Source: Geodermatophilus sp. DSM 44513 (GTDB lineage: Bacteria > Actinomycetota > Actinomycetes > Mycobacteriales > Geodermatophilaceae). Taken from it: a stretch of 64,000 bases of DNA. The notes below the pieces were generated by a model. It had not been told where the DNA came from. It saw nothing but the letters and a program-made list of their open reading frames with translations, and made no database searches. Made by a program: the position numbers and the translations under genes. The stretch is from positions 310,001 through 374,000 of the forward strand of contig NZ_CP135963.1 of assembly GCF_032460525.1 (NCBI RefSeq). Direction: 5' to 3'. This document shows, piece by piece, positions 1 to 64,000 of the stretch. The number at the start of each line of letters is the position of its first letter. Position 1 is the first letter of the stretch.

Positions 1-277
1 CGCAGCCGGCGGCGGCGATGCCGTGGAAGACCACGGGGAACCACGGCGTGTTCGGGCAGAACACCGCGACGACGTCGCCCTTGCGCAGGCCGCGGACGTG
101 CAGCGCCGCGGCCACCCGGTCGACGTAGGCGGCGAGCTGACCGTGGGTGATGACGTCGCCGGAGAGGCCGTCGATGAGCGCCGGGGCCTGGGGCCGGTCC
201 CGGCCTGCGGCGAGGACGAACTCGGGGACGGAGACGTCGGGGATCTCGACGTCGGGGAACGGGCTGGCCAGCGCCAC
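1..277 (-). CDS. AMP-dependent acyl-CoA synthetase/ligase, N-terminal part (runs off window)
   Basis: The reverse strand encodes about 92 N-terminal residues of an AMP-binding (ANL superfamily) enzyme; the rest lies outside the window. The visible part matches the start of 4-coumarate/fatty-acid:CoA ligases: a PDVSVPEFVL segment, LIDG, then GLRKGDVVAVFCPN and a PWFPVVFHGIAAAG helix. These enzymes activate a carboxylic acid with ATP and load it onto CoA in the cytoplasm. I place the start at GTG 277 because GAGGAG lies about 8 bases upstream. The substrate cannot be told from this fragment. The downstream thioesterase (same strand) would suit acyl-CoA metabolism. Confidence 0.82.
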   Translation of the reverse strand, partial: MALASPFPDVEIPDVSVPEFVLAAGRDRPQAPALIDGLSGDVITHGQLAAYVDRVAAALHVRGLRKGDVVAVFCPNTPWFPVVFHGIAAAGC

Positions 278-352
278 GGGTGCAGCTCCTCACTCGACGG
301 GTGTGGCGCCAGTCTCACACCTGCCGCCGGACGGAGGCAGGGTGGTCCTTCG

Positions 353-778
353 TCAGCGCGGCCAGAGCACCGACTGGGTGCAGCGGAACAGCGCGACGGT
401 CCGCCCGGAGTCCGCCGCGGTCACCACGGCGTCCCACACCTGGGTCGTCCGACCGGCATGGGCGTTGGTGGCCACGGTGGTCAGCCGGCCCTCCCGCGCG
501 GTACCCAGGAAGTTGCTCTTGAGCTCGATGGTGGTGAAGCCGGCCGCCCCCTCGGGCAGCAGCGCCCGCGTGGCCAGTCCGCAGGCGGTGTCGGCCAGCC
601 CGATGACGGTGGCGGCGTGCAGGTAGCCGTTGGGTGCCAGCAGCTCGGGGCGGACGTCGAGCGCGGCGGCCAGCCGGCCGGGCTCGTGCGCGGTGACGGT
701 GAGCCCGAGCAGCCCCGGGAGGGTGCCCGGCAGCAGGGCGTTGAGCTCGTCGGCGGTGTGGAACCCGGTGGCGGCCAT
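353..778 (-). CDS. PaaI-family hotdog thioesterase
   Basis: This 141-residue protein has the length and pattern of single-domain hotdog thioesterases (PaaI/YiiD type), which hydrolyse acyl-CoA thioesters in the cytoplasm. The stretch NGYLHAATVIGLADTACG corresponds to the family's active-site helix, where a conserved G/H and D sit, and FTTIELKSNFLG is the following strand. The start is ATG 778, with a TAGGTT -10 element ending six bases before it, so the transcript may be leaderless. It lies between the acyl-CoA synthetase and a formamidase-like gene. The family is clear but the acyl substrate is unknown. Confidence 0.8.
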   Translation of the reverse strand: MAATGFHTADELNALLPGTLPGLLGLTVTAHEPGRLAAALDVRPELLAPNGYLHAATVIGLADTACGLATRALLPEGAAGFTTIELKSNFLGTAREGRLTTVATNAHAGRTTQVWDAVVTAADSGRTVALFRCTQSVLWPR

Positions 779-784
779 GCGGCC

Positions 785-790
785 AACCTA
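785..790 (-). promoter_or_regulatory. -10 element of leaderless promoter for the PaaI thioesterase
   Basis: TAGGTT on the minus strand sits six bases before ATG 778 with no Shine-Dalgarno sequence between them. The same arrangement recurs at several genes in this window, which supports it. No clear -35 box is visible. Confidence 0.5.
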
Positions 791-822
791 GTGAGGCGGC
801 CCCGCGGGGCAGGCGCTCCGCC

Positions 823-1761
823 TCAGCGGACGGCACCGGGCGGCAGGACGGCGTGCACGCCGAACACCTGGTTGGCCACCTGCGTCACCCGCAGGTCGAC
901 GACCACGCTGGCCAGCGCCAGTGCGTCCGACCGCGCCACCCCGTGCAGCGCGCCCAGCAGGTCCAGCACCGCGTCCATCGCCTCGGCCGCGGCCTCGTCC
1001 AGGTCCTCGCCCAGGCCCAGGCACACCCAGCCGGCCGGGGTCGACGCGACCGGCGTGGCCAGCGGCCGGCCGAACAGGTCCTCGCGCACGTCGAGGGTGA
1101 GGTCGGCGCGCTCGGTGCCGCACTCGATGGCGGTCCCGCTCACCTCGCCGTCCCCCTGGGCGGCGTGCGCGTCGCCGACGCTGAGCAGTGCGCCGTCCAC
1201 GGGGATCGGCAGGTAGAGCGTGCTGCCGGCCACCAGCTCGCGGCAGTCGAGGTTCCCGCCGTGCCACCGGGGCGGGACGGTGGAGTGCCGGCCGGGCTGG
1301 GCCGGCGGCATCCCGATGACGCCGAGGAACGGCCGCAGCGCGACCGTGTGACCCAGGTGGTTGCGCGCGGTGCCGGTGGCGACGTCGATGTCCCAGCGGT
1401 GCACGGCCGGCGCGGCGATGCCCAGCCGGGCGCTCCAGGCGGTGCTGCGCAGCCCGGCATAGGTGGTGCCCCACGACGACGGGACGACCTCGTCCACGCG
1501 CACCGCCAGCACCTGCCCGGCGCGGGCCCCGCGCACCTCGACCGGACCGGTCAGCGCGTGGCCGGCGTCCGGGGTGTACCCGGCCGCGCGGCGGCGGCCC
1601 GCCACGTCACCACCGGTGTCCGGCTCGAGGAACCAGCCGGAGTCCAGGGTCCGGAAGCGCACCGTGGTCCCGGGGTCGACGGTCAGCGCCGGGGGCAGGT
1701 CGCGGTCGAACCAGCCGTGCACCGCGCCGGCGTGCGGCTCCAGCGTCGGGACGACGTCCAT
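823..1761 (-). CDS. Acetamidase/formamidase family protein
   Basis: This 312-residue protein matches the acetamidase/formamidase (FmdA/AmdA) family, which releases ammonia from short-chain amides. Visible family features are the N-terminal PHAGAVHGWFDRDLPPALTVDPG segment (given here in part), the GHALTGPVEVRGARAGQVLAV strand pair, GVIGMPPAQPG, and a late SVGDAHAAQGDGEVSGTAIE stretch that carries metal- and amide-binding residues in relatives. The start is ATG 1761. The gene begins 24 bases after the stop of the FolP2-like gene on the same strand, so the two may be cotranscribed. No strong ribosome-binding site is visible. The exact amide substrate is unknown. Confidence 0.85.
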   Translation of the reverse strand: MDVVPTLEPHAGAVHGWFDRDLPPALTVDPGTTVRFRTLDSGWFLEPDTGGDVAGRRRAAGYTPDAGHALTGPVEVRGARAGQVLAVRVDEVVPSSWGTTYAGLRSTAWSARLGIAAPAVHRWDIDVATGTARNHLGHTVALRPFLGVIGMPPAQPGRHSTVPPRWHGGNLDCRELVAGSTLYLPIPVDGALLSVGDAHAAQGDGEVSGTAIECGTERADLTLDVREDLFGRPLATPVASTPAGWVCLGLGEDLDEAAAEAMDAVLDLLGALHGVARSDALALASVVVDLRVTQVANQVFGVHAVLPPGAVR

Positions 1762-1785
1762 CAGGCGGTGCTCACGCGGTGCTCA

Positions 1786-2646
1786 TCAGGCCAGGCCGCG
1801 GGTGGTGCGCGCCGGCGGGCGGTCGCCGCGGATGGCGGCGACCATGTCCAGCGTCTGGCGGGTCGCCGCGACGTCGTGCGCGCGGAACACCGTGGCGCCC
1901 AGCCAGGCGCTCACCGCGGTCGCCGCCAGGGTGCCGGTCAGCCGCTCGTCGAGCGGGACGTCGAGGGTCTCGCCCACGAAGTCCTTGTTCGACAGCGCCA
2001 CCAGCACGGGCCAGCCGGTGTCCACCAGCTCCCCGAGCCGCCGGGTGGCCTCCAGGGAGTGCCGGGTGTTCTTCCCGAAGTCGTGCCCGGGATCGAGGAG
2101 CACCCGCTCGCGGTCCACGCCGGCGGCGACCGCAGCCTCGGCGAGGGCCGTCGTCCGGGTGACGACGTCGGCCACCACGTCGGCGTACTCGACCCGGTGC
2201 GGGCGGGTCCGCGGGGGCAGCCCGCCGGCGTGCGTGCAGACGATCCCGGCCCCGGCCGCGGCGGCCACCTGCGCGAGCTCGGGCTCCACCCCGCCCCAGG
2301 CGTCGTTGACCACGTCGGCCCCGGCGGCCAGCGCCTCCCGGGCCACCTCCGCCCGCCAGGTGTCGATGGAGATCGGCAGCGCCGGGTGGGCCGCGCGGAT
2401 CGCCGCGACCAGGTCGACCGTGCGGCGGACCTCCTCGGCGGGGGAGACCTCCTCCCCGGGGGCGGCCTTGACCCCGCCGACGTCGACCAGGTCGGCCCCC
2501 TCGGCGACCACCCGGTCCACCCGCTCGACGGCGGCGGCCAGCTCGTAGGTGGCGCCGCGGTCGTAGAAGGAGTCGGGTGTGCGGTTCACGATCGCCATGA
2601 CCACCAGCCGGCCGGGCGGCACGTCCAGGGCCCCGAGTCGCAGCAC
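1786..2646 (-). CDS. folP2: Dihydropteroate synthase-like protein, FolP2 type
   Basis: The protein (286 residues from GTG 2646, preceded by a purine-rich AGAGGGGGCAGGG) has the pterin-binding TIM-barrel signatures MAIVNRTPDSFYDRG near residue 15, DVGGVKAAPGEEV, and SIDTWRAEVAREAL. The NRTPDSFYD form, rather than NVTPDSFSDGG, is typical of the second actinobacterial homologue (mycobacterial FolP2). As far as I recall that protein is reported not to be the main dihydropteroate synthase. A true FolP normally sits with folB/folK/folE, and none of those is here, which also favours the paralogue. A longer open frame upstream to 2991 overlaps the divergent MaoC gene and is not supported by homology. 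Confidence 0.82.
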   Translation of the reverse strand: MLRLGALDVPPGRLVVMAIVNRTPDSFYDRGATYELAAAVERVDRVVAEGADLVDVGGVKAAPGEEVSPAEEVRRTVDLVAAIRAAHPALPISIDTWRAEVAREALAAGADVVNDAWGGVEPELAQVAAAAGAGIVCTHAGGLPPRTRPHRVEYADVVADVVTRTTALAEAAVAAGVDRERVLLDPGHDFGKNTRHSLEATRRLGELVDTGWPVLVALSNKDFVGETLDVPLDERLTGTLAATAVSAWLGATVFRAHDVAATRQTLDMVAAIRGDRPPARTTRGLA

Positions 2647-2719
2647 GCCGCCCTGCCCCCTCTGCCGCCGGTGTGGTGGAGTCAGCCAACCAGACCGCGG
2701 GACAGAAGGAGACGGGGCG

Positions 2720-3181
2720 ATGGCAGTGACGACGGCGCAGGGCGTCGAGGGCGTGCAGGGCCTGGTCGGGCAGCACATGGGCCACAGCGACTGGGTGGAG
2801 ATCACCCAGCAGCGGGTCGACCAGTTCGCCGAGGCCACCGGTGACCACCAGTGGATCCACGTCGACCCCGAGCGCGCCCGGCGGGAGAGCCCCTTCGGCG
2901 GCCCGATCGCGCACGGGTACCTGACCCTGTCGCTGATCCCCTGGCTGCTCGGGGAGATCCTGGATGTCGAGGGCTTCCGGATGGGCGTCAACTACGGCAC
3001 CGAGAAGGTGCGCTTCCCCGCGCCGGTGCCGGTGGGCAGCCGGGTGCGGGCCGGGGCCACGCTCGCCTCGGCCACGCCCTTCGACGGCGGCATCTCGATG
3101 AACGTGGACGTGACGATCGAGGTCGAGGGCGGCACCAAGCCGGCCCTGGTGGCCACCGTCGTCTACCGCCGCTACCTCTGA
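2720..3181 (+). CDS. MaoC-like (R)-specific enoyl-CoA hydratase
   Basis: This 153-residue hotdog protein carries the hydratase-2 motif: FAEATGDHQWIHVDPERA followed by SPFGGPIAHGYLTLSL. The Asp of TGD and the His of WIH form the expected catalytic pair that adds water to trans-2-enoyl-CoA. The start is ATG 2720, with AAGGAG nine bases upstream. It is divergent from the FolP2-like gene and convergent with the serine hydrolase, separated from the latter by a strong hairpin. The length is normal for the single-domain family (about 150 residues). A role in fatty-acid or polyhydroxyalkanoate metabolism is possible but not shown. Confidence 0.87.
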   Translation: MAVTTAQGVEGVQGLVGQHMGHSDWVEITQQRVDQFAEATGDHQWIHVDPERARRESPFGGPIAHGYLTLSLIPWLLGEILDVEGFRMGVNYGTEKVRFPAPVPVGSRVRAGATLASATPFDGGISMNVDVTIEVEGGTKPALVATVVYRRYL

Positions 3182-3190
3182 GCCCGCCGC

Positions 3191-3237
3191 GAGCGGAGTC
3201 GCCCGGTGACGGTCCCCGTCACCGGGCGACTCCGCTC
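3191..3237. terminator. 22-bp perfect hairpin between convergent genes
   Basis: A perfect 22-bp inverted repeat with a 3-base loop (TCC) occupies the gap between the stops of the MaoC gene (3181) and the serine hydrolase gene (3243). The arms begin GAGCGGAGT and end ACTCCGCTC. No T-tract follows on either side. Its symmetric placement fits a bidirectional terminator or an mRNA-stabilising element. Confidence 0.75.
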
Positions 3238-3242
3238 CGCCC

Positions 3243-4496
3243 TCAGTCGACGAGGGCCTGGTTGACCAGGGTGCGCAGGTGGTTGCGGATCGGCAGCGTG
3301 CTTGAGGGCAGCAGCTGGGTGTAGAAGCCGACGGTCACGTCCTCGACCGGGTCGACGTAGAAGGCGGTGGACGCCGCCCCGCCCCAGCTGTAGTCGCCGG
3401 CGTTGGACAGCACGCCGTAGCGGACCGGGTCGAGGACCATCGAGAACCCCAGCCCGAAGCCCACCCCGCGCAGCGGCGTCTCGGCGAACAGTGGCCGGCC
3501 GAAGGTCTCCAGGTCGGCGTTGCCCGGCAGGTGGTTGCGGGTCATCAGCGCGATGGTGCGCGGGCTCAGCAGCCGGCCACCGTCGTAGGAGCCGCCGCGG
3601 CGCAGCAGCTCGACGAAGCGCAGGTAGTCCCCGGCCGTGGAGACCAGCCCGCCGCCGCCGGACAGGAACGCCGGCTTGGCGTGCGCGACCGCCCCCATCG
3701 TGTCGTACGGGGCGATCCCGGTGGGTGCCCCGCCCGGCTCCCCCGGGACGGCGGCGTAGAGCCGGGCCAGCGAGTCGACGTCGTCGCCCTCGCGCAGCCC
3801 GAAGGAGGTGTCGGTCATGCCGAGCGGGCGGAACACGCGGGCCTCGAAGAACTCGTCGAGCGGCTGGCCGGAGACGACCTCGACCAGCCGGCCCAGCACG
3901 TCGGTGGACACGCCGTAGTTCCACTCCGACCCCGGCTGGAACACCAGCGGGACCGCCGCCCACTGCCGGCAGACCTCCGCGGAGTCCGCGCCGGGCGGCG
4001 TGCCCCACTCGTGACCGGCCGCCCGGTACATCGCGTCGACCGGGTGGGCGTGGTGGAAGCCGTAGGTCAGCCCGGAGGTGTGGGTGAGCAGGTGCCACAC
4101 CCGGATCGGCTCGACCTGGGGTGCCGTGACCGGCCGCAGCGCGGAGCCGGCCACGTAGACGCGCGTGTCGGCGAACTCCGGCAGCCAGTGGGAGACCGGG
4201 TCGGAGAGCTGGAAGGCGCCTTCCTCGTACAGCATCATCGCCGCGACCGAGGTGATCGGCTTGGTCATCGAGTAGATCCGCCAGCGGGTGTCCGGCTCGA
4301 CCGGCAGGCCCGCCTCGACGTCCCGGTGCCCCGCCGAGCCGACGTGCACCAGGTGCCCGTGCCGGGCCACGGTGACCAGGAAGCCGGGCAGCTGGCCGTC
4401 GTCCACCCAGCGGGCCAGCCGCCGGTCCAGCCGGGCCAGGCGGCCCGGGTCGAAGCCGACCTCGGCGGGGTCGGTGTCCACCTGGAGTGCGGTCAC
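3243..4496 (-). CDS. Serine hydrolase of the beta-lactamase / EstB esterase family
   Basis: This 417-residue protein belongs to the class C beta-lactamase-like family. The catalytic S-x-x-K motif is SMTK at residues 76-79, the second motif is the Tyr of WNYGVSTDVLGRLVE, and the third is the WGG of YSWGGAAST, the form seen in EstB-like esterases rather than the KTG of true lactamases. There is no signal peptide, so it is probably a cytoplasmic esterase or amidohydrolase rather than a resistance enzyme. I chose GTG 4496 (GGAGG four bases upstream); a longer frame to 4559 adds residues with no family match. Confidence 0.85.
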   Translation of the reverse strand: MTALQVDTDPAEVGFDPGRLARLDRRLARWVDDGQLPGFLVTVARHGHLVHVGSAGHRDVEAGLPVEPDTRWRIYSMTKPITSVAAMMLYEEGAFQLSDPVSHWLPEFADTRVYVAGSALRPVTAPQVEPIRVWHLLTHTSGLTYGFHHAHPVDAMYRAAGHEWGTPPGADSAEVCRQWAAVPLVFQPGSEWNYGVSTDVLGRLVEVVSGQPLDEFFEARVFRPLGMTDTSFGLREGDDVDSLARLYAAVPGEPGGAPTGIAPYDTMGAVAHAKPAFLSGGGGLVSTAGDYLRFVELLRRGGSYDGGRLLSPRTIALMTRNHLPGNADLETFGRPLFAETPLRGVGFGLGFSMVLDPVRYGVLSNAGDYSWGGAASTAFYVDPVEDVTVGFYTQLLPSSTLPIRNHLRTLVNQALVD

Positions 4497-4662
4497 GGGT
4501 CCTCCGTCCCTCGCGCCGCCCGCGGTCGGACGGCGGCTGCCTCCGGCATCCTGACCCACGCACTCGTGGGCCGGCTCACAGGGGCAGCCGCCGTCCCGGC
4601 GGCGGAGGACGGCCCCCTCGCCAGGCCCCGCCGCGAGCGGTGGGGGGCAAGGGGGTCCTTGT

Positions 4663-4947
4663 TCACACCGGGACGCTGCTCGCGGCCTTCTTCAGGTTCG
4701 AGCCCGCGGTCACCTTGACGGAGTTGGCGGCGGGGATGTCGATCGACTCACCGGTCTGCGGGTTGCGGCCGGTGCGCGCGGAGCGCTGGGTGCGCTCGAC
4801 GGTCAGCAGGCCGGAGACGGCGACCTTCTCGCCGCGGGTGATGGCGTCGACGAGCTCGTCCTGGAGCCCGGTGAGCACCGAGTCGACGGTGGATGCGGGT
4901 ACGTCGGCCCGCTTGGCGATGGCGGAGACGAGTTCGGCCTTGTTCAC
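4663..4947 (-). CDS. hup: HU-family histone-like DNA-binding protein
   Basis: This 94-residue protein is a full-length HU/IHF-type nucleoid protein. It opens NKAELVSAIAKRADV, has the central RGEKVAVSGLLTVE strand, and contains the DNA-binding arm signature RTGRNPQTGESIDIPA. It would bind and bend DNA as a dimer. The start is GTG 4947, with GAAGGA before it. It lacks the long Lys/Ala/Pro-rich C-terminal tail of the main mycobacterial HupB, so it is either the short form or a second HU. About 240 bases separate it from the divergent aldo/keto reductase. Confidence 0.93.
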   Translation of the reverse strand: MNKAELVSAIAKRADVPASTVDSVLTGLQDELVDAITRGEKVAVSGLLTVERTQRSARTGRNPQTGESIDIPAANSVKVTAGSNLKKAASSVPV

Positions 4948-5189
4948 AGGTGTCCTTCCGTGTCGGGAGATGTGGCGACGTCCGACCGCGCCGGAGCGGG
5001 GACGGACCGGGGGCACGGTGCCATGCCCCTCCGACAGCCCGCCACCGCGGGGGGTCGGCCGGGTCCCTCCCGCCCCAGGTGCCCCGCCGCCCGGCCCTCC
5101 CGCAGGGCCCCGGCCCGGCCCCGTCCAGAGGCTCGCCGCGAGCTTGCGAGCGGGGAGGAGGACGGCGTCCTGTTATTACGGTGGGAGGC

Positions 5190-6113
5190 ATGCCGCAGAT
5201 CCCCGGGACCGACCTGACCGTCAGTGACCTGTGCCTGGGCGCCAACGTGTTCGGCTGGACGGCGGACGAGCCGACGTCCGCCGCCGTGCTGGACCGCTAC
5301 CTGGACGCGACGCCGAGCACCCGGGCGCCCTTCGTCGACACCGCGGAGATGTACGGCGAGGGCCGCTCCGAGCAGATCCTCGGCGCCTGGATGGCCGAGC
5401 GGGGGGTGCGCGACCGCGTGGTGGTGGCCACCAAGGCCTCGCCGGGGCGCAAGGAGCACCCGCTGTCCGCCCCGGAGATCCGGGCGGCCGCCGAGCGGTC
5501 GCTGCGCAACCTGCGGACCGACCGGATCGACCTGTACTACGCGCACTACGACGACACCTCCACGCCGCTGGAGGAGACGCTGCGCGCCTTCGACGAGCTG
5601 GTGCAGGCGGGCAAGGTCCGCCACGTCGCGGCGTCGAACTACTCCCCGGAGCGGCTCACCGAGGCGCTGGACACCTCCGAGCGGCTGGGGCTGGCCCGCT
5701 ACGTGGCACTGCAGCCGCACTACAACCTCGTGGAGCGGGCGGTCTACGAGGACGGGCTGCGTGACGTCGTGGCCGGGCACGAGCTGGGCGTGCTGCCCTA
5801 CTTCGCGCTGGCCAAGGGCTTCCTGACCGGCAAGTACCGGGCCGGGGAGCAGGTCGACTCGCCGCGGGCCGAGGGTGCCTCGGCCTACGTGGGGGAGCGC
5901 GGCGACCGGGTGCTGACCGCGCTGGGTGCGGTCGCCGAGGAGCACGGGGTGCCGGTGGCGGCGGTGGCGCTGCGCTGGCTGGCCGACCGGCCGACCGTCG
6001 TCGCGCCGATCGCCAGCGCCCGCTCGGTGGAGCAGCTGGCCGACCTGCTGCCGATGCAGGACCTCGTGCTCACCGACGAGCAGACGCAGGCCCTGGACGC
6101 CGCCTCCGCCTAG
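5190..6113 (+). CDS. Aldo/keto reductase
   Basis: This 307-residue NADPH-dependent aldo/keto reductase has the family (alpha/beta)8-barrel pattern. The catalytic tetrad can be placed at D and Y of FVDTAEMYGEG, K of VVVATKAS and H of LYYAHYDD. The signature VRHVAASNYSPERL follows, and SARSVEQL near the C-terminus is the usual NADPH-contact loop. It starts at ATG 5190 just after GGGAGG. Its TAG stop overlaps the stop of the convergent DUF1059 gene by three bases. The substrate is unknown. Confidence 0.92.
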   Translation: MPQIPGTDLTVSDLCLGANVFGWTADEPTSAAVLDRYLDATPSTRAPFVDTAEMYGEGRSEQILGAWMAERGVRDRVVVATKASPGRKEHPLSAPEIRAAAERSLRNLRTDRIDLYYAHYDDTSTPLEETLRAFDELVQAGKVRHVAASNYSPERLTEALDTSERLGLARYVALQPHYNLVERAVYEDGLRDVVAGHELGVLPYFALAKGFLTGKYRAGEQVDSPRAEGASAYVGERGDRVLTALGAVAEEHGVPVAAVALRWLADRPTVVAPIASARSVEQLADLLPMQDLVLTDEQTQALDAASA

Positions 6114-6283
6114 ACGGTCCTGATGTGCGGGCGGACGCGGACGTCGGACTCGGTGCCCGGCGCGGTCGCGCCGTGCGACTCGACGGCGTGCCGGCGGGTC
6201 TGCACGAGGACGCCCTGCTCGTCGGCGGCGGTGAACGTGGCACCGCAGCCCGGGATGATGTCGCCGCAGGCAAAGCTCTTCAC
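6110..6283 (-). CDS. Small DUF1059-like protein
   Basis: This short gene encodes 57 residues starting VKSFACGDIIPGCGATFTA and ending DVRVRPHIRTV. The MKSF-x-C-G-D...C start, the LVQTRRHAVESHG stretch and the final RPHI match the DUF1059 family of small proteins of unknown function. The start is GTG 6283 with AGGAGA upstream, almost the same leader as the HU gene. The last bases overlap the aldo/keto reductase stop on the other strand. Two cysteines (at positions 6 and 13) could bind a metal, but that is a guess. Confidence 0.72.
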   Translation of the reverse strand: MKSFACGDIIPGCGATFTAADEQGVLVQTRRHAVESHGATAPGTESDVRVRPHIRTV

Positions 6284-6340
6284 AGGTGTCTCCTGGGGTT
6301 CGGACTGCCGGCCAGCGGGCTCGAGCCGGGGGTCGGGGGG

Positions 6341-7435
6341 TCAGCGGCGGGCGGCCGCGGTGGCGAGGTCCTCGACCCGCAGCAGGCCGACGACGGCGCC
6401 GGTGGGGTCGGTGCAGACCACCGGGTCGAACCGGTGGCCCGGCGCGCGGGCCAGCGCCCGGTGCAGGACGTCGGTGACGCCGTCGGAGGCGTGCACGCGC
6501 AGCGAGACCGGCGCGGTGTGCGGCTCCGCCGTCCGCGGGTCGGTCAGCCACAGGCCCACGGGCGCACCGTCCTCGGTGACCAGCACCACCGGCGGGACCC
6601 CGGGCAGCGGCTCGCCGAAGTCGGACTGGCGCACCGGCCGCAGCAGGCCGGCCACGCTGTCGGTGCGCCGGGCGCGGGTGACGTGCGTGCGCACCAGCGC
6701 GGCGACGTCGGCGGGCAGGGGCGCGAAGTCCGGCGCGGGGCGGCCCAGCAGCCAGCCCTGGGCCAGCGGCACCCCGATGCGGGCCAGGGCGGCCAGCTCC
6801 CCGGGGGTCTCGACGCCCTCGGCCAGCAGCCAGGCGTCGATGCGGCCGGCGAACTCGCCGACCATCTCGGTGAGGGCGGTGCGCACCGGGTCGGTGTCCA
6901 GCCCGCTCACCAGGGAGCGGTCGAGCTTGACCAGCTGCGGGCGCACGCCGGCCATCGCCTGCAGCCCCGAGTACCCCGAACCGGTGTCGTCCAGGGCCAC
7001 GAGGGCGCCGCGGCCCCGCAGGACCGCCGTCTGCCGGCGCAGCTCGTCGAGGTCGTCGATGCGGGTGTGCTCGGTGAGCTCGACGACGACGCGCCGCAGG
7101 TCCGGCCGGGTGGCCAGCGCCTCCTGGACGGGGCCGCTGCCGAGCAGGTGGGGGCTGACGTTGACGGACAGGAAGGTGTCCGGAGGCAGCGACGGGACGG
7201 CGGCCAGCGCCTTGACCAGCGCCAGCGCCTCCAACTGGGCGGCCAGCCCGCCCTCGGCGGCGGCGGCGAACCACACCTCGGGCCCGGCGGTGCCCGGGAA
7301 GCGGGCGAGGGCCTCGTAGCCGACGACGGTGGCCGCGGCGAGGTCGACGATCGGCTGGAACACCATCGTCAGGTCGTCCGGGTCGGCGAGCAGCGGGCGG
7401 CAGTCGAGCAGACTGCTCGCGCGGGTCACCGTCAT
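6341..7435 (-). CDS. EAL-domain protein with C-terminal CBS pair
   Basis: This 364-residue protein has an EAL phosphodiesterase domain (about residues 20-235) followed by a CBS-like region (about 245-364). EAL lies at 41-43 in VVGYEALARF; the metal/catalytic residues are recognisable in LSVNVSP, VVELTEH, ALDDTGSGYSGL, VKLDRSL and LAEGVETPGEL, so cyclic-di-GMP hydrolysis is plausible. The loop-6 motif reads DDTGS instead of the common DDFGT. CBS pairs usually bind adenosine nucleotides. The start is ATG 7435 (GATGGGGG upstream). It is divergent from a SpoIIE-type phosphatase, with 183 bases between them. Confidence 0.88.
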   Translation of the reverse strand: MTVTRASSLLDCRPLLADPDDLTMVFQPIVDLAAATVVGYEALARFPGTAGPEVWFAAAAEGGLAAQLEALALVKALAAVPSLPPDTFLSVNVSPHLLGSGPVQEALATRPDLRRVVVELTEHTRIDDLDELRRQTAVLRGRGALVALDDTGSGYSGLQAMAGVRPQLVKLDRSLVSGLDTDPVRTALTEMVGEFAGRIDAWLLAEGVETPGELAALARIGVPLAQGWLLGRPAPDFAPLPADVAALVRTHVTRARRTDSVAGLLRPVRQSDFGEPLPGVPPVVLVTEDGAPVGLWLTDPRTAEPHTAPVSLRVHASDGVTDVLHRALARAPGHRFDPVVCTDPTGAVVGLLRVEDLATAAARR

Positions 7436-7618
7436 GCACCCCCATCGGCCCGCACGCCGCCGGTCTTGACCGGCCCGGGCCCCGACTCCCCCGGTCGGGG
7501 GGACAACCCCGGGTGACACGGCACAGCGACGGTCCGGTTGCGCAGCGTGCCGGCGTGTCAGGATGGGACCGTCGACGCGGCCACGGAGGGGCGCGCCACG
7601 GTGGACGAGGGAGCGGGC

Positions 7619-10324
7619 ATGGCGCCGACACCCCCGCCCGGCGTCCTCGCCGACGAGGACCGTGTCGTCGCCGCGCGGCGGCTGCTCGCCGAGGCGTCCC
7701 CGGGCGCCTACGACCGGCTCGCCGGGCTCGCCGCCCGGCTGGCGTCGGCGCCGACGGCACTGGTCTGCCTGGTCACCGACGTCGAGGTGCCCGTCGGGGC
7801 CTGCTGCCTGCCCGCGTCGGTCGTGGGGGCGACGCTGCCGGTCGAGGGGTCCCCGTGCGCGGTGACCGTGGCCGCCGGGGTGCCGCTCGTCGTCCCGCAC
7901 GCGGCGCACGACGAGCGGACGGCGCACCTGCCGGCGGCCGTCGACGGGACGCTCGTCGCCTACCTCGGCGTCCCGCTGCGCACCCGGTCCGGGCACGTGG
8001 CCGGCGTCCTCGCGGTGTTCGACCCGGTGCCGCGGGCCTGGCCGGCGGACGTGGTGACCTCGCTGGAGGACCTCGCCGCCTCGGTGGTCGCCGAGCTGGA
8101 GCTGTCGGCCGCCCGGTCGGCCGCGGGCACCTCCCTGGTGCGCCTGGAGCTGGCGCTGGAGGCCGGCTCGGTCGGCGTCTGGGAGGTCGACCTGCAGCAG
8201 CAGACCATCGACTGGGACACCCGCTGCGCGGCCCTGTTCGGCTACGACTCCACCGTCCGCCTCGGCATGGACCGGATGTTCGCCGAGCACGTGCACCCCG
8301 ACGACCGGGAGCGCGCGGCGCGCGAGATGCAGGCGGCCATCGACGCACGCGCCCAGTACACCGTCGAGCTGCGCGTGCTCCGCACCGACGGCACGGTGCG
8401 CTGGACGGTGAGCCGCGGCCGGGTGCTGACCGGTCCGGACGGCGAGCCGCAGCGCATCCTCGGCACGGTCGTCGACGTGTCCGGCGCGCGCGAGGACACC
8501 CAGCGGCGGTTGGCGGCGGTGCAGCGCGCGGCGGCCATGGCGGAGGTGGCCGCCGAGATGGCCGGCGCCTCCCGGATCGACCAGCTGGCCGACATCGCGC
8601 TGCGCGGCGCGCAGGTGCTGGGTGCGGAGTCCGGCGGGATCGCGGTCCTCGACGGCGACGGGCTGCGGCTGCACCTGGGCCGGAGGTTGTCCGACGCCGT
8701 GCGCGAGAACACCGACGTCGAGCTCCCGCCCGAGGGGGTGCCGCTGCCGCTGGACGACGCGCTGCCCACCCAGTACGCGGCCCGCCACGGGCAGCCCGTG
8801 CTGCTCGACACCGCGGAGGCGGCCGCCGCCCGGTTCCCCCGGATGGCCGAGGTGCGGCAGCGGTACGGCGTGCGTGCCGTGGCCGCGCTGCCGCTGCGCG
8901 TCGAGGGTCGGCTGGTTGGCAGCTCCACCGCCACCTGGACGACCGACTACGACTTCGCCGACAGCGACGTCGAGCTGCTCGAGGGCCTGGCCGCGCAGAT
9001 CGCGCTCAGCGTGTCCCGGCTGCAGGCCGACGCCGAGCGGGCCGCCGCGGTCACCGCCATGGCCGAGGCCAACGCGCGGCTGCAGCTGCTGGCCGAGGCG
9101 GGCCGCACGATGACCGGCACGCACGACATCGCCCAGCAGCTGGAGCGGCTGGCCCGGCTGGTCGTCCCGCCGCTGGGCGACTGGTGCTGGATCGTGGCCA
9201 CGGACGAGCACGGCCGCATGCACGAGGTGGCGGTGGCCCACCGCGACCCCTCCCGGCTGCACGAGGCGCAGATCTACGTGCGGCTGATGGTGTCCACGGT
9301 CTCCGAGGAGGGTGCGCCGAGCATCGTGGCCCGCACCGGCAGGCCGCTGGTCATCCCGGACCTGCAGCCGGAGCGGATCGCGCGGTCGCTGCCCGATCCG
9401 GCAGCGCGGCAGGCGCTGCTCGCGCTGGCCCCGGCGTCGGTCGCCGCCGTCCCGTTGACCGCCCGGGGGCGGACGCTCGGTGTCCTGTGCCTGCTCCGCG
9501 GTCGGGAGCGACCGCCGCTGCGCCCCGAGGAGGTCGACACCGCGGTCGAGGTCGGCCGGCGGGCAGGCGCCGCGCTGGACCAGGCCCGGCTCTACGCCGC
9601 GCAGCGGGAGCTGGCCGACGCGCTGCAGCACAGCATGCTCACCGCCCCGCCGGAGACCGACCTCGGTCAGATCGTGGTCCGCTACGTGCCAGCGGCGGCC
9701 GGGGCGGAGATCGGCGGCGACTGGTACGACGCGTTCCTCGAGCCCGGCGGGGCCACCGTGCTGGTCATCGGCGACGTCGTCGGGCACGACAGCCAGGCAG
9801 CCGCCGCGATGGGCCAGGTGCGCGGCCTGCTGCGCGGGATCAGCTACTCCAGCGGCGCCACGCCGGCGCAGGTGCTCACCCGGGTCGACGCCGCCGTCGG
9901 CGGGCTGGGCCTGGACACGATGGCCACCGCGCTGGTCGCCCGGCTGGAACGGGCGGAGGCCGGTGGGACGGTGCTCCGCTGGTCCAGCGCCGGGCACCCG
10001 CCGCCGGTGCTGCTGGGCCCGGACGGGCGGGTGACGGTGCTCGACGGCGAGCCAGCCGACCTGCTGCTCGGCGTCGACCCGTCGGTGTCCCGCGAGGACC
10101 GCGTCGCCGTCCTGCCCCCGGGCAGCACGGTCCTGCTGTACACCGACGGGCTGGTGGAGCGCCGCGACCGCGGTCTGGACGAGGGCACCGCCGCGCTGGT
10201 GGCCGTCCTGGGCGCGTCCGCGGGGCTCCCGCTGGACGAGCTGTGCGACCGGGTGCTCTCCCGGCTGTTCCTGCCCGACGCCGCGGACGACGTCGCCCTG
10301 CTCGCCGTGCGCCTCTCGCCGTGA
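7619..10324 (+). CDS. GAF/PAS sensor with C-terminal SpoIIE-type PP2C phosphatase
   Basis: This 901-residue cytoplasmic signalling protein has domains in this order: GAF (about 25-180), PAS with PAC-like tail (about 200-310, LELALEAGSVGVWEVDL), GAF (about 345-500), GAF (about 515-670) and a SpoIIE/RsbU phosphatase (about 690-900). The phosphatase shows the metal ligands in GGDWYDAF, GDVVGHD and LLYTDGLVERR. Such proteins dephosphorylate anti-anti-sigma factors in stress and light signalling of actinobacteria. No kinase or STAS gene is adjacent. I place the start at ATG 7619 because GAGGGAG precedes it; GTG and earlier starts add no conserved sequence. Confidence 0.88.
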   Translation: MAPTPPPGVLADEDRVVAARRLLAEASPGAYDRLAGLAARLASAPTALVCLVTDVEVPVGACCLPASVVGATLPVEGSPCAVTVAAGVPLVVPHAAHDERTAHLPAAVDGTLVAYLGVPLRTRSGHVAGVLAVFDPVPRAWPADVVTSLEDLAASVVAELELSAARSAAGTSLVRLELALEAGSVGVWEVDLQQQTIDWDTRCAALFGYDSTVRLGMDRMFAEHVHPDDRERAAREMQAAIDARAQYTVELRVLRTDGTVRWTVSRGRVLTGPDGEPQRILGTVVDVSGAREDTQRRLAAVQRAAAMAEVAAEMAGASRIDQLADIALRGAQVLGAESGGIAVLDGDGLRLHLGRRLSDAVRENTDVELPPEGVPLPLDDALPTQYAARHGQPVLLDTAEAAAARFPRMAEVRQRYGVRAVAALPLRVEGRLVGSSTATWTTDYDFADSDVELLEGLAAQIALSVSRLQADAERAAAVTAMAEANARLQLLAEAGRTMTGTHDIAQQLERLARLVVPPLGDWCWIVATDEHGRMHEVAVAHRDPSRLHEAQIYVRLMVSTVSEEGAPSIVARTGRPLVIPDLQPERIARSLPDPAARQALLALAPASVAAVPLTARGRTLGVLCLLRGRERPPLRPEEVDTAVEVGRRAGAALDQARLYAAQRELADALQHSMLTAPPETDLGQIVVRYVPAAAGAEIGGDWYDAFLEPGGATVLVIGDVVGHDSQAAAAMGQVRGLLRGISYSSGATPAQVLTRVDAAVGGLGLDTMATALVARLERAEAGGTVLRWSSAGHPPPVLLGPDGRVTVLDGEPADLLLGVDPSVSREDRVAVLPPGSTVLLYTDGLVERRDRGLDEGTAALVAVLGASAGLPLDELCDRVLSRLFLPDAADDVALLAVRLSP

Positions 10325-10383
10325 TCACCGGCGAGTGGTGGTGCCCGTCCGCGTGTCGGGTGACCACCCGCCGATGACCACGG
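10321..10383. repeat. Palindromic intergenic repeat, copy A
   Basis: About 63 bases form an imperfect palindrome (arms 10321-10339 and 10363-10381, 3 mismatches in 19) that closely matches a second copy at 12851-12912, including the central GTGTCGGG. The stop codon of the phosphatase gene (10322-10324) lies in its left arm. It sits between convergent genes and may act as a REP-like element or terminator. Confidence 0.72.
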
Positions 10384-10407
10384 TGGCCGCGGCGAGGGGG
10401 TCCTCCG

Positions 10408-11142
10408 TCACGTGCGGCGGCGCCAGCGGGCCGGGCGCCCGGCGGCCCCCGGACGGCGTGCCGCGCGCACCCGCAGCAGCCGGCTGCGGGCCCGGCCGGG
10501 CAGGTCGACGGCGACCGGCGCCGCCCAGCCGCGCCACACCGACAGCACCCGCAGCCCGGCCACCAGCGCGATGACCAGCAGCGCCACCGGGACCGGGTCC
10601 AGGCCGGCCGGCCCGGCGAGCACGGTCAGCGCGATCGCCCCGAGCAGCGCCGCGACCGCGTTGTAGGGCCCGGGCTGCACGATGTCGGCCCGCTGGGCGA
10701 GCAGCACGTCGCGGATCACCGCCCCGCCGACGGCGGTGAGCGTGCCGATGAAGACCACCGAGGCGCTGGGCAGCCCGAGCAGCTGGGCCTTCTGCGCGCC
10801 GATCACGGTGAACAGGCCGAGGGTCGCGGCGTCCAGCACCACCAGCAGCCGGGTCAGCCGGGACAGCCAGCCGGAGAAGTAGAACGTCACCGCGGCGGTC
10901 ACGGCCACGGTGGGCAGGTAGGCGGTGCTGGTCAGCGCGACCGGCGGCAGGTCGCCGAGCAGCACGTCGCGGATCAGCCCGCCGCCGAGGCCGCCGCTGA
11001 CGGCCAGCAGCAGCACGCCGGAGACGGCGAACCCCTCGCGGGCGGCCAGCAGCCCACCGGTCAGGGCACCGACGACGACCGCGGCGAGGTCGACGGCCGC
11101 CGGCACGGGCAGCGTCCCGGCGGTCGCGGCGAGGGTCTCCAC
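10408..11142 (-). CDS. TRIC-type (UPF0126) trimeric intracellular cation channel
   Basis: This 244-residue membrane protein has the two-fold internal repeat of the UPF0126/TRIC family: GGLGGGLIRDVLLGDLPPVAL in the first half (given in part) and AVGGAVIRDVLLAQRADIV in the second. About seven hydrophobic helices are visible, followed by a basic Arg/Ala-rich tail. Bacterial TRIC homologues form K+/Na+-permeable trimers in the inner membrane. The start is GTG 11142, with GGGAGG about nine bases upstream; upstream in-frame residues are Arg/Pro-rich and unlike the family. The neighbours give no functional hint. Confidence 0.86.
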   Translation of the reverse strand: METLAATAGTLPVPAAVDLAAVVVGALTGGLLAAREGFAVSGVLLLAVSGGLGGGLIRDVLLGDLPPVALTSTAYLPTVAVTAAVTFYFSGWLSRLTRLLVVLDAATLGLFTVIGAQKAQLLGLPSASVVFIGTLTAVGGAVIRDVLLAQRADIVQPGPYNAVAALLGAIALTVLAGPAGLDPVPVALLVIALVAGLRVLSVWRGWAAPVAVDLPGRARSRLLRVRAARRPGAAGRPARWRRRT

Positions 11143-11273
11143 GGCCGCCCATCCTCCCCGGAGGCCCGCCCGCCGCGGCGCCCGGCGGCGGCGGGTCCCG
11201 CGGCCGGGTGACAGGACGGCCGGGACGCGGTTGGCTGACCGCACACCAGCCCGCCGTCCCCCAGGAGGCCACC

Positions 11274-12809
11274 GTGCCCGTACGCCCGCCGGACGAGAAC
11301 GAGGTGGCCGCGCTGGCCGCCGGCTACGGCATGAAGCCCAGCCCCGAGGAGGTTGCGGCCTACACGCCGCTGGTGGCCGCGTTCCTCAGCTCGTACGACG
11401 CGGTGGAGGAGCTGTACGCGGACGTCGCCCCGCAGGCCCCCGGCGACCGGCCGAGCGCCCGGCCCGCCGACGCGGACAACCCGCTGGGCGCCTGGTACGT
11501 GACCACGGAGATCCGCGGGGCCGCCGACGGCCCGCTGGCCGGGCGGACCGTGGCGGTCAAGGACAACGTCGCGGTCGCCGGGGTCCCGATGATGAACGGG
11601 TCGCACACCGTCGAGGGCTTCGTCCCGCGGCAGGACGCCACCGTGGTCACCCGGTTGCTCGAGGCCGGTGCGACGGTCACCGGCAAGTCCGTCTGCGAGG
11701 ACCTCTGCTTCTCCGGCGGCAGCCACACCTCCGTCACCGGCCCGGTGCGCAACCCCTGGGACCCCTCCCGGACGACGGGCGGCAGCTCCAGCGGCAGCGG
11801 CGCGCTGGTGGCCGCCGGCGAGGTCGACCTGGCACTGGGCGGTGACCAGGGCGGCTCGATCCGGATGCCCGCGGCGTTCTGCGGGATCGTCGGCCACAAG
11901 CCCACCCACGGCCTGGTGCCCTACACCGGGGCGTTCCCGATCGAGCAGACGCTGGACCACCTGGGGCCGATGACCCGCACGGTCGCCGACGCCGCCGCGG
12001 TGCTGGACGTCCTGGCCGGCCGGGACGGCGAGGACCCCCGCCAGCCCGCCGACCTGGCGCCCGAGCGCTATGCCGCCGCGCTCACCGGGGACGTCGCGGG
12101 CCTGAGCGTCGGCGTGGTGGCGCAGGGCTTCGGCTGGGCGGAGCTGTCCGAGCCGGGCGTGGACGACACCGTGCGGGCGGCCGCCGACCGGCTCCGCGAG
12201 CTGGGCGTCGAGGTCGTCGACGTCGACCTGCCCTGGCACCGGCACGCGCTGCACGTCTGGAACGTCATCGCCACCGACGGCGCGACCGTGCAGATGGTCG
12301 ACGGCAACGGCTACGGCCACAACTGGGAGGGCCGCTACGACCCCGAGCTGGTCGCCCACTACGGCCGGCAGCGGCGGGAGACGGTGGACCGGTGGTCCCC
12401 GACGGTCACGGCGGTCGCGCTGGCCGGCCGCTGGTCGCTGGACCGCGAGCAGGGCCGGCACTACGCGATGGCCCAGGAGCTGGCTCGCGAGGTGCGCCGG
12501 CAGTACGACGCCGCGCTGGCCGACGTCGACCTGCTGCTCATGCCGACCGTCCCGATGGTGGCCCGGGCGATCCCCGCGCCGGACGACCCGGTCGAGACCC
12601 GGGTGGCCCGCGCGCTGGAGATGATCGTCAACTGCGCGCCGTTCGACGTCAGCGGGCACCCGGCGACCAGCGTCCCGGCCGGCCTGTCGGAGGGACTGCC
12701 GGTGGGGATGATGCTGGTCGGCCGCCGCTTCGAGGACACCACCCCGCTGCGGGTGGCGCACGCCTACGAGCAGCTGGTCGGCGGCTTCCCGCGCCCCCCG
12801 GCCCGCTGA
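11274..12809 (+). CDS. Amidase (amidase-signature family, Rhodococcus type)
   Basis: This 511-residue cytoplasmic amidase carries the Ser-cisSer-Lys triad. With the start at GTG 11274 (AGGAGG six bases upstream) the catalytic residues fall at Lys96 (AVKDNVA), Ser171 (GGSSSGSGA) and Ser195 (GGDQGGSIR). These are the positions I recall for Rhodococcus enantioselective amidase, which strongly supports this start. The helical N-terminal extension (residues 1-70) is also typical of that subgroup. It hydrolyses amides to acid and ammonia. No nitrile hydratase genes are adjacent, so a nitrile pathway is not shown. Confidence 0.92.
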   Translation: MPVRPPDENEVAALAAGYGMKPSPEEVAAYTPLVAAFLSSYDAVEELYADVAPQAPGDRPSARPADADNPLGAWYVTTEIRGAADGPLAGRTVAVKDNVAVAGVPMMNGSHTVEGFVPRQDATVVTRLLEAGATVTGKSVCEDLCFSGGSHTSVTGPVRNPWDPSRTTGGSSSGSGALVAAGEVDLALGGDQGGSIRMPAAFCGIVGHKPTHGLVPYTGAFPIEQTLDHLGPMTRTVADAAAVLDVLAGRDGEDPRQPADLAPERYAAALTGDVAGLSVGVVAQGFGWAELSEPGVDDTVRAAADRLRELGVEVVDVDLPWHRHALHVWNVIATDGATVQMVDGNGYGHNWEGRYDPELVAHYGRQRRETVDRWSPTVTAVALAGRWSLDREQGRHYAMAQELAREVRRQYDAALADVDLLLMPTVPMVARAIPAPDDPVETRVARALEMIVNCAPFDVSGHPATSVPAGLSEGLPVGMMLVGRRFEDTTPLRVAHAYEQLVGGFPRPPAR

Positions 12810-12850
12810 CCCCGGCCCGCTGATCCCGGTCCACCCCGCCCCTCCTCGCC

Positions 12851-12912
12851 GTGATCATCGGCGGGTGGTCGTCCCCGACGGCGTGTCGGGCAGCACCCGC
12901 CGATGGTCACGG
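12851..12912. repeat. Palindromic intergenic repeat, copy B
   Basis: This is the second copy of the element at 10321-10383. The outer arms (12851-12867 and 12894-12910) pair with one mismatch in 17, and an inner CCCGAC/GTCGGG hairpin is also present. It lies between convergent genes, and the stop codon of the acyl-CoA dehydrogenase (12907-12909) is inside its right arm. Confidence 0.75.
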
Positions 12913-14895
12913 CTGGGGCTGGGGCTGCCGCCGCCGGTCGTGGGCGTGCATGGCCTCTTGGCGGCCCGGCTCCTCGCGCAGGACGGCCGCGCCGCGCCAG
13001 TCCGCCGGGACGGCGAAGGCGTCGACCAGCGTCAGCACGTGCGGGCGCAGCTCCCCCAGCAGCGTGTTCACCGCCGCGGTGAGGGCCTTGGAGCGGGCCG
13101 GGGTGAGCCGGCCGTGCTCCAGGAACCAGGCCCGGTCGGCCTCGATGGTGCTGAGCGCGAACAGGTCGCAGACCCGCTCGAGCAGGGCCCGCGCCCCGGG
13201 GTCGGTGGTCCGCGCGATGCCGGCGACGAAGGCCTCCAGGACGACGCGGTCCACGTGCGCCCGGGCGACCGCCAGCACGTGGTCCTGCACGTCGTCGAAG
13301 ACGTCGAACGGCGCCATCCCGGGGGTGGCCGCGTTGCGGCGCAGCCGGCGGACGGCGCCCTCGAGCAGGTGCCGCTCGCGGTCCTCCAGCGCGCGCAGCT
13401 GCCAGCCGCGGGAGCGCAGCGGCACGTCGTCGTCCCGGCCGGGGACGGCGTCCACCAGCCGGGCGATCAGCCCGCGGGCCGCCGTCCGCTCCAGCACCGC
13501 CTCGCGCACCAGGTCGGCGACGAAGCCGACCCGGCCCCAGCCCTCCAGCGAGCCGAACTCCTCGCGGTAGCCGGTGAGCAGGCCCTTGGCGACCAGCTGC
13601 AGCAGCACGGTGTTGTCGCCCTCGAAGGTGGTGAACACGTCGCTGTCGGCCCGCAGCTGCGGCAGCCGGTTCTCCTGCAGGTAGCCCGCGCCGCCGCAGG
13701 CCTCCCGGCACGCCTGGATGGTGCGCGTGGCGTGCCAGGTCTGGGCGGCCTTGAGCCCGGCGGCGCGGGACTCCAGCTCGCGCTGCGCGTCCTCGTCGAC
13801 GACGTCCGCGCCCAGGACGTCGTGCACCGCCCCGACCAGCTCCTCCTGCGCGAAGGCGTACGCGTAGGTGGCGGCCAGGGCCGGCAGCAGCTTCCGCTGG
13901 TGCGCGCGGTGGTCGTTGAGCAGCACCTCGCGGTCGGCGCCGGGCGTGGTGAACTGCCGGCGGGTGTCGCCGTAGCGGACGGCGATGTCGAGGGCCACCC
14001 GGGACGCGGCCGACGCCGCCCCGCCGACGCTGACCCGGCCGCGCACCAGCGTGCCGAGCATGGTGAAGAAGCGGCGGGTGGCGTTGGCGATCGGGCTGGT
14101 GTAGGTGCCGTCGGGGGCGACCGAGCCGTAGCGGTCCAGCAGCATCTCCCGCGGCACGGTCACGTGGTCGAAGGACAGCCGGCCGTTGTCCACACCGAGC
14201 AGGCCGGCCTTGGCGCCGTCGTCGCCGATGGTGACGCCGGGCAGCGGGCGGCCGTGGGCGTCGCGGATCGGCACCAGCCAGGCGTGCACGCCGTGCCGCT
14301 CGCCGCGGGTGACCAGCTGGGCGAACACGACCGCCATCCGGCCGTCCTGCGCGGCGTTGCCGATGTAGTCCTTGCGCGCGGCCTCGTGCGGGGTGTGCAG
14401 GTCGAACGTCTGCGTGGCCGGGTCGTAGGTGCAGGTGGTGCGCAGCGCCTGGACGTCCGAGCCGTGCCCGGTCTCGGTCATCGCGAAGCAGCCGGGCAGC
14501 GCGGAGGACGCGATGTCGCGCAGGTACGCCGCGTGGTGCCGCTCGGTGCCCAGGGCGTGCACGGCCCCGCCGAACAGCCCCCACTGGACGCCGGCCTTGA
14601 CCATGACCGACAGGTCGGCCGACGCCAGCATCTCGATCGCGGTGACCGAGCCGCCGGCGTCGTCCTCGCCGCCGTGCTCCTTGGGGAAGCCGAGGGTGAC
14701 CTGGCCGGTGGCGGCCAGCTTGGCCACCATGCGGGTCACCCGTGCGCGGGCCTCGGCCATCCCCTCGCCGGGGGCGGGCAGCAGGTCGGGGTCGTGCAGG
14801 TGCTCGCGGGCGTGGCGGCGCACGTGCGCCCAGCGGCCGTCGAGCACCTCGGTCAGCCGGGCCGGGTCCACGGCCGGCGGCAGGCTCCTGGTCAC
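12907..14895 (-). CDS. Acyl-CoA dehydrogenase/oxidase family flavoprotein
   Basis: This 662-residue protein has the length and layout of acyl-CoA oxidases or long acyl-CoA dehydrogenases. An N-terminal helical domain precedes the FAD-binding signature CFAMTETGHGSDVQALRTT, the middle strand domain (KAGLLGVDNGRLSFDHV) and the C-terminal helices with CGGAGYLQENRLPQLRADSD and FTTFEGDNTVLLQL, where the Glu of FEGDN is the expected catalytic base. It would oxidise acyl-CoA to enoyl-CoA. Its GTG start overlaps the stop of the upstream TetR gene (GTGA), with GAGGAGG inside the tetR end, so the two are translationally coupled. Confidence 0.9.
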   Translation of the reverse strand: MTRSLPPAVDPARLTEVLDGRWAHVRRHAREHLHDPDLLPAPGEGMAEARARVTRMVAKLAATGQVTLGFPKEHGGEDDAGGSVTAIEMLASADLSVMVKAGVQWGLFGGAVHALGTERHHAAYLRDIASSALPGCFAMTETGHGSDVQALRTTCTYDPATQTFDLHTPHEAARKDYIGNAAQDGRMAVVFAQLVTRGERHGVHAWLVPIRDAHGRPLPGVTIGDDGAKAGLLGVDNGRLSFDHVTVPREMLLDRYGSVAPDGTYTSPIANATRRFFTMLGTLVRGRVSVGGAASAASRVALDIAVRYGDTRRQFTTPGADREVLLNDHRAHQRKLLPALAATYAYAFAQEELVGAVHDVLGADVVDEDAQRELESRAAGLKAAQTWHATRTIQACREACGGAGYLQENRLPQLRADSDVFTTFEGDNTVLLQLVAKGLLTGYREEFGSLEGWGRVGFVADLVREAVLERTAARGLIARLVDAVPGRDDDVPLRSRGWQLRALEDRERHLLEGAVRRLRRNAATPGMAPFDVFDDVQDHVLAVARAHVDRVVLEAFVAGIARTTDPGARALLERVCDLFALSTIEADRAWFLEHGRLTPARSKALTAAVNTLLGELRPHVLTLVDAFAVPADWRGAAVLREEPGRQEAMHAHDRRRQPQPQP

Positions 14896-15524
14896 GCGTC
14901 CTCCTCGTGGGTCCCGATCGCGGACAGCCCGGACCAGGTCAGCTCGGTCAGCTGGGCGGCCAGTGCCGCCCGGGGGACGGGGCGGCCGGACCGCAGCCAC
15001 CAGTCGGCGGCGGAGCGGACCAGGCCGACCAGGCCGTGGCCCCAGGGCAGTGCGGCGCCCGGGTCGCGGCCGGAGCGCTCCAGGGCGACGGCGACCAGCG
15101 CGGCCGCCTGCTCGCCGACGAGCGTGGAGAGGGTGGTGATCGGGTCGCCGTCGGTGGTGGGCGTCCGGACGACGAAGCGGTAGAGCTCGGGGTCGGCCTC
15201 GATGAAGGCCAGGTAGGTCTCGATGGCGGCGGTCAGCACCCGGCGTGGGTCGGCGGTGTCCGCGGTCGCCGCGCGCAGCCGCGCGGTCAGGTCGGTGGCG
15301 ACCCGGGCGCAGACGGCGGTGTGCAGCTCGCCGCGGTCGGCGAAGTGCCGGTAGACGACGGTCTTGCTGGTGGCGGCGGAGGCGGCGATCTCCTCCATGC
15401 CGACCCCGGCGCCGTGCCGGCCCACCGCGGCGATCGTGGCCTCGACCAGCTGCTCGCGGCGGGCCCGGCGGTGCTCGTCCCACCGCGAGTCACGACGGTC
15501 ACGGGGCAGCGTCCGGGTGTGCAC
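14892..15524 (-). CDS. TetR-family regulator, coupled to acyl-CoA dehydrogenase
   Basis: This 210-residue regulator has the TetR helix-turn-helix at about residues 25-70: IAAVGRHGAGVGMEEIAAS followed by TSKTVVYRHFADRGELHTAV. The C-terminal half is the variable ligand domain. The gene overlaps the downstream acyl-CoA dehydrogenase by four bases, which suggests fatty-acyl-CoA-responsive control of that gene (inference). The GTG 15524 start is preceded by GTACCG/CGGTAC repeats at about 15524-15545 that could be its own operator. An acyl-CoA ligand is plausible but unproven. Confidence 0.88.
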   Translation of the reverse strand: MHTRTLPRDRRDSRWDEHRRARREQLVEATIAAVGRHGAGVGMEEIAASAATSKTVVYRHFADRGELHTAVCARVATDLTARLRAATADTADPRRVLTAAIETYLAFIEADPELYRFVVRTPTTDGDPITTLSTLVGEQAAALVAVALERSGRDPGAALPWGHGLVGLVRSAADWWLRSGRPVPRAALAAQLTELTWSGLSAIGTHEEDA

Positions 15525-15545
15525 GGTACCGACGGTACGCGGTAC
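15524..15545. promoter_or_regulatory. Candidate TetR operator (GTACCG/CGGTAC repeats)
   Basis: Just upstream of the tetR start the sequence contains GGTACC, CGGTAC and CGGTAC in close spacing, giving overlapping inverted repeats. Its location next to the tetR start fits autoregulation. There is no independent evidence. Confidence 0.35.
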
Positions 15546-15639
15546 TCAGGGTGCCGTGCGTGATCGGCGCGGCGGCCTGACCACTCGGGGGGAGGGAGCC
15601 CGGGCTGCGGGCCGCCGCGGTCTCCGGTGGGGTGGGTGC

Positions 15640-17388
15640 GTGGAGCACACGGACCCGACCGGGCACCCCCGTCCGCTGCTGCGCCGGCCCTGGACCTCGC
15701 TCGACGGCCCGTGGGGCTTCGCCGCCGACCCCGACCTCGCCGGCACCGTCGGCGCGGTGTCCTTCGACCGCACCATCGAGGTGCCCTACGCACCGGAGAC
15801 CCCGGCCAGCGGCGTGCACTGGACCGGCCCGCTGCACCGCGCCTGGTACCGCCGCCGGCTGCCCGGCCGGGCCGGTGACCGGCGCACCGTGCTGCACCTG
15901 GGCGCGGTCGACCGGGTCTGCGACGTGTGGGTCGGCGGCGCGCACGTCGCGCACCACGAGGGCGGGTACACGCCGTTCGCCGTCGACGTGACCGACGCCC
16001 TCGGGGACGACGGCGCCGACCTGGTGGTCCGCGCCGACGACGACCCGCGGGACCTGGCCGCCCCGCGCGGCAAGCAGGACTGGCGCGACGAGCCGCACGC
16101 CATCTGGTACCCGCGGACCACCGGCATCTGGCGCACGGCCTGGCTGGAGCAGGTGGCCGCGCGGCGGATCGCCGACGTGCAGTGGCGCGGCGACCCGCAC
16201 ACGCTGAGGGTCGACGTCCGGGTCGAGCTGGCCGTGCCGGTCTCCGGGGCCCGGCTGCACCTGCGGCTGCGGGCCGGGGACCGGCTGCTGGTCGACGACG
16301 TGGTGCGGGTGGACGGCGCCGTGGTCGAGCGGACCGTGCAGGTGGGCGACGGCGGCGTCGACGACCGGGAGGGGCTGCTGTGGCACCCGGGTCCGGACCC
16401 GGTGCTGCTGGACGCCGAGCTGGCCCTGGTCGCCGACGACGGCGAGGTGCTCGACGAGGTGGCGAGCTACACGGCGCTGCGCTCGGTGGCGGTCGGTGAC
16501 GGGCGGCTGCTGGTCAACGACCGGCCGGTGCCGCTGCGGCTGGTGCTCGACCAGGGCTACTGGCCCGGCACCGGCGCCACCCCGCCGGACGTCGCGGCGC
16601 TGCGGCGGGACCTGGAGCTGACCCGGGCGCTGGGCTTCACCGGGGCCCGCAAGCACCAGAAGACCGAGGACCCGCGCTACCTGGCCCTCGCCGACCGGAT
16701 GGGCCTGCTGGTGTGGGCGGAGATGCCGTCGGCGTACCGGCCTGGCCCCACGGCGAGCGCGCGGCTGCTGCGGGAGTGGACCGAGGTGGTCGTCGCGCAC
16801 CGGGGCCACCCGAGCGTGGTGACCTGGGTGCCGCTCAACGAGTCCTGGGGCGTGCAGGAGGCGGTGGTCGACGGCCGGCAGCGCGGGCTGGTGCGGGCGA
16901 TGGCCGCCACCGCCGACGCCCTGGACGGCACCCGGCCGGTCTCGGCCAACGACGGCTGGGAGACCCTCGGCGGCGACGTCCTCGGCGTGCACGACTACGA
17001 GCAGGACCCGGCGGTGCTCGGCGCGCGCTACGCCTCCGCCGAGAGCCTCGAGCGGGTGGCGCGGGGCCGTCGTCCCGACGGGCGGCTGGCCGACCTGGAC
17101 CGGGCGGGGGTGGCCGGGCGGGCCGTCGTCCTCTCGGAGTTCGGCGGGGTGGCGCTGCGCGGCCCGGCCGACGAGGGCTGGGGCTACGCCGACGCCACGT
17201 CGCCGGAGGACCTGCTGGCCCGCTACCGCGCGCAGTGGGCCGCGGTGCACGACAGCAGCGCGCTGGCCGGCGCCTGCTGGACACAGCTCACCGACACCCA
17301 CCAGGAGGTCAACGGCCTGCTCACCGCGGACCGGGAGCCCAAGGCCGACCTCGACGCGCTGCGCCGGGCCACCCTCGGCGAGGGCTGA
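15640..17388 (+). CDS. Glycoside hydrolase family 2 enzyme
   Basis: This 582-residue protein has the GH2 three-domain plan: sugar-binding jelly-roll (about 1-165, PWTSLDGPWGFA to VADRVCDVWVGG-type strands), immunoglobulin-like domain (about 170-290) and TIM barrel (about 300-582). The acid/base Glu is E401 in LNESWG and the nucleophile is E500 in LSEFGG. No signal peptide is present, so it acts inside the cell, possibly as a beta-galactosidase, beta-glucuronidase or beta-mannosidase. It is shorter than LacZ and nearer to the beta-glucuronidase size. GTG 15640 follows a GGTGGGG tract. It precedes the ABC importer, but 131 bases separate them. Confidence 0.9.
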   Translation: MEHTDPTGHPRPLLRRPWTSLDGPWGFAADPDLAGTVGAVSFDRTIEVPYAPETPASGVHWTGPLHRAWYRRRLPGRAGDRRTVLHLGAVDRVCDVWVGGAHVAHHEGGYTPFAVDVTDALGDDGADLVVRADDDPRDLAAPRGKQDWRDEPHAIWYPRTTGIWRTAWLEQVAARRIADVQWRGDPHTLRVDVRVELAVPVSGARLHLRLRAGDRLLVDDVVRVDGAVVERTVQVGDGGVDDREGLLWHPGPDPVLLDAELALVADDGEVLDEVASYTALRSVAVGDGRLLVNDRPVPLRLVLDQGYWPGTGATPPDVAALRRDLELTRALGFTGARKHQKTEDPRYLALADRMGLLVWAEMPSAYRPGPTASARLLREWTEVVVAHRGHPSVVTWVPLNESWGVQEAVVDGRQRGLVRAMAATADALDGTRPVSANDGWETLGGDVLGVHDYEQDPAVLGARYASAESLERVARGRRPDGRLADLDRAGVAGRAVVLSEFGGVALRGPADEGWGYADATSPEDLLARYRAQWAAVHDSSALAGACWTQLTDTHQEVNGLLTADREPKADLDALRRATLGEG

Positions 17389-17519
17389 GCCGCCCGCCTC
17401 GCTGAGCTGCGCCGACCGGTGATCACGGGCAGGCAACGATCGGCGCCCCGACCTGCGCACCGGGGTGCCCCGGGCCACGCTCAGGGGTGGACGCAACCGC
17501 CGATTGCCCGGAGGTCCCC

Positions 17520-19055
17520 GTGCGCAGCAGCAAGCGAGCCCTACCCCTCGTCGCCGCCGGAGTGCTGGCACTCGGCGCGTGCGGTGGCGGGGGCGAGGCC
17601 GTCGACACCGGGGCCGGCGGGGGCGGGGGAGGCGAGGGCGGCACCCTCGTCGCCGCGGTGGCCGCCCAGCCCGACCAGTTCGACCCGCACGTGACGACGG
17701 CCTACCCGAGCTTCCAGGTGCTGGAGAACGTCTACGACACCCTGGTCGTCCCGAACGCCGAGGACCTCACGATGGAGGCGAGCCTCGCGGAGAGCTGGGA
17801 GACCAGCGAGGACGGCCTGACCTGGACGTTCACCCTCCGCGACGGGGTGACCTTCCACGACGGCAGCGAGTTCGACTCCGCGGACGTCGTCTACTCGTAC
17901 AACCGGATCATCGACGAGGAGCTCTCCAACTCCTTCCGGTTCGCCAACGTCGCCGCGGTGGAGGCGCCCGACCCGCAGACCGTGGTGATCCGGCTGAGCC
18001 AGCCGACGCCGAACCTGCTGGAGCGGATCGGCGCCTTCAAGGGGATGGCGATCCTGCCGGAGAACGCAGCGGAGGACCTCGACCTCACCACCGAGGCCAA
18101 CGGCACCGGCCCCTTCCGGCTGGAGAGCTCCGACGCCAGCAGCACCGTGCTGACCGCCTACGCCGACCACTGGGGTGGCGCGCCGAGCGTCGGCGGCGTC
18201 GAGTTCCGCTACATCACCGAGCCGGCCGCGGCGTTGACCGCGCTGCAGAACGGTGAGGTGCAGTGGACCGACAACGTCCCGCCGCAGCAGATCGAGCCGC
18301 TGGCCGGCGACGACACCGTCGAGCTGCAGACGACGCCCAGCGTGGACTACTGGTACATGTCGATGAACTACGCGCGGCCGCCCTTCGACGACCGGGACGT
18401 GCGGCGGGCGATCTCCTTCGCCATCGACCGCGAGGCGGTGGCCGAGGCGGCCTGGTTCGGCGCGGCGCAGGCCAACCAGACGGCGATCCCCGAGGACAGC
18501 TTCTTCCACTACGACTACGCCCCGTTCCAGCGCGACCCGGAGCAGGCCCGCCAGCTCCTGCAGCAGGCCGGCGTGCAGACGCCGCTGACGATGGGGCTGA
18601 TGGTCACCGACGAGTTCCCGGAGACGGTCACCGCCGCCCAGGTGATCGCCAGCCAGCTCGGTGAGGTCGGCATCGAGGTGCAGATCGAGACGCTGGACTT
18701 CGCCACCTGGCTGGACCGCCAGGGTCAGGGGGACTTCGACGCCTTCTACCTCGGCTGGCTGGGCAACCTCGACCCGGCGGCCTACTACCAGGAGCAGCAC
18801 CAGACCGACGGGCCGAACAACTACCAGGGCTACAGCAACCCACAGGTCGACCAGCTGCTGCAGGCCGGGTCGACCGAGACCGACCAGGCGGCCCGCAAGC
18901 AGATCTACGACCAGGCCGCGCAGCTCATCGTGGACGACGTCTCCTACCTGTACCTCTACAACCCCGACGTCGTGCAGGCGTGGGCGCCCGGCCTGTCGGG
19001 CTACCAGATCCGGGCGGACAAGGCGATCAACTTCGAGACCGTGGAGCTGCCCTGA
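17520..19055 (+). CDS. ABC transporter substrate-binding lipoprotein (family 5, peptide/nickel type)
   Basis: This 511-residue secreted lipoprotein has a basic start (VRSSKR), a hydrophobic core and the lipobox LGAC, so Cys22 should be lipidated and the protein anchored outside the membrane. The mature part is a family-5 (DppA/OppA/NikA) solute-binding protein, shown by LAESWETSEDGLTWTFTLRD, GVTFHDGSEF, DVRRAISFAIDREA and the C-terminal dimension typical of the fold. A Gly-rich linker follows the Cys. GTG 17520 has CCGGAGG upstream. It is the first gene of a five-gene importer operon. The ligand is unknown. Confidence 0.93.
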   Translation: MRSSKRALPLVAAGVLALGACGGGGEAVDTGAGGGGGGEGGTLVAAVAAQPDQFDPHVTTAYPSFQVLENVYDTLVVPNAEDLTMEASLAESWETSEDGLTWTFTLRDGVTFHDGSEFDSADVVYSYNRIIDEELSNSFRFANVAAVEAPDPQTVVIRLSQPTPNLLERIGAFKGMAILPENAAEDLDLTTEANGTGPFRLESSDASSTVLTAYADHWGGAPSVGGVEFRYITEPAAALTALQNGEVQWTDNVPPQQIEPLAGDDTVELQTTPSVDYWYMSMNYARPPFDDRDVRRAISFAIDREAVAEAAWFGAAQANQTAIPEDSFFHYDYAPFQRDPEQARQLLQQAGVQTPLTMGLMVTDEFPETVTAAQVIASQLGEVGIEVQIETLDFATWLDRQGQGDFDAFYLGWLGNLDPAAYYQEQHQTDGPNNYQGYSNPQVDQLLQAGSTETDQAARKQIYDQAAQLIVDDVSYLYLYNPDVVQAWAPGLSGYQIRADKAINFETVELP

Positions 19056-19993
19056 CCGGGTACCTCCTCCGCCGGGTCGGCCAGGCACTCGTCGTCCTGG
19101 CGGGGGTGAGCGTCCTCGTCTTCGCCCTGGTCCAGCTGGTCCCCGGCGACCCGATCCGGCTGGCCCTCGGCACCCGGTTCGACCAGGAGACCTACGACGC
19201 GCTGCTCGCCCGGTCCGGCCTGGACCAGCCCCTGGTGCAGCAGTACCTCAGCTGGGCCGGCCGGGCCCTCACCGGAGACCTGGGCGTCAGCTTCCGCAGC
19301 GGGGAGACGGTGACGTCGCTGATCGCCGAGCGGCTGCCGGCGACCCTGACGCTGGCGCTGGCCTCGATCCTCGTCGCCCTCGTCATCGCCGTCCCGCTGG
19401 GCACCGTCTCCGCGCTGCGGCCCCGGTCCGTCGTCGACCGGATGGCGACCGTGGTCAGCCAGTTCGGCATCTCGGTGCCGGACTTCTGGATGGCGATCGT
19501 GCTCATCCTGGTCTTCGCCGGGACCCTGGGCTGGTTGCCCTCGGGCGGCTACGTGCCGCTGAGCGAGGACCCGGCGGGCTGGCTGCAGCGGCTGGTCCTC
19601 CCGGCGGTGGTGACCGGGACGGTGTCCGGGTCGGTCATCACCCGGTTCGTCCGGTCCAGCGTGCTGGAGGCCCTGGGGGCCGACCACGTCCGGACGGCGC
19701 AGGCCAAGGGGCTGCGCCGGCGGGAGGTGTTCACCTGGCACGTGCTGCGCAACGCGCTGCTGCCGCTGGTCACCGTGACCGGCGTGCAACTGGCCTACCT
19801 GCTCTCCGGCGTGGTCGTCGTGGAGATCGTCTTCGCCTGGCCGGGGCTCGGCCAGCTGGCCCTGCAGTCGGTCCAGGCCCGCGACTACCCGCTGCTCCAG
19901 GGGGCGATCCTGCTGTTCGCCGTGGTCTTCCTGGTCATCAACCTGGTCGTCGACCTGCTCTACACCGCCATCGACCCTCGGATCCGGCGATGA
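19052..19993 (+). CDS. ABC transporter permease, DppB type
   Basis: This 313-residue inner-membrane permease opens LTGYLLRRVGQALVVLAGV, the standard DppB/NikB start, and has about six transmembrane helices. The ATPase-contact EAA loop is EALGADHVRTAQAKGL. It pairs with the next gene to form the channel. The only start that fits the family is CTG 19052, giving a CTGA overlap with the binding-protein stop and GGAG about six bases upstream. In-frame GTG or ATG codons lie only far upstream inside the binding-protein gene. Confidence 0.9.
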   Translation: MTGYLLRRVGQALVVLAGVSVLVFALVQLVPGDPIRLALGTRFDQETYDALLARSGLDQPLVQQYLSWAGRALTGDLGVSFRSGETVTSLIAERLPATLTLALASILVALVIAVPLGTVSALRPRSVVDRMATVVSQFGISVPDFWMAIVLILVFAGTLGWLPSGGYVPLSEDPAGWLQRLVLPAVVTGTVSGSVITRFVRSSVLEALGADHVRTAQAKGLRRREVFTWHVLRNALLPLVTVTGVQLAYLLSGVVVVEIVFAWPGLGQLALQSVQARDYPLLQGAILLFAVVFLVINLVVDLLYTAIDPRIRR

Positions 19994-20015
19994 CACCCGG
20001 CCTGGGCATGCCGCG

Positions 20016-20957
20016 ATGACCGGCGCCCCCCTCCCCGAGCCGGCGCCCTCGCCGACGGCCACCGACGCCGGCGTGCCCTCCACGGCGCGCCCGCCGCGGC
20101 CCCGGTGGCGGGAGACACTCGGCCTGCTGGTCCGCAACCCGACCGCGGCGACCGCGGCGGCGCTCCTGCTGCTCGTCGTCCTCGTCGCGGTCTTCGACGA
20201 AGCCGTCGCCCCGGCCGGCGCCAACGACATCTCGGTCGAGGACCGGCTGCAGCCGCCCAGCCTGCAGCACCCGTTCGGCACCGACGACCTCGGCCGGGAC
20301 ATCCTCAGCCGGGTCGTGCTGGGAGCGAGCGTGTCGCTGCGGGTCGGCTTCCTCGCGGTGGGCATCGCCCTGGTCGTCGGCAGCCTCATCGGGCTGCTGG
20401 CCGGCTTCTACGGCCGCTGGGTGGACGACGTCCTGATGCGGGTCATGGACGTGCTGTTCGCCTTCCCGGCGGTGCTGCTGGCGATCGCGATCCTCGCCGT
20501 CCGCGGCCCCGGGGCCGGCAACACGGCCCTGGCCATCGGCGTCGTCTACGTGCCGATCTTCGCCCGGGTCACCCGGGCCAGCGTGCTCGGCGTCCGGGAG
20601 GAGGTGTACGTGCGCGCCTCCCGGTCGGTGGGGGCCTCGGACTGGCGGCTGCTGACCCGGCACGTGTTGCCCAACGCCGCGCCGCCGATCATCGTGCAGA
20701 CCTCGATCAGCCTGGCCTTCGCCGTCCTGGCCGAGGCGGCGCTGTCCTTCCTCGGGCTGGGCACGCAGCCGCCCGACCCCTCCTGGGGGCTGATGCTGGC
20801 CGAGGGGCGCGGTTTCATCGACCTCGCCTGGTGGCTGGCGTTCTTCCCCGGGATGGCGATCTTCCTGACCGTGCTGTGCTTCAACCTGCTCGGCGACGGG
20901 CTGCGGGACGTGCTCGACCCGCGCCAGCGCACCCTGATGGCCGGGAGCGGGCGGTGA
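20016..20957 (+). CDS. ABC transporter permease, DppC type
   Basis: This 313-residue permease has a 40-residue Pro/Ala-rich cytoplasmic N-terminus, a first helix near residue 50, then the periplasmic loop with [16 protein letters not shown], the DppC/OppC hallmark. The EAA loop reads [18 protein letters not shown]. With the preceding DppB-type gene it forms the heterodimeric channel. It starts at ATG 20016, 23 bases after the previous gene, with only weak ribosome-binding sequence. The next gene overlaps it by four bases. Confidence 0.93.
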
Positions 20958-21991
20958 GCGAGCCGTCCCGGGGGAGCCGACCGGTGCGGTCGAGCGCCCC
21001 GCTGCTGGAGGTCGAGGACTTCCGGGTGCGGCTGCGCACGCCGCGCGGCCCGGCCCAGGTCGTCAACGGGCTGAGTTACACCGTCGGGCGGGGAGAGACC
21101 GTCGCCGTCGTCGGCGAGTCCGGCAGCGGCAAGAGCGTCTCGGTCCTGGCCCTGCTCGGGCTGCTCCCTGCCGGGGTGGCCACGGTGACCGGGACCGCGC
21201 GGCTGGACGGCGAGGACCTGCTGACCATGTCGTCCGAGCGGCTGCGCCAGGTGCGCGGCCCCGGCGTCGGGATGGTCTTCCAGGACCCGATGACCTCGCT
21301 CAACCCGGTGCTCACCGTCGGCCGACAACTGGTGGAGGGGATCCGCGCGCACGGCGAGGTGTCCAAGGCCGCCGCCCGGGCGCGGGCGGTGGACCTGCTG
21401 GCCGAGGTGGGGCTGCCCGACCCGGCCGGCGCCGTCGACCGCTTCCCGCACGAACTCTCCGGCGGCATGCGGCAGCGGGTGGTCATCGCGATCGCGCTCG
21501 CCCACGACCCCGCGCTGCTCATCGCCGACGAGGCCACCACCGCCCTCGACGTCACCGTGCAGGCGCAGATCCTCGACCTGGTGGCCGGCCTGCAGAGCGA
21601 GCACGGGACCGGGGTCATCTGGATCACCCACGACCTGGGCGTCGTCGCCGGCATCGCCGACCGGGTGCTGGTCATGTACGGCGGGCGGTGCGTGGAGGAC
21701 GGCACCGTGGACGACGTCCTGGAGCGGCCCGCGCACCCCTACACCCGGGGCCTGCTCGGCGCGCTGCCCGACCTGGCCTCGACCGAGGACGGCGAGCTCG
21801 CCACCGTGCCCGGGGTGCCGCCCGCCCCCACCGACCTGCCGCCGGGCTGCGTCTTCTGGCCGCGCTGCCCGGTCCGCTCGGACCCGCGGTGCCAGACCGA
21901 GCAGCCCCCGCTGCTGCCCGTGTCCGGCCTTTCGCGCGCGGAAGGCCGTTCGGAGCCGGTGCACCGGGCGGCGACCTGGTGCGAGTCGTGA
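20954..21991 (+). CDS. ABC transporter ATP-binding protein, DppD type
   Basis: This 345-residue ATPase has Walker [11 protein letters not shown], the Q-loop in [12 protein letters not shown], signature LSGGMRQR, Walker [13 protein letters not shown] and switch His in WITHDLGVV. The C-terminal oligopeptide-transporter extension contains the GCVFWPRCP Cys motif. The start is GTG 20954, overlapping the permease stop as GTGA, with GGGAG upstream. Near its 3' end an inserted palindromic 20-mer (21929-21948) encodes LSRAEG, and the same 20-mer recurs at 27744-27763. Confidence 0.94.
21929..21948. repeat. 20-bp palindrome-like repeat inside the DppD 3' end
   Basis: The 20-mer starting CTTTCGCGCGCGG and ending AAGGCCG is found here within the coding sequence and, as its exact reverse complement, at 27744-27763. 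Together with the flanking GGC it makes a self-complementary CGGCCTT...AAGGCCG hairpin. Confidence 0.6.
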
Positions 21992-23019
21992 GCGACGACG
22001 TGCTGGTCCGCGCGCGCGGCCTGGAGGTGCACTTCCCGGTCCGCTCCGGCGGTGCGCTGCGGCGGACGGCGGGCGTGCTGCGCGCGGTCGACGGCGTGGA
22101 CCTCGACATCCGGCGCGGCGAGACGCTCGGGCTGGTCGGCGAGTTCGGCTGCGGGAAGTCGACGCTGGGCAACGCCCTGCTGCGGCTGGTCGAGCCGACC
22201 GGCGGGACGGTGACCTTCGACGGCACCGACGTCACCGCCCTGGGCCGCCGCGAGCTGCGGGCACTGCGCCGGCGGGCCGGGATGGTCTTCCAGGACCCCT
22301 TCGCCTCGCTCGACCCGCGCCGGACGGTGCGCCAGACGGTGTCCGAGCCGCTGGAGGTGCACGGCCTGCGGTCGGGACGGCGGGAGCGCGCCGGGCGGGT
22401 CGCCGAGCTGCTGGAGCTGGTCGGCCTGGACCCCGCGGTCGCCGACCGCTACCCCCACGAGTTCTCCGGGGGTCAGCGGCAGCGGGTCGGCATCGCCCGG
22501 GCGCTGGCCGGGGAACCGGACTTCCTGGTCTGCGACGAGGCCATCGCGTCGCTCGACGTCAGCGTGCAGGCCCAGGTGCTCAACCTGCTGCGCCGGCTGC
22601 AGCGCCGGCTCGGGCTCACCCTGCTGTTCATCTCGCACGACCTCTCCGCCGTCCGGCACGTCTCGGACCGCATCGCGGTCATGTACCTGGGGCGGATCGT
22701 CGAGGTGGGCCCGGCGTCAGCGGTCGGGTCGGACCCGCAGATGCCCTACACGCAGGCCCTGCTGTCCGCCGTCCCGGTGCCGCACCCGGCCCTGGAGCGC
22801 GCGCGGCAGCGGGTCGTGCTGCGCGGCGACGTGCCCTCGCCGACGGACGTGCCTGATGGCTGCCGCTTCCGCACCCGGTGCCCGTCGGTCTTCGAGCCCT
22901 GCCCGGACGTCGACCCCGCGCTGCAGCCGGCCGGCGCGCCGGGGCAGCTGGCCGCCTGCCACCTGCACGGCGTCGTCGGCCGTCCGGTCGGGCGGGACGG
23001 CGCGGTCGCCGCCGGCTGA
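21988..23019 (+). CDS. ABC transporter ATP-binding protein, DppF type
   Basis: This 343-residue ATPase completes the importer. It has Walker [10 protein letters not shown] (Phe replaces the usual Ser of GESGCGKST), Q-loop [13 protein letters not shown], signature FSGGQRQR, Walker [13 protein letters not shown] and switch His in FISHDLSAV. The C-terminal extension has the CRFRTRCP Cys motif for a possible iron-sulphur cluster, as in other OppD/F-type proteins. It starts at GTG 21988, overlapping the preceding stop as GTGA. The five genes have tight spacing and form one operon. Confidence 0.94.
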
Positions 23020-23067
23020 GCATCCGGGCCGATACGGGCCGACGGCCCTGTGTGCCAGGCTGGCCCG

Positions 23068-23775
23068 GTGGGCGGGGTCGAGCACAAGCGCGGCGGGCGC
23101 ACGGCGGCCCACGGGTACTACCGCGGGCACAGCGTGCACGCCGCGCCCGGGGTGCACGAGTACGCGGTGGAGCTGGTGCGGGCCGCCCTGCCCGACGGGG
23201 GTCGGGTGCTGGAGGTCGGTGCCGGCTGCGGTGCGCTGGCGCTGCGGATGCGCGACGCCGGCCTGGACGTCGTCCCCACCGACCTGGACCCACCGCACGA
23301 CTGGGTCCACCGGCTGGACCTGGACGCCCCGGAGTGGACCGAGCAGACCCGCGGCCCGTTCGACATGGTCGTGTGCGTCGAGACGCTGGAGCACGTGGAG
23401 AACCCGCGGCAGGTGCTGCGCTCGATCCGCTCGCTGCTGCGCCCTGGCGACCGGCTGCTGGTCAGCACGCCGAACGTCACCCACCCGCACTCGCGGCTGA
23501 AGATGTTCCTGCGCGGCGCGCCGTTCATCTTCGGCCCGCGGCACTACCACGAGCCCGGGCACATCACGATCCTCCCGGACTGGATGCTCACCGAGCACGT
23601 CCGGCTGGCCGGCTTCGGGTCGATCGAGGTCACCCGGGGCGGGGACGTCTTCTACACCGGCGCCACCCGTCTGGCCTACCGCGTCGAGATGGCCGCGCTG
23701 GCGCTGCTCGGGCTGCGACGGCGGACGCAGCGCGGCGAGGGCATCTGCACGTTCGTCACCGCGGTCGCGGTCTGA
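23068..23775 (+). CDS. Class I SAM-dependent methyltransferase
   Basis: This 235-residue cytoplasmic enzyme shows motif I VLEVGAGCGALALRM, the acidic loop PTDLDPP, motif II/III FDMVVCVETLEHVENP and the LRPGDRLLVSTPNVTHP strand. This is the Methyltransf_11/23 layout used by small-molecule methylases such as UbiG-like enzymes. The start is GTG 23068, with CAGGCT six bases upstream as a possible leaderless -10. Its stop lies at the edge of a 16-bp palindrome. Neither substrate nor partner can be inferred from its neighbours. Confidence 0.87.
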   Translation: MGGVEHKRGGRTAAHGYYRGHSVHAAPGVHEYAVELVRAALPDGGRVLEVGAGCGALALRMRDAGLDVVPTDLDPPHDWVHRLDLDAPEWTEQTRGPFDMVVCVETLEHVENPRQVLRSIRSLLRPGDRLLVSTPNVTHPHSRLKMFLRGAPFIFGPRHYHEPGHITILPDWMLTEHVRLAGFGSIEVTRGGDVFYTGATRLAYRVEMAALALLGLRRRTQRGEGICTFVTAVAV

Positions 23776-23789
23776 CACGCCGGCGTGTC
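23774..23789. terminator. 16-bp perfect palindrome after the methyltransferase
   Basis: GACACGCC is followed directly by GGCGTGTC, overlapping the TGA stop of the methyltransferase. It has no loop beyond the central bases and no T-tract. A terminator or stop-associated hairpin is likely. Confidence 0.5.
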
Positions 23790-23962
23790 CGGTGTCCGCC
23801 GGGGTGACCGACCGGTCCACGGGCGCTCCCACGCTCGGACCCGTCGACTTGTGGGTGCCCGCTGGGGCGGGTCGCCGTGGTCGTTGGGACGGATGGCAAC
23901 GATTCGGGCCACGGGACGCCGGGCCACGTCGCGAGCAACCGGGTGTAGCCGGTTCCACCACA

Positions 23963-23968
23963 TAGAGT
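23963..23968 (+). promoter_or_regulatory. Candidate -10 (TAGAGT) upstream of hypothetical gene 24057
   Basis: TAGAGT lies about 88 bases before GTG 24057. The intervening leader contains a hairpin of GCCGCCGG and CCGGCGGC (about 23979-23998) and a strong GGGGGAGGAGG ribosome-binding site. No good -35 is seen. Confidence 0.3.
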
Positions 23969-24056
23969 TCCGTCACCGCCGCCGGTCCGCCGGCGGCACA
24001 CGGGAACCGTCGCCCTTCCCCGGTGGCGGTCCCGTTGTCGGGGGAGGAGGTGGCCG

Positions 24057-24686
24057 GTGATCACCGTGGGCACCCGGTTCGACGAGGTGGTCCTGGGCGG
24101 CGTCGTCCGTCAGGGCTGGTGGCTCGTGGTCGAGGACGAGGACGGACCCGGCCTGGTCGTCGACGGTCCCTTCGGCGACCGCGACGAGGCCGCGTGGGCC
24201 TCCGACGACATCGAGGACGGGCCGGTCGGCGTGCAGGCCGTCTACGGCGTCCGGCGGGCCGACGGGCTGCTGCGCCGCCGCGCGTCCCCGCAGGACCGCT
24301 CCTGGTGGTCCTTCCTGGGCGAGCAGGCCGACCGGCTGCCCGAGGGCTGGGACGCCGACCTGGACGACGACCACCCGTTGCCCGGCCTCGTCCTGGAGGT
24401 GCTCGGGGTGCTGGCCGAGGCGGGCCTGTTCCTCTACGACCCGGCCGGCGCCGAGGGCGAGCTCGGCGGGGTGTGCCTGACCCCGGAGGAGGCCCTGGAC
24501 GGCGTGGTGGTCAGCTGGCGACAGCACGACCGGATGAGCCGGGACCGCGTGCACGGCGCCGCCGCCGACGCGCTGGTGCAGCAGGTGATGAACCGGGCAC
24601 TGACCGAGGTGCTCGCCGGGCGCGGCTTCGCGGTCGACCCGCTCGGCGGGGCCTGCGTCGTCCGGGAGGCCGAGGCGGCCGCGTAG
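24057..24686 (+). CDS. Hypothetical acidic protein
   Basis: I do not recognise this 209-residue soluble protein. It is acidic, lacks signal peptide or membrane helices, and begins with a short beta-rich part (VGTRFDEVVLGGVVRQGWWLVVEDEDG) resembling a small barrel. A central helical region and a C-terminal helix with QQVMNRALTEVLAGRGF follow. The start is GTG 24057 after an unusually strong GGAGGAGG ribosome-binding site. It ends with TAG, showing that UAG acts as an ordinary stop in this genome. The next gene starts 28 bases later from its own promoter. Confidence 0.78.
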   Translation: MITVGTRFDEVVLGGVVRQGWWLVVEDEDGPGLVVDGPFGDRDEAAWASDDIEDGPVGVQAVYGVRRADGLLRRRASPQDRSWWSFLGEQADRLPEGWDADLDDDHPLPGLVLEVLGVLAEAGLFLYDPAGAEGELGGVCLTPEEALDGVVVSWRQHDRMSRDRVHGAAADALVQQVMNRALTEVLAGRGFAVDPLGGACVVREAEAAA

Positions 24687-24701
24687 CCCGCCGCCCCGGG
24701 C

Positions 24702-24707
24702 TAGCGT
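24702..24707 (+). promoter_or_regulatory. -10 element TAGCGT of a leaderless promoter
   Basis: TAGCGT ends seven bases before GTG 24715, with no ribosome-binding site between. The same hexamer and the same spacing occur at 27691-27696 before another GTG. Confidence 0.55.
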
Positions 24708-24714
24708 GGCAGTC

Positions 24715-24951
24715 GTGGTCGCCCCCTTCCGTCCGCCCTGGTTCGGCAACCGGGGCGTGCAGGTGCTGGCGGGTGCCGCGCTCGTGTACAGCCTGGTGCA
24801 GCTGGTGGGGCACCTCGTCGACGCGCAGTGGGGGTCGGCGTTCCTGGACGTCGCCTGGTGCGTGCTGTTCGGCTACGTGCTGGTCGAGTCGCTGCGCTTC
24901 CGCCGGGACCAGGAGGCGCAGCAGGGTGGGCGGCCGGGGCCCGGCGGGTGA
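24715..24951 (+). CDS. Small two-helix membrane protein
   Basis: This 78-residue protein has two predicted membrane helices: VLAGAALVYSLVQLVGHLV and FLDVAWCVLFGYVLVESLRF (given in part), with a short polar tail rich in Gln and Gly. Its function is unknown. I chose GTG 24715 rather than the in-frame GTG at 24706 because the TAGCGT -10 box overlaps the earlier one. It lies between the hypothetical gene and tRNA-Ser. Confidence 0.65.
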   Translation: MVAPFRPPWFGNRGVQVLAGAALVYSLVQLVGHLVDAQWGSAFLDVAWCVLFGYVLVESLRFRRDQEAQQGGRPGPGG

Positions 24952-24965
24952 TCCGTCCCGCGGGA

Positions 24966-24971
24966 TAGCCT
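24966..24971 (+). promoter_or_regulatory. -10 element TAGCCT of the tRNA-Ser promoter
   Basis: TAGCCT lies ten bases before the mature 5' end of the tRNA. Confidence 0.5.
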
Positions 24972-24981
24972 GGCCCCGTCA

Positions 24982-25068
24982 GGAGGGCTCGCCTAGCGGC
25001 CGATGGCGGCGGTCTTGAAAACCGCTATGGGGTCACACCCATCGTGGGTTCGAATCCCACGCCCTCCG
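24982..25068 (+). tRNA. tRNA-Ser(TGA)
   Basis: The 87-base sequence folds as a class II tRNA. The acceptor stem is GGAGGGC pairing with GCCCTCC, followed by discriminator G. The anticodon loop is CTTGAAA with anticodon TGA inside a GCGGT/ACCGC stem. A long variable arm follows, then a T-arm GTGGG-TTCGAAT-CCCAC. CCA is not encoded. An integrase relic pointing toward it lies immediately downstream, so it was probably used as an attachment site. Confidence 0.95.
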
Positions 25069-25144
25069 CGTCTGACCAGCGGTTTGCGTCCCCGGGGAAA
25101 CCCCGGCGAGGGCCGCCCGGCGTCGCCACCCACTCGCGTGCCCG

Positions 25145-25345
25145 CTACGTGCCCGGACGGTTCGCGGTCGTGCCCGCTGCGAGGTGCCCCAGGCGGGCCG
25201 CGACCTCGGCGTCGCGCCGCTCGGCCGGGTGCTGGTGGGTCATCGCCGCGCGGGACGACGAGTGGCCGGCACCTCGCATGACCTCGGCCAGGGTCGCCCC
25301 GCTCTACGCCGCGAGGCTGTTCGCTGGTCGGGGTGACGGCGGCTC
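25145..25345 (-). pseudogene. Decayed tyrosine-recombinase (integrase) C-terminus
   Basis: The minus strand reads SGATLAEVMRGAGHSSSRAA followed by MTHQHPAERRDAEVAARLGH, the usual C-terminal end of actinobacterial phage integrases (LAELM-RLGHS...RYQHA). An in-frame TAG at 25304-25306 and a frame change just upstream (ANSLAA remains readable) break it, and the catalytic Arg-His-x-x-Arg region is not intact. Its orientation toward tRNA-Ser is typical of integrated elements. It is a relic and not functional. Confidence 0.68.
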
Positions 25346-25591
25346 GGCGCAGCCGGAGCAGGCCGGGGCCGTCTAGCACGATCGGGCGGCGGCGCGGGCC
25401 GTGTCCCGTTCGCTGTCCCAGCGACCGAGCAGGTCCGCACGGATCTGCTCCGCGTGGGCGGTGGCCGCTTGTTCAAAACCTCGATCTGCCGCTCGGACTA
25501 GTCTACGGCCAGCGCCGACGTGCGGCACCGGACTGGATCCGATGTATTCGGGCCACCCCAGCTCTGGCTGGTCCCCGATACGCTGCGACGC

Positions 25592-26329
25592 ATGACGCCT
25601 TCGGGTAAGCGGAGAAGCAGACCCGCAGGACTGAAGCGACCCTGTACGCACTTGAGAGCAGGGAAATCATTGGGGCGGGCAACCGAGCCGCTCGAAACGG
25701 TGGTCGCTGACGAGGAGAAGCCTGTTGACCGGCGAACTCATTTGCTCAGCACGCGTACTACGGCTGTGGCAACGGTGCTCGGCGCTGTGGTTGGTGGAAT
25801 GGTAGGGGGGGTCGGTGGATCTTGGTATGGAGCTACGGCAGCGGATGACAGGTCGAAAGAGGAGTTCCTTCGAAGTGAGCGGATCGTGGCGTATACGCAG
25901 TATCTGACAGCGGCAGACGGTGCTTGGCAGAGGATGGAATCGTCCCTCGCTGTCGACCCCACTTCCTATAGGGGAATTCTCACACCTCAGCCAATGTCAT
26001 CCGACACGCGTGCGGAGCTGAATGGGGATGTGGATCACCTGCTCGACCTGCAATCCCATATAGTGCTGGTCAGTGCTGACAACGACAACGGCTATGCTCT
26101 CAGGGATTCTGTGAGGAATCTTTGGGCGACCCTTCGCAGCGGCCTCGAATTCGTAGATATGGCGAATGCTTGCAGATACGACCGCAAGTATGCCGAGTGC
26201 AATGGCTTACCGGATGTCGCAGCGACGGGCACCGTTGATCCGAACGATCCGGGCGACTACCGCCACTTCCACGGAACGCGGACAGCATTTTTGGCCGCGG
26301 CCCGACACGAATTGGGCATAGACTTATAG
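25592..26329 (+). CDS. Orphan membrane-anchored protein in AT-richer island
   Basis: I do not recognise this 245-residue protein. A basic cytoplasmic N-terminus of about 50 residues is followed by one Gly-rich membrane helix (TTAVATVLGAVVGGMVGGVG) and an outer domain of mostly helical residues containing two Cys (NACRYDRKYAECNG). One-helix proteins with this plan are common as cargo of actinobacterial mobile elements. Base composition is clearly lower in GC than its neighbours, a sign of transfer. I chose ATG 25592 because TACGCT lies seven bases upstream; longer starts reach to 25520. Its TAG stop abuts an IS982 relic. Confidence 0.65.
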   Translation: MTPSGKRRSRPAGLKRPCTHLRAGKSLGRATEPLETVVADEEKPVDRRTHLLSTRTTAVATVLGAVVGGMVGGVGGSWYGATAADDRSKEEFLRSERIVAYTQYLTAADGAWQRMESSLAVDPTSYRGILTPQPMSSDTRAELNGDVDHLLDLQSHIVLVSADNDNGYALRDSVRNLWATLRSGLEFVDMANACRYDRKYAECNGLPDVAATGTVDPNDPGDYRHFHGTRTAFLAAARHELGIDL

Positions 26330-26493
26330 CACCTGTTCCCCTACCTGCCGCACCAGTCGGGCTACAACGACCGGCTGCCCGCGCCCTGGCCCACACGCTC
26401 CGGTGGCTGATCATCGTGCTGGCCTACGAAACTGACCTGCTCGCCGACGACGTGTGGGTGGTCGACTCCACCCCGGTCGAATGCGCGCGCTCT
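26330..26493 (+). pseudogene. IS982-family transposase fragment
   Basis: The plus strand reads HLFPYLPHQSGYNDRL, then after a frame change RALAHTLRWLIIVLAYETDL and DDVWVVDSTPVECARS. This is the first catalytic-Asp region of IS982-type DDE transposases (WVVDSTPVECGRS). Both ends of the gene are missing, and a two-base insertion shifts the frame near 26382. No terminal repeats are visible. It is a non-functional remnant. Confidence 0.75.
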
Positions 26494-26564
26494 GGGAGGC
26501 AGCACTCCGATCAGAACTCGCCGTCTGAGCCGAGTAAGGCTACTGCGCAGGCCCACTGGCACCG

Positions 26565-27683
26565 TCACCGCCGGGCGGGCAGCCGGCGGATCGCGGCGGC
26601 CAGGGTGCGCCCGCCCAGCCGCCCCTCGGCCAGCCCGAGGGCGACCACGTCGTCGAAGACCCGCTGGTCGGCGGCGGCCGCGCGGACGGTGGCGTCCATC
26701 AGCCGCGGCCACCGGGACAGCTCGGAGGCCGCCCGGGTGGAGCGCAGGTGCGCACCGAGCCGGCCGCGCAGCGCCGCCCGATACCGCGCGCCCGCGCCGG
26801 CCCCGGCCGACCACGCCCCGCCGGCCAGCGCGCCGGACAGCACGGCGTAGAAGATGCCCTCCCCGGTGAGCGGGTTGACCAATGACGCGGCGTCGCCGGT
26901 CAGCAGCACCCGGCCGTCGGGCAGCCGCGGCCGGCCGGTGGACAGCGGCAGCCGGTGCGCGCGCAGCCCCTCCGGCGCCACGCCCGGCAGCAACCGGTGC
27001 AGCCCCTCGACCAGCGCCGCGCGGGTCGCCCCGCCGGACACCAGCTCGCCGTAGCCGACGTTGGCCCGCCCGTCGCCCAACGGGAAGGACCACGCGTAGG
27101 CCGGCCAGCGCTGCTCGGTGGTCACCAGCACCTGCGTGGCGCCCTGTCCGGGCAGCGCGGGCGCGTAGCCGCGGATGGCCACCGCCAGCCGGTCGGGCCG
27201 GTTGCTCGTCAGTCCCAGGGCCCGCCGGACGGCGGACTCCGCGCCGTCGGCACCGACCAGCACCCCCGCCCGCAGGTCGCCGTCGACGGTCACGCCGTCC
27301 GCGTCGACCGCCACGGAGCGCACGGTGTGCCGCCGGACCTCCGCCCCGGCCGTCCGGGCGGCGTCCAGCAGCCGGGCGTCGAACACCTCCCGGGGGACGA
27401 CGGACGACGGCCGGTGGGTGTCCCGTTCCACCACCGCCCCACCGGGCGAGCGCAGCGACAGCCGCGGCACCGGCGGGTACCCGGCGACCAGCGCGCCGGC
27501 GTCCACCCCGAGCCCGGCGACGACGTCGAGCGCCTCCGGGGCGATCCCGTCGCCGCACACCTTGTCGCGGGGGAACTCCGCCCGGTCGAGCACCAGCACG
27601 CTCGCCCCGGCGCGCCGGGCGGCCAGCGCGGCCGTGGACCCGGCGGGCCCGCCCCCGACCACGACGACGTCCCAGCGCTGCAC
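26565..27683 (-). CDS. Geranylgeranyl-reductase-family FAD oxidoreductase
   Basis: This 372-residue flavoprotein has the N-terminal FAD dinucleotide motif VVVGGGPAGSTAALAARRAG, the family motif FPRDKVCGDGIAPEAL and the second FAD motif LLTGDAASLVNPLTGEGIFY. Members saturate isoprenoid chains, for example the menaquinone side chain (MenJ of mycobacteria). The menB gene about 4 kb away makes a menaquinone role attractive but unproven. The start is GTG 27683, seven bases after a TAGCGT -10 box, so it is probably leaderless. A weak N-terminal signal is not present; these proteins are peripheral to the membrane. Confidence 0.88.
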   Translation of the reverse strand: MQRWDVVVVGGGPAGSTAALAARRAGASVLVLDRAEFPRDKVCGDGIAPEALDVVAGLGVDAGALVAGYPPVPRLSLRSPGGAVVERDTHRPSSVVPREVFDARLLDAARTAGAEVRRHTVRSVAVDADGVTVDGDLRAGVLVGADGAESAVRRALGLTSNRPDRLAVAIRGYAPALPGQGATQVLVTTEQRWPAYAWSFPLGDGRANVGYGELVSGGATRAALVEGLHRLLPGVAPEGLRAHRLPLSTGRPRLPDGRVLLTGDAASLVNPLTGEGIFYAVLSGALAGGAWSAGAGAGARYRAALRGRLGAHLRSTRAASELSRWPRLMDATVRAAAADQRVFDDVVALGLAEGRLGGRTLAAAIRRLPARR

Positions 27684-27690
27684 CCGCCCG

Positions 27691-27696
27691 ACGCTA
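27691..27696 (-). promoter_or_regulatory. -10 element TAGCGT of a leaderless promoter
   Basis: On the minus strand TAGCGT ends seven bases before GTG 27683. This matches exactly the arrangement at 24702-24715. Confidence 0.55.
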
Positions 27697-27743
27697 GGCG
27701 CTGCCGCCCGGCCCGGCCTCCCGCGCCCGAGCGGCCTTCCGAC

Positions 27744-27763
27744 CGGCCTTCCGCGCGCGAAAG
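27744..27763. repeat. 20-bp repeat shared with the DppD 3' end
   Basis: This is the exact reverse complement of the 20-mer at 21929-21948. Here it is intergenic, upstream of the geranylgeranyl-reductase-like gene and downstream of the LOG gene. A related CGGCCTTCC unit sits just before it at 27732-27740. Confidence 0.6.
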
Positions 27764-27805
27764 TCCCCTAGACCGCCCTTATCGCGATATTGGCTGCCGT
27801 CGGGG

Positions 27806-28375
27806 TCAGGGGCGGACGCCGCTCCACTTGCGCGCCGGGTGCTCGTAGCGCTCCACGAACGCGACCAGCTCCGCCGCCCCGGTGACCACGCCCAGCGCGT
27901 CCAACCGGGCCGCGTCGAGGTAGCCGTCGTCCACCATGCGGTGCAGCTGGGCCAGCAGCGGCTGCCAGAACCCGTCGACGTCGACCAGGACGACCGGCTT
28001 GGCGTGCAGGCCGAGCATCCCCCAGGTCCAGGCCTCGAACAGCTCGTCGAGGGTGCCCGCGGCGCCGGGCAGGGCGACGAACGCGTCGGCCAGCTCGGTC
28101 ATCCGCGCCTTGCGCTCGTGCATCGTCGCCACCACCTCGAGCCGCGGCAGCCCGGGGTGGGCCAGCTCGTCGTCCACCAGGTGCTGGGGGATGACGCCGA
28201 CGACGTCCCCGCCGGCGGCCAGGGCGGCGTCGGCCACCACGCCCATCAGCCCGGCGCGCCCACCGCCGTAGACCAGACCCACGCCGGCGCGGGCGAGGTC
28301 CCCGGCGAGCCGGGCCGCCGCCGCCCGGTGCGACGGCGGCCCGCTCTGGGACCCGGTGAAGACGGCGACGCGCAC
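27806..28375 (-). CDS. LOG family protein (TIGR00730, nucleoside 5'-monophosphate phosphoribohydrolase)
   Basis: This 189-residue Rossmann-fold protein belongs to the LONELY GUY family, which releases a base from (cytokinin) nucleotide monophosphates. The N-terminal [10 protein letters not shown], the phosphate loop [18 protein letters not shown], and [20 protein letters not shown] (R and K/E contacts) are visible. The PGGxGT motif reads [14 protein letters not shown], with Ala for the second Gly; the following Glu is kept. The start is GTG 28375, with only weak ribosome-binding sequence. It lies 26 bases after the VOC gene on the same strand. Confidence 0.88.
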
Positions 28376-28401
28376 GACGCCCGGCCCGTCCGGTGCCCCG
28401 G

Positions 28402-28758
28402 TCAGGAGCGCGGCGGGGCGTACAGCTGCAGGTCGTTGCCCTCGGAGTCCTTGAAGGGCGCCAGCCGGCCCCACTCGTACTCGGAGATGTCGCCGGTGAA
28501 CTCCACGCCCTTGTCGCGCAGCGCCTGCACCTCGGCGTCCAGGTCGCCGTCGGGCTGGAAGGAGATGACCGCGCCGCCGTCGGCGTGCCGGGCCGTCCCC
28601 TCCCGCGCATTGAGCCCGATGTTCAGGCCGCCGGCGTCGAGCTCGCTCCACTCGGGGGTCGACATCTTCTCCTGCAGACCCAGGGTGTCCCGGTAGAACG
28701 CCAGGGCCCGGTCCATGTCGTCCACCGGGACCCACACGTTCGCCACTCCGCTGGCCAT
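28402..28758 (-). CDS. VOC-family (glyoxalase-like) protein
   Basis: This 118-residue single-domain protein has the vicinal-oxygen-chelate pattern: [20 protein letters not shown] at the start, then [15 protein letters not shown], and a C-terminal [14 protein letters not shown] with a metal-ligand Glu/Asp position. Such proteins are glyoxalases, dioxygenase relatives or antibiotic-binding proteins; which one cannot be told. The start is ATG 28758 with GAGGAGG upstream. The gene is followed by the LOG gene in the same direction. Confidence 0.87.
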
Positions 28759-28856
28759 GCCGCCTCCTCGTCGTCGTCGGTGGGGCCGCTCTACCCGGTC
28801 GGGCCGGCGGCAACCGGGACGGGCGCCGGGGGCGCGGGCGCGGTTCACTGGGAGCC

Positions 28857-29324
28857 GTGCTCGCCTCCACCGACGGCTGGACCACCTGCGCCCTCGGCCA
28901 CCGGCACTGGGGGCGGGCCGGCGCCGCCGGGTTGCTCGTGCACCGCGCCGGCGACGACGGCCCGGAGCTGCTGCTGCAGCACCGGGCGGTGTGGTCCCAC
29001 CACGGCGGCACCTGGGGGACGCCGGGGGGCGCGCTGCACGCCGGGGAGTCCGCGGAGCACGGCGCGCTGCGCGAGGTGCACGAGGAGCTCGGGCTGCTCC
29101 CGCAGGACCTCGAGCTCGGCCCCGTCTCCGTCGACGACCACGGCGGCTGGCGCTACACGACGGTGCTGGCCCGCCCGGTGCGCCGGATCGAGGCCGCCGA
29201 CCTGCGGCTGGACGGCGAGAGCACCGGCGTCGCCTGGATCGCCCTCGGCGACCTGGTGTCCGTGCCGCTGCACCCGGGGTTCGAGGCCTCGCTGTACCGC
29301 CTGCACGACCTCCTGGTCGGCTGA
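28857..29324 (+). CDS. NUDIX hydrolase
   Basis: This 155-residue enzyme contains a complete Nudix box, G-x5-E-x7-R-E-x2-E-E-x-G-L, in [20 protein letters not shown] and ELGL, which binds Mg2+ and cleaves nucleoside diphosphates linked to another group. The preceding strand TWGTPGG is the usual entry. The GTG start at 28857 has TTCACT seven bases before it (possible leaderless promoter). It is divergent from the VOC gene and convergent with the exonuclease-like gene. The substrate is unknown. Confidence 0.9.
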
Positions 29325-29338
29325 CGCGCGGCGGTCGG

Positions 29339-30127
29339 TCAGGCCGGGGTGACGGTCACGGTGAGGGCGCGGTGGTCGCCGACGGCCAGGGACGCCGTGG
29401 CCGCGTCCTGGCCGTGCAGGCCGCCGCCGACGGCCAGCAGGTGGTCCAGCTGCACCCGCGGGCCGGACGCCGGGAAGCTCGGCGCGCGCACCAGCGCGGT
29501 GGCGCCGAGCAGCCGAGCGGGCACCCCGCCGGGCAGGTTGAGGTCGCCGGCCAGCACCACGGGCCCCGCCATGGCGCCCATCCAGCGGCGCAGCCGGAGC
29601 AGCTGGCGCACCGAGGTGTGCGGGGCGAAGGACAGGTGGGTGGCCACCACGGTGAGGTGCGCGAACCGCGCGGCGACGGCGACCCGCGGCTCGTCGGGGA
29701 TCCACCACCAGCGCAGCCGGCCGGTGCGCGGGTCCGGACCCTGCAGCGGCAGCCGCGCCCGGCCGGCCCCCAGCCCCAGCACCGACCACTCGAGCACCGG
29801 CAGCCGGCTGACCAGCGCGATGCCGTAGGCCGGGCCCTCGGTGCTCGAGCCCGGCCCGCGCAGCGCCGGGTCGGCCGGCGTCCAGGTGCGGAACGGGGAC
29901 GGCGTGCCGTCCACCGTCGCCGCGGTCCGCCAGTCCTCCGCACCGAGCCCGGTGGCCAGGGCGGCGGCCTGGTCGACCCGGTGCGAGCGGGGCTGCCCGG
30001 CGTCGACCTCCTGGACGGCGAGCACGTCGACGTCCAGGTCGGCGACCGCCCGCCCGAGGCCGTGCGCGTCGAGGACGGGGCCGGCCGGGCTGCGACCCGA
30101 GGCGATGTTCAGGGTGCCGACTCGCAC
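29339..30127 (-). CDS. Endonuclease/exonuclease/phosphatase family protein
   Basis: This 262-residue protein has the EEP fold signatures: VGTLNIASGR at the start, metal-binding Glu in LAVQEVDAGQPRS, VVATHLSFAP, VLAGDLNLPGG and the final GDHRALTV with the catalytic Asp-His. It is a Mg2+-dependent phosphodiesterase acting on nucleic acid, lipid or sugar phosphates. There is no signal peptide. The start is GTG 30127, preceded by GGAGGA. A much longer open frame reaching 31348 covers the Pro-rich gene on the opposite strand and is not real. Confidence 0.87.
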   Translation of the reverse strand: MRVGTLNIASGRSPAGPVLDAHGLGRAVADLDVDVLAVQEVDAGQPRSHRVDQAAALATGLGAEDWRTAATVDGTPSPFRTWTPADPALRGPGSSTEGPAYGIALVSRLPVLEWSVLGLGAGRARLPLQGPDPRTGRLRWWWIPDEPRVAVAARFAHLTVVATHLSFAPHTSVRQLLRLRRWMGAMAGPVVLAGDLNLPGGVPARLLGATALVRAPSFPASGPRVQLDHLLAVGGGLHGQDAATASLAVGDHRALTVTVTPA

Positions 30128-30260
30128 GGCGGGTCCTCCGGGCACCCCGGCGACGCTACGCGCCGGTCGGCGCCCCCGCGGCCGGCGTCCGGCACCCGAC
30201 CTGCCCGGGAGCGCCGGACCCCCTACCGTGGACCCGCCCCGTCGTCCGAAGGAGCCGGCC

Positions 30261-31235
30261 GTGTCCTCCCGCCCGCGCCACCCCACGGCCGACGGCGACC
30301 GCCCGCGGCGGGGTGCGGCCGCTGCACCGGCACCGGTGCGCGTCCGGGTGCACCGGGCGCTGCTGCTGCTCGCCGGGCTGCTGTGCGCCGCGTCGCTGGC
30401 GATGCTCTCCCTGTCACCGGGGCCCGCGGGCGACGGCGGTCCGGCGGGAGTGCCGGGCGCGGCGCCCGGTCGGGCCGGTGACGACCCCGGGCAGGGCATC
30501 GGGGCCCCGACCCGGCGGACGCCGTCGGAGCCGGTGCCCGCCGCGGCCGGGGGCCCGGTGGCTGACGCCGCCGACCCGGAGCCGGCCGCGACCGCGGACC
30601 CGGCGGAGTGGGCGGCGCCCGGCGGCGTCCCGCAGCCCGTCGAGCCGCCCGCCGGTGACGAGGCCGCGGGGTCGACCGGTGCGGGTGTCGGTGGGCAGCC
30701 GGCCGGTGCTGCCGTGGTCGGGGGTGCCGGGCCCGCGAGTGCACCGGCCGCAGGCGTGACAGCTGGGAGCGTCGTGCCGCCGCCGCCGCCCTCGACGTCG
30801 GCCGGGCAGCCCGCCCCGGTCGTGCGACCGGCTCCGGCGCCCGCACCGGCTCCGGTCGTGCGGCCCGCACCGGCTCCCGCTCCGGTGGTGCCACCCGCGC
30901 CGGCCCCCGTGGTGCAGCCGGCACCCCCGCCGGTGGCCCCGAAGGCACCCCCATCCGCGCCGGTCGTCCCGAAGGTGGCCGCGCCGGTCGTCCCCGAGGC
31001 GCCCGCGCCCGCGCCGGACGTCCCCGAGCCGCCCGCGCCGCCACCCCCGCCGCCACCTCCGTTGCCGGCCGCTCCCGCCCCGGCGGCACCGGCGGTGCCG
31101 CCCCCACCGCCCCCGCCGCCCCCGCCGGCCCCCTGCCTCTGCAGCACCGTGAACGGCCTCACCGAGGACGTCGACGACGTCGTGGGCGGGACGACGGAGG
31201 CTGCCGGCGACCTGACCGGCGGCCTCGTCCCGTGA
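30261..31235 (+). CDS. Membrane-anchored Pro/Ala/Val-rich low-complexity protein
   Basis: This 324-residue protein has a basic N-terminus, one hydrophobic segment at about 31-52 (RALLLLAGLLCAASLAMLSL), and then a long low-complexity region. The region is rich in Pro, Ala and Val with APAPVVRPAPAPAPVV-type repeats and several poly-Pro runs. A short C-terminal part contains a CLC motif and acidic residues. It is probably exported and wall-spanning, and nothing catalytic is visible. GTG 30261 follows GAAGGAG; TACCGT at about 30224 may be the -10. It is unlikely to have detectable homologues beyond composition. Confidence 0.7.
   Translation: MSSRPRHPTADGDRPRRGAAAAPAPVRVRVHRALLLLAGLLCAASLAMLSLSPGPAGDGGPAGVPGAAPGRAGDDPGQGIGAPTRRTPSEPVPAAAGGPVADAADPEPAATADPAEWAAPGGVPQPVEPPAGDEAAGSTGAGVGGQPAGAAVVGGAGPASAPAAGVTAGSVVPPPPPSTSAGQPAPVVRPAPAPAPAPVVRPAPAPAPVVPPAPAPVVQPAPPPVAPKAPPSAPVVPKVAAPVVPEAPAPAPDVPEPPAPPPPPPPPLPAAPAPAAPAVPPPPPPPPPPAPCLCSTVNGLTEDVDDVVGGTTEAAGDLTGGLVP
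30822..30935 (+). repeat. Imperfect tandem repeat coding for Pro/Ala/Val runs
   Basis: Short units such as CCGGCTCC and CCGGTCGTG recur and encode the APAPVV-type repeat of the Pro-rich protein. Such tracts vary in copy number between strains. Confidence 0.5.
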
Positions 31236-31252
31236 GCGGCCCGGGGCGGGGA

Positions 31253-31258
31253 TAGGTT
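31253..31258 (+). promoter_or_regulatory. -10 element TAGGTT of leaderless menB promoter
   Basis: TAGGTT ends seven bases before ATG 31266, and no ribosome-binding site lies between. Confidence 0.55.
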
Positions 31259-31265
31259 CGGGCCC

Positions 31266-32153
31266 ATGACCGCGCGCGAGGACGTCTCGGAGATCTTCGA
31301 CAGCGCAGCGTGGCGGCCGGTCGAGGGCTTCGACCTCACCGACCTCACCTACCACCGCGCCGTCGACGCCGGCGTCGTCCGCATCGCCTTCGACCGGCCC
31401 GAGGTGCGCAACGCCTTCCGCCCGCAGACCGTCGACGAGCTGATCGCCGTCCTCGACCACGCCCGGCTGTCCACCGACGTCGGGTGCGTGCTGCTCACCG
31501 GCAACGGCCCCAGCCCGCGGGACGGCGGCTGGGCGTTCTGCTCCGGCGGCGACCAGCGCGTCCGCGGGCGGTACGGCTACGAGCACGCGCAGGGCAGCTC
31601 CGGGCGGCTGCACGTGCTGGAGGCCCAGCGGCTGATCCGCTTCATGCCCAAGGTCGTCGTCTGCGTCGTCCCCGGCTGGGCGGCCGGCGGCGGGCACAGC
31701 CTGCACGTGGTGTCCGACCTGACCCTGGCCAGCGCCGAGCACGCCCGCTTCAAGCAGACCGACGCCGACGTGGGCAGCTTCGACGGCGGCTTCGGCTCGG
31801 CGTACCTCGCCCGGCAGGTCGGCCAGAAGTACGCGCGGGAGGTCTTCTTCCTCGGCGAGGAGTACTCCGCCGAGGACGCGCACCGGATGGGCATGGTCAA
31901 CCGCGTCGTCCCCCACGCCGACCTCGAGCGCGTCGCGCTGGACTGGGGACGGCGCATCGTGGCCAAGAGCCCCACCGCGCAGCGGATGCTCAAGTACTCG
32001 TTCAACCTGATAGACGACGGGCTGGTCGGTCAGCAGCTGTTCGCGGGGGAGACGACCCGGCTGGCCTACACGGCCGAGGAGGCCGTCGAGGGCCGCGACG
32101 CCTTCCTGGAGAAGCGGGACCCGGACTTCAGCCGGTTCCCCTGGCACGTCTGA
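31266..32153 (+). CDS. menB: 1,4-dihydroxy-2-naphthoyl-CoA synthase (MenB)
   Basis: This 295-residue crotonase-fold enzyme closes the second ring in menaquinone biosynthesis. It shows the MenB-specific features VRIAFDRPEVRNAFRPQTVDEL (given in part), CSGGDQRVRG, the oxyanion-hole segment GWAAGGGHSLHVVSDLTLAS, the catalytic Asp region TDADVGSFDGGFGSAYLARQ, and the C-terminal KRDPDFSRFPWHV-type end. The length is normal. ATG 31266 follows a leaderless -10. Other men genes are not in the window, although a MenJ-like reductase lies 4 kb upstream on the other strand. Confidence 0.95.
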   Translation: MTAREDVSEIFDSAAWRPVEGFDLTDLTYHRAVDAGVVRIAFDRPEVRNAFRPQTVDELIAVLDHARLSTDVGCVLLTGNGPSPRDGGWAFCSGGDQRVRGRYGYEHAQGSSGRLHVLEAQRLIRFMPKVVVCVVPGWAAGGGHSLHVVSDLTLASAEHARFKQTDADVGSFDGGFGSAYLARQVGQKYAREVFFLGEEYSAEDAHRMGMVNRVVPHADLERVALDWGRRIVAKSPTAQRMLKYSFNLIDDGLVGQQLFAGETTRLAYTAEEAVEGRDAFLEKRDPDFSRFPWHV

Positions 32154-32174
32154 CGAGGACCCGGAGGTCTGCAC

Positions 32175-32507
32175 GTGATCGTCGAGGTGGTGGGTGGTGC
32201 CGACGAGCGGCCCGGGGTGCAGGTGGTCGACGTCGATGACCTGGCCCGGCTGCAGCTGGCGCTGGGGGCGGTCACCGACGAGGAGGCCGACCGGGCGCTG
32301 CGCGAGGCGGGCCTGGGCCGGCTGCAGGACGCCGACACCGGCCTGCTGGACGTCGCCGCGCTGCGGTCGGCCGCCGAGCCGCAGGCGACCGGCGAGGACT
32401 GGTCGCAGCGCTTCGACGGCATGGTCGAGCAGGCGGGTGGGGAGGGCCGGCTGACCGACGACGGGGCGACCGTGCGGGTCCCGGTGGAGAGCGCTGCGGG
32501 CGCCTGA
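32175..32507 (+). CDS. Hypothetical protein downstream of menB
   Basis: This small acidic protein (110 residues) begins VIVEVVGGADERPGVQVVDV and has a helical centre (LARLQLALGAVTDEEADRAL). I recognise no family. GTG 32175 is preceded by GGAGG about ten bases upstream and lies 21 bases after menB, so it is probably cotranscribed with it. Codon use matches its neighbours, which supports a real gene. Confidence 0.65.
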   Translation: MIVEVVGGADERPGVQVVDVDDLARLQLALGAVTDEEADRALREAGLGRLQDADTGLLDVAALRSAAEPQATGEDWSQRFDGMVEQAGGEGRLTDDGATVRVPVESAAGA

Positions 32508-32652
32508 CCAGCGGGTCCGGGCCGGCGGTCGCGGCGCGGTGGCGGCGCTCGTCGGCCGCGGCGGGCGCACCGTCCGGCGACGTCCTCGTTGTGGTGACTC
32601 CACCGACAGGTCACGATGTGCGCGTGATGCACACCTCCTCCCTGGTCTCCGC

Positions 32653-33246
32653 ATGAGCGGGACACCCGGCCGGCCGCTGAGTCCCGAGCTGTCCGAGCAG
32701 CTGCTCACCGTCGCCGTCGACATCCTGGCCCAGGAGGGCTGGGGCAAGCTCAACAGCGACCGCGTGGCCACGCGTGCCCGGGCCGGCAAGGCGGGCATCT
32801 ACCGGCGCTGGCCGACGATGGCGGCCATGGCCCGCTCGGCGGCCGCGCGGTTCACCCTGGTGGAGGTCCCGGCCGACCACGGCTCCCTGCGGGACGACCT
32901 CGCCGCGCTGGTCGAGCGGTGGTGCCGGCCGCTGGACCGGGAGGAGCGGGCCGCGGCCAGCCTGGTCGGTGCGGCCCGGCACGAGGAGGACCTCCGCGCC
33001 GCGCTGGACACCGCCCTGGTCCACCCGCTCGCCGAGGCCGTCGAGACGATCGGCGCCCGGGCGGCCGCGCGGGGACAGGAGGTGCCGCCGGCCCGGCTGG
33101 CCCTGCTCGGCTCGGTCGTCGAGGCCTTCTGGTGGCAGCGCTACACCGCCGACCGCGGGCCGATGAGCCGCGAGGACGTGCAGCGGGTGCTCGACGAGGT
33201 GCTGCTGCCGGTGGTCGCCCCGGACGGGGAGCGCACCCCGGTCTGA
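32653..33246 (+). CDS. TetR-family regulator
   Basis: This 197-residue regulator has the TetR N-terminal helix-turn-helix, VDILAQEGWGKLNSDRVATR followed by AGKAGIYRRWPTMAAMARSA; the IYRRWP form is typical of a large actinobacterial subgroup. The C-terminal domain resembles TetR_C_11-type. ATG 32653 has no strong ribosome-binding site. It is convergent with a second TetR gene, with only one base between their stops. Its target is unknown. Confidence 0.87.
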   Translation: MSGTPGRPLSPELSEQLLTVAVDILAQEGWGKLNSDRVATRARAGKAGIYRRWPTMAAMARSAAARFTLVEVPADHGSLRDDLAALVERWCRPLDREERAAASLVGAARHEEDLRAALDTALVHPLAEAVETIGARAAARGQEVPPARLALLGSVVEAFWWQRYTADRGPMSREDVQRVLDEVLLPVVAPDGERTPV

Positions 33247-33247
33247 G

Positions 33248-33937
33248 TCAGCCGATGCGCTGGAGCCCGCCGGCGGCCGGTGTGGCCAGCGCCGAGCCCA
33301 GGCCGGTGAAGACCTGGTCGGCGACCATGCGCGCCACGGCCTCGCCCTCCTCGGTGTCCGCCGGCGCACCGGCCTGACCGGAGAGCACCCGGCGGTTCTG
33401 CACGATGAGCGTCCGGACGGCGGCCAGCCAGACCGCGGCGGTGACCGATGCGGCGGTGCGCGCGTCGGTCGGGACCAGCGGTGCGCCGCCCTCGGCCTCC
33501 CACGCCTCCACCAGGGCGTCGGTCACCCGGTTGACCGCCTCGTGGTGCAGCTCGCGCTCCCGGGAGCGCAGTGCCGGGGAGGCCTCCAGCGTCGAGTCGA
33601 AGGAGCGGCCCTCCCGCGTGCCCAGCTGGCGCACGTGCGCGGCGACCCGGTCGACCAGGTGGGCGTGCAGCGCCTCCAGGGGTGCCACGCCCGCGTCCCG
33701 GTGGCGGACCGCCTCCGCGGCGCCCTCGACCCACGGGGTGTGCCCGTCGAAGAAGAGGTCCTCCTTCGTCGGGAAGTGGTTGAACACCGTCTGGACCGCG
33801 ACGTCGGCGGCCGTGGCGATGTCGGCAATCGTCACCGCCTCGAAGCCGCGCTCGGCGAACAGTGCCTGCGCGGTCTCGCGGATGGACGTCCGGGTCTGCG
33901 CCTTCTTCCGAGCGCGCCGGTCGATTGCCTCACTCAC
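33248..33937 (-). CDS. TetR-family regulator
   Basis: This 229-residue protein opens with a basic stretch (DRRARKKAQTRTSIRE) and a clear TetR helix-turn-helix: ALFAERGFEAVTIADIATAA followed by DVAVQTVFNHFPTKEDLFF. The ligand domain is unlike that of the convergent neighbour, so they are not recent duplicates. GTG 33937 is the start. It is divergent from the Gfo/Idh/MocA oxidoreductase, with 185 bases between, so it may regulate that gene or a distant one. Confidence 0.87.
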   Translation of the reverse strand: MSEAIDRRARKKAQTRTSIRETAQALFAERGFEAVTIADIATAADVAVQTVFNHFPTKEDLFFDGHTPWVEGAAEAVRHRDAGVAPLEALHAHLVDRVAAHVRQLGTREGRSFDSTLEASPALRSRERELHHEAVNRVTDALVEAWEAEGGAPLVPTDARTAASVTAAVWLAAVRTLIVQNRRVLSGQAGAPADTEEGEAVARMVADQVFTGLGSALATPAAGGLQRIG

Positions 33938-34122
33938 GATACTGGGTTGGCTCCACTCCGTAGGGCGGACGTGTGCTCACGTCCCGTCTGGCCATTGTGC
34001 GCCCCGACCCGCCATCCGGCCACGGTGGGACGGCGCGGACCACCCGCGTGGGCGGTCCGCGGCAGCACCGGCCCGGCGGTGACCTGCGGTTGCACCGTCG
34101 GCGGCCGGGGCAGGACGTCGGC

Positions 34123-35094
34123 ATGGGCCACGACTCCCCGAGGGACCGCATCCGCGTCGGGCTGGTCGGGGCCGGGGGTGTCGGGGCCCGCCACGCGCGG
34201 ACCCTCGCCGGCTTCCCCGACGTCGAGCTGGTGGGTCTCGCCGACGCCGTCCCGGGGGCCGCCGACGCACTCGCCGCCGAGCTGGGCGTGCCGGTCGCCC
34301 GGGACGCCGACGAGCTGCTGGCCCACGACCTCGACGGCATCTGGTTGTGCGTGCCCCCCTTCGCCCACGGCGAGCTGGAGCTGGCCGCCGTCCGCGCCGG
34401 GGTGCCCTTCCTCGTCGAGAAGCCGCTGGCCACCGGCGTCGCGGTCGCCGAGCAGGTGGCGCGGGCGGTGGCGGCCGCCGGCCTGCCCACCGCCACCGGC
34501 TACCACTGGCGGCACCTGGACACCGTGGCCGCCGCCCGCGCGGTGTGCGCCGCGCACCGGCCCCGGCTGGTCGACGCCACCTGGCTGGACAGGGTGCCGC
34601 CGCCGGCGTGGTGGTCGCGGCGGGAGCGCTCCGGTGGGCAGGTGGTCGAACAGCTCACCCACGTGCTCGACCTGGCCCGCCTGCTGGCCGGCGAGGTGGT
34701 CGAGGTGCGCGCCACCGCCGCACCGTCCGGCGCCGAGGGCCGCGACGTGGACGACGCGACCGCGGCACTGCTCGCCTTCGACTCCGGCGCCGTGGGCACG
34801 GTCACCGCGGCCTGCTCGCTGCCGGGCAAGCTGCGCGCCGGCCTGGACGTGGTGTGCGACGGCGCGGCGGTCGAGCTGACCGAGACCTCCCTCACCGTGA
34901 CCACCGCCGAGGGCGCCACCCGCAGCGAGCCGCGGGTGGACGCGCGGACCGCGGTCGACCGGGCCTTCCTCGACGTGCTGGCCGGAGGCGCGCCGGCCGA
35001 GGGGCTGGTCGACTACGCCGAGGCGCTGCGCACCCACCGGGTGGCCGTCGCGATCGCCGAGTCGGCCCGGTCGGGGGACGCCGTCCGCCCGTGA
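34123..35094 (+). CDS. Gfo/Idh/MocA family oxidoreductase
   Basis: This 323-residue NAD(P)-dependent enzyme has an N-terminal Rossmann fold (RVGLVGAGGVGARHARTLAG), the loop IWLCVPPFAHGELELAAV, the catalytic-lysine motif FLVEKPLATG, and the C-terminal alpha/beta domain with SGGQVVEQLTHVLDLARLLA. Members act on sugars, inositols or amino sugars. The start is ATG 34123 (CAGGACG upstream); the frame extends to 33973 but lacks similarity there. The stop codon lies inside a 24-bp palindrome shared with the convergent glycosyltransferase. Confidence 0.9.
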   Translation: MGHDSPRDRIRVGLVGAGGVGARHARTLAGFPDVELVGLADAVPGAADALAAELGVPVARDADELLAHDLDGIWLCVPPFAHGELELAAVRAGVPFLVEKPLATGVAVAEQVARAVAAAGLPTATGYHWRHLDTVAAARAVCAAHRPRLVDATWLDRVPPPAWWSRRERSGGQVVEQLTHVLDLARLLAGEVVEVRATAAPSGAEGRDVDDATAALLAFDSGAVGTVTAACSLPGKLRAGLDVVCDGAAVELTETSLTVTTAEGATRSEPRVDARTAVDRAFLDVLAGGAPAEGLVDYAEALRTHRVAVAIAESARSGDAVRP

Positions 35095-35141
35095 GCGGAG
35101 TGCCGGAGTGCAGGATTCCTGCACTCCGGCACTCCGCTCAC
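35091..35141. terminator. 24-bp perfect hairpin that contains both convergent stop codons
   Basis: The arms 35091-35114 and 35118-35141 pair perfectly around loop ATT. The TGA of the oxidoreductase (35092-35094) lies in one arm and the TGA of the glycosyltransferase (35138-35140, minus strand) in the other. The outer part GTGAGCGGAGT resembles the arms of the hairpin at 3191-3237. Confidence 0.8.
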
Positions 35142-36325
35142 CCGACGGGGAGCCGCCGCGGGAGGGCGCTGCGGCCCCGTGCACGGGCCACCGTCTCGGC
35201 GTAGAGCCGCTCGTACCCGTCGGCCATGACGGCGGGGGCGAAGCGGCGGCGCGCCTCGGCCGCGCAGGTCTCCGGGTCGATCTCGTCCAGCCGCCCCAGC
35301 GCCGCGGTGAAGCCCGCCTCGTCGGCGGCCAGGAAACCCGTGCGCCCGTCGTCGACCAGCGAGGGCAGGCAGCCGCGGGCCATGGCGACCACCGGCGTCC
35401 CGGCGGCCAGCGCCTCGCACACCGCGGTGCCGCCGGGCTCCTCCCAGCGGATCGGGAACAGCACCGCGCGGGACGTGCGCAGCAGCTCGTCCTTGGCCGC
35501 GCCGCCGACGCTGCCGACCCAGCGCGCGTGCACGCCGTCCAGGTGCGGGTCGACGTGCTCGGTGAACCAGGCGACGTCGGGGTGCGAGCGGGCCGGGTGC
35601 CCCGGGGTGGCCAGCGCGCGCTCCAGCGCCGGCCGGTCGGGCAGCCCGCCGACCGGGCCGGCCAGAACCAGCGGCACCCCGGCGGCCCGGCAGGCGCGCA
35701 GCGCCGTGTCGATGCCCTTGGGCTCGCACAGCCGGGCCAGCACCAGCACCGAGCCGGACCGGTCCGTCCGCGGCACCGGTGGGACGTCGTCGACCGGCAC
35801 CGCCAGCGGGACGACGCCGGCCACCTGGGCGCGCAGCCGGGCCGGCGCCTGCGCCACCTGGGTGGCCGAGACGCCGGCGAACCAGACCCGGCCCCGGCCG
35901 TCGAAGGTGGCCCAGAAGTCGGCGTTGCGGCGGGTGTCCCAGTGCAGCGTGGCCAGCGTGGGCGGAGCGGCGTCCCCGAGGCCGGCGAGCAGCGCGGGGC
36001 CGACGACCTCGACGTGGCTGTGCACCAGGTCGAACGGCTCACCGGCCAGGGCGTGCTCGGCGATGGTCGACAGCACCACCTGCTCGTGCGCGTGCGCGGT
36101 GCCCACCACCTGCGGGTACGGGCCGCCCAACTGCTCGAAGCGGCCGGTGGGGAAGGCGCTGACCAGGCCGTCGACCGGCAGCGTGGCGTTCCCGACCGAG
36201 GCCAGGACGACGGTGTGCCCGCGGGCCCGCAGCTCGGTGGTCAGCGTGGCGACGACGTTCTCCAGGCCGCCGTAGCCCGGCGGGGGCACCGGCAGCCACG
36301 GGCCGGCGTCCATGAGCACCTTCAC
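35138..36325 (-). CDS. Glycosyltransferase family 4
   Basis: This 395-residue GT-B glycosyltransferase begins VKVLMDAGPWLPVPPPGYGG, has VHSHVEVVGPALLAGL, and in the C-terminal nucleotide-sugar domain VLVLARLCEPKGIDTALRA, and a PIRWEEPGGTAVCEALAAGT motif (the E-x7-E donor-binding site, in WEEPGGTAVCEA). It overlaps the upstream GpgS gene by four bases (GTGA), so the two are translationally coupled. A shared role in making a glycosylated solute or methylglucose-type oligosaccharide is inferred. The donor and acceptor are unknown. Confidence 0.9.
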   Translation of the reverse strand: MKVLMDAGPWLPVPPPGYGGLENVVATLTTELRARGHTVVLASVGNATLPVDGLVSAFPTGRFEQLGGPYPQVVGTAHAHEQVVLSTIAEHALAGEPFDLVHSHVEVVGPALLAGLGDAAPPTLATLHWDTRRNADFWATFDGRGRVWFAGVSATQVAQAPARLRAQVAGVVPLAVPVDDVPPVPRTDRSGSVLVLARLCEPKGIDTALRACRAAGVPLVLAGPVGGLPDRPALERALATPGHPARSHPDVAWFTEHVDPHLDGVHARWVGSVGGAAKDELLRTSRAVLFPIRWEEPGGTAVCEALAAGTPVVAMARGCLPSLVDDGRTGFLAADEAGFTAALGRLDEIDPETCAAEARRRFAPAVMADGYERLYAETVARARGRSALPRRLPVG

Positions 36326-37284
36326 GCCCGCCTCCCCGGCCGGCGCTCGGCGTCCCGGACCGACCGCATCGGCGGGCGCTCCACCACCCCGACGTCCCAG
36401 CTGACGCCCTCCAGGCCGTCGGCGGTGCGCAGGAACTGCAGCAGTTCGCTGTGCGGCCGCTCCCCGCCGGGCCGGCGGGCCAGCGCGGTCTGCAGGATCT
36501 GCCCGGCCATGCGGCCCAGCGCGGCGTCGGCCTGGTGGCTGTGCTGGCGGGTGCCCAGGTCGACCTGCGCCAGGGCGTCCAGGCCGGCGAGGGCCACCAG
36601 GTCGACCAGCAGGCCGAGCTCCACGCCGTAGCCGGAGACGAACGGCACCTGCTCGAGCAGCTCCCGGCGGCCGGCGTACTCACCGGACAGCGGCTGCACG
36701 AACCCCGCCAGCTCCGGCCAGAACGCGTTGAGCAGCGGGCGGGCGAGCAGCTCGGTGACCCGGCCCCCACCGGAGGGGACGATGCCGTCGGTGGTGGTCA
36801 GCGGCCGGTCGTAGAGGGCCTTGACGTAGCCGATGCCGGGGTCGGTGAGCAGCGGGCCGAGCAGCCCGACGACGAACCCCGGGTCGAAGGCGATGAGGTC
36901 GGCGTCGACGAACACCAGCAGGTCACCGTGGGTGGCGTGCAGCGACTTCCACAGCGCCTCGCCCTTGCCGGGCCGGGCGCCGTGCCGGGGGAGCACCGTG
37001 TCGACGGAGACGACGCAGGCGCCCGCGGCCGCCGCCACCTCCGCCGTCCGGTCGCTGGAGCCGCTGTCGACGACGACCACCTCGTCGACCAGCGGGCAGC
37101 GCTCCACCAGGGCCGCGCGGATCGCGGCCACGATGGCGCCCACGGTGCGCTCCTCGTCGAGGGCCGGCAGCACCACGCTGACGGTGGAGCCGCGGGCGCG
37201 CTTGGCGGCGACCAGGTCGGCGGCCTGCCACGTGTCGGCGGTGAAAGTGCGGCGGTCGAGCCAGCGTCGGACGTCAGGGCGCAC
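36322..37284 (-). CDS. gpgS: Glucosyl-3-phosphoglycerate synthase-like GT (copy 1)
   Basis: This 320-residue GT-A enzyme matches actinobacterial GpgS (GT81), which transfers glucose from UDP-glucose to 3-phosphoglycerate, the first step to glucosylglycerate and methylglucose lipopolysaccharide. Visible are VSVVLPALDEERTVG, VVDSGSSDRT, the GKGEALWKSL loop, DAD at residues 127-129, YVKALYDRPL, VPSGGGRVTELLARPLLN and VSGYGVELGLLVDL. GTG 37284 follows GGGGGG. The GT4 gene downstream overlaps it. A second GpgS-like gene is located upstream on the same strand. Confidence 0.86.
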   Translation of the reverse strand: MRPDVRRWLDRRTFTADTWQAADLVAAKRARGSTVSVVLPALDEERTVGAIVAAIRAALVERCPLVDEVVVVDSGSSDRTAEVAAAAGACVVSVDTVLPRHGARPGKGEALWKSLHATHGDLLVFVDADLIAFDPGFVVGLLGPLLTDPGIGYVKALYDRPLTTTDGIVPSGGGRVTELLARPLLNAFWPELAGFVQPLSGEYAGRRELLEQVPFVSGYGVELGLLVDLVALAGLDALAQVDLGTRQHSHQADAALGRMAGQILQTALARRPGGERPHSELLQFLRTADGLEGVSWDVGVVERPPMRSVRDAERRPGRRA

Positions 37285-37396
37285 GTGACCCCCCAGGCCG
37301 GGTGCCGGCGCGGGCGTCGGCACGTGGTCCCCGTCGCGCGTCAGGATGCACGACGACGGGCCGTCGTGGCGCGGGCGGCGCCGGAGGGGTCCGGCC

Positions 37397-37436
37397 CGCT
37401 CGTGCTCTGCCCACCCGGGTGGGCAGAGCACGAGCG
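37397..37436. repeat. 40-bp perfect palindrome between the two gpgS-like genes
   Basis: The 20-base arm starting CGCTCGTGCTCTGCCC is followed without a loop by its exact complement, centred on CCCGGG. It lies in the 269-base gap between the two same-strand gpgS-like genes, where it may be a terminator. The gap also holds a copy of the 3' end of the upstream gene: CCGCGGGCGTCACCCGACG occurs at about 37462-37480 and again at 37548-37566. Confidence 0.75.
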
Positions 37437-37553
37437 AGCGGGAGGACGGGTGCTGCCGGTCCCGCGGGCGTCACCCGACGGTGCACACGGGTCGGGTTCC
37501 GCCCCCGGTCCGCTCCTCGCTCGCTGGCGCTCACTGCGGTGCTCCCGCGGGCG

Positions 37554-38531
37554 TCACCCGACGACCTCCTCGGCCAGCAGCGCCCGGTACTCCGGCACGG
37601 TCACCATCGGCGGCCGCTCGTCGACCGCCACCGGCGCGCTGACCGGCACGAAGCCGCCGCCGTCGTGCCGGAACTGGGTCAGCAGCCCGCCGGCCTCGGA
37701 CCCGGTGCCGGCCCGGGCGAGCACCGTGGACACCACCTGGCCCGCCATCCGGCCGAGTGCCTCCTGGCCCTGCGAGGTGTGCCGGCGCACGCCCAGGTCG
37801 ACCTGCGCCAGGCCGGCCAGCCCGGACAGCCGCAGCAGGTCGACCAGCAGCCCGACCTCCACGCCGTAGCCGGACACGAACGGCACCTGCTCCAGCGCGG
37901 ACCGCCGTCCGGCGTACTCGCCGCCCAGCGGCTGCACGAACCCGGCCAGCTCGGGCCACAGCGCGTTGAGCAGCGGACGGGCGGTCAGCTCGGTCACCCG
38001 CCCGCCGCCGGCCGGGACCCAGGCGCCGTCCACCTCCAGCGGCCGGGTGTAGCAGCCCTTGACGTAGTCGACCTGCGGGTCGGTGAGCAGCGGCGCGAGC
38101 AGGCCGGGCACGAAGTGCCGGACGTCGCCGAGCAGGTCGGCGTCCAGGAAGACGACGAGGTCACCGGTGGTGGCGGCCAGCGACTTCCACAGCGCCTCGC
38201 CCTTGCCCGGGCGGCTGCCGTGGCCGGGCAGCACGTCGGCGGCGGCGACGACGTCGGCTCCTGCCGCACGGGCGGCCGCGGCGGTCCCGTCGGTGGAGTC
38301 GGAGTCCACGACGAGCAGCTCGTCGACCAGCGGGGTGCCGGTCACCCAGGACTCGTGCAGGTCGGCGACCAGGCCGCCGACCGTGGCCTCCTCGTCCCGG
38401 GCGGGCAGCACGACGCTGACCCGGTGCTGCCCGCGGCGCTTGGCGGCGAGCAGGGCGTCGAGGTCGAGGGCGCCCACCGTGCGGGCCACGGTGGTGCGCA
38501 GCTCGAACCAGGCGCGGGCGTCGGGTCGCAT
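37554..38531 (-). CDS. Glucosyl-3-phosphoglycerate synthase-like GT (copy 2)
   Basis: This 325-residue paralogue of the preceding gene keeps all main motifs: VSVVLPARDEEATVGGL, VVDSDSTDGT, GKGEALWKSL, DAD at residues 130-132, YVKGCYTRPL, VPAGGGRVTELTARPLLN and VSGYGVEVGLLVDL. The two are clearly related but well diverged, so an old duplication is likely. Which one is the true GpgS is not clear. I prefer ATG 38531 because GAGAG is well spaced; GTG 38537 would add two residues. Confidence 0.83.
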   Translation of the reverse strand: MRPDARAWFELRTTVARTVGALDLDALLAAKRRGQHRVSVVLPARDEEATVGGLVADLHESWVTGTPLVDELLVVDSDSTDGTAAAARAAGADVVAAADVLPGHGSRPGKGEALWKSLAATTGDLVVFLDADLLGDVRHFVPGLLAPLLTDPQVDYVKGCYTRPLEVDGAWVPAGGGRVTELTARPLLNALWPELAGFVQPLGGEYAGRRSALEQVPFVSGYGVEVGLLVDLLRLSGLAGLAQVDLGVRRHTSQGQEALGRMAGQVVSTVLARAGTGSEAGGLLTQFRHDGGGFVPVSAPVAVDERPPMVTVPEYRALLAEEVVG

Positions 38532-38616
38532 CGGCACACTCTCGGCGAGCCGATCACCGGCGCGCCACGGGGGACGCGGGAGTTCACCTGCCCGTCACCG
38601 CCCGTGCGGCCGGAGG

Positions 38617-40767
38617 TCACACCCCCACGCGAGAGACACGACGGGCCGTCGCGCTGAGCTCGCCCACGCGGGCCCCATCACCGGTCGGCTCCGGGTGGCC
38701 CAGGTCGCTGAGCCAGCCGCGCAGCACCCGGTGCAGTGCCTCCGCGCCGACCACCTCTCCCGGCGGGCGGAACGCCCGGGGGTGCAGCAGGAAGCCGTGC
38801 TGCTGTGGCCCGCCCAGCCCGCCGTGCGAGCCGACGTGCGGCTCGAAGGCCGAGGCCTCGTCGGTGTCCGGGTCGTAGCGGCTGTTGACCACCACGTCGG
38901 CGCAGTTGCCGAACGTCGACCCGCGGGCCACCAGCCGCGCGGCGTGCGGCCCGTAGGGGCCCAGCGGGTCCTCGCCGAGGACCTCGCCGGTGGCCAGCCG
39001 GTGCACCCCGTCGCGGCCGAGCACCACCGGGCCGTGCTCCGCGGAGTGCACGAGGACGAAGCCGACGCCGTCGTGGTCGACCAGGCCGGGCAGCAGCGCC
39101 GGCCAGTGCCGCTCGACCTCCTCCAGCGACACCCGCCCGGGGACGTCCGGGAAGGAGACCATCGCGGTGTGGCCGGAGACGGTGACGACCACGCCGGGGG
39201 CGGCCCGCGGCACCCGGCCCGCGCGGCCGGCGGGCAGCTCGTGGGCGTGCGGCACCTGCTCCGCCCGCTCCACCCGCTCGCGCAGCCGGCGGGCGACCGG
39301 CCCGCCGCCCTCGGCCAGCGCGGCCCCGACCTGCCAGCCCTCGGTGAGCCGGCGGCTGTCCCGCGGGCCGGTCAGGGCGCGGTCGGGCAGGTCGCCCCCG
39401 CCGGCGCCGCAGAGGCGGCCGACCAGCTGCTCGACGGTCTCCCCGAACCGGCTGGCGAAGGGCTCGCCCTGGGTCTGCCCGTGGTCGGACAAGCACACCA
39501 GGTGGTACTCCCGCGGGGCTAGTCGGGCGGCGCGGTGCAGCCGGCCGACCTGCTGGTCGATGCTGCGCAGCACGGCGAGGCTGTCGGCCCGCTCCAGCCC
39601 GCCGTGGTGGGCCGCCTCGTCGTAGCCGAGGAAGTCCGCGTAGGCGACCGGCCGCCCGGCCAGCACGTCCTCCAGCAGCGCGAAGACGACGACGTCACGG
39701 GAGACCACCGTCGTCGCCGGGCGGACCAGCGGGTAGAGCCCGCCGCGCGACACCCGCGGGCGGACGTCGTCGCGGCGCTCCCGGGCCGCCGCGACCAGTT
39801 CCCGGTACACGTCGACGACGGAGACCGCGACGGTGCGCAGCGCGTTCACCGGGTCGGCGAAGTAGGCGTAGTAGCCCGCACCGGCCCGCGCGCGCCGGCG
39901 GCGGGCGCGCCGGCCGCCTCCGGGTACCAGGTGCGCCAGCGCGCTCATCGTCAGGCTGACGTGCTCGGCGTCCCCGGTGAACAGGTTGCCGTGGCCGGCC
40001 CCGCCGCCGGCCAGCAGCCCGCGGCCGTCGGAGTGCGCCCGCTCGATGGCGGCGGCGTCGGCCGGCGAGGAGACCCGGACGACGCGGTCGCGCTCCTTGT
40101 CGTACCAGCGGAACCCGGGGACGTCGGCGTTCGAGCCGTGCAGGATGCCGCAGACCGAGGCGCCGGTCTGCGAGCTCCAGTCGGTGTGCCAGGAGGTCAG
40201 CACGTGGCTGCCGGAGCGCAGCCAGTTGGCCAGGTGCGGCATCGTGCCGTCGCGGACGGCCCGCCGGGCGGTGTCGTGGGACAGCCCGTCGACCTGCAGG
40301 AACAGCACGCCGGTCGGGCGCGGCCCGGCCCCCGCCGTCCCCCTCGCCCGGCGGCGGGCGCGGCGGAAGAACAGCTCGTCCTCGTCGATGGCCAGCACGC
40401 TGCTGACCACCCCGGAGACGCCGGCCATGGTGACGGCGACGACGACGGCGGTGCGCAGGTCGGCGACGACCACGCCGGGCACCAGGAAGGACAGGCCGAG
40501 CACCGCGGCGCCCAGCAGCAGGAAGCTGCCCAGGCCCAGGGTGACGACGGCCAGCGGCAGCGCGACCCGCAGGACCAGCGGCCACACCACCCCGGTGAGC
40601 AGTCCCAGCAGCAGGGCGGTCAGCGGCGGCTGCCAGCCCGACGGCATCGCGAACCCACCGAGCCAGCGGTCGAGGACGACGAGGGCGGCAGTGCTGGCCG
40701 CCCAGGTGAGCAGGACGCGGGCCGGCGTCCGGCCCCGCTGCAGGACCCGCCCGACCGCCGCGGTCAC
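38617..40767 (-). CDS. Membrane-linked alkaline-phosphatase-superfamily phosphodiesterase with holin-like N-terminus
   Basis: This 716-residue protein has a 4-helix membrane part (about 1-135, with LLGLLTGVVWPLVLRVALPL-type helices, similar to the 4TMS 'phage holin IV' domain) and then a soluble type I phosphodiesterase/nucleotide-pyrophosphatase domain. Metal and nucleophile motifs are FLQVDGLSHDTA, HTDWSSQTGASVCG, YADFLGYDEAAHHGG, LSDHGQTQGEPF and VSGHTAMVSF. It may cleave phosphodiesters at the membrane surface. The GTG start overlaps the stop of the DedA gene as GTGA. It ends a coupled three-gene operon. Confidence 0.87.
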   Translation of the reverse strand: MTAAVGRVLQRGRTPARVLLTWAASTAALVVLDRWLGGFAMPSGWQPPLTALLLGLLTGVVWPLVLRVALPLAVVTLGLGSFLLLGAAVLGLSFLVPGVVVADLRTAVVVAVTMAGVSGVVSSVLAIDEDELFFRRARRRARGTAGAGPRPTGVLFLQVDGLSHDTARRAVRDGTMPHLANWLRSGSHVLTSWHTDWSSQTGASVCGILHGSNADVPGFRWYDKERDRVVRVSSPADAAAIERAHSDGRGLLAGGGAGHGNLFTGDAEHVSLTMSALAHLVPGGGRRARRRRARAGAGYYAYFADPVNALRTVAVSVVDVYRELVAAARERRDDVRPRVSRGGLYPLVRPATTVVSRDVVVFALLEDVLAGRPVAYADFLGYDEAAHHGGLERADSLAVLRSIDQQVGRLHRAARLAPREYHLVCLSDHGQTQGEPFASRFGETVEQLVGRLCGAGGGDLPDRALTGPRDSRRLTEGWQVGAALAEGGGPVARRLRERVERAEQVPHAHELPAGRAGRVPRAAPGVVVTVSGHTAMVSFPDVPGRVSLEEVERHWPALLPGLVDHDGVGFVLVHSAEHGPVVLGRDGVHRLATGEVLGEDPLGPYGPHAARLVARGSTFGNCADVVVNSRYDPDTDEASAFEPHVGSHGGLGGPQQHGFLLHPRAFRPPGEVVGAEALHRVLRGWLSDLGHPEPTGDGARVGELSATARRVSRVGV

Positions 40768-41369
40768 GGCCGGACCGGGGTGTCGCGCTCCGGCGCGGCG
40801 GCGTTCCGGCGGTGCGCGGAGACGAGGTTGAGGACCGCCCCGACGACCAGCACCAGCACCGTGGCCAGCAGGACGGCGACCAGCGGTTGGTCGAAGACGC
40901 CGCCGCTGAGCACGCCCAGGGAGGCGTAGGCGACCGCCCAGAGGGCGGCGGCCAGCAGCGACGCCGGCAGCAGCCGCCGCCACGGGTAGGCCAGCGCGCC
41001 GGCGGCCAGCAGCACCGGGATGCGGCCCGCCGGCAGCAGCCGGCCGGCGACGACGATCTGCCAGCCGTGCCGCCGGAACTGCTCGCGCACCTCCTCGATG
41101 CGGTCGGCGTGCTGCCCGCGGGCCACCCAGCGCACCGCCGCGGGCCCGCCGGAGCGGCAGACCGCGAAGGTGAGCAGGTCGCCGGCCCAGGCGCCCAGCG
41201 TCGCCACCAGCACGACCAGGACCAGGTCCAGCTCGTGCGCGGTGACCGCGAACGCCGCACCCGCGCCGACCACCGCGCCGGTGGGGACGACCGGCACCAC
41301 CGAGCCGAGCAGCACCCCGGCGAACAGCAGCGGGTAGCCGATCGAGGTCCCGTCGGCGAGCACGCTCAC
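40764..41369 (-). CDS. DedA/VTT-family membrane protein
   Basis: This 201-residue protein has the SNARE-associated (VTT) domain: PVVPTGAVVGAGAAFA re-entrant segment, GAWAGDLLTFAVCRSGG, and the FRRHGWQIVVAGRLLPAGRI motif with the conserved Arg. About five membrane helices are predicted. DedA proteins move lipids such as undecaprenyl phosphate or phosphatidylethanolamine between leaflets. It overlaps both neighbours by GTGA, so the MBL, DedA and phosphodiesterase genes form one translationally coupled unit, possibly for phospholipid or carrier-lipid handling. Confidence 0.9.
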   Translation of the reverse strand: MSVLADGTSIGYPLLFAGVLLGSVVPVVPTGAVVGAGAAFAVTAHELDLVLVVLVATLGAWAGDLLTFAVCRSGGPAAVRWVARGQHADRIEEVREQFRRHGWQIVVAGRLLPAGRIPVLLAAGALAYPWRRLLPASLLAAALWAVAYASLGVLSGGVFDQPLVAVLLATVLVLVVGAVLNLVSAHRRNAAAPERDTPVRP

Positions 41370-42154
41370 GTCGTCGTCCCCACCTGCAGGGGGACCGGCC
41401 GTCCCGGCTCGGCGACCACCACCGCGGTGTCCAGGCCGCGGGCGGCGACGGCGGCGGCGAAGGCGCGCGGCGGCTCGGTGAGCAGCCGGCGCATCCGCGG
41501 CGTCCGGGCGGTGCCCGGCAGCGCGAGGGTGCCCCAGTGCACCGGGACGGCGACCCGCGGACGCACCCGGGCCACCGCCTCGGCCGCACCGGCCGGGTCG
41601 AGGTGCCCCGGGCCGAGCGTGAGGCCCCACCCCCACACCGGCAGCAGCGCGACGTCGACGTCCCCCAGCCGGCCCATCGCGTCGGTGAGGGCGGTGTCGC
41701 CGGCGGCGTACACGCGGCAGCCGTCGCCCTCGACCAGGTGGCCGACCGCGCGGCAGTCCGGGCCGGAGGTGAGCCGGGGCCCCCAGCGGTGCCCGGAGTG
41801 CGCGGCCGGGACCCCGGTGACCCGCAGCCCGCCGTGGCGCACGGTCTCGCCGGGCGCCAGCTCGGTGACGTGCCGGAAGCCGCGGGCCCGCAGCCACGCC
41901 CCGGCACCCCGGGGGACGACGACCCGCACGCCGCGCCCGACCCGCCGCAGCGAGGGCAGGTGCAGGTGGTCGCCGTGCAGGTGGCTGATCAGCACCAGGT
42001 CCACGCCGGCGGAGTCCTCCGGTGCGGGCACGGGCACCACGCGGCGCAGCGGCCCGACCCGGCCGGTGAGCAGCGGGTCGGTCAGCACGGTGTGCCCGGC
42101 GAGCGCGACGCGCACGGTCGAGTGGCCGAGGAAGTGCAGGTGCGGACCGCCCAC
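41366..42154 (-). CDS. MBL-fold metallohydrolase (UlaG/YtnP-like)
   Basis: This 262-residue protein begins VGGPHLHFLGHSTVRVALAG, followed by LTDPLLTGRVGP and the zinc-binding SHLHGDHLHLPSL (HxHxDH), with later metal ligands in AAHSGHRWGPR, AGDTALTD and VHWGTL. That is the UlaG-like/NAPE-PLD group, in which phosphodiesters or lactones are hydrolysed. NAPE-PLD-like members would fit the phospholipid theme of the operon, but this is inference. GTG 42154 has GATACT six bases upstream. A longer frame to 42238 adds only Arg/Gly-rich residues. Confidence 0.87.
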   Translation of the reverse strand: MGGPHLHFLGHSTVRVALAGHTVLTDPLLTGRVGPLRRVVPVPAPEDSAGVDLVLISHLHGDHLHLPSLRRVGRGVRVVVPRGAGAWLRARGFRHVTELAPGETVRHGGLRVTGVPAAHSGHRWGPRLTSGPDCRAVGHLVEGDGCRVYAAGDTALTDAMGRLGDVDVALLPVWGWGLTLGPGHLDPAGAAEAVARVRPRVAVPVHWGTLALPGTARTPRMRRLLTEPPRAFAAAVAARGLDTAVVVAEPGRPVPLQVGTTT

Positions 42155-42160
42155 GCTGCC

Positions 42161-42166
42161 AGTATC
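42161..42166 (-). promoter_or_regulatory. -10 element GATACT of leaderless promoter for the MBL/DedA operon
   Basis: The reverse-strand hexamer GATACT sits six bases before GTG 42154. Confidence 0.45.
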
Positions 42167-42302
42167 GGCCCGCCCGGTGACACGACGGGGCGATGTCCTC
42201 CCCCCGGGTCTCCGCCCCCCGAGGACGTCCCGCGCCACCGGCGTGCGTCACCCGGTCCGGTGGTCGACGGCCCGGGGACCGACCGCGGGCCCCTGCGCCC
42301 GC

Positions 42303-42308
42303 CATGCT
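42303..42308 (+). promoter_or_regulatory. -10 element CATGCT of leaderless promoter
   Basis: CATGCT lies six bases before GTG 42315 with no ribosome-binding site. It is a weaker match than the other boxes in this window. Confidence 0.35.
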
Positions 42309-42314
42309 CCTGCC

Positions 42315-42863
42315 GTGCAGGAGGGGCGGGCGTCCCGGTGGCGGCGCCTCCGGGACCTGCCGCTCCTCGGTGTCGTGGTCGCCGGGGGAGCGGCGACGAG
42401 CCTGGTCACCCTGCCCGCGCTGCTGCTGCTCCACCTGCTCACCGGGTGGCCCCGTGATCCCGACTGGGTCGGGTTGGCGGTCCAGCAGTTCGTGGTCGGG
42501 TCCGTCGCCACGTACTTCCCAGCGGCGAGTGCCCGCCGCAGTGGCGGAGAGGCGGCCCGGCGCTCCGCGCAGCTGGCCCTGCAGCGACGGCGCGTGCCGA
42601 GGGACGGCGACCCGGCCGTCCTGCGCCGGGCGCTCGTCGAGCAGCGCCGGGGTGCCGTGCTGGCCCGCCGGTGGGTGCTGGCCACCGCGCCGGTGTGCGC
42701 ACTCGGGATGTTCTGGCTGGCCGCGGCCCAGGGCGGGGTGGAGCTCTGGGCGGCCGGTGCGTGCCTGACCGCCGTGGCGGTGCTCGCACCCGTCGCGCTG
42801 CGACACCGGGCGGAACTGGTCGACGAGCTCCTCGAGCACCTCGACGACCCGCCGCAGGGGTGA
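42315..42863 (+). CDS. Hypothetical membrane protein
   Basis: I do not recognise this 182-residue protein. It has four predicted hydrophobic segments in two pairs (LLGVVVAGGAATSLVTLPAL; VGLAVQQFVVGSVATYFPA; WVLATAPVCALGMFWLAAA; AGACLTAVAVLAPVAL). A basic amphipathic loop rich in Arg (AARRSAQLALQRRRVPRDGD) separates the pairs, and an acidic tail ends DELLEHLDDPPQG. It is divergent from the MBL operon and lies 107 bases before the formate dehydrogenase operon on the same strand. Confidence 0.7.
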   Translation: MQEGRASRWRRLRDLPLLGVVVAGGAATSLVTLPALLLLHLLTGWPRDPDWVGLAVQQFVVGSVATYFPAASARRSGGEAARRSAQLALQRRRVPRDGDPAVLRRALVEQRRGAVLARRWVLATAPVCALGMFWLAAAQGGVELWAAGACLTAVAVLAPVALRHRAELVDELLEHLDDPPQG

Positions 42864-42970
42864 GATCAGGGCCCCGCGGGTCACGGATCGGACACGGGAA
42901 CGGCCGGTTGCCCCAGGTGGCGGCGGGTCCCGGGGAGCCGACGCGGCGGGGGAGTGGCACAGTTGGCGCC

Positions 42971-45900
42971 GTGAAGACCTGGCTCGAAGCCTGGCCGGTG
43001 TTCCGGCAGCTGACCGGCCCCGACCCCCTGGGTCGTGGCCACGCCGCGCGCAGCAGGGGGACGGAGAACGTGGTGAGCCGCACGGCCACCGCCGACCGGG
43101 TGGTGCAGAGCGTCTGCCCGTTCTGCTCGGTGGGCTGCGGCCAGCGGATCTACGTCAAGGACGAGCAGATCATCCAGATCGAGGGCGACCCGGACTCGCC
43201 GGTCAGCCGCGGCCGGCTGTGCCCCAAGGGCAGCGCCAGCAAGCAGCTGGTCACCAGCCCGACCCGGGTCACCACGGTCAAGTACCGCCGTCCGTACGGG
43301 ACGGAGTGGGAGGACCTGGACCTGGACACGGCGATGGAGATGATCGCCGACCGCGTCCTGGACGCCCGCCGGAAGTACTGGCAGGACGAGGACGGCGGCA
43401 AGCGGGTCAACCGCACCATGGGGATAGCGAGCCTCGGAGGGGCAGCCCTCGACAACGAGGAGAACTACCTCATGAAGAAGCTCTACAGCGCCATGGGCGC
43501 GATCCAGATCGAGAACCAGGCGCGCATATAGCACTCCGCCACGGTGCCCGGTCTGGGCGCCACGTTCGGTCGTGGCGGTGCCACGAACTCCCAGCAAGAC
43601 CTGGTGAACTCCGACTGCATCGTCATCGAGGGTTCCAACATGGCCGAGTGTCACCCGGTCGCCTTCCAGTGGGTGACCGAGGCCAAGGCCCGCGGCGCGA
43701 AGGTCGTGCACATCGACCCGCGGTTCACCCGGACCAGCGCGATCGCCGACCTGCACGTGCCGCTGCGCGCGGGCAGCGACATCGCCTTCCTCGGCGGGTT
43801 GATCAACTTCGTCCTGGGCAACGAGCTGTACTTCCGCGACTACGTCGTCGCCTACACCAACGCGGCCGCGCTGGTGCAGGAGCGCTTCCGCGACGCCGAG
43901 GACCTCGACGGCCTGTTCTCCGGCTTCGACCCGGAGTCGAACACCTACGACCAGGCCAGCTGGCAGTACGAGCTGGCGGAGGGCCCCCGGGACGGCGTCG
44001 CGGAGGACGACCCGGCCGGGGCCGACCGGCAGGAGGAGCTCTCCCAGGCCCACTCGGTCAAGCAGGCCGACCAGGCGCAGACCTCCGGCTCCGGCGGGCC
44101 ACCGCTGCACGGCAAGCCCAAGCGCGACGAGACGCTGCAGCACCCGCGCAGCGTCTTCCAGATCCTCAAGCGGCACTTCGCCCGGTACACCCCGGAGAAG
44201 GTCTCCGAGGTCTGCGGCATCGAGCCGGAGGTGTTCCTCAAGGTCGCCGAGTGGGTCACCGCCAACAGCGGCCGCGACCGGACGACGGCGTGGGTGTACT
44301 CGGTCGGCTGGACGCAGCACACCGTCGGCGCGCAGTACATCCGCACCGCGGCGATCCTGCAGGCGCTGCTGGGCAACATGGGCCGCCCCGGCGGCGGGAT
44401 CCTCGCGCTGCGCGGGCACGCCTCCATCCAGGGCAGCACCGACATCCCGACGCTGTTCAACCTGCTCCCGGGCTACCTGGCCATGCCGCACGCCGCGCAG
44501 CACGGGTCGCTGGACGACTACTGCGCCGACGCGGCCGGCACCGTGGGGTTCTGGGGCAACAAGCGGGCCTACATGGTCAGCCTGCTCAAGGCCTGGTGGG
44601 GCGACGCCGCGACGCCGGAGAACGACTTCGCCTTCGACTACATGCCCAAGATCAACGGCGACCACAGCTCGTACCGCACGGTCGCGGACATGATCCAGGG
44701 CAAGGTCGGCGGCTACTTCCTGGTGGGGGAGAACCCCACCGTGGGGCACGCCAACGGGCGGATGCAGCGCTTCGGCCTGGCCAACCTGGAGTGGCTCGTC
44801 GTCCGCGACCTGCAGATGATCGAGTCGGCGACCTTCTGGAAGGAGGGCCCGGAGATCGAGACCGGTGAGATGGTCACCGACCAGATCGCCACCGAGGTCT
44901 TCTTCATGCCGGCCGCCAGCCACGCGGAGAAGGACGGCACCTTCACCCAGACCCAGCGGCTGCTGCAGTGGCGGCACAAGGCGGTCGAGCCGCCGGCCGA
45001 CGCCCGCAGCGACCTGTGGTTCTACTACCACCTGGGCCGCATCCTGCGCGACCGGCTCAAGGACTCCACCGACCCGCGGGACCGCCCGCTGCTCGACCTC
45101 ACCTGGGACTACCCGCTCGAGGGCGAGACGCAGGACCCGAGTGCCGCGGCGGTGCTGCGGGAGATCAACGGCGTCGGCCCGGACGGTCGCGCGGTCTCCG
45201 GCTACCTGGAGCTCAAGGACGACGGCTCGACGTCCTCGGGCTGCTGGATCTACTCCGGCGTCTACGCCGACGAGGTCAACCAGGCCGCCCGGCGCAAGCC
45301 CGGTCGCGAGCAGGGTCCGGTCGCTGCGGAGTGGGGCTGGGCGTGGCCGTACAACCGGCGGATCCTCTACAACCGCGCCTCGGCCGACCCGGACGGCAAG
45401 CCGTGGAGCGAGCGCAAGAAGTACGTGTGGTGGGACGCCGACGCCGGCCGGTGGGTCTCCACCGGGGACAACCCCGACTTCGAGGCCACCAAGCCGCCGA
45501 GCTACGAGCCGCCGCCGGGCGCCAAGGCGCAGGACGCGTTGTCCGGCCGGGACCCGTTCGTCATGCAGGGCGACGGCAAGGCGTGGCTGTTCGCGCCCAA
45601 GGGCGTCACCGACGGTCCGCTGCCGACGCACTACGAGCCGGCCGAGTCCCCGGTGAAGAACGCGCTGTACGACGGCGTGCAGTCCAACCCGACCACGGAG
45701 CACGTCAAGGGGCCGTGGAACCGGGAGCACGGGCCGACGTCCGACGTCTTCCCGTACGTGTTCACCACCTACCGGCTGACCGAGCACCACACCGCCGGTG
45801 GGATGAGCCGCACGCTGCCCTACCTGTCGGAGCTGCAGCCGGAGTTCTTCGTCGAGGTCAGCCCGCAGCTGGCCGAGGAGCGCGGGCTGGTCAACGCCGG

Positions 45901-46246
45901 GTGGGCGACGCTGGTCACCGCGCGGTCGGCGATCGAGGCGCGGGTGCTGGTCACCGAGCGGATGCGGCCCATCCGCACCGCCAGCGGCGTGGTGCACCAG
46001 ATCGGCGTCCCGTACCACTGGGGTGAGCGGGGCATCTCCACCGGCGACTCGGCCAACGACCTGCTGCCGGTGGTCATGGACCCGAACACCCACATCCAGG
46101 AGAGCAAGGCCGCGACCTGCGACATCCGCCCCGGCCGCCGGCCGCGGGGGCCCGGACTGGTGACCTTCCTCGAGGAGTACCGGCAGCGCGCCGGCCTCGA
46201 GTCGGGGCTGGTGCCGGTGGGTGCCCGCGGGACGGTCGAGGGATGA
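42971..46246 (+). CDS. fdhA: Formate dehydrogenase catalytic subunit, selenoprotein with UAG-encoded Sec187
   Basis: This 1091-residue Mo/W-bis-MGD enzyme oxidises formate to CO2. The N-terminal [4Fe-4S] ligands are C49-x2-C52-x3-C56 (CPFCSVGC) and C84 (GRLCPKGS). Reading is interrupted by an in-frame TAG at 43529-43531: ENQARI-[TAG]-HSATVPGLGATFGRGG. FdnG and FdhF have selenocysteine then His at exactly this site, so the TAG encodes Sec187, which would ligate the metal; the frame continues unbroken to 46246. A SECIS-like hairpin follows. No twin-arginine signal is visible, so it probably faces the cytoplasm. Ordinary gene prediction would split it into 42971-43531 and 43544-46246. GTG 42971 has CACAGT seven bases upstream; there is no ribosome-binding site. 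Confidence 0.92.
43529..43578 (+). promoter_or_regulatory. Sec codon (TAG) plus SECIS-like hairpin
   Basis: TAG is at 43529-43531. The hairpin GGTGCCC (43543-43549) / GGGCGCC (43555-43561), with one U-G wobble, presents the apical loop GGTCT (43550-43554). Exactly 18 bases separate the TAG from the loop, as in E. coli fdhF, whose SECIS loop is also GGUCU. An outer stem CCGCCAC (43536-43542) / GTGGCGG (43572-43578) can extend it. This would recruit the SelB-GTP-tRNA-Sec complex. Confidence 0.82.
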
Positions 46247-46271
46247 GCGCACGCACGAGAGAGGAACGCGA

Positions 46272-47342
46272 GTGACCACGGTCAGCTCGGCCAGTCCCGG
46301 GCTGTCCGGGGACGGGCGCTCCAAGAACCGGCTCTTCGGGCCGCTGCCGGACGTGCAGGAGGAGGCCGGCTACGACGCCGACCACCCGGCACGGGTCGGC
46401 TTCTTCACCGACACCTCGGTGTGCATCGGCTGCAAGGCCTGCGAGGTGGCGTGCAAGGAGTGGAACCTGCTGCCGATGGACGACGCGCACGGCACGCGCG
46501 ACGTCATCGGGCTGTCCGGCATGTCCTACGACAACACCGGCCAGCTGGGTGCCAACAGCTGGCGGCACGTGGCCTTCATCGAGCAGAGCCGCAGCGTGGA
46601 CCTGCCGATGCCGTCCTTCCCGCCGGCGCCGGACGCCACCTCCCGCCAGGACGCAGGAGACGCCCCGGACGACACGGCGGTGGGCGACAGCGTGACGAGC
46701 GCGATGACCAGCGTGCTCAACGCCGAGTCGCTGTCCCAGTTCGACCCGCAGACCGGGCACTCCGGTGACCGGGAGATCCGCTGGCTGATGAGCTCGGACG
46801 TGTGCAAGCACTGCACGCACGCCGGGTGCCTGGACGTCTGCCCGACCGGGGCGCTGTTCCGCACCGAGTTCGGCACCGTCGTCGTCCAGCAGGACATCTG
46901 CAACGGCTGCGGCTACTGCGTGCCGTCCTGCCCGTACGGGGTCATCGAGCAGCGCAAGGGCGACGGCCGGGTCTTCAAGTGCACGCTGTGCTACGACCGG
47001 CTGACCGACGGGCTGCAGCCGGCGTGCGCGACCGCCTGCCCGACCCAGTCGATCCAGTTCGGCAACCTCGACGAGCTGCAGGCCCGCGCCGACGCGCGCC
47101 TGGCCACGCTGAAGTCGCAGGGGGTGGAGACCGCCCGGCTCTACGGCCGGGACGAGGACGACGGCGTCGGCGGTGCCGGGGCGTTCTTCCTGCTGCTCGA
47201 CGAGCCGGAGGTCTACGGGCTGCCGCCGGACCCGGTGGTGACCACGCGCGACCTGCCGGCCATGTGGAAGTCCGCCGGGGCGGCCGCGGTGATGATCGTC
47301 GGGGTGGCGGTCTCCGCCATCCTCGGCTCGCGGAGGAGCTGA
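46272..47342 (+). CDS. fdhB: Formate dehydrogenase iron-sulphur (beta) subunit
   Basis: This 356-residue electron-transfer subunit has four [4Fe-4S] motifs: CIGCKACEVACKEW, CKHCTHAGCLDVCP, CNGCGYCVPSCP and CTLCYDR...CATACP. It passes electrons from the catalytic subunit toward the membrane subunit. A C-terminal hydrophobic helix (SAGAAAVMIVGVAVSAILG) may anchor it, as in FdnH. An insertion of about 60 residues (SVDLPMPSFPPAPD to SLSQFDPQTGH) separates the first two clusters, typical of the actinobacterial form. GTG 46272 follows GAGAGAGGAA, 25 bases after fdhA. Confidence 0.92.
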   Translation: MTTVSSASPGLSGDGRSKNRLFGPLPDVQEEAGYDADHPARVGFFTDTSVCIGCKACEVACKEWNLLPMDDAHGTRDVIGLSGMSYDNTGQLGANSWRHVAFIEQSRSVDLPMPSFPPAPDATSRQDAGDAPDDTAVGDSVTSAMTSVLNAESLSQFDPQTGHSGDREIRWLMSSDVCKHCTHAGCLDVCPTGALFRTEFGTVVVQQDICNGCGYCVPSCPYGVIEQRKGDGRVFKCTLCYDRLTDGLQPACATACPTQSIQFGNLDELQARADARLATLKSQGVETARLYGRDEDDGVGGAGAFFLLLDEPEVYGLPPDPVVTTRDLPAMWKSAGAAAVMIVGVAVSAILGSRRS

Positions 47343-47343
47343 C

Positions 47344-48405
47344 GTGACGGAGGGCATCGCGACGCCGGGGGCCGGCTGGCGGCGGGCGGACGGGCCACCG
47401 GCGGCGAAGCGGGAGAAGCGCCGCCGCCGGCGGGGCGGGGGACGCCCCGGCGGCGAGGTGGCGATGGTCGAGGAGGCCGAGTTCACCTCCTACTACGGCC
47501 GGCCGATCATCAAGCCGCCGGTGTGGAAGACGCCGGACGTGCCGCTGTACCTGTTCCTCGGTGGCGCCGCCGGGTCGGCGTCCGTGCTGGGCGCGCTGGC
47601 CGACGTGACCGACCGGCCCGCGCTGACCCGCAACGCCCGCTACCTCTCCGGTGGTGCGGCGCTGGCGTCGGTGGTCGCCCTGGTGCACGACCTGGGCCGG
47701 CCCGAGCGGTTCCTGCACATGCTGCGGGTGTTCAAGCCGACGTCCCCGCTGTCGGTGGGCTCCTACATCCTGGCGCCGTTCAGCGCCGCGGCCAGCGCGA
47801 CGGCGGCGGTGGAGCTGCTGGGCTGGTTCCCGCGGCTGAAGCGGTTCGGTGGGGTGGTCGCGGCGCTGTTCGGCGCTCCGCTGGCCACCTACACGGGGGT
47901 GCTGTTCGCCGACACCGCCGTCCCGGCGTGGCACGAGGCGTACAAGGAGCTGCCGTTCGTGTTCGGTGCCTCCGGGATGGCCGCCGGTGGCGGGATCACC
48001 ATGGCGCTGACCCCGGTCGCGCAGGCCGGGCCCTGCCGGAAGATGGCGGTCACCGGTGCGGTGATCGAGCTGGCCACCCTGCACCGGGTGGAGAACGGCA
48101 TGGGCATCGTCAGCGAGCCCTACCACCTGGGCAAGGCCGGGCGGTTCATGCGGGCGGCCCGGGCCTGCACCGCGGCCGGTGCGGCGCTCACCGTGGTGGC
48201 CGGACGGCGGCGTGCCGGCGCGGTCGTCGCGGGCAGCCTGCTGGGTGCGGGGTCGTTACTCACCCGCTTCGGCGTGTTCGAGGCCGGCATGGCCAGCGCC
48301 CGGGACCCGAAGTACACGGTCATCCCCCAGCGCGAGCGGCTGGCCGCGCGCGCGGCCGGCGACAAGGTCGCGCAGAACGGGCACGCCTCGACGATCACCC
48401 GCTGA
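47344..48405 (+). CDS. NrfD/PsrC-type membrane quinone subunit of formate dehydrogenase
   Basis: This 353-residue integral membrane protein has a basic N-terminal tail (KREKRRRRRGGG), then YYGRPIIKPPVWKTPDVPLY followed by about eight helices in the NrfD pattern (HDLGRPERFLHMLRVFKPTS between helices 2 and 3, and WHEAYKELPFVFGASG). NrfD subunits exchange electrons with menaquinone, replacing the cytochrome b (FdnI) of E. coli, and carry no haem. GTG 47344 is one base after fdhB's stop, with GGAGGAG upstream. It completes the operon. Confidence 0.9.
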   Translation: MTEGIATPGAGWRRADGPPAAKREKRRRRRGGGRPGGEVAMVEEAEFTSYYGRPIIKPPVWKTPDVPLYLFLGGAAGSASVLGALADVTDRPALTRNARYLSGGAALASVVALVHDLGRPERFLHMLRVFKPTSPLSVGSYILAPFSAAASATAAVELLGWFPRLKRFGGVVAALFGAPLATYTGVLFADTAVPAWHEAYKELPFVFGASGMAAGGGITMALTPVAQAGPCRKMAVTGAVIELATLHRVENGMGIVSEPYHLGKAGRFMRAARACTAAGAALTVVAGRRRAGAVVAGSLLGAGSLLTRFGVFEAGMASARDPKYTVIPQRERLAARAAGDKVAQNGHASTITR

Positions 48406-48663
48406 GGACGTCCACCCAGACCTACCGCCCGGAGCGGTCCGCCTCGATCCGTCGTGTGCGGCGTGGTCCGCGTTGCGGCATGCGCGAGCACTGTGTCACT
48501 CCCCACCCGTGACGGCTGGGGCCACAGGAGTGCTCGTGGCGTCGTACCAGGCGGCTGGCGTCCGGTCGCGACACGACCTGCAGCCGAGGGCCGACCTGAG
48601 TTCACTGAGGGAGTTTGGCCGCAGGCGCGTACGTGTGCGTCATCGAGCGCTGAGGGAGGGGCC

Positions 48664-48861
48664 GTGGGTGTCCTCGTCCTGCTGGTGCCGGCGCTGCTGG
48701 TCGTCGTCCTCGGCTACGCGGTCGGCTACACGGTGTGGGAGGCGACCGGGCTCGGGGGCAACCCCGAGATCGTCGGGTGGCTGACCGGGTTCACGCTGTT
48801 GATCGCGACGACGTGGCTCTGCTGGGTGCTGCTGGTCCGACGGCGGCGCAGGAGGCGCTGA
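48664..48861 (+). CDS. Small two-helix membrane protein
   Basis: This 65-residue protein has two membrane helices (VGVLVLLVPALLVVVLGYAV and IVGWLTGFTLLIATTWLCWV) and a poly-Arg C-terminus (RRRRRRR). Its function is unknown. GTG 48664 follows GAGGGAGGGG. The 258 bases before it, after the formate dehydrogenase operon, hold no recognisable gene, tRNA or clear promoter. Confidence 0.6.
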   Translation: MGVLVLLVPALLVVVLGYAVGYTVWEATGLGGNPEIVGWLTGFTLLIATTWLCWVLLVRRRRRRR

Positions 48862-48898
48862 GGCGGGGCATCCGCGCCGTTGCGGACGTCCCGCAGGC

Positions 48899-49408
48899 TC
48901 AGCGGGTGGCGGAGCGAACGACCCGGCCGGCGCCCTCGGAGCGCGCGACCTGCAGGGCCTCGGTCACCTCACGCAGCGTCTGGGCGGCGCTGCTGCCCGG
49001 CTCGAGCGCGGTGACCCCGGCGCAGGCGCCCAGACCGGGGATGTCGAGGTCGGCGATGGCGGCAGTGAGGCGGGTGGCGGCGATCTCGGCGTCCCGGACG
49101 TCACCGCGCAGCAGGACGGCGAACTCGTTGCGGCCTGAGCGGCCGAGCCAGTCGTCTCCGCGCAGCGAGCGGGCGACGATCGATGTGGCTGCGGCGAGCG
49201 CCTCGGGAGCGGATGCGCGGGCGTCGTCGGACCGCAGCACACCGATCACGATCATGGCTGCCGGCACCTCAGGGGTTGCGGCCAGGCGCTCGGCGACGTG
49301 GGCGGAGACGGAGTTCGGACCTGGCAGCAGGCTGGTGACGTCGTCCTCTGGCGGGAGGAGGAACGAGACGGGCAGCGACACCGACAGGGGATTGTGGGCG
49401 GGGGGCAT
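48899..49408 (-). CDS. Degenerate GGDEF-like domain protein
   Basis: This 169-residue protein resembles the diguanylate cyclase fold. Visible are AAMIVIGVLRSDDA, ATSIVARSLRGDDWLGRSGRNEFAVLLRG (given in part; the RSGRNEF replaces RxGGDEF), AATRLTAAIADL and the VTEALQVARSEGAGRVV end. The GGDEF signature is lost (GRNEF), so it is probably inactive and may bind c-di-GMP or partner proteins. ATG 49408 has GAAAGAG before it. It is convergent with the small membrane gene. Confidence 0.75.
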   Translation of the reverse strand: MPPAHNPLSVSLPVSFLLPPEDDVTSLLPGPNSVSAHVAERLAATPEVPAAMIVIGVLRSDDARASAPEALAAATSIVARSLRGDDWLGRSGRNEFAVLLRGDVRDAEIAATRLTAAIADLDIPGLGACAGVTALEPGSSAAQTLREVTEALQVARSEGAGRVVRSATR

Positions 49409-49723
49409 GCTCTTTCATCGGCGCGGAGGGCGTCCGGCTGGAGTCATTTCCACCCGGAGGGGTGGTGTGGCTTGTGTCGGTGACGTGCTCCGGTGCAGGT
49501 GCGGCCCTCCCCGCCGGTCGGCACGAGGCATGCGATCAGCCGGCAGAGCACCGCGCCACCGTGGGTGCTGTTCGACCGGCGCTGGGGGCGAGGGCCGCCG
49601 TGGGCGTGCGGACGGCGGGTCAGACCGTGGACGACCTGCCGACGTGGGCCTGACCTCGTAGGCTTCGCCCACCCTGTCTTCCCCGCGGGGTGTCCTGTCG
49701 TCGATGCGTGATGTGGAGCGTGG
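49409..49723. other. 315-base gap between the GGDEF-like and PP2C genes
   Basis: The divergent promoters of the two genes must lie here. TAGGCT at about 49660-49665, some 60 bases before ATG 49724, is a possible -10 for the phosphatase. No other feature is seen. Confidence 0.4.
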
Positions 49724-50458
49724 ATGCCGCCAGTCGAGTTGACGTGGGGAGCGGCGACCGCGTTGGGTCAGCGGGAGGACAACCAGGACAGATTCCTGGC
49801 CACTCCGCCCGTCTTCGCGGTCGCCGACGGCATGGGGGGCCACGTCGGTGGCGCGGCCGCCGCGGAGGCGGTCGTCGAGGCGCTGGGCGCCCTGGCCGGT
49901 CGCGAGATGACGACCGTGGACGACATCCGGCTGGCACTGCGGAGGGCGGACGCAAAGATCCGCGACTTCCGCGGTCCGGACAGGGCCGGCGCCGGGACGA
50001 CGGTCGCCGGTGTGGCGTTGGTCGACGAGGGGGACGGACCGCAGTGGGCCGTCTTCCACGTGGGTGACTCACGCGTCTATCGGTGGCACGAGGGCCAGCT
50101 CGAGCAGCTGACCAAGGACCACTCGGTTGTGCAGGAACTCGTCGACGCCGGATACATCTCTGACGAAAGTGCATCCACCCACCCGCAGCGGCACATCATC
50201 ACCCGCGCGCTGGGCGTCGGACCCCGACCCGAGGCCGACATCGTCCTGCTGCCCGTCGTGCCAGGGGAAGATTTCCTCGCATGTACCGACGGCCTCACCG
50301 GGGAGCTGGCGGACGAGCAGATCGCTGCACTGCTTGGTACGGACACGACCATGGCGGACGTGACCATCCGCTTGACGGCGGAAGCATCAAGGCTCGACGC
50401 GCGAGACAATGTCACGGTGGTCGGGGTCCACTGTATTCCTGGGGAACTGCATTCTTGA
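49724..50458 (+). CDS. PP2C-family protein serine/threonine phosphatase (PstP-like)
   Basis: This 244-residue cytoplasmic phosphatase has the metal and catalytic motifs REDNQDRF, FAVADGMGGHVGG, GAGTTVAGV, FHVGDSRVYR, LACTDGLTGEL and ARDNVTVVGV. There is no transmembrane segment, unlike mycobacterial PstP, so it is the soluble catalytic type. It would oppose Ser/Thr kinases, none of which is adjacent. ATG 49724 follows GGAGCG. Its 3' half has noticeably lower GC, marking the start of an AT-richer region. Confidence 0.92.
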   Translation: MPPVELTWGAATALGQREDNQDRFLATPPVFAVADGMGGHVGGAAAAEAVVEALGALAGREMTTVDDIRLALRRADAKIRDFRGPDRAGAGTTVAGVALVDEGDGPQWAVFHVGDSRVYRWHEGQLEQLTKDHSVVQELVDAGYISDESASTHPQRHIITRALGVGPRPEADIVLLPVVPGEDFLACTDGLTGELADEQIAALLGTDTTMADVTIRLTAEASRLDARDNVTVVGVHCIPGELHS

Positions 50459-51020
50459 TCCGCTTGTAACGGCAGCCGGAGGTGTCGCGCAGCCCGCGAG
50501 CGGCGTATTCCCGCTCCTATTGAGCGCTTGTCCGACTGGCGATGCACCACTCGGACCGTGGTTCGATGGGAATTCGGGTCAACGCACCATTCATGTCCGG
50601 CAGGACGTTCCACTGTCCGGCCTCGGGGCGCAGAGTCCATCATGCCCCGGGCGACCCGAATCCAGCGCCGTTGCCGGATCACGGCATGCTTGATTGGGCG
50701 AATGAAGGTCGACTGCCTGCTACTCGAAGCTTGGCCGGCCACGCCAGCATTGCCAGGCTCACGGAGTCGGCGTTGGACGATAAGTATCGTCGACCCAGCG
50801 GTGTACGGATGCCTGGCTGGCATCACCGGGTCGGTCCGCTCTTCCCAACAGCGGTCATGATGACGCGATGCGAACGAATCCTGACGCAGCGAAGGGAGGG
50901 CCAGACGTGTGTCGAATGCTGCCGGAACGCCTCCGCTGAAGTCCGTCGACGTCGCCGAGCCTCCTGGCTTGCAGGCATCTAGGATGCCGCGAAGAGAGCC
51001 GTCATCGCGCTAGGAGCTCC
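50459..51020. other. 562-base gene-free stretch
   Basis: Short open frames here lack similarity, ribosome-binding sites or sensible codon use. TAGGAT at 50981-50986 is a possible -10 for the next gene. GC is lower than in the flanking part to the left. It may hold decayed sequence. Confidence 0.5.
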
Positions 51021-51938
51021 ATGGTCACCCTGCTGGTAGCCGCAACTGGCGGACATCTCGCGCAACTCCATCAGTTGAGGCCGCGCTTAGTCGACGCCGA
51101 GAAAGACGTCGTGTGGGCAACCTTTCGGACGCCACAGAGTGAATCGATGCTTGCTGGCGAGATGGTGGAGTACGTGGACTACACAGCTCCACGCGATTTC
51201 CGTCAAGTCGTCCGCAACACGCCGAGAGCCGTCGGCGTCATGCGTCGGCACCACATTGACACCGTGATAAGCACCGGCTCGGCAATAGCACTCTCCTTCT
51301 TGCCCATAGCCAGGCTGATGGGCCTGGCAGCCCACTACATCGAGAGTGCAGCTCGAAGTGATGGACCGTCGACCACGGGACGGATGCTCGAGAAAGTCCC
51401 CGGCGTCAAACTCTCATCACAGTACAGATCGTGGGCGCGTCCTCCCTGGGAGTACACGGTGTCGGTATTCGACGACTTCGTCGCCGTGCCGAGGCCCCAG
51501 GATCAACCGAAGATCAAGAAGCTGGTCGTCACCCTTGGGACCATTGAGGGTTATCACTTCCGCAGCCTGGTTGAACGGCTCGTCGCAATAATACCTCCGG
51601 ATCTCGAAGTCTTGTGGCAAGTAGGCAACACGGATGTCAAGGGCCTGCCTGTGCTTGGTGTCAAGACCTTGCCCCACCATGAACTCCACGCTGCCGTGGC
51701 CGAGTCTGACGCAATCATCGCGCATGCTGGGATTGGTAGCGCACTAGCAGCCCTGAATGCCGGACACCGGCCAGTTCTCGTGCCTCGTCGATCACATCGC
51801 GGTGAACACGTCGATGACCATCAGCTGCAGATAGCCCGAGAGCTCGATGGGCGTGATCTAGCACTTCATCGAGAGGTCGAGGACCTCACTTGGGCGGATG
51901 TCGAGTCCGCTGTTCGACGGCGGATACAAACGATGTGA
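51021..51938 (+). CDS. Fused PssD-PssE (Alg14-Alg13-like) glycosyltransferase
   Basis: This 305-residue protein joins two parts that are usually separate. Residues about 1-150 resemble PssD/Alg14: VTLLVAATGGHLAQLHQLRP, TVISTGSAIALSFLPIARLM, AHYIESAARSDGPSTTGRML, and YRSWARPPWEY. Residues about 160-305 resemble PssE/Alg13: KKLVVTLGTIEGYHFRSLVE, LPHHELHAAVAESDAIIAHAG, IGSALAALNAGHRPVLVPRR and GEHVDDHQLQIARELD. Together they form a GT28-type transferase adding a sugar (GlcA or GlcNAc in known cases) to a lipid-linked glycan at the membrane. ATG 51021 follows AGGAG. It starts the polysaccharide cluster. Confidence 0.87.
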   Translation: MVTLLVAATGGHLAQLHQLRPRLVDAEKDVVWATFRTPQSESMLAGEMVEYVDYTAPRDFRQVVRNTPRAVGVMRRHHIDTVISTGSAIALSFLPIARLMGLAAHYIESAARSDGPSTTGRMLEKVPGVKLSSQYRSWARPPWEYTVSVFDDFVAVPRPQDQPKIKKLVVTLGTIEGYHFRSLVERLVAIIPPDLEVLWQVGNTDVKGLPVLGVKTLPHHELHAAVAESDAIIAHAGIGSALAALNAGHRPVLVPRRSHRGEHVDDHQLQIARELDGRDLALHREVEDLTWADVESAVRRRIQTM

Positions 51939-52061
51939 CATGACGGCAGACAAGGCAACTCGTACTCGATCCGTGTTGTCCAATCGGTGCTGTCGGTCGT
52001 CAGCGATCGTGCCTCACCTCGTCGATAGCAAGATGTCATCTCTGATGGGTGGCGCTGAGAA

Positions 52062-52487
52062 ATGATCACCCGAGGGTCGAAGAGCGATCACCACAAAGCG
52101 GCGCGGTTAGCACTGGTCTCATACGTAATCACGATGGCGGCACTGACGCTAGGCCCTCTGCCTCGGGCTCTGCTCCGGTGGGTACACGCAAATCTGCAGG
52201 AAGCTCTCGGTGTTGACACGCTTGCGATGTCAGCCGTCAAACGGCCCGCCAACCTCGTGCTGTTCATACCCTTCGGTTTCTTGGTCTGCGCTTCTTTTCC
52301 AGGCAGTCGCCAGTTGAGGATCGTGATATCTTGTTGCGCCGTGTCGTTGGTCATCGAAGGTGCGCAACTATTATTACCAGGCCGTCACCCGTCGATTGTG
52401 GACGTAGCTCTAAACTCGGCCGGCGTAGCCCTCGGAGCGTTCATCTTCGGAATGTGCGTCAATACCCCGTCACGCCAGTCGCGCTGA
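52062..52487 (+). CDS. VanZ-like membrane protein
   Basis: This 141-residue protein has about four helices and the VanZ family marks: an early TLGPLPR loop, KRPANLVLFIPFGFLVCASF, and EGAQLLLPGRHPSIVDVALN followed by SAGVALGAFIFG. VanZ proteins are known for low-level teicoplanin resistance, but most family members are of unknown function and common in surface-polysaccharide clusters. ATG 52062 lacks a strong ribosome-binding site. Confidence 0.82.
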   Translation: MITRGSKSDHHKAARLALVSYVITMAALTLGPLPRALLRWVHANLQEALGVDTLAMSAVKRPANLVLFIPFGFLVCASFPGSRQLRIVISCCAVSLVIEGAQLLLPGRHPSIVDVALNSAGVALGAFIFGMCVNTPSRQSR

Positions 52488-52925
52488 CCCGGCGGCAACG
52501 GGGTCACCCGTCGCGACGGGAGCGCGACTGCCCGTTGAACAGCCTGATCCGCTGTTGGTGATGTACAGATGAGCGCCATGTGCCACACTTGAAAGACGCT
52601 CCGTGGTGGTGGCGGACTCTCAGGCCGACTTGTAGGAAGCGGAGCTCCGCACCTCTTCGCCGAGAGCCTGATGGACTGGTGAGACAGGGGACGGATACGA
52701 GGGGCCGCCAAGCCGCCTGAGTACGCCCTGGGGCCAGCCCATGCGATCGACGGCATCGACGTTCCGTCGGAACTTCGACGGAAGCTGTCCGCCAGTCAGG
52801 CTGTGCTGCGAAGGGGAGGCTGTGGCCCTCCCAGGCGATGCGGACAGGAGCAGGATCTGCACTGTTCAGCTAGGCCAAGGCTGGCTACAGCTCGGCCGGC
52901 GTGGGATGCAGTTGTCGCCGCTCTT
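52488..52925. other. 438-base gap
   Basis: There is no supported gene. A short inverted repeat, CCGTCGGAACTTCGACGG, is present near 52765. Only spurious open frames are seen. Confidence 0.4.
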
Positions 52926-53489
52926 CTAGAGTCGCCCATCAGCAAGACGCTTGAGGACGCGCGCCGGCACACCGGCCACCAGGCACCTGGGTGGAACATC
53001 TCGGTCGACCAGAGCACCTGCGCCGACGATGGCCCCCTCGCCCACGCGTACACCTGGCATGAGCGTAGCGCGAGTACCGATCCATGCACCTGCTTCAACC
53101 ACTATCGGTGCTGACGTCAGTGAGCCTGCTCGCTGCAGAGGACCTGCGATCTCATGGGAGCTGGTCACGAACATGACCTGCATGCCGACGTGGACGCGAT
53201 CTCCGATGGTGATGGGGGCGCTGCTGTCAAAGACGCAACCCATATTTACATATGCTCCTCGTCCGATGCTGATCGACCTGCCACCTAGCCAGACGCGAGG
53301 GGCCACGACGCACGGGGATGCCTGTATACCCATGAGCTGGAGGAGTATGAATCTCAAGTGATTTGGGATCAGTGAGGAAGCAGCTATGCGGTTGATCCAG
53401 ATGTCCCGCCACAGTGATCGGATGTAGCGGCGCGCGTGCAACCGGGTGGCGGAGCCGATGCGCCGAACGCAACTCCCGTCATGGCTCAT
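52926..53489 (-). CDS. Hexapeptide-repeat O-acetyltransferase
   Basis: This 187-residue enzyme has left-handed beta-helix repeats ([35 protein letters not shown], then [20 protein letters not shown] and [18 protein letters not shown]), with an acceptor His in VTSSHEIAG. This is the WbbJ/maltose O-acetyltransferase type, transferring acetyl from acetyl-CoA to a sugar. The final ...[12 protein letters not shown] is the family end. I use ATG 53489 (AGGGGAA upstream) instead of 53522. It runs opposite to the neighbouring synthesis genes and convergently with VanZ. Confidence 0.88.
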
Positions 53490-53600
53490 GTTTCCCCTGG
53501 CCCGTCCGTCGTGAGCGTGCACTCATCGTCGGCTGAATGTCACGCCATCTCAGGTCTACTTTCAAGTGATCGGTGGACGTGAGTTGGCGCTGGCTTGCAG

Positions 53601-54713
53601 CTATTCGGCAAGGGCCCGGCTGCGGTGCTCCTTGGTGCAACGACTATCAACGGACCGGCCGTCGGCCGGGATGACCTGCGCAGTGTCCAGCCACACATTG
53701 CTCGAGTCCCAGCGAACAGGTGCTCCGACGCCATCCACGGGTCCATAACCGCAGTTGGGTCCTATGACGTTGTCGCGAAAGACGTACACGCCGATGTGGT
53801 GACGATCCCTCGGTACGGCTCCTCCACGGACCGTGTAGCTCCCGCCGTCCATGTAGTTGCCCTCGATGAGGACGTCATCAAGAGGTCCCATGAGCTGCCC
53901 GGTCTGTATCGCTCCGTTGAGTGGGTCATCCAAGGTGGGGTTGTATGCCATCAGAGTATTACCTTGTACCGTTACGTTGCGGCCATGCAACACCTGGACA
54001 GCGTCACTGTGCAGGCCAGGCTGAGGGGCTAGATCGTGCACGTACGACTCGCGAAGTGTCGTGTTGTCGCCAAGACGAACTCCGTCCGCCGAATTGTGCA
54101 CGTCGATTCTGTCCGCGGTCCAGTTGTTGCCATACAATGCCACGGGCGCCTTGCCTAGTCCATCGATCTCGGAGTCCACGATCTTGAGATTCGAATAGCC
54201 ATCCATCATACGTATGGGAAACGGACTGGCCTCCGATCCCGCGCAACTGATGCGACTTGCCCTGATCGTGACGTCGTGAGCACGAATGATGACGCATCCA
54301 TCGATGTCCAGGGCTTCGATGAGTGTGCCATCCTCGTCAACGACAATGTCTCCCGCGTGCCGCCGGAGTTGCGTTGCAGTTGGTACTCCTGTCGACTCTT
54401 CTGTCGGGAAGTCATCAACATCGATACTTGGTTCTGGCATGTCGACGATTGGGGGCGGCGCACTACGTGCCAACGTGCTGGCTGTCGACTGTCGTGGGGT
54501 TATATCGCCATGGGGCGACGACCTCGAGGCGCTCGGCGCTGAGGACGTGTCCGGTAGAGCGGTAGTCGGCTGGGCATCGGGCAGGTCGGCCGCGCTGCCG
54601 TCTGGCGGTGAGTGCAGCGCTCGGACAGCAACCAAGCCCGAAAGGCCGACGACCAGTAGCGACACGATTGAGAGCAGAATCCTCCGTCGACGCCTGGCGT
54701 TCGCGATCCACAC
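53601..54713 (-). CDS. Exported right-handed beta-helix protein
   Basis: This 370-residue protein has a basic start, a signal-anchor helix (ILLSIVSLLVVGLSGLVAV), a Ser/Pro/Thr-rich spacer (about 35-110) and a parallel beta-helix of pectate-lyase/glycosidase type. Repeats include DGCVIIRAHDVTIRASRI, YSNLKIVDSEIDGLG, NTTLRESYVHDLAPQPGLHS and DVLIEGNYMDGGSYTVRGG. The HSDAVQV motif resembles that of polysaccharide lyases. It may trim or bind the exopolysaccharide outside the cell. The start is GTG 54713. It is probably an orphan enzyme of the glycan cluster. Confidence 0.78.
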   Translation of the reverse strand: MWIANARRRRRILLSIVSLLVVGLSGLVAVRALHSPPDGSAADLPDAQPTTALPDTSSAPSASRSSPHGDITPRQSTASTLARSAPPPIVDMPEPSIDVDDFPTEESTGVPTATQLRRHAGDIVVDEDGTLIEALDIDGCVIIRAHDVTIRASRISCAGSEASPFPIRMMDGYSNLKIVDSEIDGLGKAPVALYGNNWTADRIDVHNSADGVRLGDNTTLRESYVHDLAPQPGLHSDAVQVLHGRNVTVQGNTLMAYNPTLDDPLNGAIQTGQLMGPLDDVLIEGNYMDGGSYTVRGGAVPRDRHHIGVYVFRDNVIGPNCGYGPVDGVGAPVRWDSSNVWLDTAQVIPADGRSVDSRCTKEHRSRALAE

Positions 54714-55811
54714 GTTCGGATCATGCCACGGTGATTCGTCCGCACGGTCGTCGGCCAGGCGCTACCGGATGGCAGCCTGTCAGTCGGTCGCGCAGGCACC
54801 GACGCACCGCGCCATGGCGGATCGCTGGCAGTACCTTCAGTCCTGTTGTCGGGCAGTGTGGTCCGGCCGAGATGGCGTGGGTCCTTCACGGTCGAGACCA
54901 CCCGATGGTCGTCGGGGGCTGGTTCCGTGAGAGCCGGTAGATCGCATTGATGACACCTATCGGCTGAGGCCGCTCGGAGCGGCCTCTTGGTCCAGGCCCC
55001 GAGCGTTGCTGCCGTGACAGGGAAGAGAACGGAAGGTCGGCCGGCGCCAGCCCGTCGACCGGACGATCGGGCGATGGCAGTCGGAGCCCTACGGTGCCAG
55101 TGCGGTGAAGGGCGCGTCAGCGGCTAGTGCAGCAGCGGTGTGGTTGGGCTGCGGGGGAGGGCCCGCGGTCCTAGGTGCAGCCACTCGGACTCCCGACTGA
55201 GGACGGTGAGATCCCCTCAGGCCGGAGGTCGGTGTCTCCGGGGCGCAGACTGTGGCGAAAGCGACCATGACCCACCAAGGGAGTCCGTGCACGATGTCTA
55301 GCCGCAGGTCGAGCAACCAGTGTCGGCACGGCACCGATCGTCGCGATGAACCCTGGCCTGGCGAACTGGTCAGGCATGTCGAGCGATGCCCGACCGGCGT
55401 CGTCGTCAACCACGGTCCTGGCGCGTCGAGCGGCTCGAACAATGCGGCTCACCGTCGGCACCGGCGATCTTCTGCGTCGGCGGATCCATCGCTCGACCTC
55501 TCCAGCTCCTACGCCACAACTCGCGAAGGTGACGCTCCCGCGATCAGTGCCTCGAACCTCCAACACCGCCAGGAGAACCCTCCCCATCCACCGCGGCGTC
55601 GCCCTGGCTTCATTCCTGCATCCGTGTCGGAGGACGCGGCGGTGGACCGCCGTCTCTGGATACGCCGGTGTCCGATCCTGCATCGGTACGCGCGAGAGAT
55701 CAACAGTCGTGACGCGTCGTCCGGAGCTCGAGCCCCCGCAGCCAGCCAGCACCACGACGGATCACTCATCGTGTCCGTCCTTGCCCTGCTGACTCGCTGA
55801 CGTGGTCTGAT
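54714..55811. other. About 1.1 kb without an intact gene
   Basis: No open frame here is convincing. A 9-bp hairpin, GAGGCCGCT-CGG-AGCGGCCTC, lies at 54966-54986. On the minus strand near 55720-55760 the sequence reads VVVLAGCGGSSSGRR, like the end of a lipoprotein signal peptide, but a stop precedes it directly and the following frame is Arg-rich. It may be a decayed lipoprotein gene. Confidence 0.4.
54966..54986. terminator. Hairpin GAGGCCGCT/AGCGGCCTC
   Basis: A 9-bp perfect stem with loop CGG, followed by TTGG on the plus strand. No gene is known to end here on the plus strand, so its role is uncertain. Confidence 0.35.
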
Positions 55812-56663
55812 GTGCCCGTGTCAACCCCAGGTCGACCACGTGCTTCCATCGTGATCCCAGCGCACGAGGAGGCCGCAGTCATCGGGCGTTGCCTCGACTC
55901 GCTTCTGGCTGGCGCGCACACGGGCGAGCTCGAGGTCGTTGTCGTGGCCAATGGATGCCGGGACGCAACGGTCGAGATAGTCCGCGGTTACGCCCCGAGG
56001 GTCCAGATGCTGGAATTGGTCGAAGGTTCGAAACCCGCCGCTCTCAATGCTGGAGACGAGGTCCTGCAGACCTTTCCTCGGCTTTACATGGACGCCGATG
56101 TCGAGCTCACGATAGAAGCGGTTCGCAGTGTGATCGCAGTCCTCACTGGTCCCCACGCGCTCATCGCGACGCCCCGGCGAGCCCTGCAACTCCGCGGCGT
56201 CACTCTACCCGTACGTTTGTACCTCAAGACCTGGGAGGCGCTTCAACGTGCACGTGGCGAAACCATAGGAACTGGCGTCTACGCCGTGAACGAGGCCGGT
56301 CGCCGCCGTTTCGATCATTTCCCTGATTGCATCGGTGATGACCGTTTCGTGCATGATCACTTCGACAGAAGCGAGCGACTCCTCACCGAGCCGGCGGTCA
56401 AGGTGTGGCCTCCGAAGGATATGGCCGAACTCGTGAGAGTCCGCACGCGCGTGAGATTAGGCAACACGACCACACGGGTGACGCCACTTAAGAAGCACCG
56501 TCCCCCGCTCTCAGCGCAAGTGCTGAGCCTGGCTAAGGAACCCACGTCCTTGGTCTTTGCACCACTGTACCTGCTGGTGACATTGTTGATACGGGCGCGC
56601 GCTCGCAGGATGCGCGATCTACCCACCGTGCACTGGGAGCGAGCGGAGCGGAGGCCGGAATGA
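55812..56663 (+). CDS. Glycosyltransferase family 2
   Basis: This 283-residue GT-A enzyme has the donor-binding start ASIVIPAHEEAAVIGRCLDS, VVVVANGCRDAT, SKPAALNAGDE and the metal-binding DXD-like YMDADVELT. The ...IGDDRFVHDHF stretch supplies the ED/D catalytic base region. A C-terminal helix pair (LVFAPLYLLVTLLIRARARR) may bind it to the membrane. GTG 55812 is the chosen start. It overlaps the next gene by four bases (ATGA), so both act together, probably adding successive sugars to the repeat unit. Confidence 0.88.
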   Translation: MPVSTPGRPRASIVIPAHEEAAVIGRCLDSLLAGAHTGELEVVVVANGCRDATVEIVRGYAPRVQMLELVEGSKPAALNAGDEVLQTFPRLYMDADVELTIEAVRSVIAVLTGPHALIATPRRALQLRGVTLPVRLYLKTWEALQRARGETIGTGVYAVNEAGRRRFDHFPDCIGDDRFVHDHFDRSERLLTEPAVKVWPPKDMAELVRVRTRVRLGNTTTRVTPLKKHRPPLSAQVLSLAKEPTSLVFAPLYLLVTLLIRARARRMRDLPTVHWERAERRPE

Positions 56664-57595
56664 CCCCCGACCTGTCAGTTCTCATTGTGGCTTACAACAG
56701 TGCGCCGCATCTCCCGAGCTGTCTCGCCTCTCTGTCGCTCGCCCTCCGCGGTCTGGATGCCGAGATCCTGGTACACGACAATGCGTCCACGGACGATACG
56801 GCGACGTATCTCAGATCGCATACACAGATCCAGACGCAGGAGAGTCCAATCAACATCGGGTTCGCGGCGGCATGCAATTCGCTCGCCCGAATCAGCCGCG
56901 GCAGGTACCTGTGGTTCCTCAACCCGGACACAACGGTGGACCCGCAAGCTGCTCAGCAACTTCTCGAGGCAGCTGAGCGGCATCCTGCCGCTGGTCTGTA
57001 TGGCGCACGGACGGTCACTTCAAGAGGGGACGCCGTCGGGGGCAGCGCTCAGGGGACGATGACGATCCGCTCGCTCGCCTGTTTCGCGACGGGGCTGTCC
57101 ACGATGTTCCCCGGTCGCCGCTGGACGGATCCCGAGAGTCTTCCAGGATGGGATAGAAGGTCCTCACGCACGGTGCCCGCACTGAGCGGGGGGGCACTCA
57201 TGGTGAGGCGGGATGCTTGGGCGCACCTCGGGGGGTTCGACACGCGCTACTTCATGTATGCCGAGGACATTGATCTGTGTACGCGGGCTTGGCGCGCCGG
57301 TTTCAGGCCGATGTTCGTGGCAGGAGCGCTCGTCGAGCACGAAGTAGGCGGCTCATCCTCTCCCGATCAGAAGCTGGTGCTCCTCAACCGCGGGAAGGTG
57401 ACGTTCATGAGAAAGCTGTGGCCGACGTCAAAGGCCACGATAGGCGTCGAGCTGCTCGTAGCAGGAGTTGGATTGCGAGCGGCGGCGCAGAGGATGGGGC
57501 TCTTCCCTGATCGGCCAGGCCGCTTGCCTGGCAGTGCTTGGCTCCAAGCCTGGAAGCGGCGTGATGAGTGGCGCGCGGGATGGCCGTCCACGTGA
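56660..57595 (+). CDS. Glycosyltransferase family 2, rhamnosyltransferase type
   Basis: This 311-residue transferase begins LSVLIVAYNSAPHLPSCLAS, with VHDNASTDDT, INIGFAAACNSLARIS and the NPDTTVD motif (DXD-like) typical of WbbL/GlfT1-type rhamnosyl or galactosyl transferases. GGALMVRRDAWAHLGGFDTR and FMYAEDIDLCTRAWRAGF supply the acceptor/base motif. It is ATGA-coupled to the preceding GT2. The acceptor is likely the lipid-linked repeat unit of the exopolysaccharide. Confidence 0.9.
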   Translation: MTPDLSVLIVAYNSAPHLPSCLASLSLALRGLDAEILVHDNASTDDTATYLRSHTQIQTQESPINIGFAAACNSLARISRGRYLWFLNPDTTVDPQAAQQLLEAAERHPAAGLYGARTVTSRGDAVGGSAQGTMTIRSLACFATGLSTMFPGRRWTDPESLPGWDRRSSRTVPALSGGALMVRRDAWAHLGGFDTRYFMYAEDIDLCTRAWRAGFRPMFVAGALVEHEVGGSSSPDQKLVLLNRGKVTFMRKLWPTSKATIGVELLVAGVGLRAAAQRMGLFPDRPGRLPGSAWLQAWKRRDEWRAGWPST

Positions 57596-57784
57596 TGTGA
57601 GGTCACCTGGGCGGCAGTCAGCCTCACGCAAGTGCCCATTCATGCAGCGCTTCCGAGATGACGGCTCGTGAGACCAGAATAGCCTCCGCAACTGTCGAGA
57701 GATACGCATGGTCATCGCAGATGGCCATGTAGGAGGGATGGGTTCGGTGGGCAACGAGCGGCCGTGGTCGAGTGACAGCTGCAT

Positions 57785-58261
57785 TCAGGGAATAATCTTT
57801 CCAGAGGCCTTCAACGCTATCGTGGCCATGTCTGCATGCCGAAAGCGACCATATTCGATCACGTCGATCCCTTCGTGAAGGACACTGGCCGGGTTGCCTG
57901 CGACAACCGTGCGCGGCGGCACGTCTTTCGTCACTACCGAACCTGCGCCTACTATGCAATTATCTCCTACGCGCACTCCAGGGAGAATCATGCTGCGTGC
58001 CCCGATGAAGCAGTTTCTGCCGATCACCGTGTCGAGATATAACCCTCGGGTCCTGTCATGCGCCAGAACGACGGCTCCAAAGGCGACATAGCTGTGCGGG
58101 CCAACATGAACGCCGGTGGGATGCGTCTTGTCCAAGTGGGCCTTGAGGGAGACGATGGCCGTTCGATCGACGTGCATTCCCCAAAATCTCGTGTGGAGAA
58201 GCCACCGCGCCAGCATGAGTGCCTTACGGATCGCCTCAAAACGGTGCAGCGATCGGTTCAC
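57785..58261 (-). CDS. Hexapeptide-repeat acetyltransferase (serine-acetyltransferase-like)
   Basis: This 158-residue protein has left-handed beta-helix repeats: YVAFGAVVLAHDRTRG, TVIGRNCFIGARSMILPGVRV and GDNCIVGAGSVVTKDVPPRT, ending VVAGNPASVLHEG. These match sugar or serine O-acetyltransferases, with His-Asp in AHDRTRG as the catalytic pair. It has the same orientation as the acetyltransferase at 52926 but is only distantly similar. Its likely target is the exopolysaccharide. GTG 58261 is the chosen start. Confidence 0.85.
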   Translation of the reverse strand: MNRSLHRFEAIRKALMLARWLLHTRFWGMHVDRTAIVSLKAHLDKTHPTGVHVGPHSYVAFGAVVLAHDRTRGLYLDTVIGRNCFIGARSMILPGVRVGDNCIVGAGSVVTKDVPPRTVVAGNPASVLHEGIDVIEYGRFRHADMATIALKASGKIIP

Positions 58262-58340
58262 TCCATCACCCCTTACTCGCGCGGCATCTTAAACGCGAAG
58301 TGGACCAAAGCGACCCGACTCGCGCCTGCACGAGTATGGC

Positions 58341-59867
58341 ATGGCTGACTCGGGTTTGCCTCGCGGAAGCGCCAGTCTGCGCGAGGCGGCGGCCTGGTCC
58401 GTCGTCCTTACGGCTGGCCGCGTCATCACTAACGCTGCGGTGCTTCTAGTTCTGGCAGCCATACTCGGACCTTCAACGTTCGGAACGATCGCCATAGCCA
58501 CGATCTACGTCCTGGCGCTCCAGGTGGCGTTCCAACAAGGCCTCACGCCGGCCCTCATATCGCGGCGAGTCGTTGATGACGAGACGCTCCAGGTCGCGTT
58601 CAGGCTTTCGTTGTTGATTGCCGTGACGCTGGCGGCGGCCAGCTGGCTGGTCAGCGACGGCTTGGGTGAGGTCTTCGACGATCCGGACCTTCCTGATGCC
58701 ATCCGAGCATTGACGGCGTTGCTACCCCTCTTCGCGCTGGACCTCGTGCCCGACGCAATGGCACGAAGAGTCTCCGACTTCAAGTTCCTCGCGTTCAAGA
58801 CCAATGTCTCTGCGTTGGTGGGCGGCGTGGTCGGTGTCGTGGCAGCCTTCATGGGTCTGGAAATCTGGTCACTGGTGCTGCAGCAGGTCTCGACTGCTGT
58901 GGTGTCTACGGCGCTACTCCTCGTGCGCAGTTCCTGGAAGCCACGACTTAGATCACCGTGGCCTTGGTCGCGGATGTCTGTATCGAGACAGCTCCTGCAT
59001 TACTCGGGGCGGGCAGGCCTGGCGGGTACTGCTCAGTTCTTGTCGGGTCAGGTGGACAGCGTCCTGGCCGGAGTCTTCTTCTCGCCCCGTGTCGTCGGTA
59101 TGTACCGGATGTCCGGCAGGATCGTCGCGACCGTGACCGAGGTCGCGATCCGAAGCGGACAGATGTCATTACTGCCCGACTTCGCTCGACGGCGCACCGA
59201 GGCTCACGGGTCCGCTGAGGCAAGGATCCTCGAGATCCAGCGAGTCATCGCATTGGCAGGTATGCCGCTCTTCGGTGTTCTAGCAGGTGTTGCCTTCTCA
59301 TTCCCGAGCATCCTTGGTGAAGAATGGGAGCCGGCTGCTTACCCACTTCTGCTCCTCAGTCTTGCAGCCGTCGTTGAAACCGGTCTCGCGACGATAGCCC
59401 CAGCCGTCCAAGCGGAAGGTCGACCTGGGTCGTTGGCTTGGGTCAACGGTGCCTCCTTGGCGGGGACAGTCGCTCTGGTCGGCGTCGTCGGAATCGTTGC
59501 TGCTGACCGAGCGCTGGAGATCCAGCTCGCCATGATCGCGTCCGCTCGACTCGTCGTAGTCGCTGCCTTAACGGCACCACTGTCCGTCTGGGTCCTGCGT
59601 AGGACGCTCGGTGTGCGCACACTTGCATATCTCGGTGCGATTGTGCCAGGTGGGCTCATCGCATCGGCCGCCATCATCGCGGGATTGACGGCGCATACTT
59701 GGGCGGCGCAACATTCGGTCACGCCACTCCTCGAGCTCCTCGCCGCCGGAGCGTCTGGGGGTGCAGCAACCGTAGGTGGCTATGCCATCTTCTGGCGCAC
59801 CTTCCTCCTGTCTCGTATGAGGGAGGCCGTCAAAGCGGTACCGAAGTCCTCCTCGCGCGTCGAGTAG
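58341..59867 (+). CDS. Polysaccharide flippase (Wzx/MATE-like, MOP superfamily)
   Basis: This 508-residue membrane protein has about 14 hydrophobic segments and the polysaccharide-export signature early on (LREAAAWSVVLTAGRVITNA, ILGPSTFGTIAIATIYVLAL). The LLFRLSLLIAVTL-type second repeat and RISGRIVATVTEVAIRS-like helix also fit lipopolysaccharide flippases (RfbX/TuaB type). It would move lipid-linked repeat units across the membrane for the polymerase (61555-62904). ATG 58341 lies 79 bases from the divergent acetyltransferase start. Confidence 0.9.
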   Translation: MADSGLPRGSASLREAAAWSVVLTAGRVITNAAVLLVLAAILGPSTFGTIAIATIYVLALQVAFQQGLTPALISRRVVDDETLQVAFRLSLLIAVTLAAASWLVSDGLGEVFDDPDLPDAIRALTALLPLFALDLVPDAMARRVSDFKFLAFKTNVSALVGGVVGVVAAFMGLEIWSLVLQQVSTAVVSTALLLVRSSWKPRLRSPWPWSRMSVSRQLLHYSGRAGLAGTAQFLSGQVDSVLAGVFFSPRVVGMYRMSGRIVATVTEVAIRSGQMSLLPDFARRRTEAHGSAEARILEIQRVIALAGMPLFGVLAGVAFSFPSILGEEWEPAAYPLLLLSLAAVVETGLATIAPAVQAEGRPGSLAWVNGASLAGTVALVGVVGIVAADRALEIQLAMIASARLVVVAALTAPLSVWVLRRTLGVRTLAYLGAIVPGGLIASAAIIAGLTAHTWAAQHSVTPLLELLAAGASGGAATVGGYAIFWRTFLLSRMREAVKAVPKSSSRVE

Positions 59868-60183
59868 CGGAAGCCGGATGCCTCACGTGAAACCCTGAAC
59901 CATGCGGAAACAGTGAGCCTCTCTTGTTGTGGGAGGTCGCACGAGCCGCCAGGTGCTCGCGGTTCCTGGTCGAGGTCTTGGTCTGAGCTCACTTTCGAGC
60001 ATGACCCGGAGGTGGCGACGGCCGGTGGTCCTGGTGGGATGGGTGTGGTCCGGACGGGCGCACCATGGACGTCGAGGTGTACCAAGCCGGCACGTTGCTG
60101 ACGGCGGGGCTGCTTCCAATGCAGGGGAACCTGCAAGTGGGGTGTGGCTTGTCGAAGGGCCCACATCCGCCCTGAGGTTCTCG
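59868..60183. other. 316-base gap before the IS481 relic
   Basis: No gene, promoter or terminal repeat can be supported here. It may contain the eroded left end of the insertion sequence. Confidence 0.35.
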
Positions 60184-61140
60184 TGTCCCACGGTGATGCT
60201 CGCACCACCGTCCATGGCCGCGAGCTGATCGTCGACCGGCACCCCCCGACTTGCTCCAGACGCACATCGCCGCAGCCACGGGCTTCGTCCGCAAGTGCGT
60301 GCGCACCTGACTCGTTCGCTGTGCCACGTAGGGCGAGGCCGGTCTGGCCGACCGCTCATCGCCGCCGCACTGCAACCCGAGCCGGACGGGGTCGAAGTCG
60401 AGGACCGCATCGTCGAGCGGTCTGGGCAGGAGCCCCACGGTCCGGACTGGCTCGGCGCGCAGCTGGATGTGCCGGCCCGCGCGGTCTCCCGGGTGCTGAC
60501 GCGCAGCGGACAGTCCCGGCTGTGCACGCTGGATCCGAACACCGGGGAGGTGAACCGCGTCTCCCGGCAGACCGCGGTCCGCTACGACCGCTATCAGCCC
60601 GGCGAGCTGACCCACATGAACGTGGAGGAGTTCGCCGCATCGTCGACTGCGGCGGCTGGCGCACGCACGGCCGAGCGGCCACCGTCGATCTCGGCGCAAG
60701 TCGGTGCCCACAGGTCACGACCCCCGTGCACTCGGTGGTACATGACCACTCCCGGCTGGTCGACTCCGAGGTGTTGCCCGATGAGAAGGGCACGACCTGC
60801 GCGGCGGTCCTGGCGCGGGCGGCAGACTACTTCACCGCCCACGGCATCGACCGTATCGAGCCGGTGATGACCGACCACGCCAACGCCTCCAAGCACTCGA
60901 TCAAGGGTGTGTGCGCCCCGCTCGGCGCCCGGCGGAAGTCCATCCGCCCGCACTGCCACCGGTAGAAGGGCGAGGTCGAACGGGTCAACCGCACCCTTGC
61001 CACCGAGTGGCCTACCGGCAAGTCTTCACCAGCAACGCCAGCGCGCCGCCGCCCTTGCTCCTGAGTTGGGCTACAACACTGCCCGCCGCCACAGCGCACT
61101 CGGCGGACTCCCACCGGTCAGCCGCCTGGCGCCAACCTGA
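60184..61140 (+). pseudogene. Decayed IS481-family transposase
   Basis: Fragments of an IS481 transposase are readable in changing frames. SHGDARTTVHGRELIVDRH is the N-terminal HTH start; GEAGLADRSS and VEDRIVE follow; then HSVVHDHSRLVDSEVLPDEK, AAVLARAADYFTAHGIDRIE and PVMTDHANASKHS are the DDE core; GARRKSIRPHCHR and VERVNRTLATEW are followed by AYRQVFTSNAS and the ARRHSALGGLPP end. Stops and frameshifts break it, including TAG after RPHCHR. Clear terminal inverted repeats were not found. The element is dead. It separates the flippase from the polymerase/chain-length genes. Confidence 0.82.
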
Positions 61141-61554
61141 TGACGGGGTGCAACGAGGCTGCTTCTGCGACACGGACGGCGCCGATGACTTGCGAGCGAT
61201 GGACGCCCACTTGGCCGACGCTGATCGGGTGTTCGGCACAGTCGGCGGCAGCTGTCCGCAGCTCCGTGGGCATGGCGTTCGCCTGTAGCTCCGTCCGGTG
61301 GGACGCGGTGAACAGCGGGCGGGGATCGACCGGGCGGGCGCATTCAGTCGGGCTCGGTCATGCAGCCGCCGGCGCAGTGATCAGCGTCGACCCGTCCACC
61401 TGCTTGCGGTTGCCAATGACATGGTCTGCAGCCGTCGTCCGCTATGGCAATGGTCGCCGTAGCCACAGCATCGTCCAGTTGTCGACCACCAGCACCTGCT
61501 GCTGCGTGCCTCCCACCCTGTTGGCTGCGCCCAGTGTCCTGAGCCGGCGATGCC
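61141..61554. other. 414-base gap after the IS481 relic
   Basis: No recognisable gene. Open frames on both strands have irregular codon use. The right end of the IS element may be in here. Confidence 0.35.
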
Positions 61555-62904
61555 TCATCTCAGTGGTGCGGACGCGCTCAACGCTTGGTCGAGCTGCCGG
61601 TGAGGATCGGAGGGCGTTCGATCCCTCACCAGGCGCCACATGGCTCCGGCGACGCCTAGGCAGAGGAAGAAGACCCCCGCGAAGGTGGGGAAGGCAAGCG
61701 AGTCGAATGTGAAGGACGTGACTATCGCGACGGATGCAGTCGCTGCAAGCGCCTGGCCCAGGTGGGTGTCGTCTCGATCGCCACCCCTTCTTCTCAGGGT
61801 CCGTCCGAGCCAGTAGGCGCTGAGGAATGCAACTGACATGGCAAGCGTTCCGGCGATCCCTGTTTCGAGCAGCGCTCCCAGGTACTGGTTGTCCAGGAGT
61901 CGATAAATCTCGGGAACGTAGGTGCCTACGCCACGCCCGAACCATGGCCGGTCAACTATGTATGACCACGTAGCGGCATAGTCGGCTCTACGACCTTGGA
62001 TGCTCGGATCCGCCTCGACGTTGAGGAAGGCGGATTTCAGCGTACCGAGAACACCTGGCACAGCGGCTCGGAAAGCGACGAGTGCAAGTCCCGCGATGAG
62101 TGCGGCCTTCAATCGTCGGCGCCAGTCCCATGCCGCGCTGAGGACCAACGACCCCACAGCGACGCCGAGTACGCCGGCCCGCGAGATGGAAAAGGGGACA
62201 GAGGCGGCTATGATCGCTACCTGAGTCCAGCGCAGTGTTGCGTTTGTGCGGGTAATCGCCGTGAAGGCGCGATAGATCGCGATGGGCAACAGCATGGCCA
62301 GGACTACGCCGAACTCGATGTAGTGCTGCTGTGTCCCGTACACGCGATTGAAGTCGGGTCCGCCCCTGACTCCGACGCCGACCAGATCCTGGTTGTAGAC
62401 GAGACCCGGAAAGCGAAGGTATGGGGTCAGGTCTATGTTGTAGAACTGTAGAGCCCCTAGTAGAGCGGTGAAGGTGCCTGCGCAGATCAGTGCGGTGAGC
62501 AGTCGGTCTACGTGGACACGGCTCCTCAGACCATCTGCTGCAGTCAGTGCGACGCCCAGCCATGCTCCGAAGATCAAGAGGTACCGATCGGCGCTACGAG
62601 CCTCGAGTGGCAGCAGTCCGCGGTCCAGACCTGCGGCGTAGGAGATCAGGATCGTGATGGTGAGCAGGCAGAGCACCAGTCGGACGGGCTGCCACCCCGG
62701 TGTCGCCAAGTGAGGATGGAGACGGGTCAGGAGCCACCAGAGGAGGAGACCCAGACCCAATGCGACAGTAGGCCTACCCGCACCTCCCATACCCGGTAGT
62801 ACGAGTCTTGCTGGGAGTATGAAGAGCAGTCCGACATAGAGCATGAGCATCGTGACCGCTGTGCCGGTGACCCGAAGGCTGGCGGCATGGCGTCCGCGAG
62901 TCAC
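61555..62904 (-). CDS. O-antigen ligase/polymerase family protein (Wzy-like)
   Basis: This 449-residue membrane protein has about 11 helices and a long outer loop with the Wzy_C pattern: PDFNRVYGTQQHYIEFGVVL (the Arg and His of RVYGTQ-H are typical), SISRAGVLGVAVGSLVLSAA, and the periplasmic loop ending RPWFGRGVGTYVPEIYRLLDN. It polymerises or ligates repeat units outside the membrane. The GTG start overlaps the Wzz-like stop (GTGA), so the two genes are coupled. Confidence 0.88.
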   Translation of the reverse strand: MTRGRHAASLRVTGTAVTMLMLYVGLLFILPARLVLPGMGGAGRPTVALGLGLLLWWLLTRLHPHLATPGWQPVRLVLCLLTITILISYAAGLDRGLLPLEARSADRYLLIFGAWLGVALTAADGLRSRVHVDRLLTALICAGTFTALLGALQFYNIDLTPYLRFPGLVYNQDLVGVGVRGGPDFNRVYGTQQHYIEFGVVLAMLLPIAIYRAFTAITRTNATLRWTQVAIIAASVPFSISRAGVLGVAVGSLVLSAAWDWRRRLKAALIAGLALVAFRAAVPGVLGTLKSAFLNVEADPSIQGRRADYAATWSYIVDRPWFGRGVGTYVPEIYRLLDNQYLGALLETGIAGTLAMSVAFLSAYWLGRTLRRRGGDRDDTHLGQALAATASVAIVTSFTFDSLAFPTFAGVFFLCLGVAGAMWRLVRDRTPSDPHRQLDQALSASAPLR

Positions 62905-63647
62905 TGCCGCGTCGGCTCAGTCAGTCCGGGGTTCCGGACTGTGGTCCCGGCCTCGTGAACCGTGTGGTTGGTCGTGTCTCCACTGCCGGGCGACGAGGAG
63001 GGTCGGCTGATCGGCGTCGTGCCGCGGCGATTTGGTCGCCGGTACCTGGTCAAGATCCCGTCGACGAGGACGGAGACCGCCAGCGTCAAGAGCAGCCCGA
63101 CCGCCAGCGAGATCACCAGCGCGCGTAGCGGGGCGCTGTCTGCTGCGGTGACCGCTGGGCTCGTGAGTGTGTACAGGGCGAGGCGCTGTTCCTGCTGAGC
63201 GGTGGGCTGCTGTTGCGCCAATTCGCTGTCGAGTTCATCGATGACGCGCTGTCCTGTGTCCAGAGCGTCCTGGCGGTCCTGAGACTCGACTGAGATCGTG
63301 ATGATCGGCTGGCGCTCAGAAGCCACCACGGAGTACGCTGCCACATCCGATCCTTCGGTGGCTCTCTCCTGGAAATCGGGTGCTGAGCCGAGGAGCGCCA
63401 GCGCTTGGGCCGCTGTGAGAGTCGACCCACTGAAGCCGAGCAGCGGATTGGAAGGGACGACCTCGAAACCGTTGTCGGTTTGGACGCGGGTAGCGCTGGG
63501 AGGAAGCACGAGAACATTCGAGGTGACGGTGTAGCCAGGAGAGACACCAGCACGGACAGCCAAGGCGACGGCGACTGTCGCGATACAGAGCGGCAGTGCG
63601 ATGTACCAACGTCTCATTAGTATGCGCGCGATGTCGAGCAGGTCCAT
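62901..63647 (-). CDS. Wzz-type chain-length determinant (polysaccharide co-polymerase)
   Basis: This 248-residue protein has two membrane helices: RRWYIALPLCIATVAVALAV near residue 12 and LVISLAVGLLLTLAVSVLVD near residue 180. A periplasmic region with helical, Gln-rich stretches (DELDSELAQQQPTAQQEQRL) separates them. This is the Wzz/CapA plan. The polar C-terminus (about 50 residues) is not a tyrosine kinase, so any kinase must be separate. It sets polymer length with the Wzy-like protein, to which it is coupled. The start is ATG 63647. Confidence 0.87.
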   Translation of the reverse strand: MDLLDIARILMRRWYIALPLCIATVAVALAVRAGVSPGYTVTSNVLVLPPSATRVQTDNGFEVVPSNPLLGFSGSTLTAAQALALLGSAPDFQERATEGSDVAAYSVVASERQPIITISVESQDRQDALDTGQRVIDELDSELAQQQPTAQQEQRLALYTLTSPAVTAADSAPLRALVISLAVGLLLTLAVSVLVDGILTRYRRPNRRGTTPISRPSSSPGSGDTTNHTVHEAGTTVRNPGLTEPTRQ

Positions 63648-64000
63648 GGGCCCGTTTCCTTCTGTCGATCGATGATCTGAACGGGTCGACGTGGCGCTGA
63701 ACTCGTGTCGACCTCGCGCTGGTCGGCTGCCGAGCGCGACCGTGGGGCATGATAGGCGTCAGGGACAGCTTGCCCCACCGCTCTCTACTCAAGCCCCGAA
63801 GGGCAAGCCGTCAGTCACGGGCAGTCATCGACCGCTCGGATACCTCCTTGGATCGTTGGCTCAGCGGAAGGCTCCCCTCTGCGGTCGATGCGGGTCCTCG
63901 ACCTTGGCGGCCGTGAGGTCGATCGAACACCGAAGGCGCCGCGTGAGGCGTTGCGAAAGCCCCCAAGGGGCTCGCGGGAGGAATCCACGCGCCACCCTCG
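63648..64000. other. 353-base upstream region at the window edge
   Basis: This region carries the promoter of the wzz-wzy pair, but I cannot place it. A terminator-like hairpin lies at 63958-63972. No gene can be supported. Confidence 0.4.
63958..63972 (-). terminator. Terminator-like hairpin (AGCCCC-CAA-GGGGCT)
   Basis: A 6-bp stem with a 3-base loop; on the minus strand TTTC follows. It could end a minus-strand gene located beyond the window. Confidence 0.35.

Follow-up and report, generated by a model that had tools for sequence, protein, structure and literature searches.

How is a UAG codon in the midst of a formate dehydrogenase gene read? In the window (the whole stretch of 64,000 nucleotides that was analyzed), fdhA (positions 42971 to 46246, forward strand) would encode the catalytic subunit of formate dehydrogenase (FDH), likely a selenoprotein, and it carries an in-frame UAG at codon 187 (43529 to 43531, forward strand), between ENQARI and HSATVPGL, where the alignments place selenocysteine (Sec) or Cys. 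We consider it very probable (about 97%) from sequence comparison that this UAG is read as Sec by a tRNA-Sec with anticodon CUA encoded between selD and selA-selB, because residue 187 aligns with Sec or Cys, because the CUA tRNA-Sec is present together with selA, selB and selD, and because the CUA tRNA-Sec and the TAG-bearing genes co-occur across Geodermatophilaceae.

The fdhA frame and the hairpin behind its UAG

With TAG taken as Sec, the fdhA frame runs for 1091 residues from a GTG at 42971 to a TGA ending at 46246, and U187 is the only step that departs from translation table 11. No other internal stop was found in the 1091 codons, in line with the single internal TAG described in the initial annotation. 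The GTG is a putative start, supported by relatives that align from residue 1. The product matches NCBIfam NF041513 (formate_DH_Act) over its whole length with 1926 bits (cut-off 1400) and TIGR01553 (FDH-N alpha) with 960 bits (cut-off 814), and the Pfam domains PF04879, PF00384 and PF01568 are above their cut-offs. In the four printed alignments to solved structures, residue 187 stands opposite X (Sec) in 1h0h_A, 1kqf_A and 30gj_A and opposite Cys in the sequence of 9qm0_A, with His directly after this position in all four; U or C was what the initial annotation had expected of homologs here. The next gene is fdhB (46272 to 47342, forward strand), which encodes a 4Fe-4S electron-transfer subunit with PF13247 and other Fer4 domains over cut-off; its best NCBIfam profile, TIGR01582 (FDH-beta), gives 182.4 bits and stays under the cut-off of 334.7. 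It is followed by a fdhC-like gene for an NrfD-type membrane subunit (47344 to 48405, forward strand; PF03916 NrfD, 53.2 bits, cut-off 25.8), for which the NCBIfam profile search gave no match.

To compare selective constraint on the two sides of the TAG, dN and dS were estimated by the Nei-Gojobori method between the window FDH and seven relatives. In all seven comparisons dN is lower than dS both before the TAG (140 codons) and after it (879 to 903 codons). Against G. pulveris, for example, dN and dS are 0.016 and 0.089 before the TAG and 0.020 and 0.134 after it, so that their ratio is 0.17 over 140 codons and about 0.15 over 903 codons, respectively. The lower dN on both sides argues that the part of fdhA downstream of the UAG is made and used.

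A bacterial SECIS hairpin is predicted 11 bases past the UAG (43543 to 43561, forward strand), in which a 7-bp stem (43543 to 43549 with 43555 to 43561) closes the loop GGUCU (43550 to 43554). The spacing and the loop are the same as in Escherichia coli fdhF, whose GGUCU loop occupies bases 22 to 26, numbered from the start of the codon. The comparative evidence comes from an alignment of 53 genes (29 distinct rows), from which L094 and L095, the most distant of 55, were omitted. Paired cells make up 95.1% of this alignment, compared with 87.9% in shuffles and 32 to 58% when the partner strand is slid, and 17 cells carry double changes where 6.1 are expected from shuffles, a number reached by none of 500 shuffles. 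All of these double changes fall in one pair (18-30); four of the seven pairs are invariant and the outermost pair is unpaired in 9 of the 29 distinct rows. Two of five covariation measures are at shuffle level, namely the count of double-changed pairs (1) and that of further pair types (5 vs. 4.6). The folding energy of the single sequence is not unusual among its shuffles (z = -0.28), and identification of the element by folding energy alone was therefore rejected. Thus, a SECIS just after the UAG is predicted from its position and loop, with comparative support mainly from one pair.

The CUA tRNA-Sec and other TAG codons in the genome

We searched the DSM 44513 genome, a single contig of 4,628,844 bases (C1), for the machinery that such a codon would need. 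The Rfam tRNA-Sec model gave seven matches, and a single one, a selC gene at C1:1413449-1413540 with 64.2 bits, is above the cut-off of 47. It matches the model over its whole length, folds with a long variable arm, has the anticodon CUA in the loop C-U-CUA-A-A and ends in G73-CCA. The gene lies within a sel cluster (C1:1412418-1416806), between selD and the selA-selB pair, and these three genes all exceed their NCBIfam cut-offs (selA, TIGR00474, 415.8 bits against 267.9; selB, TIGR00475, 285.2 against 242.25; selD, TIGR00476, 379.2 against 125). ARAGORN labels this tRNA gene tRNA-Pyl, presumably owing to the CUA anticodon; within the window itself, the only tRNA gene that the program reports is a tRNA-Ser (anticodon TGA) at 24982 to 25069.

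Four further genes of DSM 44513 have TAG at an expected Sec site. All three UGSC genes carry it at the U of U-G-S-C, and one of eight AhpC-TSA matches carries it in W-U-P-Y-C (C1:150238-150522). In this AhpC-like gene another in-frame TAG lies 30 codons upstream of the first (L222 positions 1447 and 1537, corresponding to C1:150184 and C1:150274), which we take as a putative ordinary stop ahead of a GTG start. None of the five CMD matches contains a stop, the other FDH-like gene has no stop in its matches, and no UGA-coded selenoprotein was seen among the FDH, UGSC, AhpC-TSA and CMD matches. Stop usage was sampled in the window and the sel region, where a simple GC3 rule picked out 38 likely genes; 34 of these end in TGA and 4 in TAG (the part of fdhA after the TAG being counted as one gene). 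UAG thus still looks to be a stop elsewhere, and since it ends 4 of the 38 genes, competition with termination is to be expected.

The mechanism is likely the standard bacterial Sec insertion with its codon shifted to UAG. Following the established bacterial pathway, SerRS would load serine onto the CUA tRNA-Sec, and SelA would then turn the serine into Sec, using selenophosphate supplied by SelD. SelB, by binding the GGUCU-loop hairpin, would deliver Sec-tRNA to the ribosome at the UAG, where release factor 1 would compete with it. Some other genes appear to end in UAG, so it would be the hairpin that separates a Sec UAG from a stop UAG. The inserted Sec would coordinate Mo or W at the active site of FDH.

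Codon and anticodon across Geodermatophilaceae

To place the UAG among relatives, we collected 58 named FDH loci, of which 54 cover residue 187 (four partial loci that fall short were dropped); the stop at residue 187 was read base by base in these 54 and in the window. The codon is TAG in 37 loci and TGA in 17. Every one of the 37 TAG records has Geodermatophilus, Blastococcus, Goekera or Geodermatophilaceae in its title, and none of the 17 TGA loci has a Geodermatophilaceae title, their records being from Actinoallomurus, Actinomadura, Microtetraspora, Pseudonocardia, Amycolatopsis, Micromonospora, Frankiales and other Actinomycetota, Chloroflexi, Acidobacteriaceae and Competibacteraceae, several of them metagenome-assembled genomes that carry no family name. 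The row nearest to the window is Geodermatophilus pulveris (L039), with 96% identity in FDH. In a tree of the 54 loci and the window, made by a quick method, a single branch (SH-aLRT 100) separates the 38 TAG rows from all others, and several rows outside the TAG group have long branches.

The anticodon was surveyed in 112 genomes of the family at E 1e-8, with stricter filters under which weak matches are lost. A tRNA-Sec match is present in 109 genomes; 110 matches have at least 64 bits and 25 have 49.5 to 52.3 bits. The anticodon is CUA in 102 and UCA in 8 of the 110 strong loci, which are distributed over 108 genomes, 101 with CUA (including G037 with two CUA loci and G059 with CUA and UCA) and seven with UCA alone (G066, G068, G069, G070, G072, G073 and G074). 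The latter represent three genera, known from fragmented assemblies. The four genomes with no strong tRNA-Sec (G067, G071, G097 and G098) are 72 to 82% complete. Two of the 25 weak matches, both in G071, were read and have the anticodon loop CTTGAAA, which reads as that of a serine tRNA. It was also observed that the closing pair of the anticodon stem is T-A in the eight UCA tRNA-Sec genes and C-G in the CUA tRNA-Sec genes, a paired change alongside the anticodon.

Close FDH homologs (E 1e-100) were found in 100 of the 112 genomes, with 131 matches in total, and were scored for the number and kind of stops, not their place, in up to six candidates per genome. All 118 matches that span residue 187 (98 genomes) contain exactly one stop, and this stop is TAG, so the TAG in these genes is not due to chance. 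Of the 13 matches off residue 187, 11 have no stop, one has a TAG and one has two TGA. The last two belong to G079 (contigs C12 and C4; L255 and L256), in which both FDH copies are interrupted near residue 187, and may reflect a frameshift, decay or an assembly error. Two near-full-length FDH genes with one TAG each are carried by G012, G004, G008, G005, G009, G007, G019, G020, G024 and others, pointing to a second UAG-coded FDH paralog in parts of the family. UGSC proteins gave 95 matches, spread over 54 of the 112 genomes; 72 of them have one TAG, 23 lack a stop and none has TGA, and the three UGSC matches in UCA genomes are among the 23. No close FDH at E 1e-100 was found in the three UCA genera (nine genomes), and among their more distant FDH-like matches six span residue 187 with one TGA (again by number and kind, not place). 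In the UCA genome G070, contig C162 (L098 and L108) holds an FDH-like fragment 67% identical over residues 636 to 698 and, beside it, a piece of residues 19 to 112 with a TAG, which may be a fragment or a product of decay.

We also searched 397 genomes of the order with exact anticodon patterns that require an exact T-loop and miss variants. The CUA pattern occurs in 76 genomes, 75 from Geodermatophilaceae plus G230, and the UCA pattern in 135, where the sampled members of Geodermatophilaceae are represented by G059 alone. G230, from another family and 82% complete, has CUA and UCA on the contig pair C194/C119 (L253 and L254) with selA near each tRNA-Sec. The SelA on its CUA contig is 77% identical to that of DSM 44513, whereas that on its UCA contig is only 65% identical to it, and the CUA contig may therefore be a stray Geodermatophilaceae piece. 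Taking the tree and the anticodon survey together, we infer that one switch from UGA/UCA to UAG/CUA within Geodermatophilaceae is the simplest reading.

A stop within a frame may also point to a pseudogene, a sequencing error or a nonsense mutation, and the two FDH copies of G079 do look broken. This is highly improbable for fdhA, which stays open beyond the TAG with dN below dS in all seven comparisons and with no other stop in 1091 codons, which has fdhB and fdhC directly downstream, and whose single TAG recurs in all 118 matches of 98 genomes and is matched by the tRNA-Sec(CUA) and the sel genes; the pseudogene reading was thus rejected. The initial annotation had favored a UAG-coded selenoprotein over a pseudogene and had named a genome lacking tRNA-Sec(CUA), SelA or SelB as evidence to the contrary. 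The search of the genome returned selC(CUA), selD, selA and selB, and together with the intact frame and the constraint on it they lend support to that proposal.

It could further be asked whether UAG is read as another amino acid. Pyrrolysine, to which the ARAGORN label of the CUA tRNA would point, has a negligible probability, since the best match to the PylS profile in the genome reaches 23.1 bits against a cut-off of 178.15, which refutes it in practice; the tRNA gene also fits the tRNA-Sec model from end to end (64.2 bits) and its fold includes a long variable arm, and residue 187 in homologs is Sec, Cys or a TAG/TGA stop codon. Frequent reading as Cys or Ser, which would yield a non-seleno enzyme, could be entertained because Cys occupies the equivalent of residue 187 in 9qm0_A, because charging begins with Ser in the known Sec pathway and because Sec at this residue is deduced from sequence. 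It is nonetheless very improbable when set against selA and selD adjacent to the tRNA gene, the delivery of Sec-tRNA by SelB in the known pathway and the other TAG codons at Sec sites of the UGSC and AhpC-like families. Reading of the fdhA UAG as Sec is the explanation that we keep.

A second tRNA-Sec in G059 and comparison with known systems

G059, of the same genus as the window, encodes two tRNA-Sec, one with UCA (81.8 bits) and one with CUA (65.3 bits). The latter is accompanied by selD, selA and selB in the same arrangement as in DSM 44513, and the FDH and UGSC genes of this genome carry TAG. The UCA gene (L206, contig C17, 1169-1263) lies close to the end of a contig of 69 kb, in which GC is 61 to 68% over the first 6 kb and mostly 70 to 80% further in, and it is flanked by transposase domains (DDE_Tnp_1 at L206:3-515 and IS110 at 6089-6862). 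About 300 bases from it is a CMD/AhpD-like gene (PF02627; L206 1579-2154) in which an in-frame TGA at 1870 stands for the U of CxxU. A search of 68 kb of this contig gave no second selA or selB, and a plasmid search with the island returned 30 records with only short matches (2 to 3% of the query), many of them to IS256 transposase genes. Another gene of the island with no Pfam match (L206 4496-5320, reverse strand) has a frame that extends upstream through an in-frame TGA and may have a plain start site or be a recoded or broken gene. It is conceivable, though rather unlikely, that G059 uses two Sec codons, UAG via CUA and UGA via a UCA tRNA-Sec acquired horizontally on the lower-GC, transposase-flanked island. 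Among the 120 listed of 233 homologs of the CMD/AhpD-like protein, the residue at the TGA site is Trp in 58, Cys in 52, Leu in 1 and unread in 9; since Trp is about as frequent as Cys, a plain nonsense change from a Trp codon would be as good a reading. Were two codons in use, horizontal transfer would be bringing the ancestral Sec codon back into a UAG lineage, and G059 would be a natural example of a genome that has both. No paper title on two Sec codons in one bacterium was found in a search that mostly covered literature outside subscription; what this search gave on Geodermatophilaceae was PMC5330540 and papers citing the 2016 study of Mukai and colleagues.

The switch in Geodermatophilaceae offers a clean natural case of Sec moved between stop codons across a clade, with the change placed within one family. 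Since UGA ends 34 and UAG 4 of the 38 sampled genes, the switch moved Sec away from the stop codon most used among them, which raises the idea that stop usage may have driven it. The case is also a hazard for annotation, as the standard ORF list cuts fdhA in two (42671-43531 and 43544-46246) and ARAGORN gives the tRNA-Sec the wrong name.

Mukai and colleagues reportedly used 75Se labelling in Geodermatophilus and Blastococcus in 2016. UAG-coded Sec in the FDH, UGSC and AhpC proteins of Geodermatophilaceae was reported in 2016-2017, and the fdhA described here is an ortholog of the published case. According to PMC5330540, three Geodermatophilaceae genomes combine a CUA tRNA-Sec with selenoprotein genes that have TAG to match; this tRNA and the FDH and UGSC selenoproteins go back to an earlier report (its reference 56), and the TAG-containing AhpC of Blastococcus saxobsidens was added by that paper itself. 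The statement in the initial annotation that a UAG-reading tRNA-Sec had been reported in Geodermatophilus and Blastococcus is thus right in substance. PMC5133445 likewise gives UAG as a Sec codon in Blastococcus and UGU as one in Aeromonas salmonicida, and the main text of PMC13188914, PMC10778597 and PMC7609411 has no mention of Geodermatophilaceae or Blastococcus. What may be added here are the 112-genome survey, the one-switch tree, the UCA tRNA-Sec in three genera and the presence of CUA and UCA in G059.

Compared with the published UAG-Sec system of Geodermatophilus and Blastococcus, with which it shares the CUA tRNA-Sec and TAG at the Sec site of FDH, UGSC and an AhpC, the present case differs in nothing essential, and what is extended is its coverage (112 genomes, a tree fitting one switch, and the UCA genera). 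It shares the SelA, SelB and SelD pathway with canonical UGA-Sec as in E. coli fdhF, whereas the codon here is UAG and the anticodon CUA. The whole-length match to NF041513 likewise sets it among actinobacterial-type FDH of the formate_DH_Act family, in which the Sec codon is UAG here and UGA in the loci that lack a Geodermatophilaceae title. In A. salmonicida Sec has also moved to another codon, which is a sense codon there and another stop codon here.
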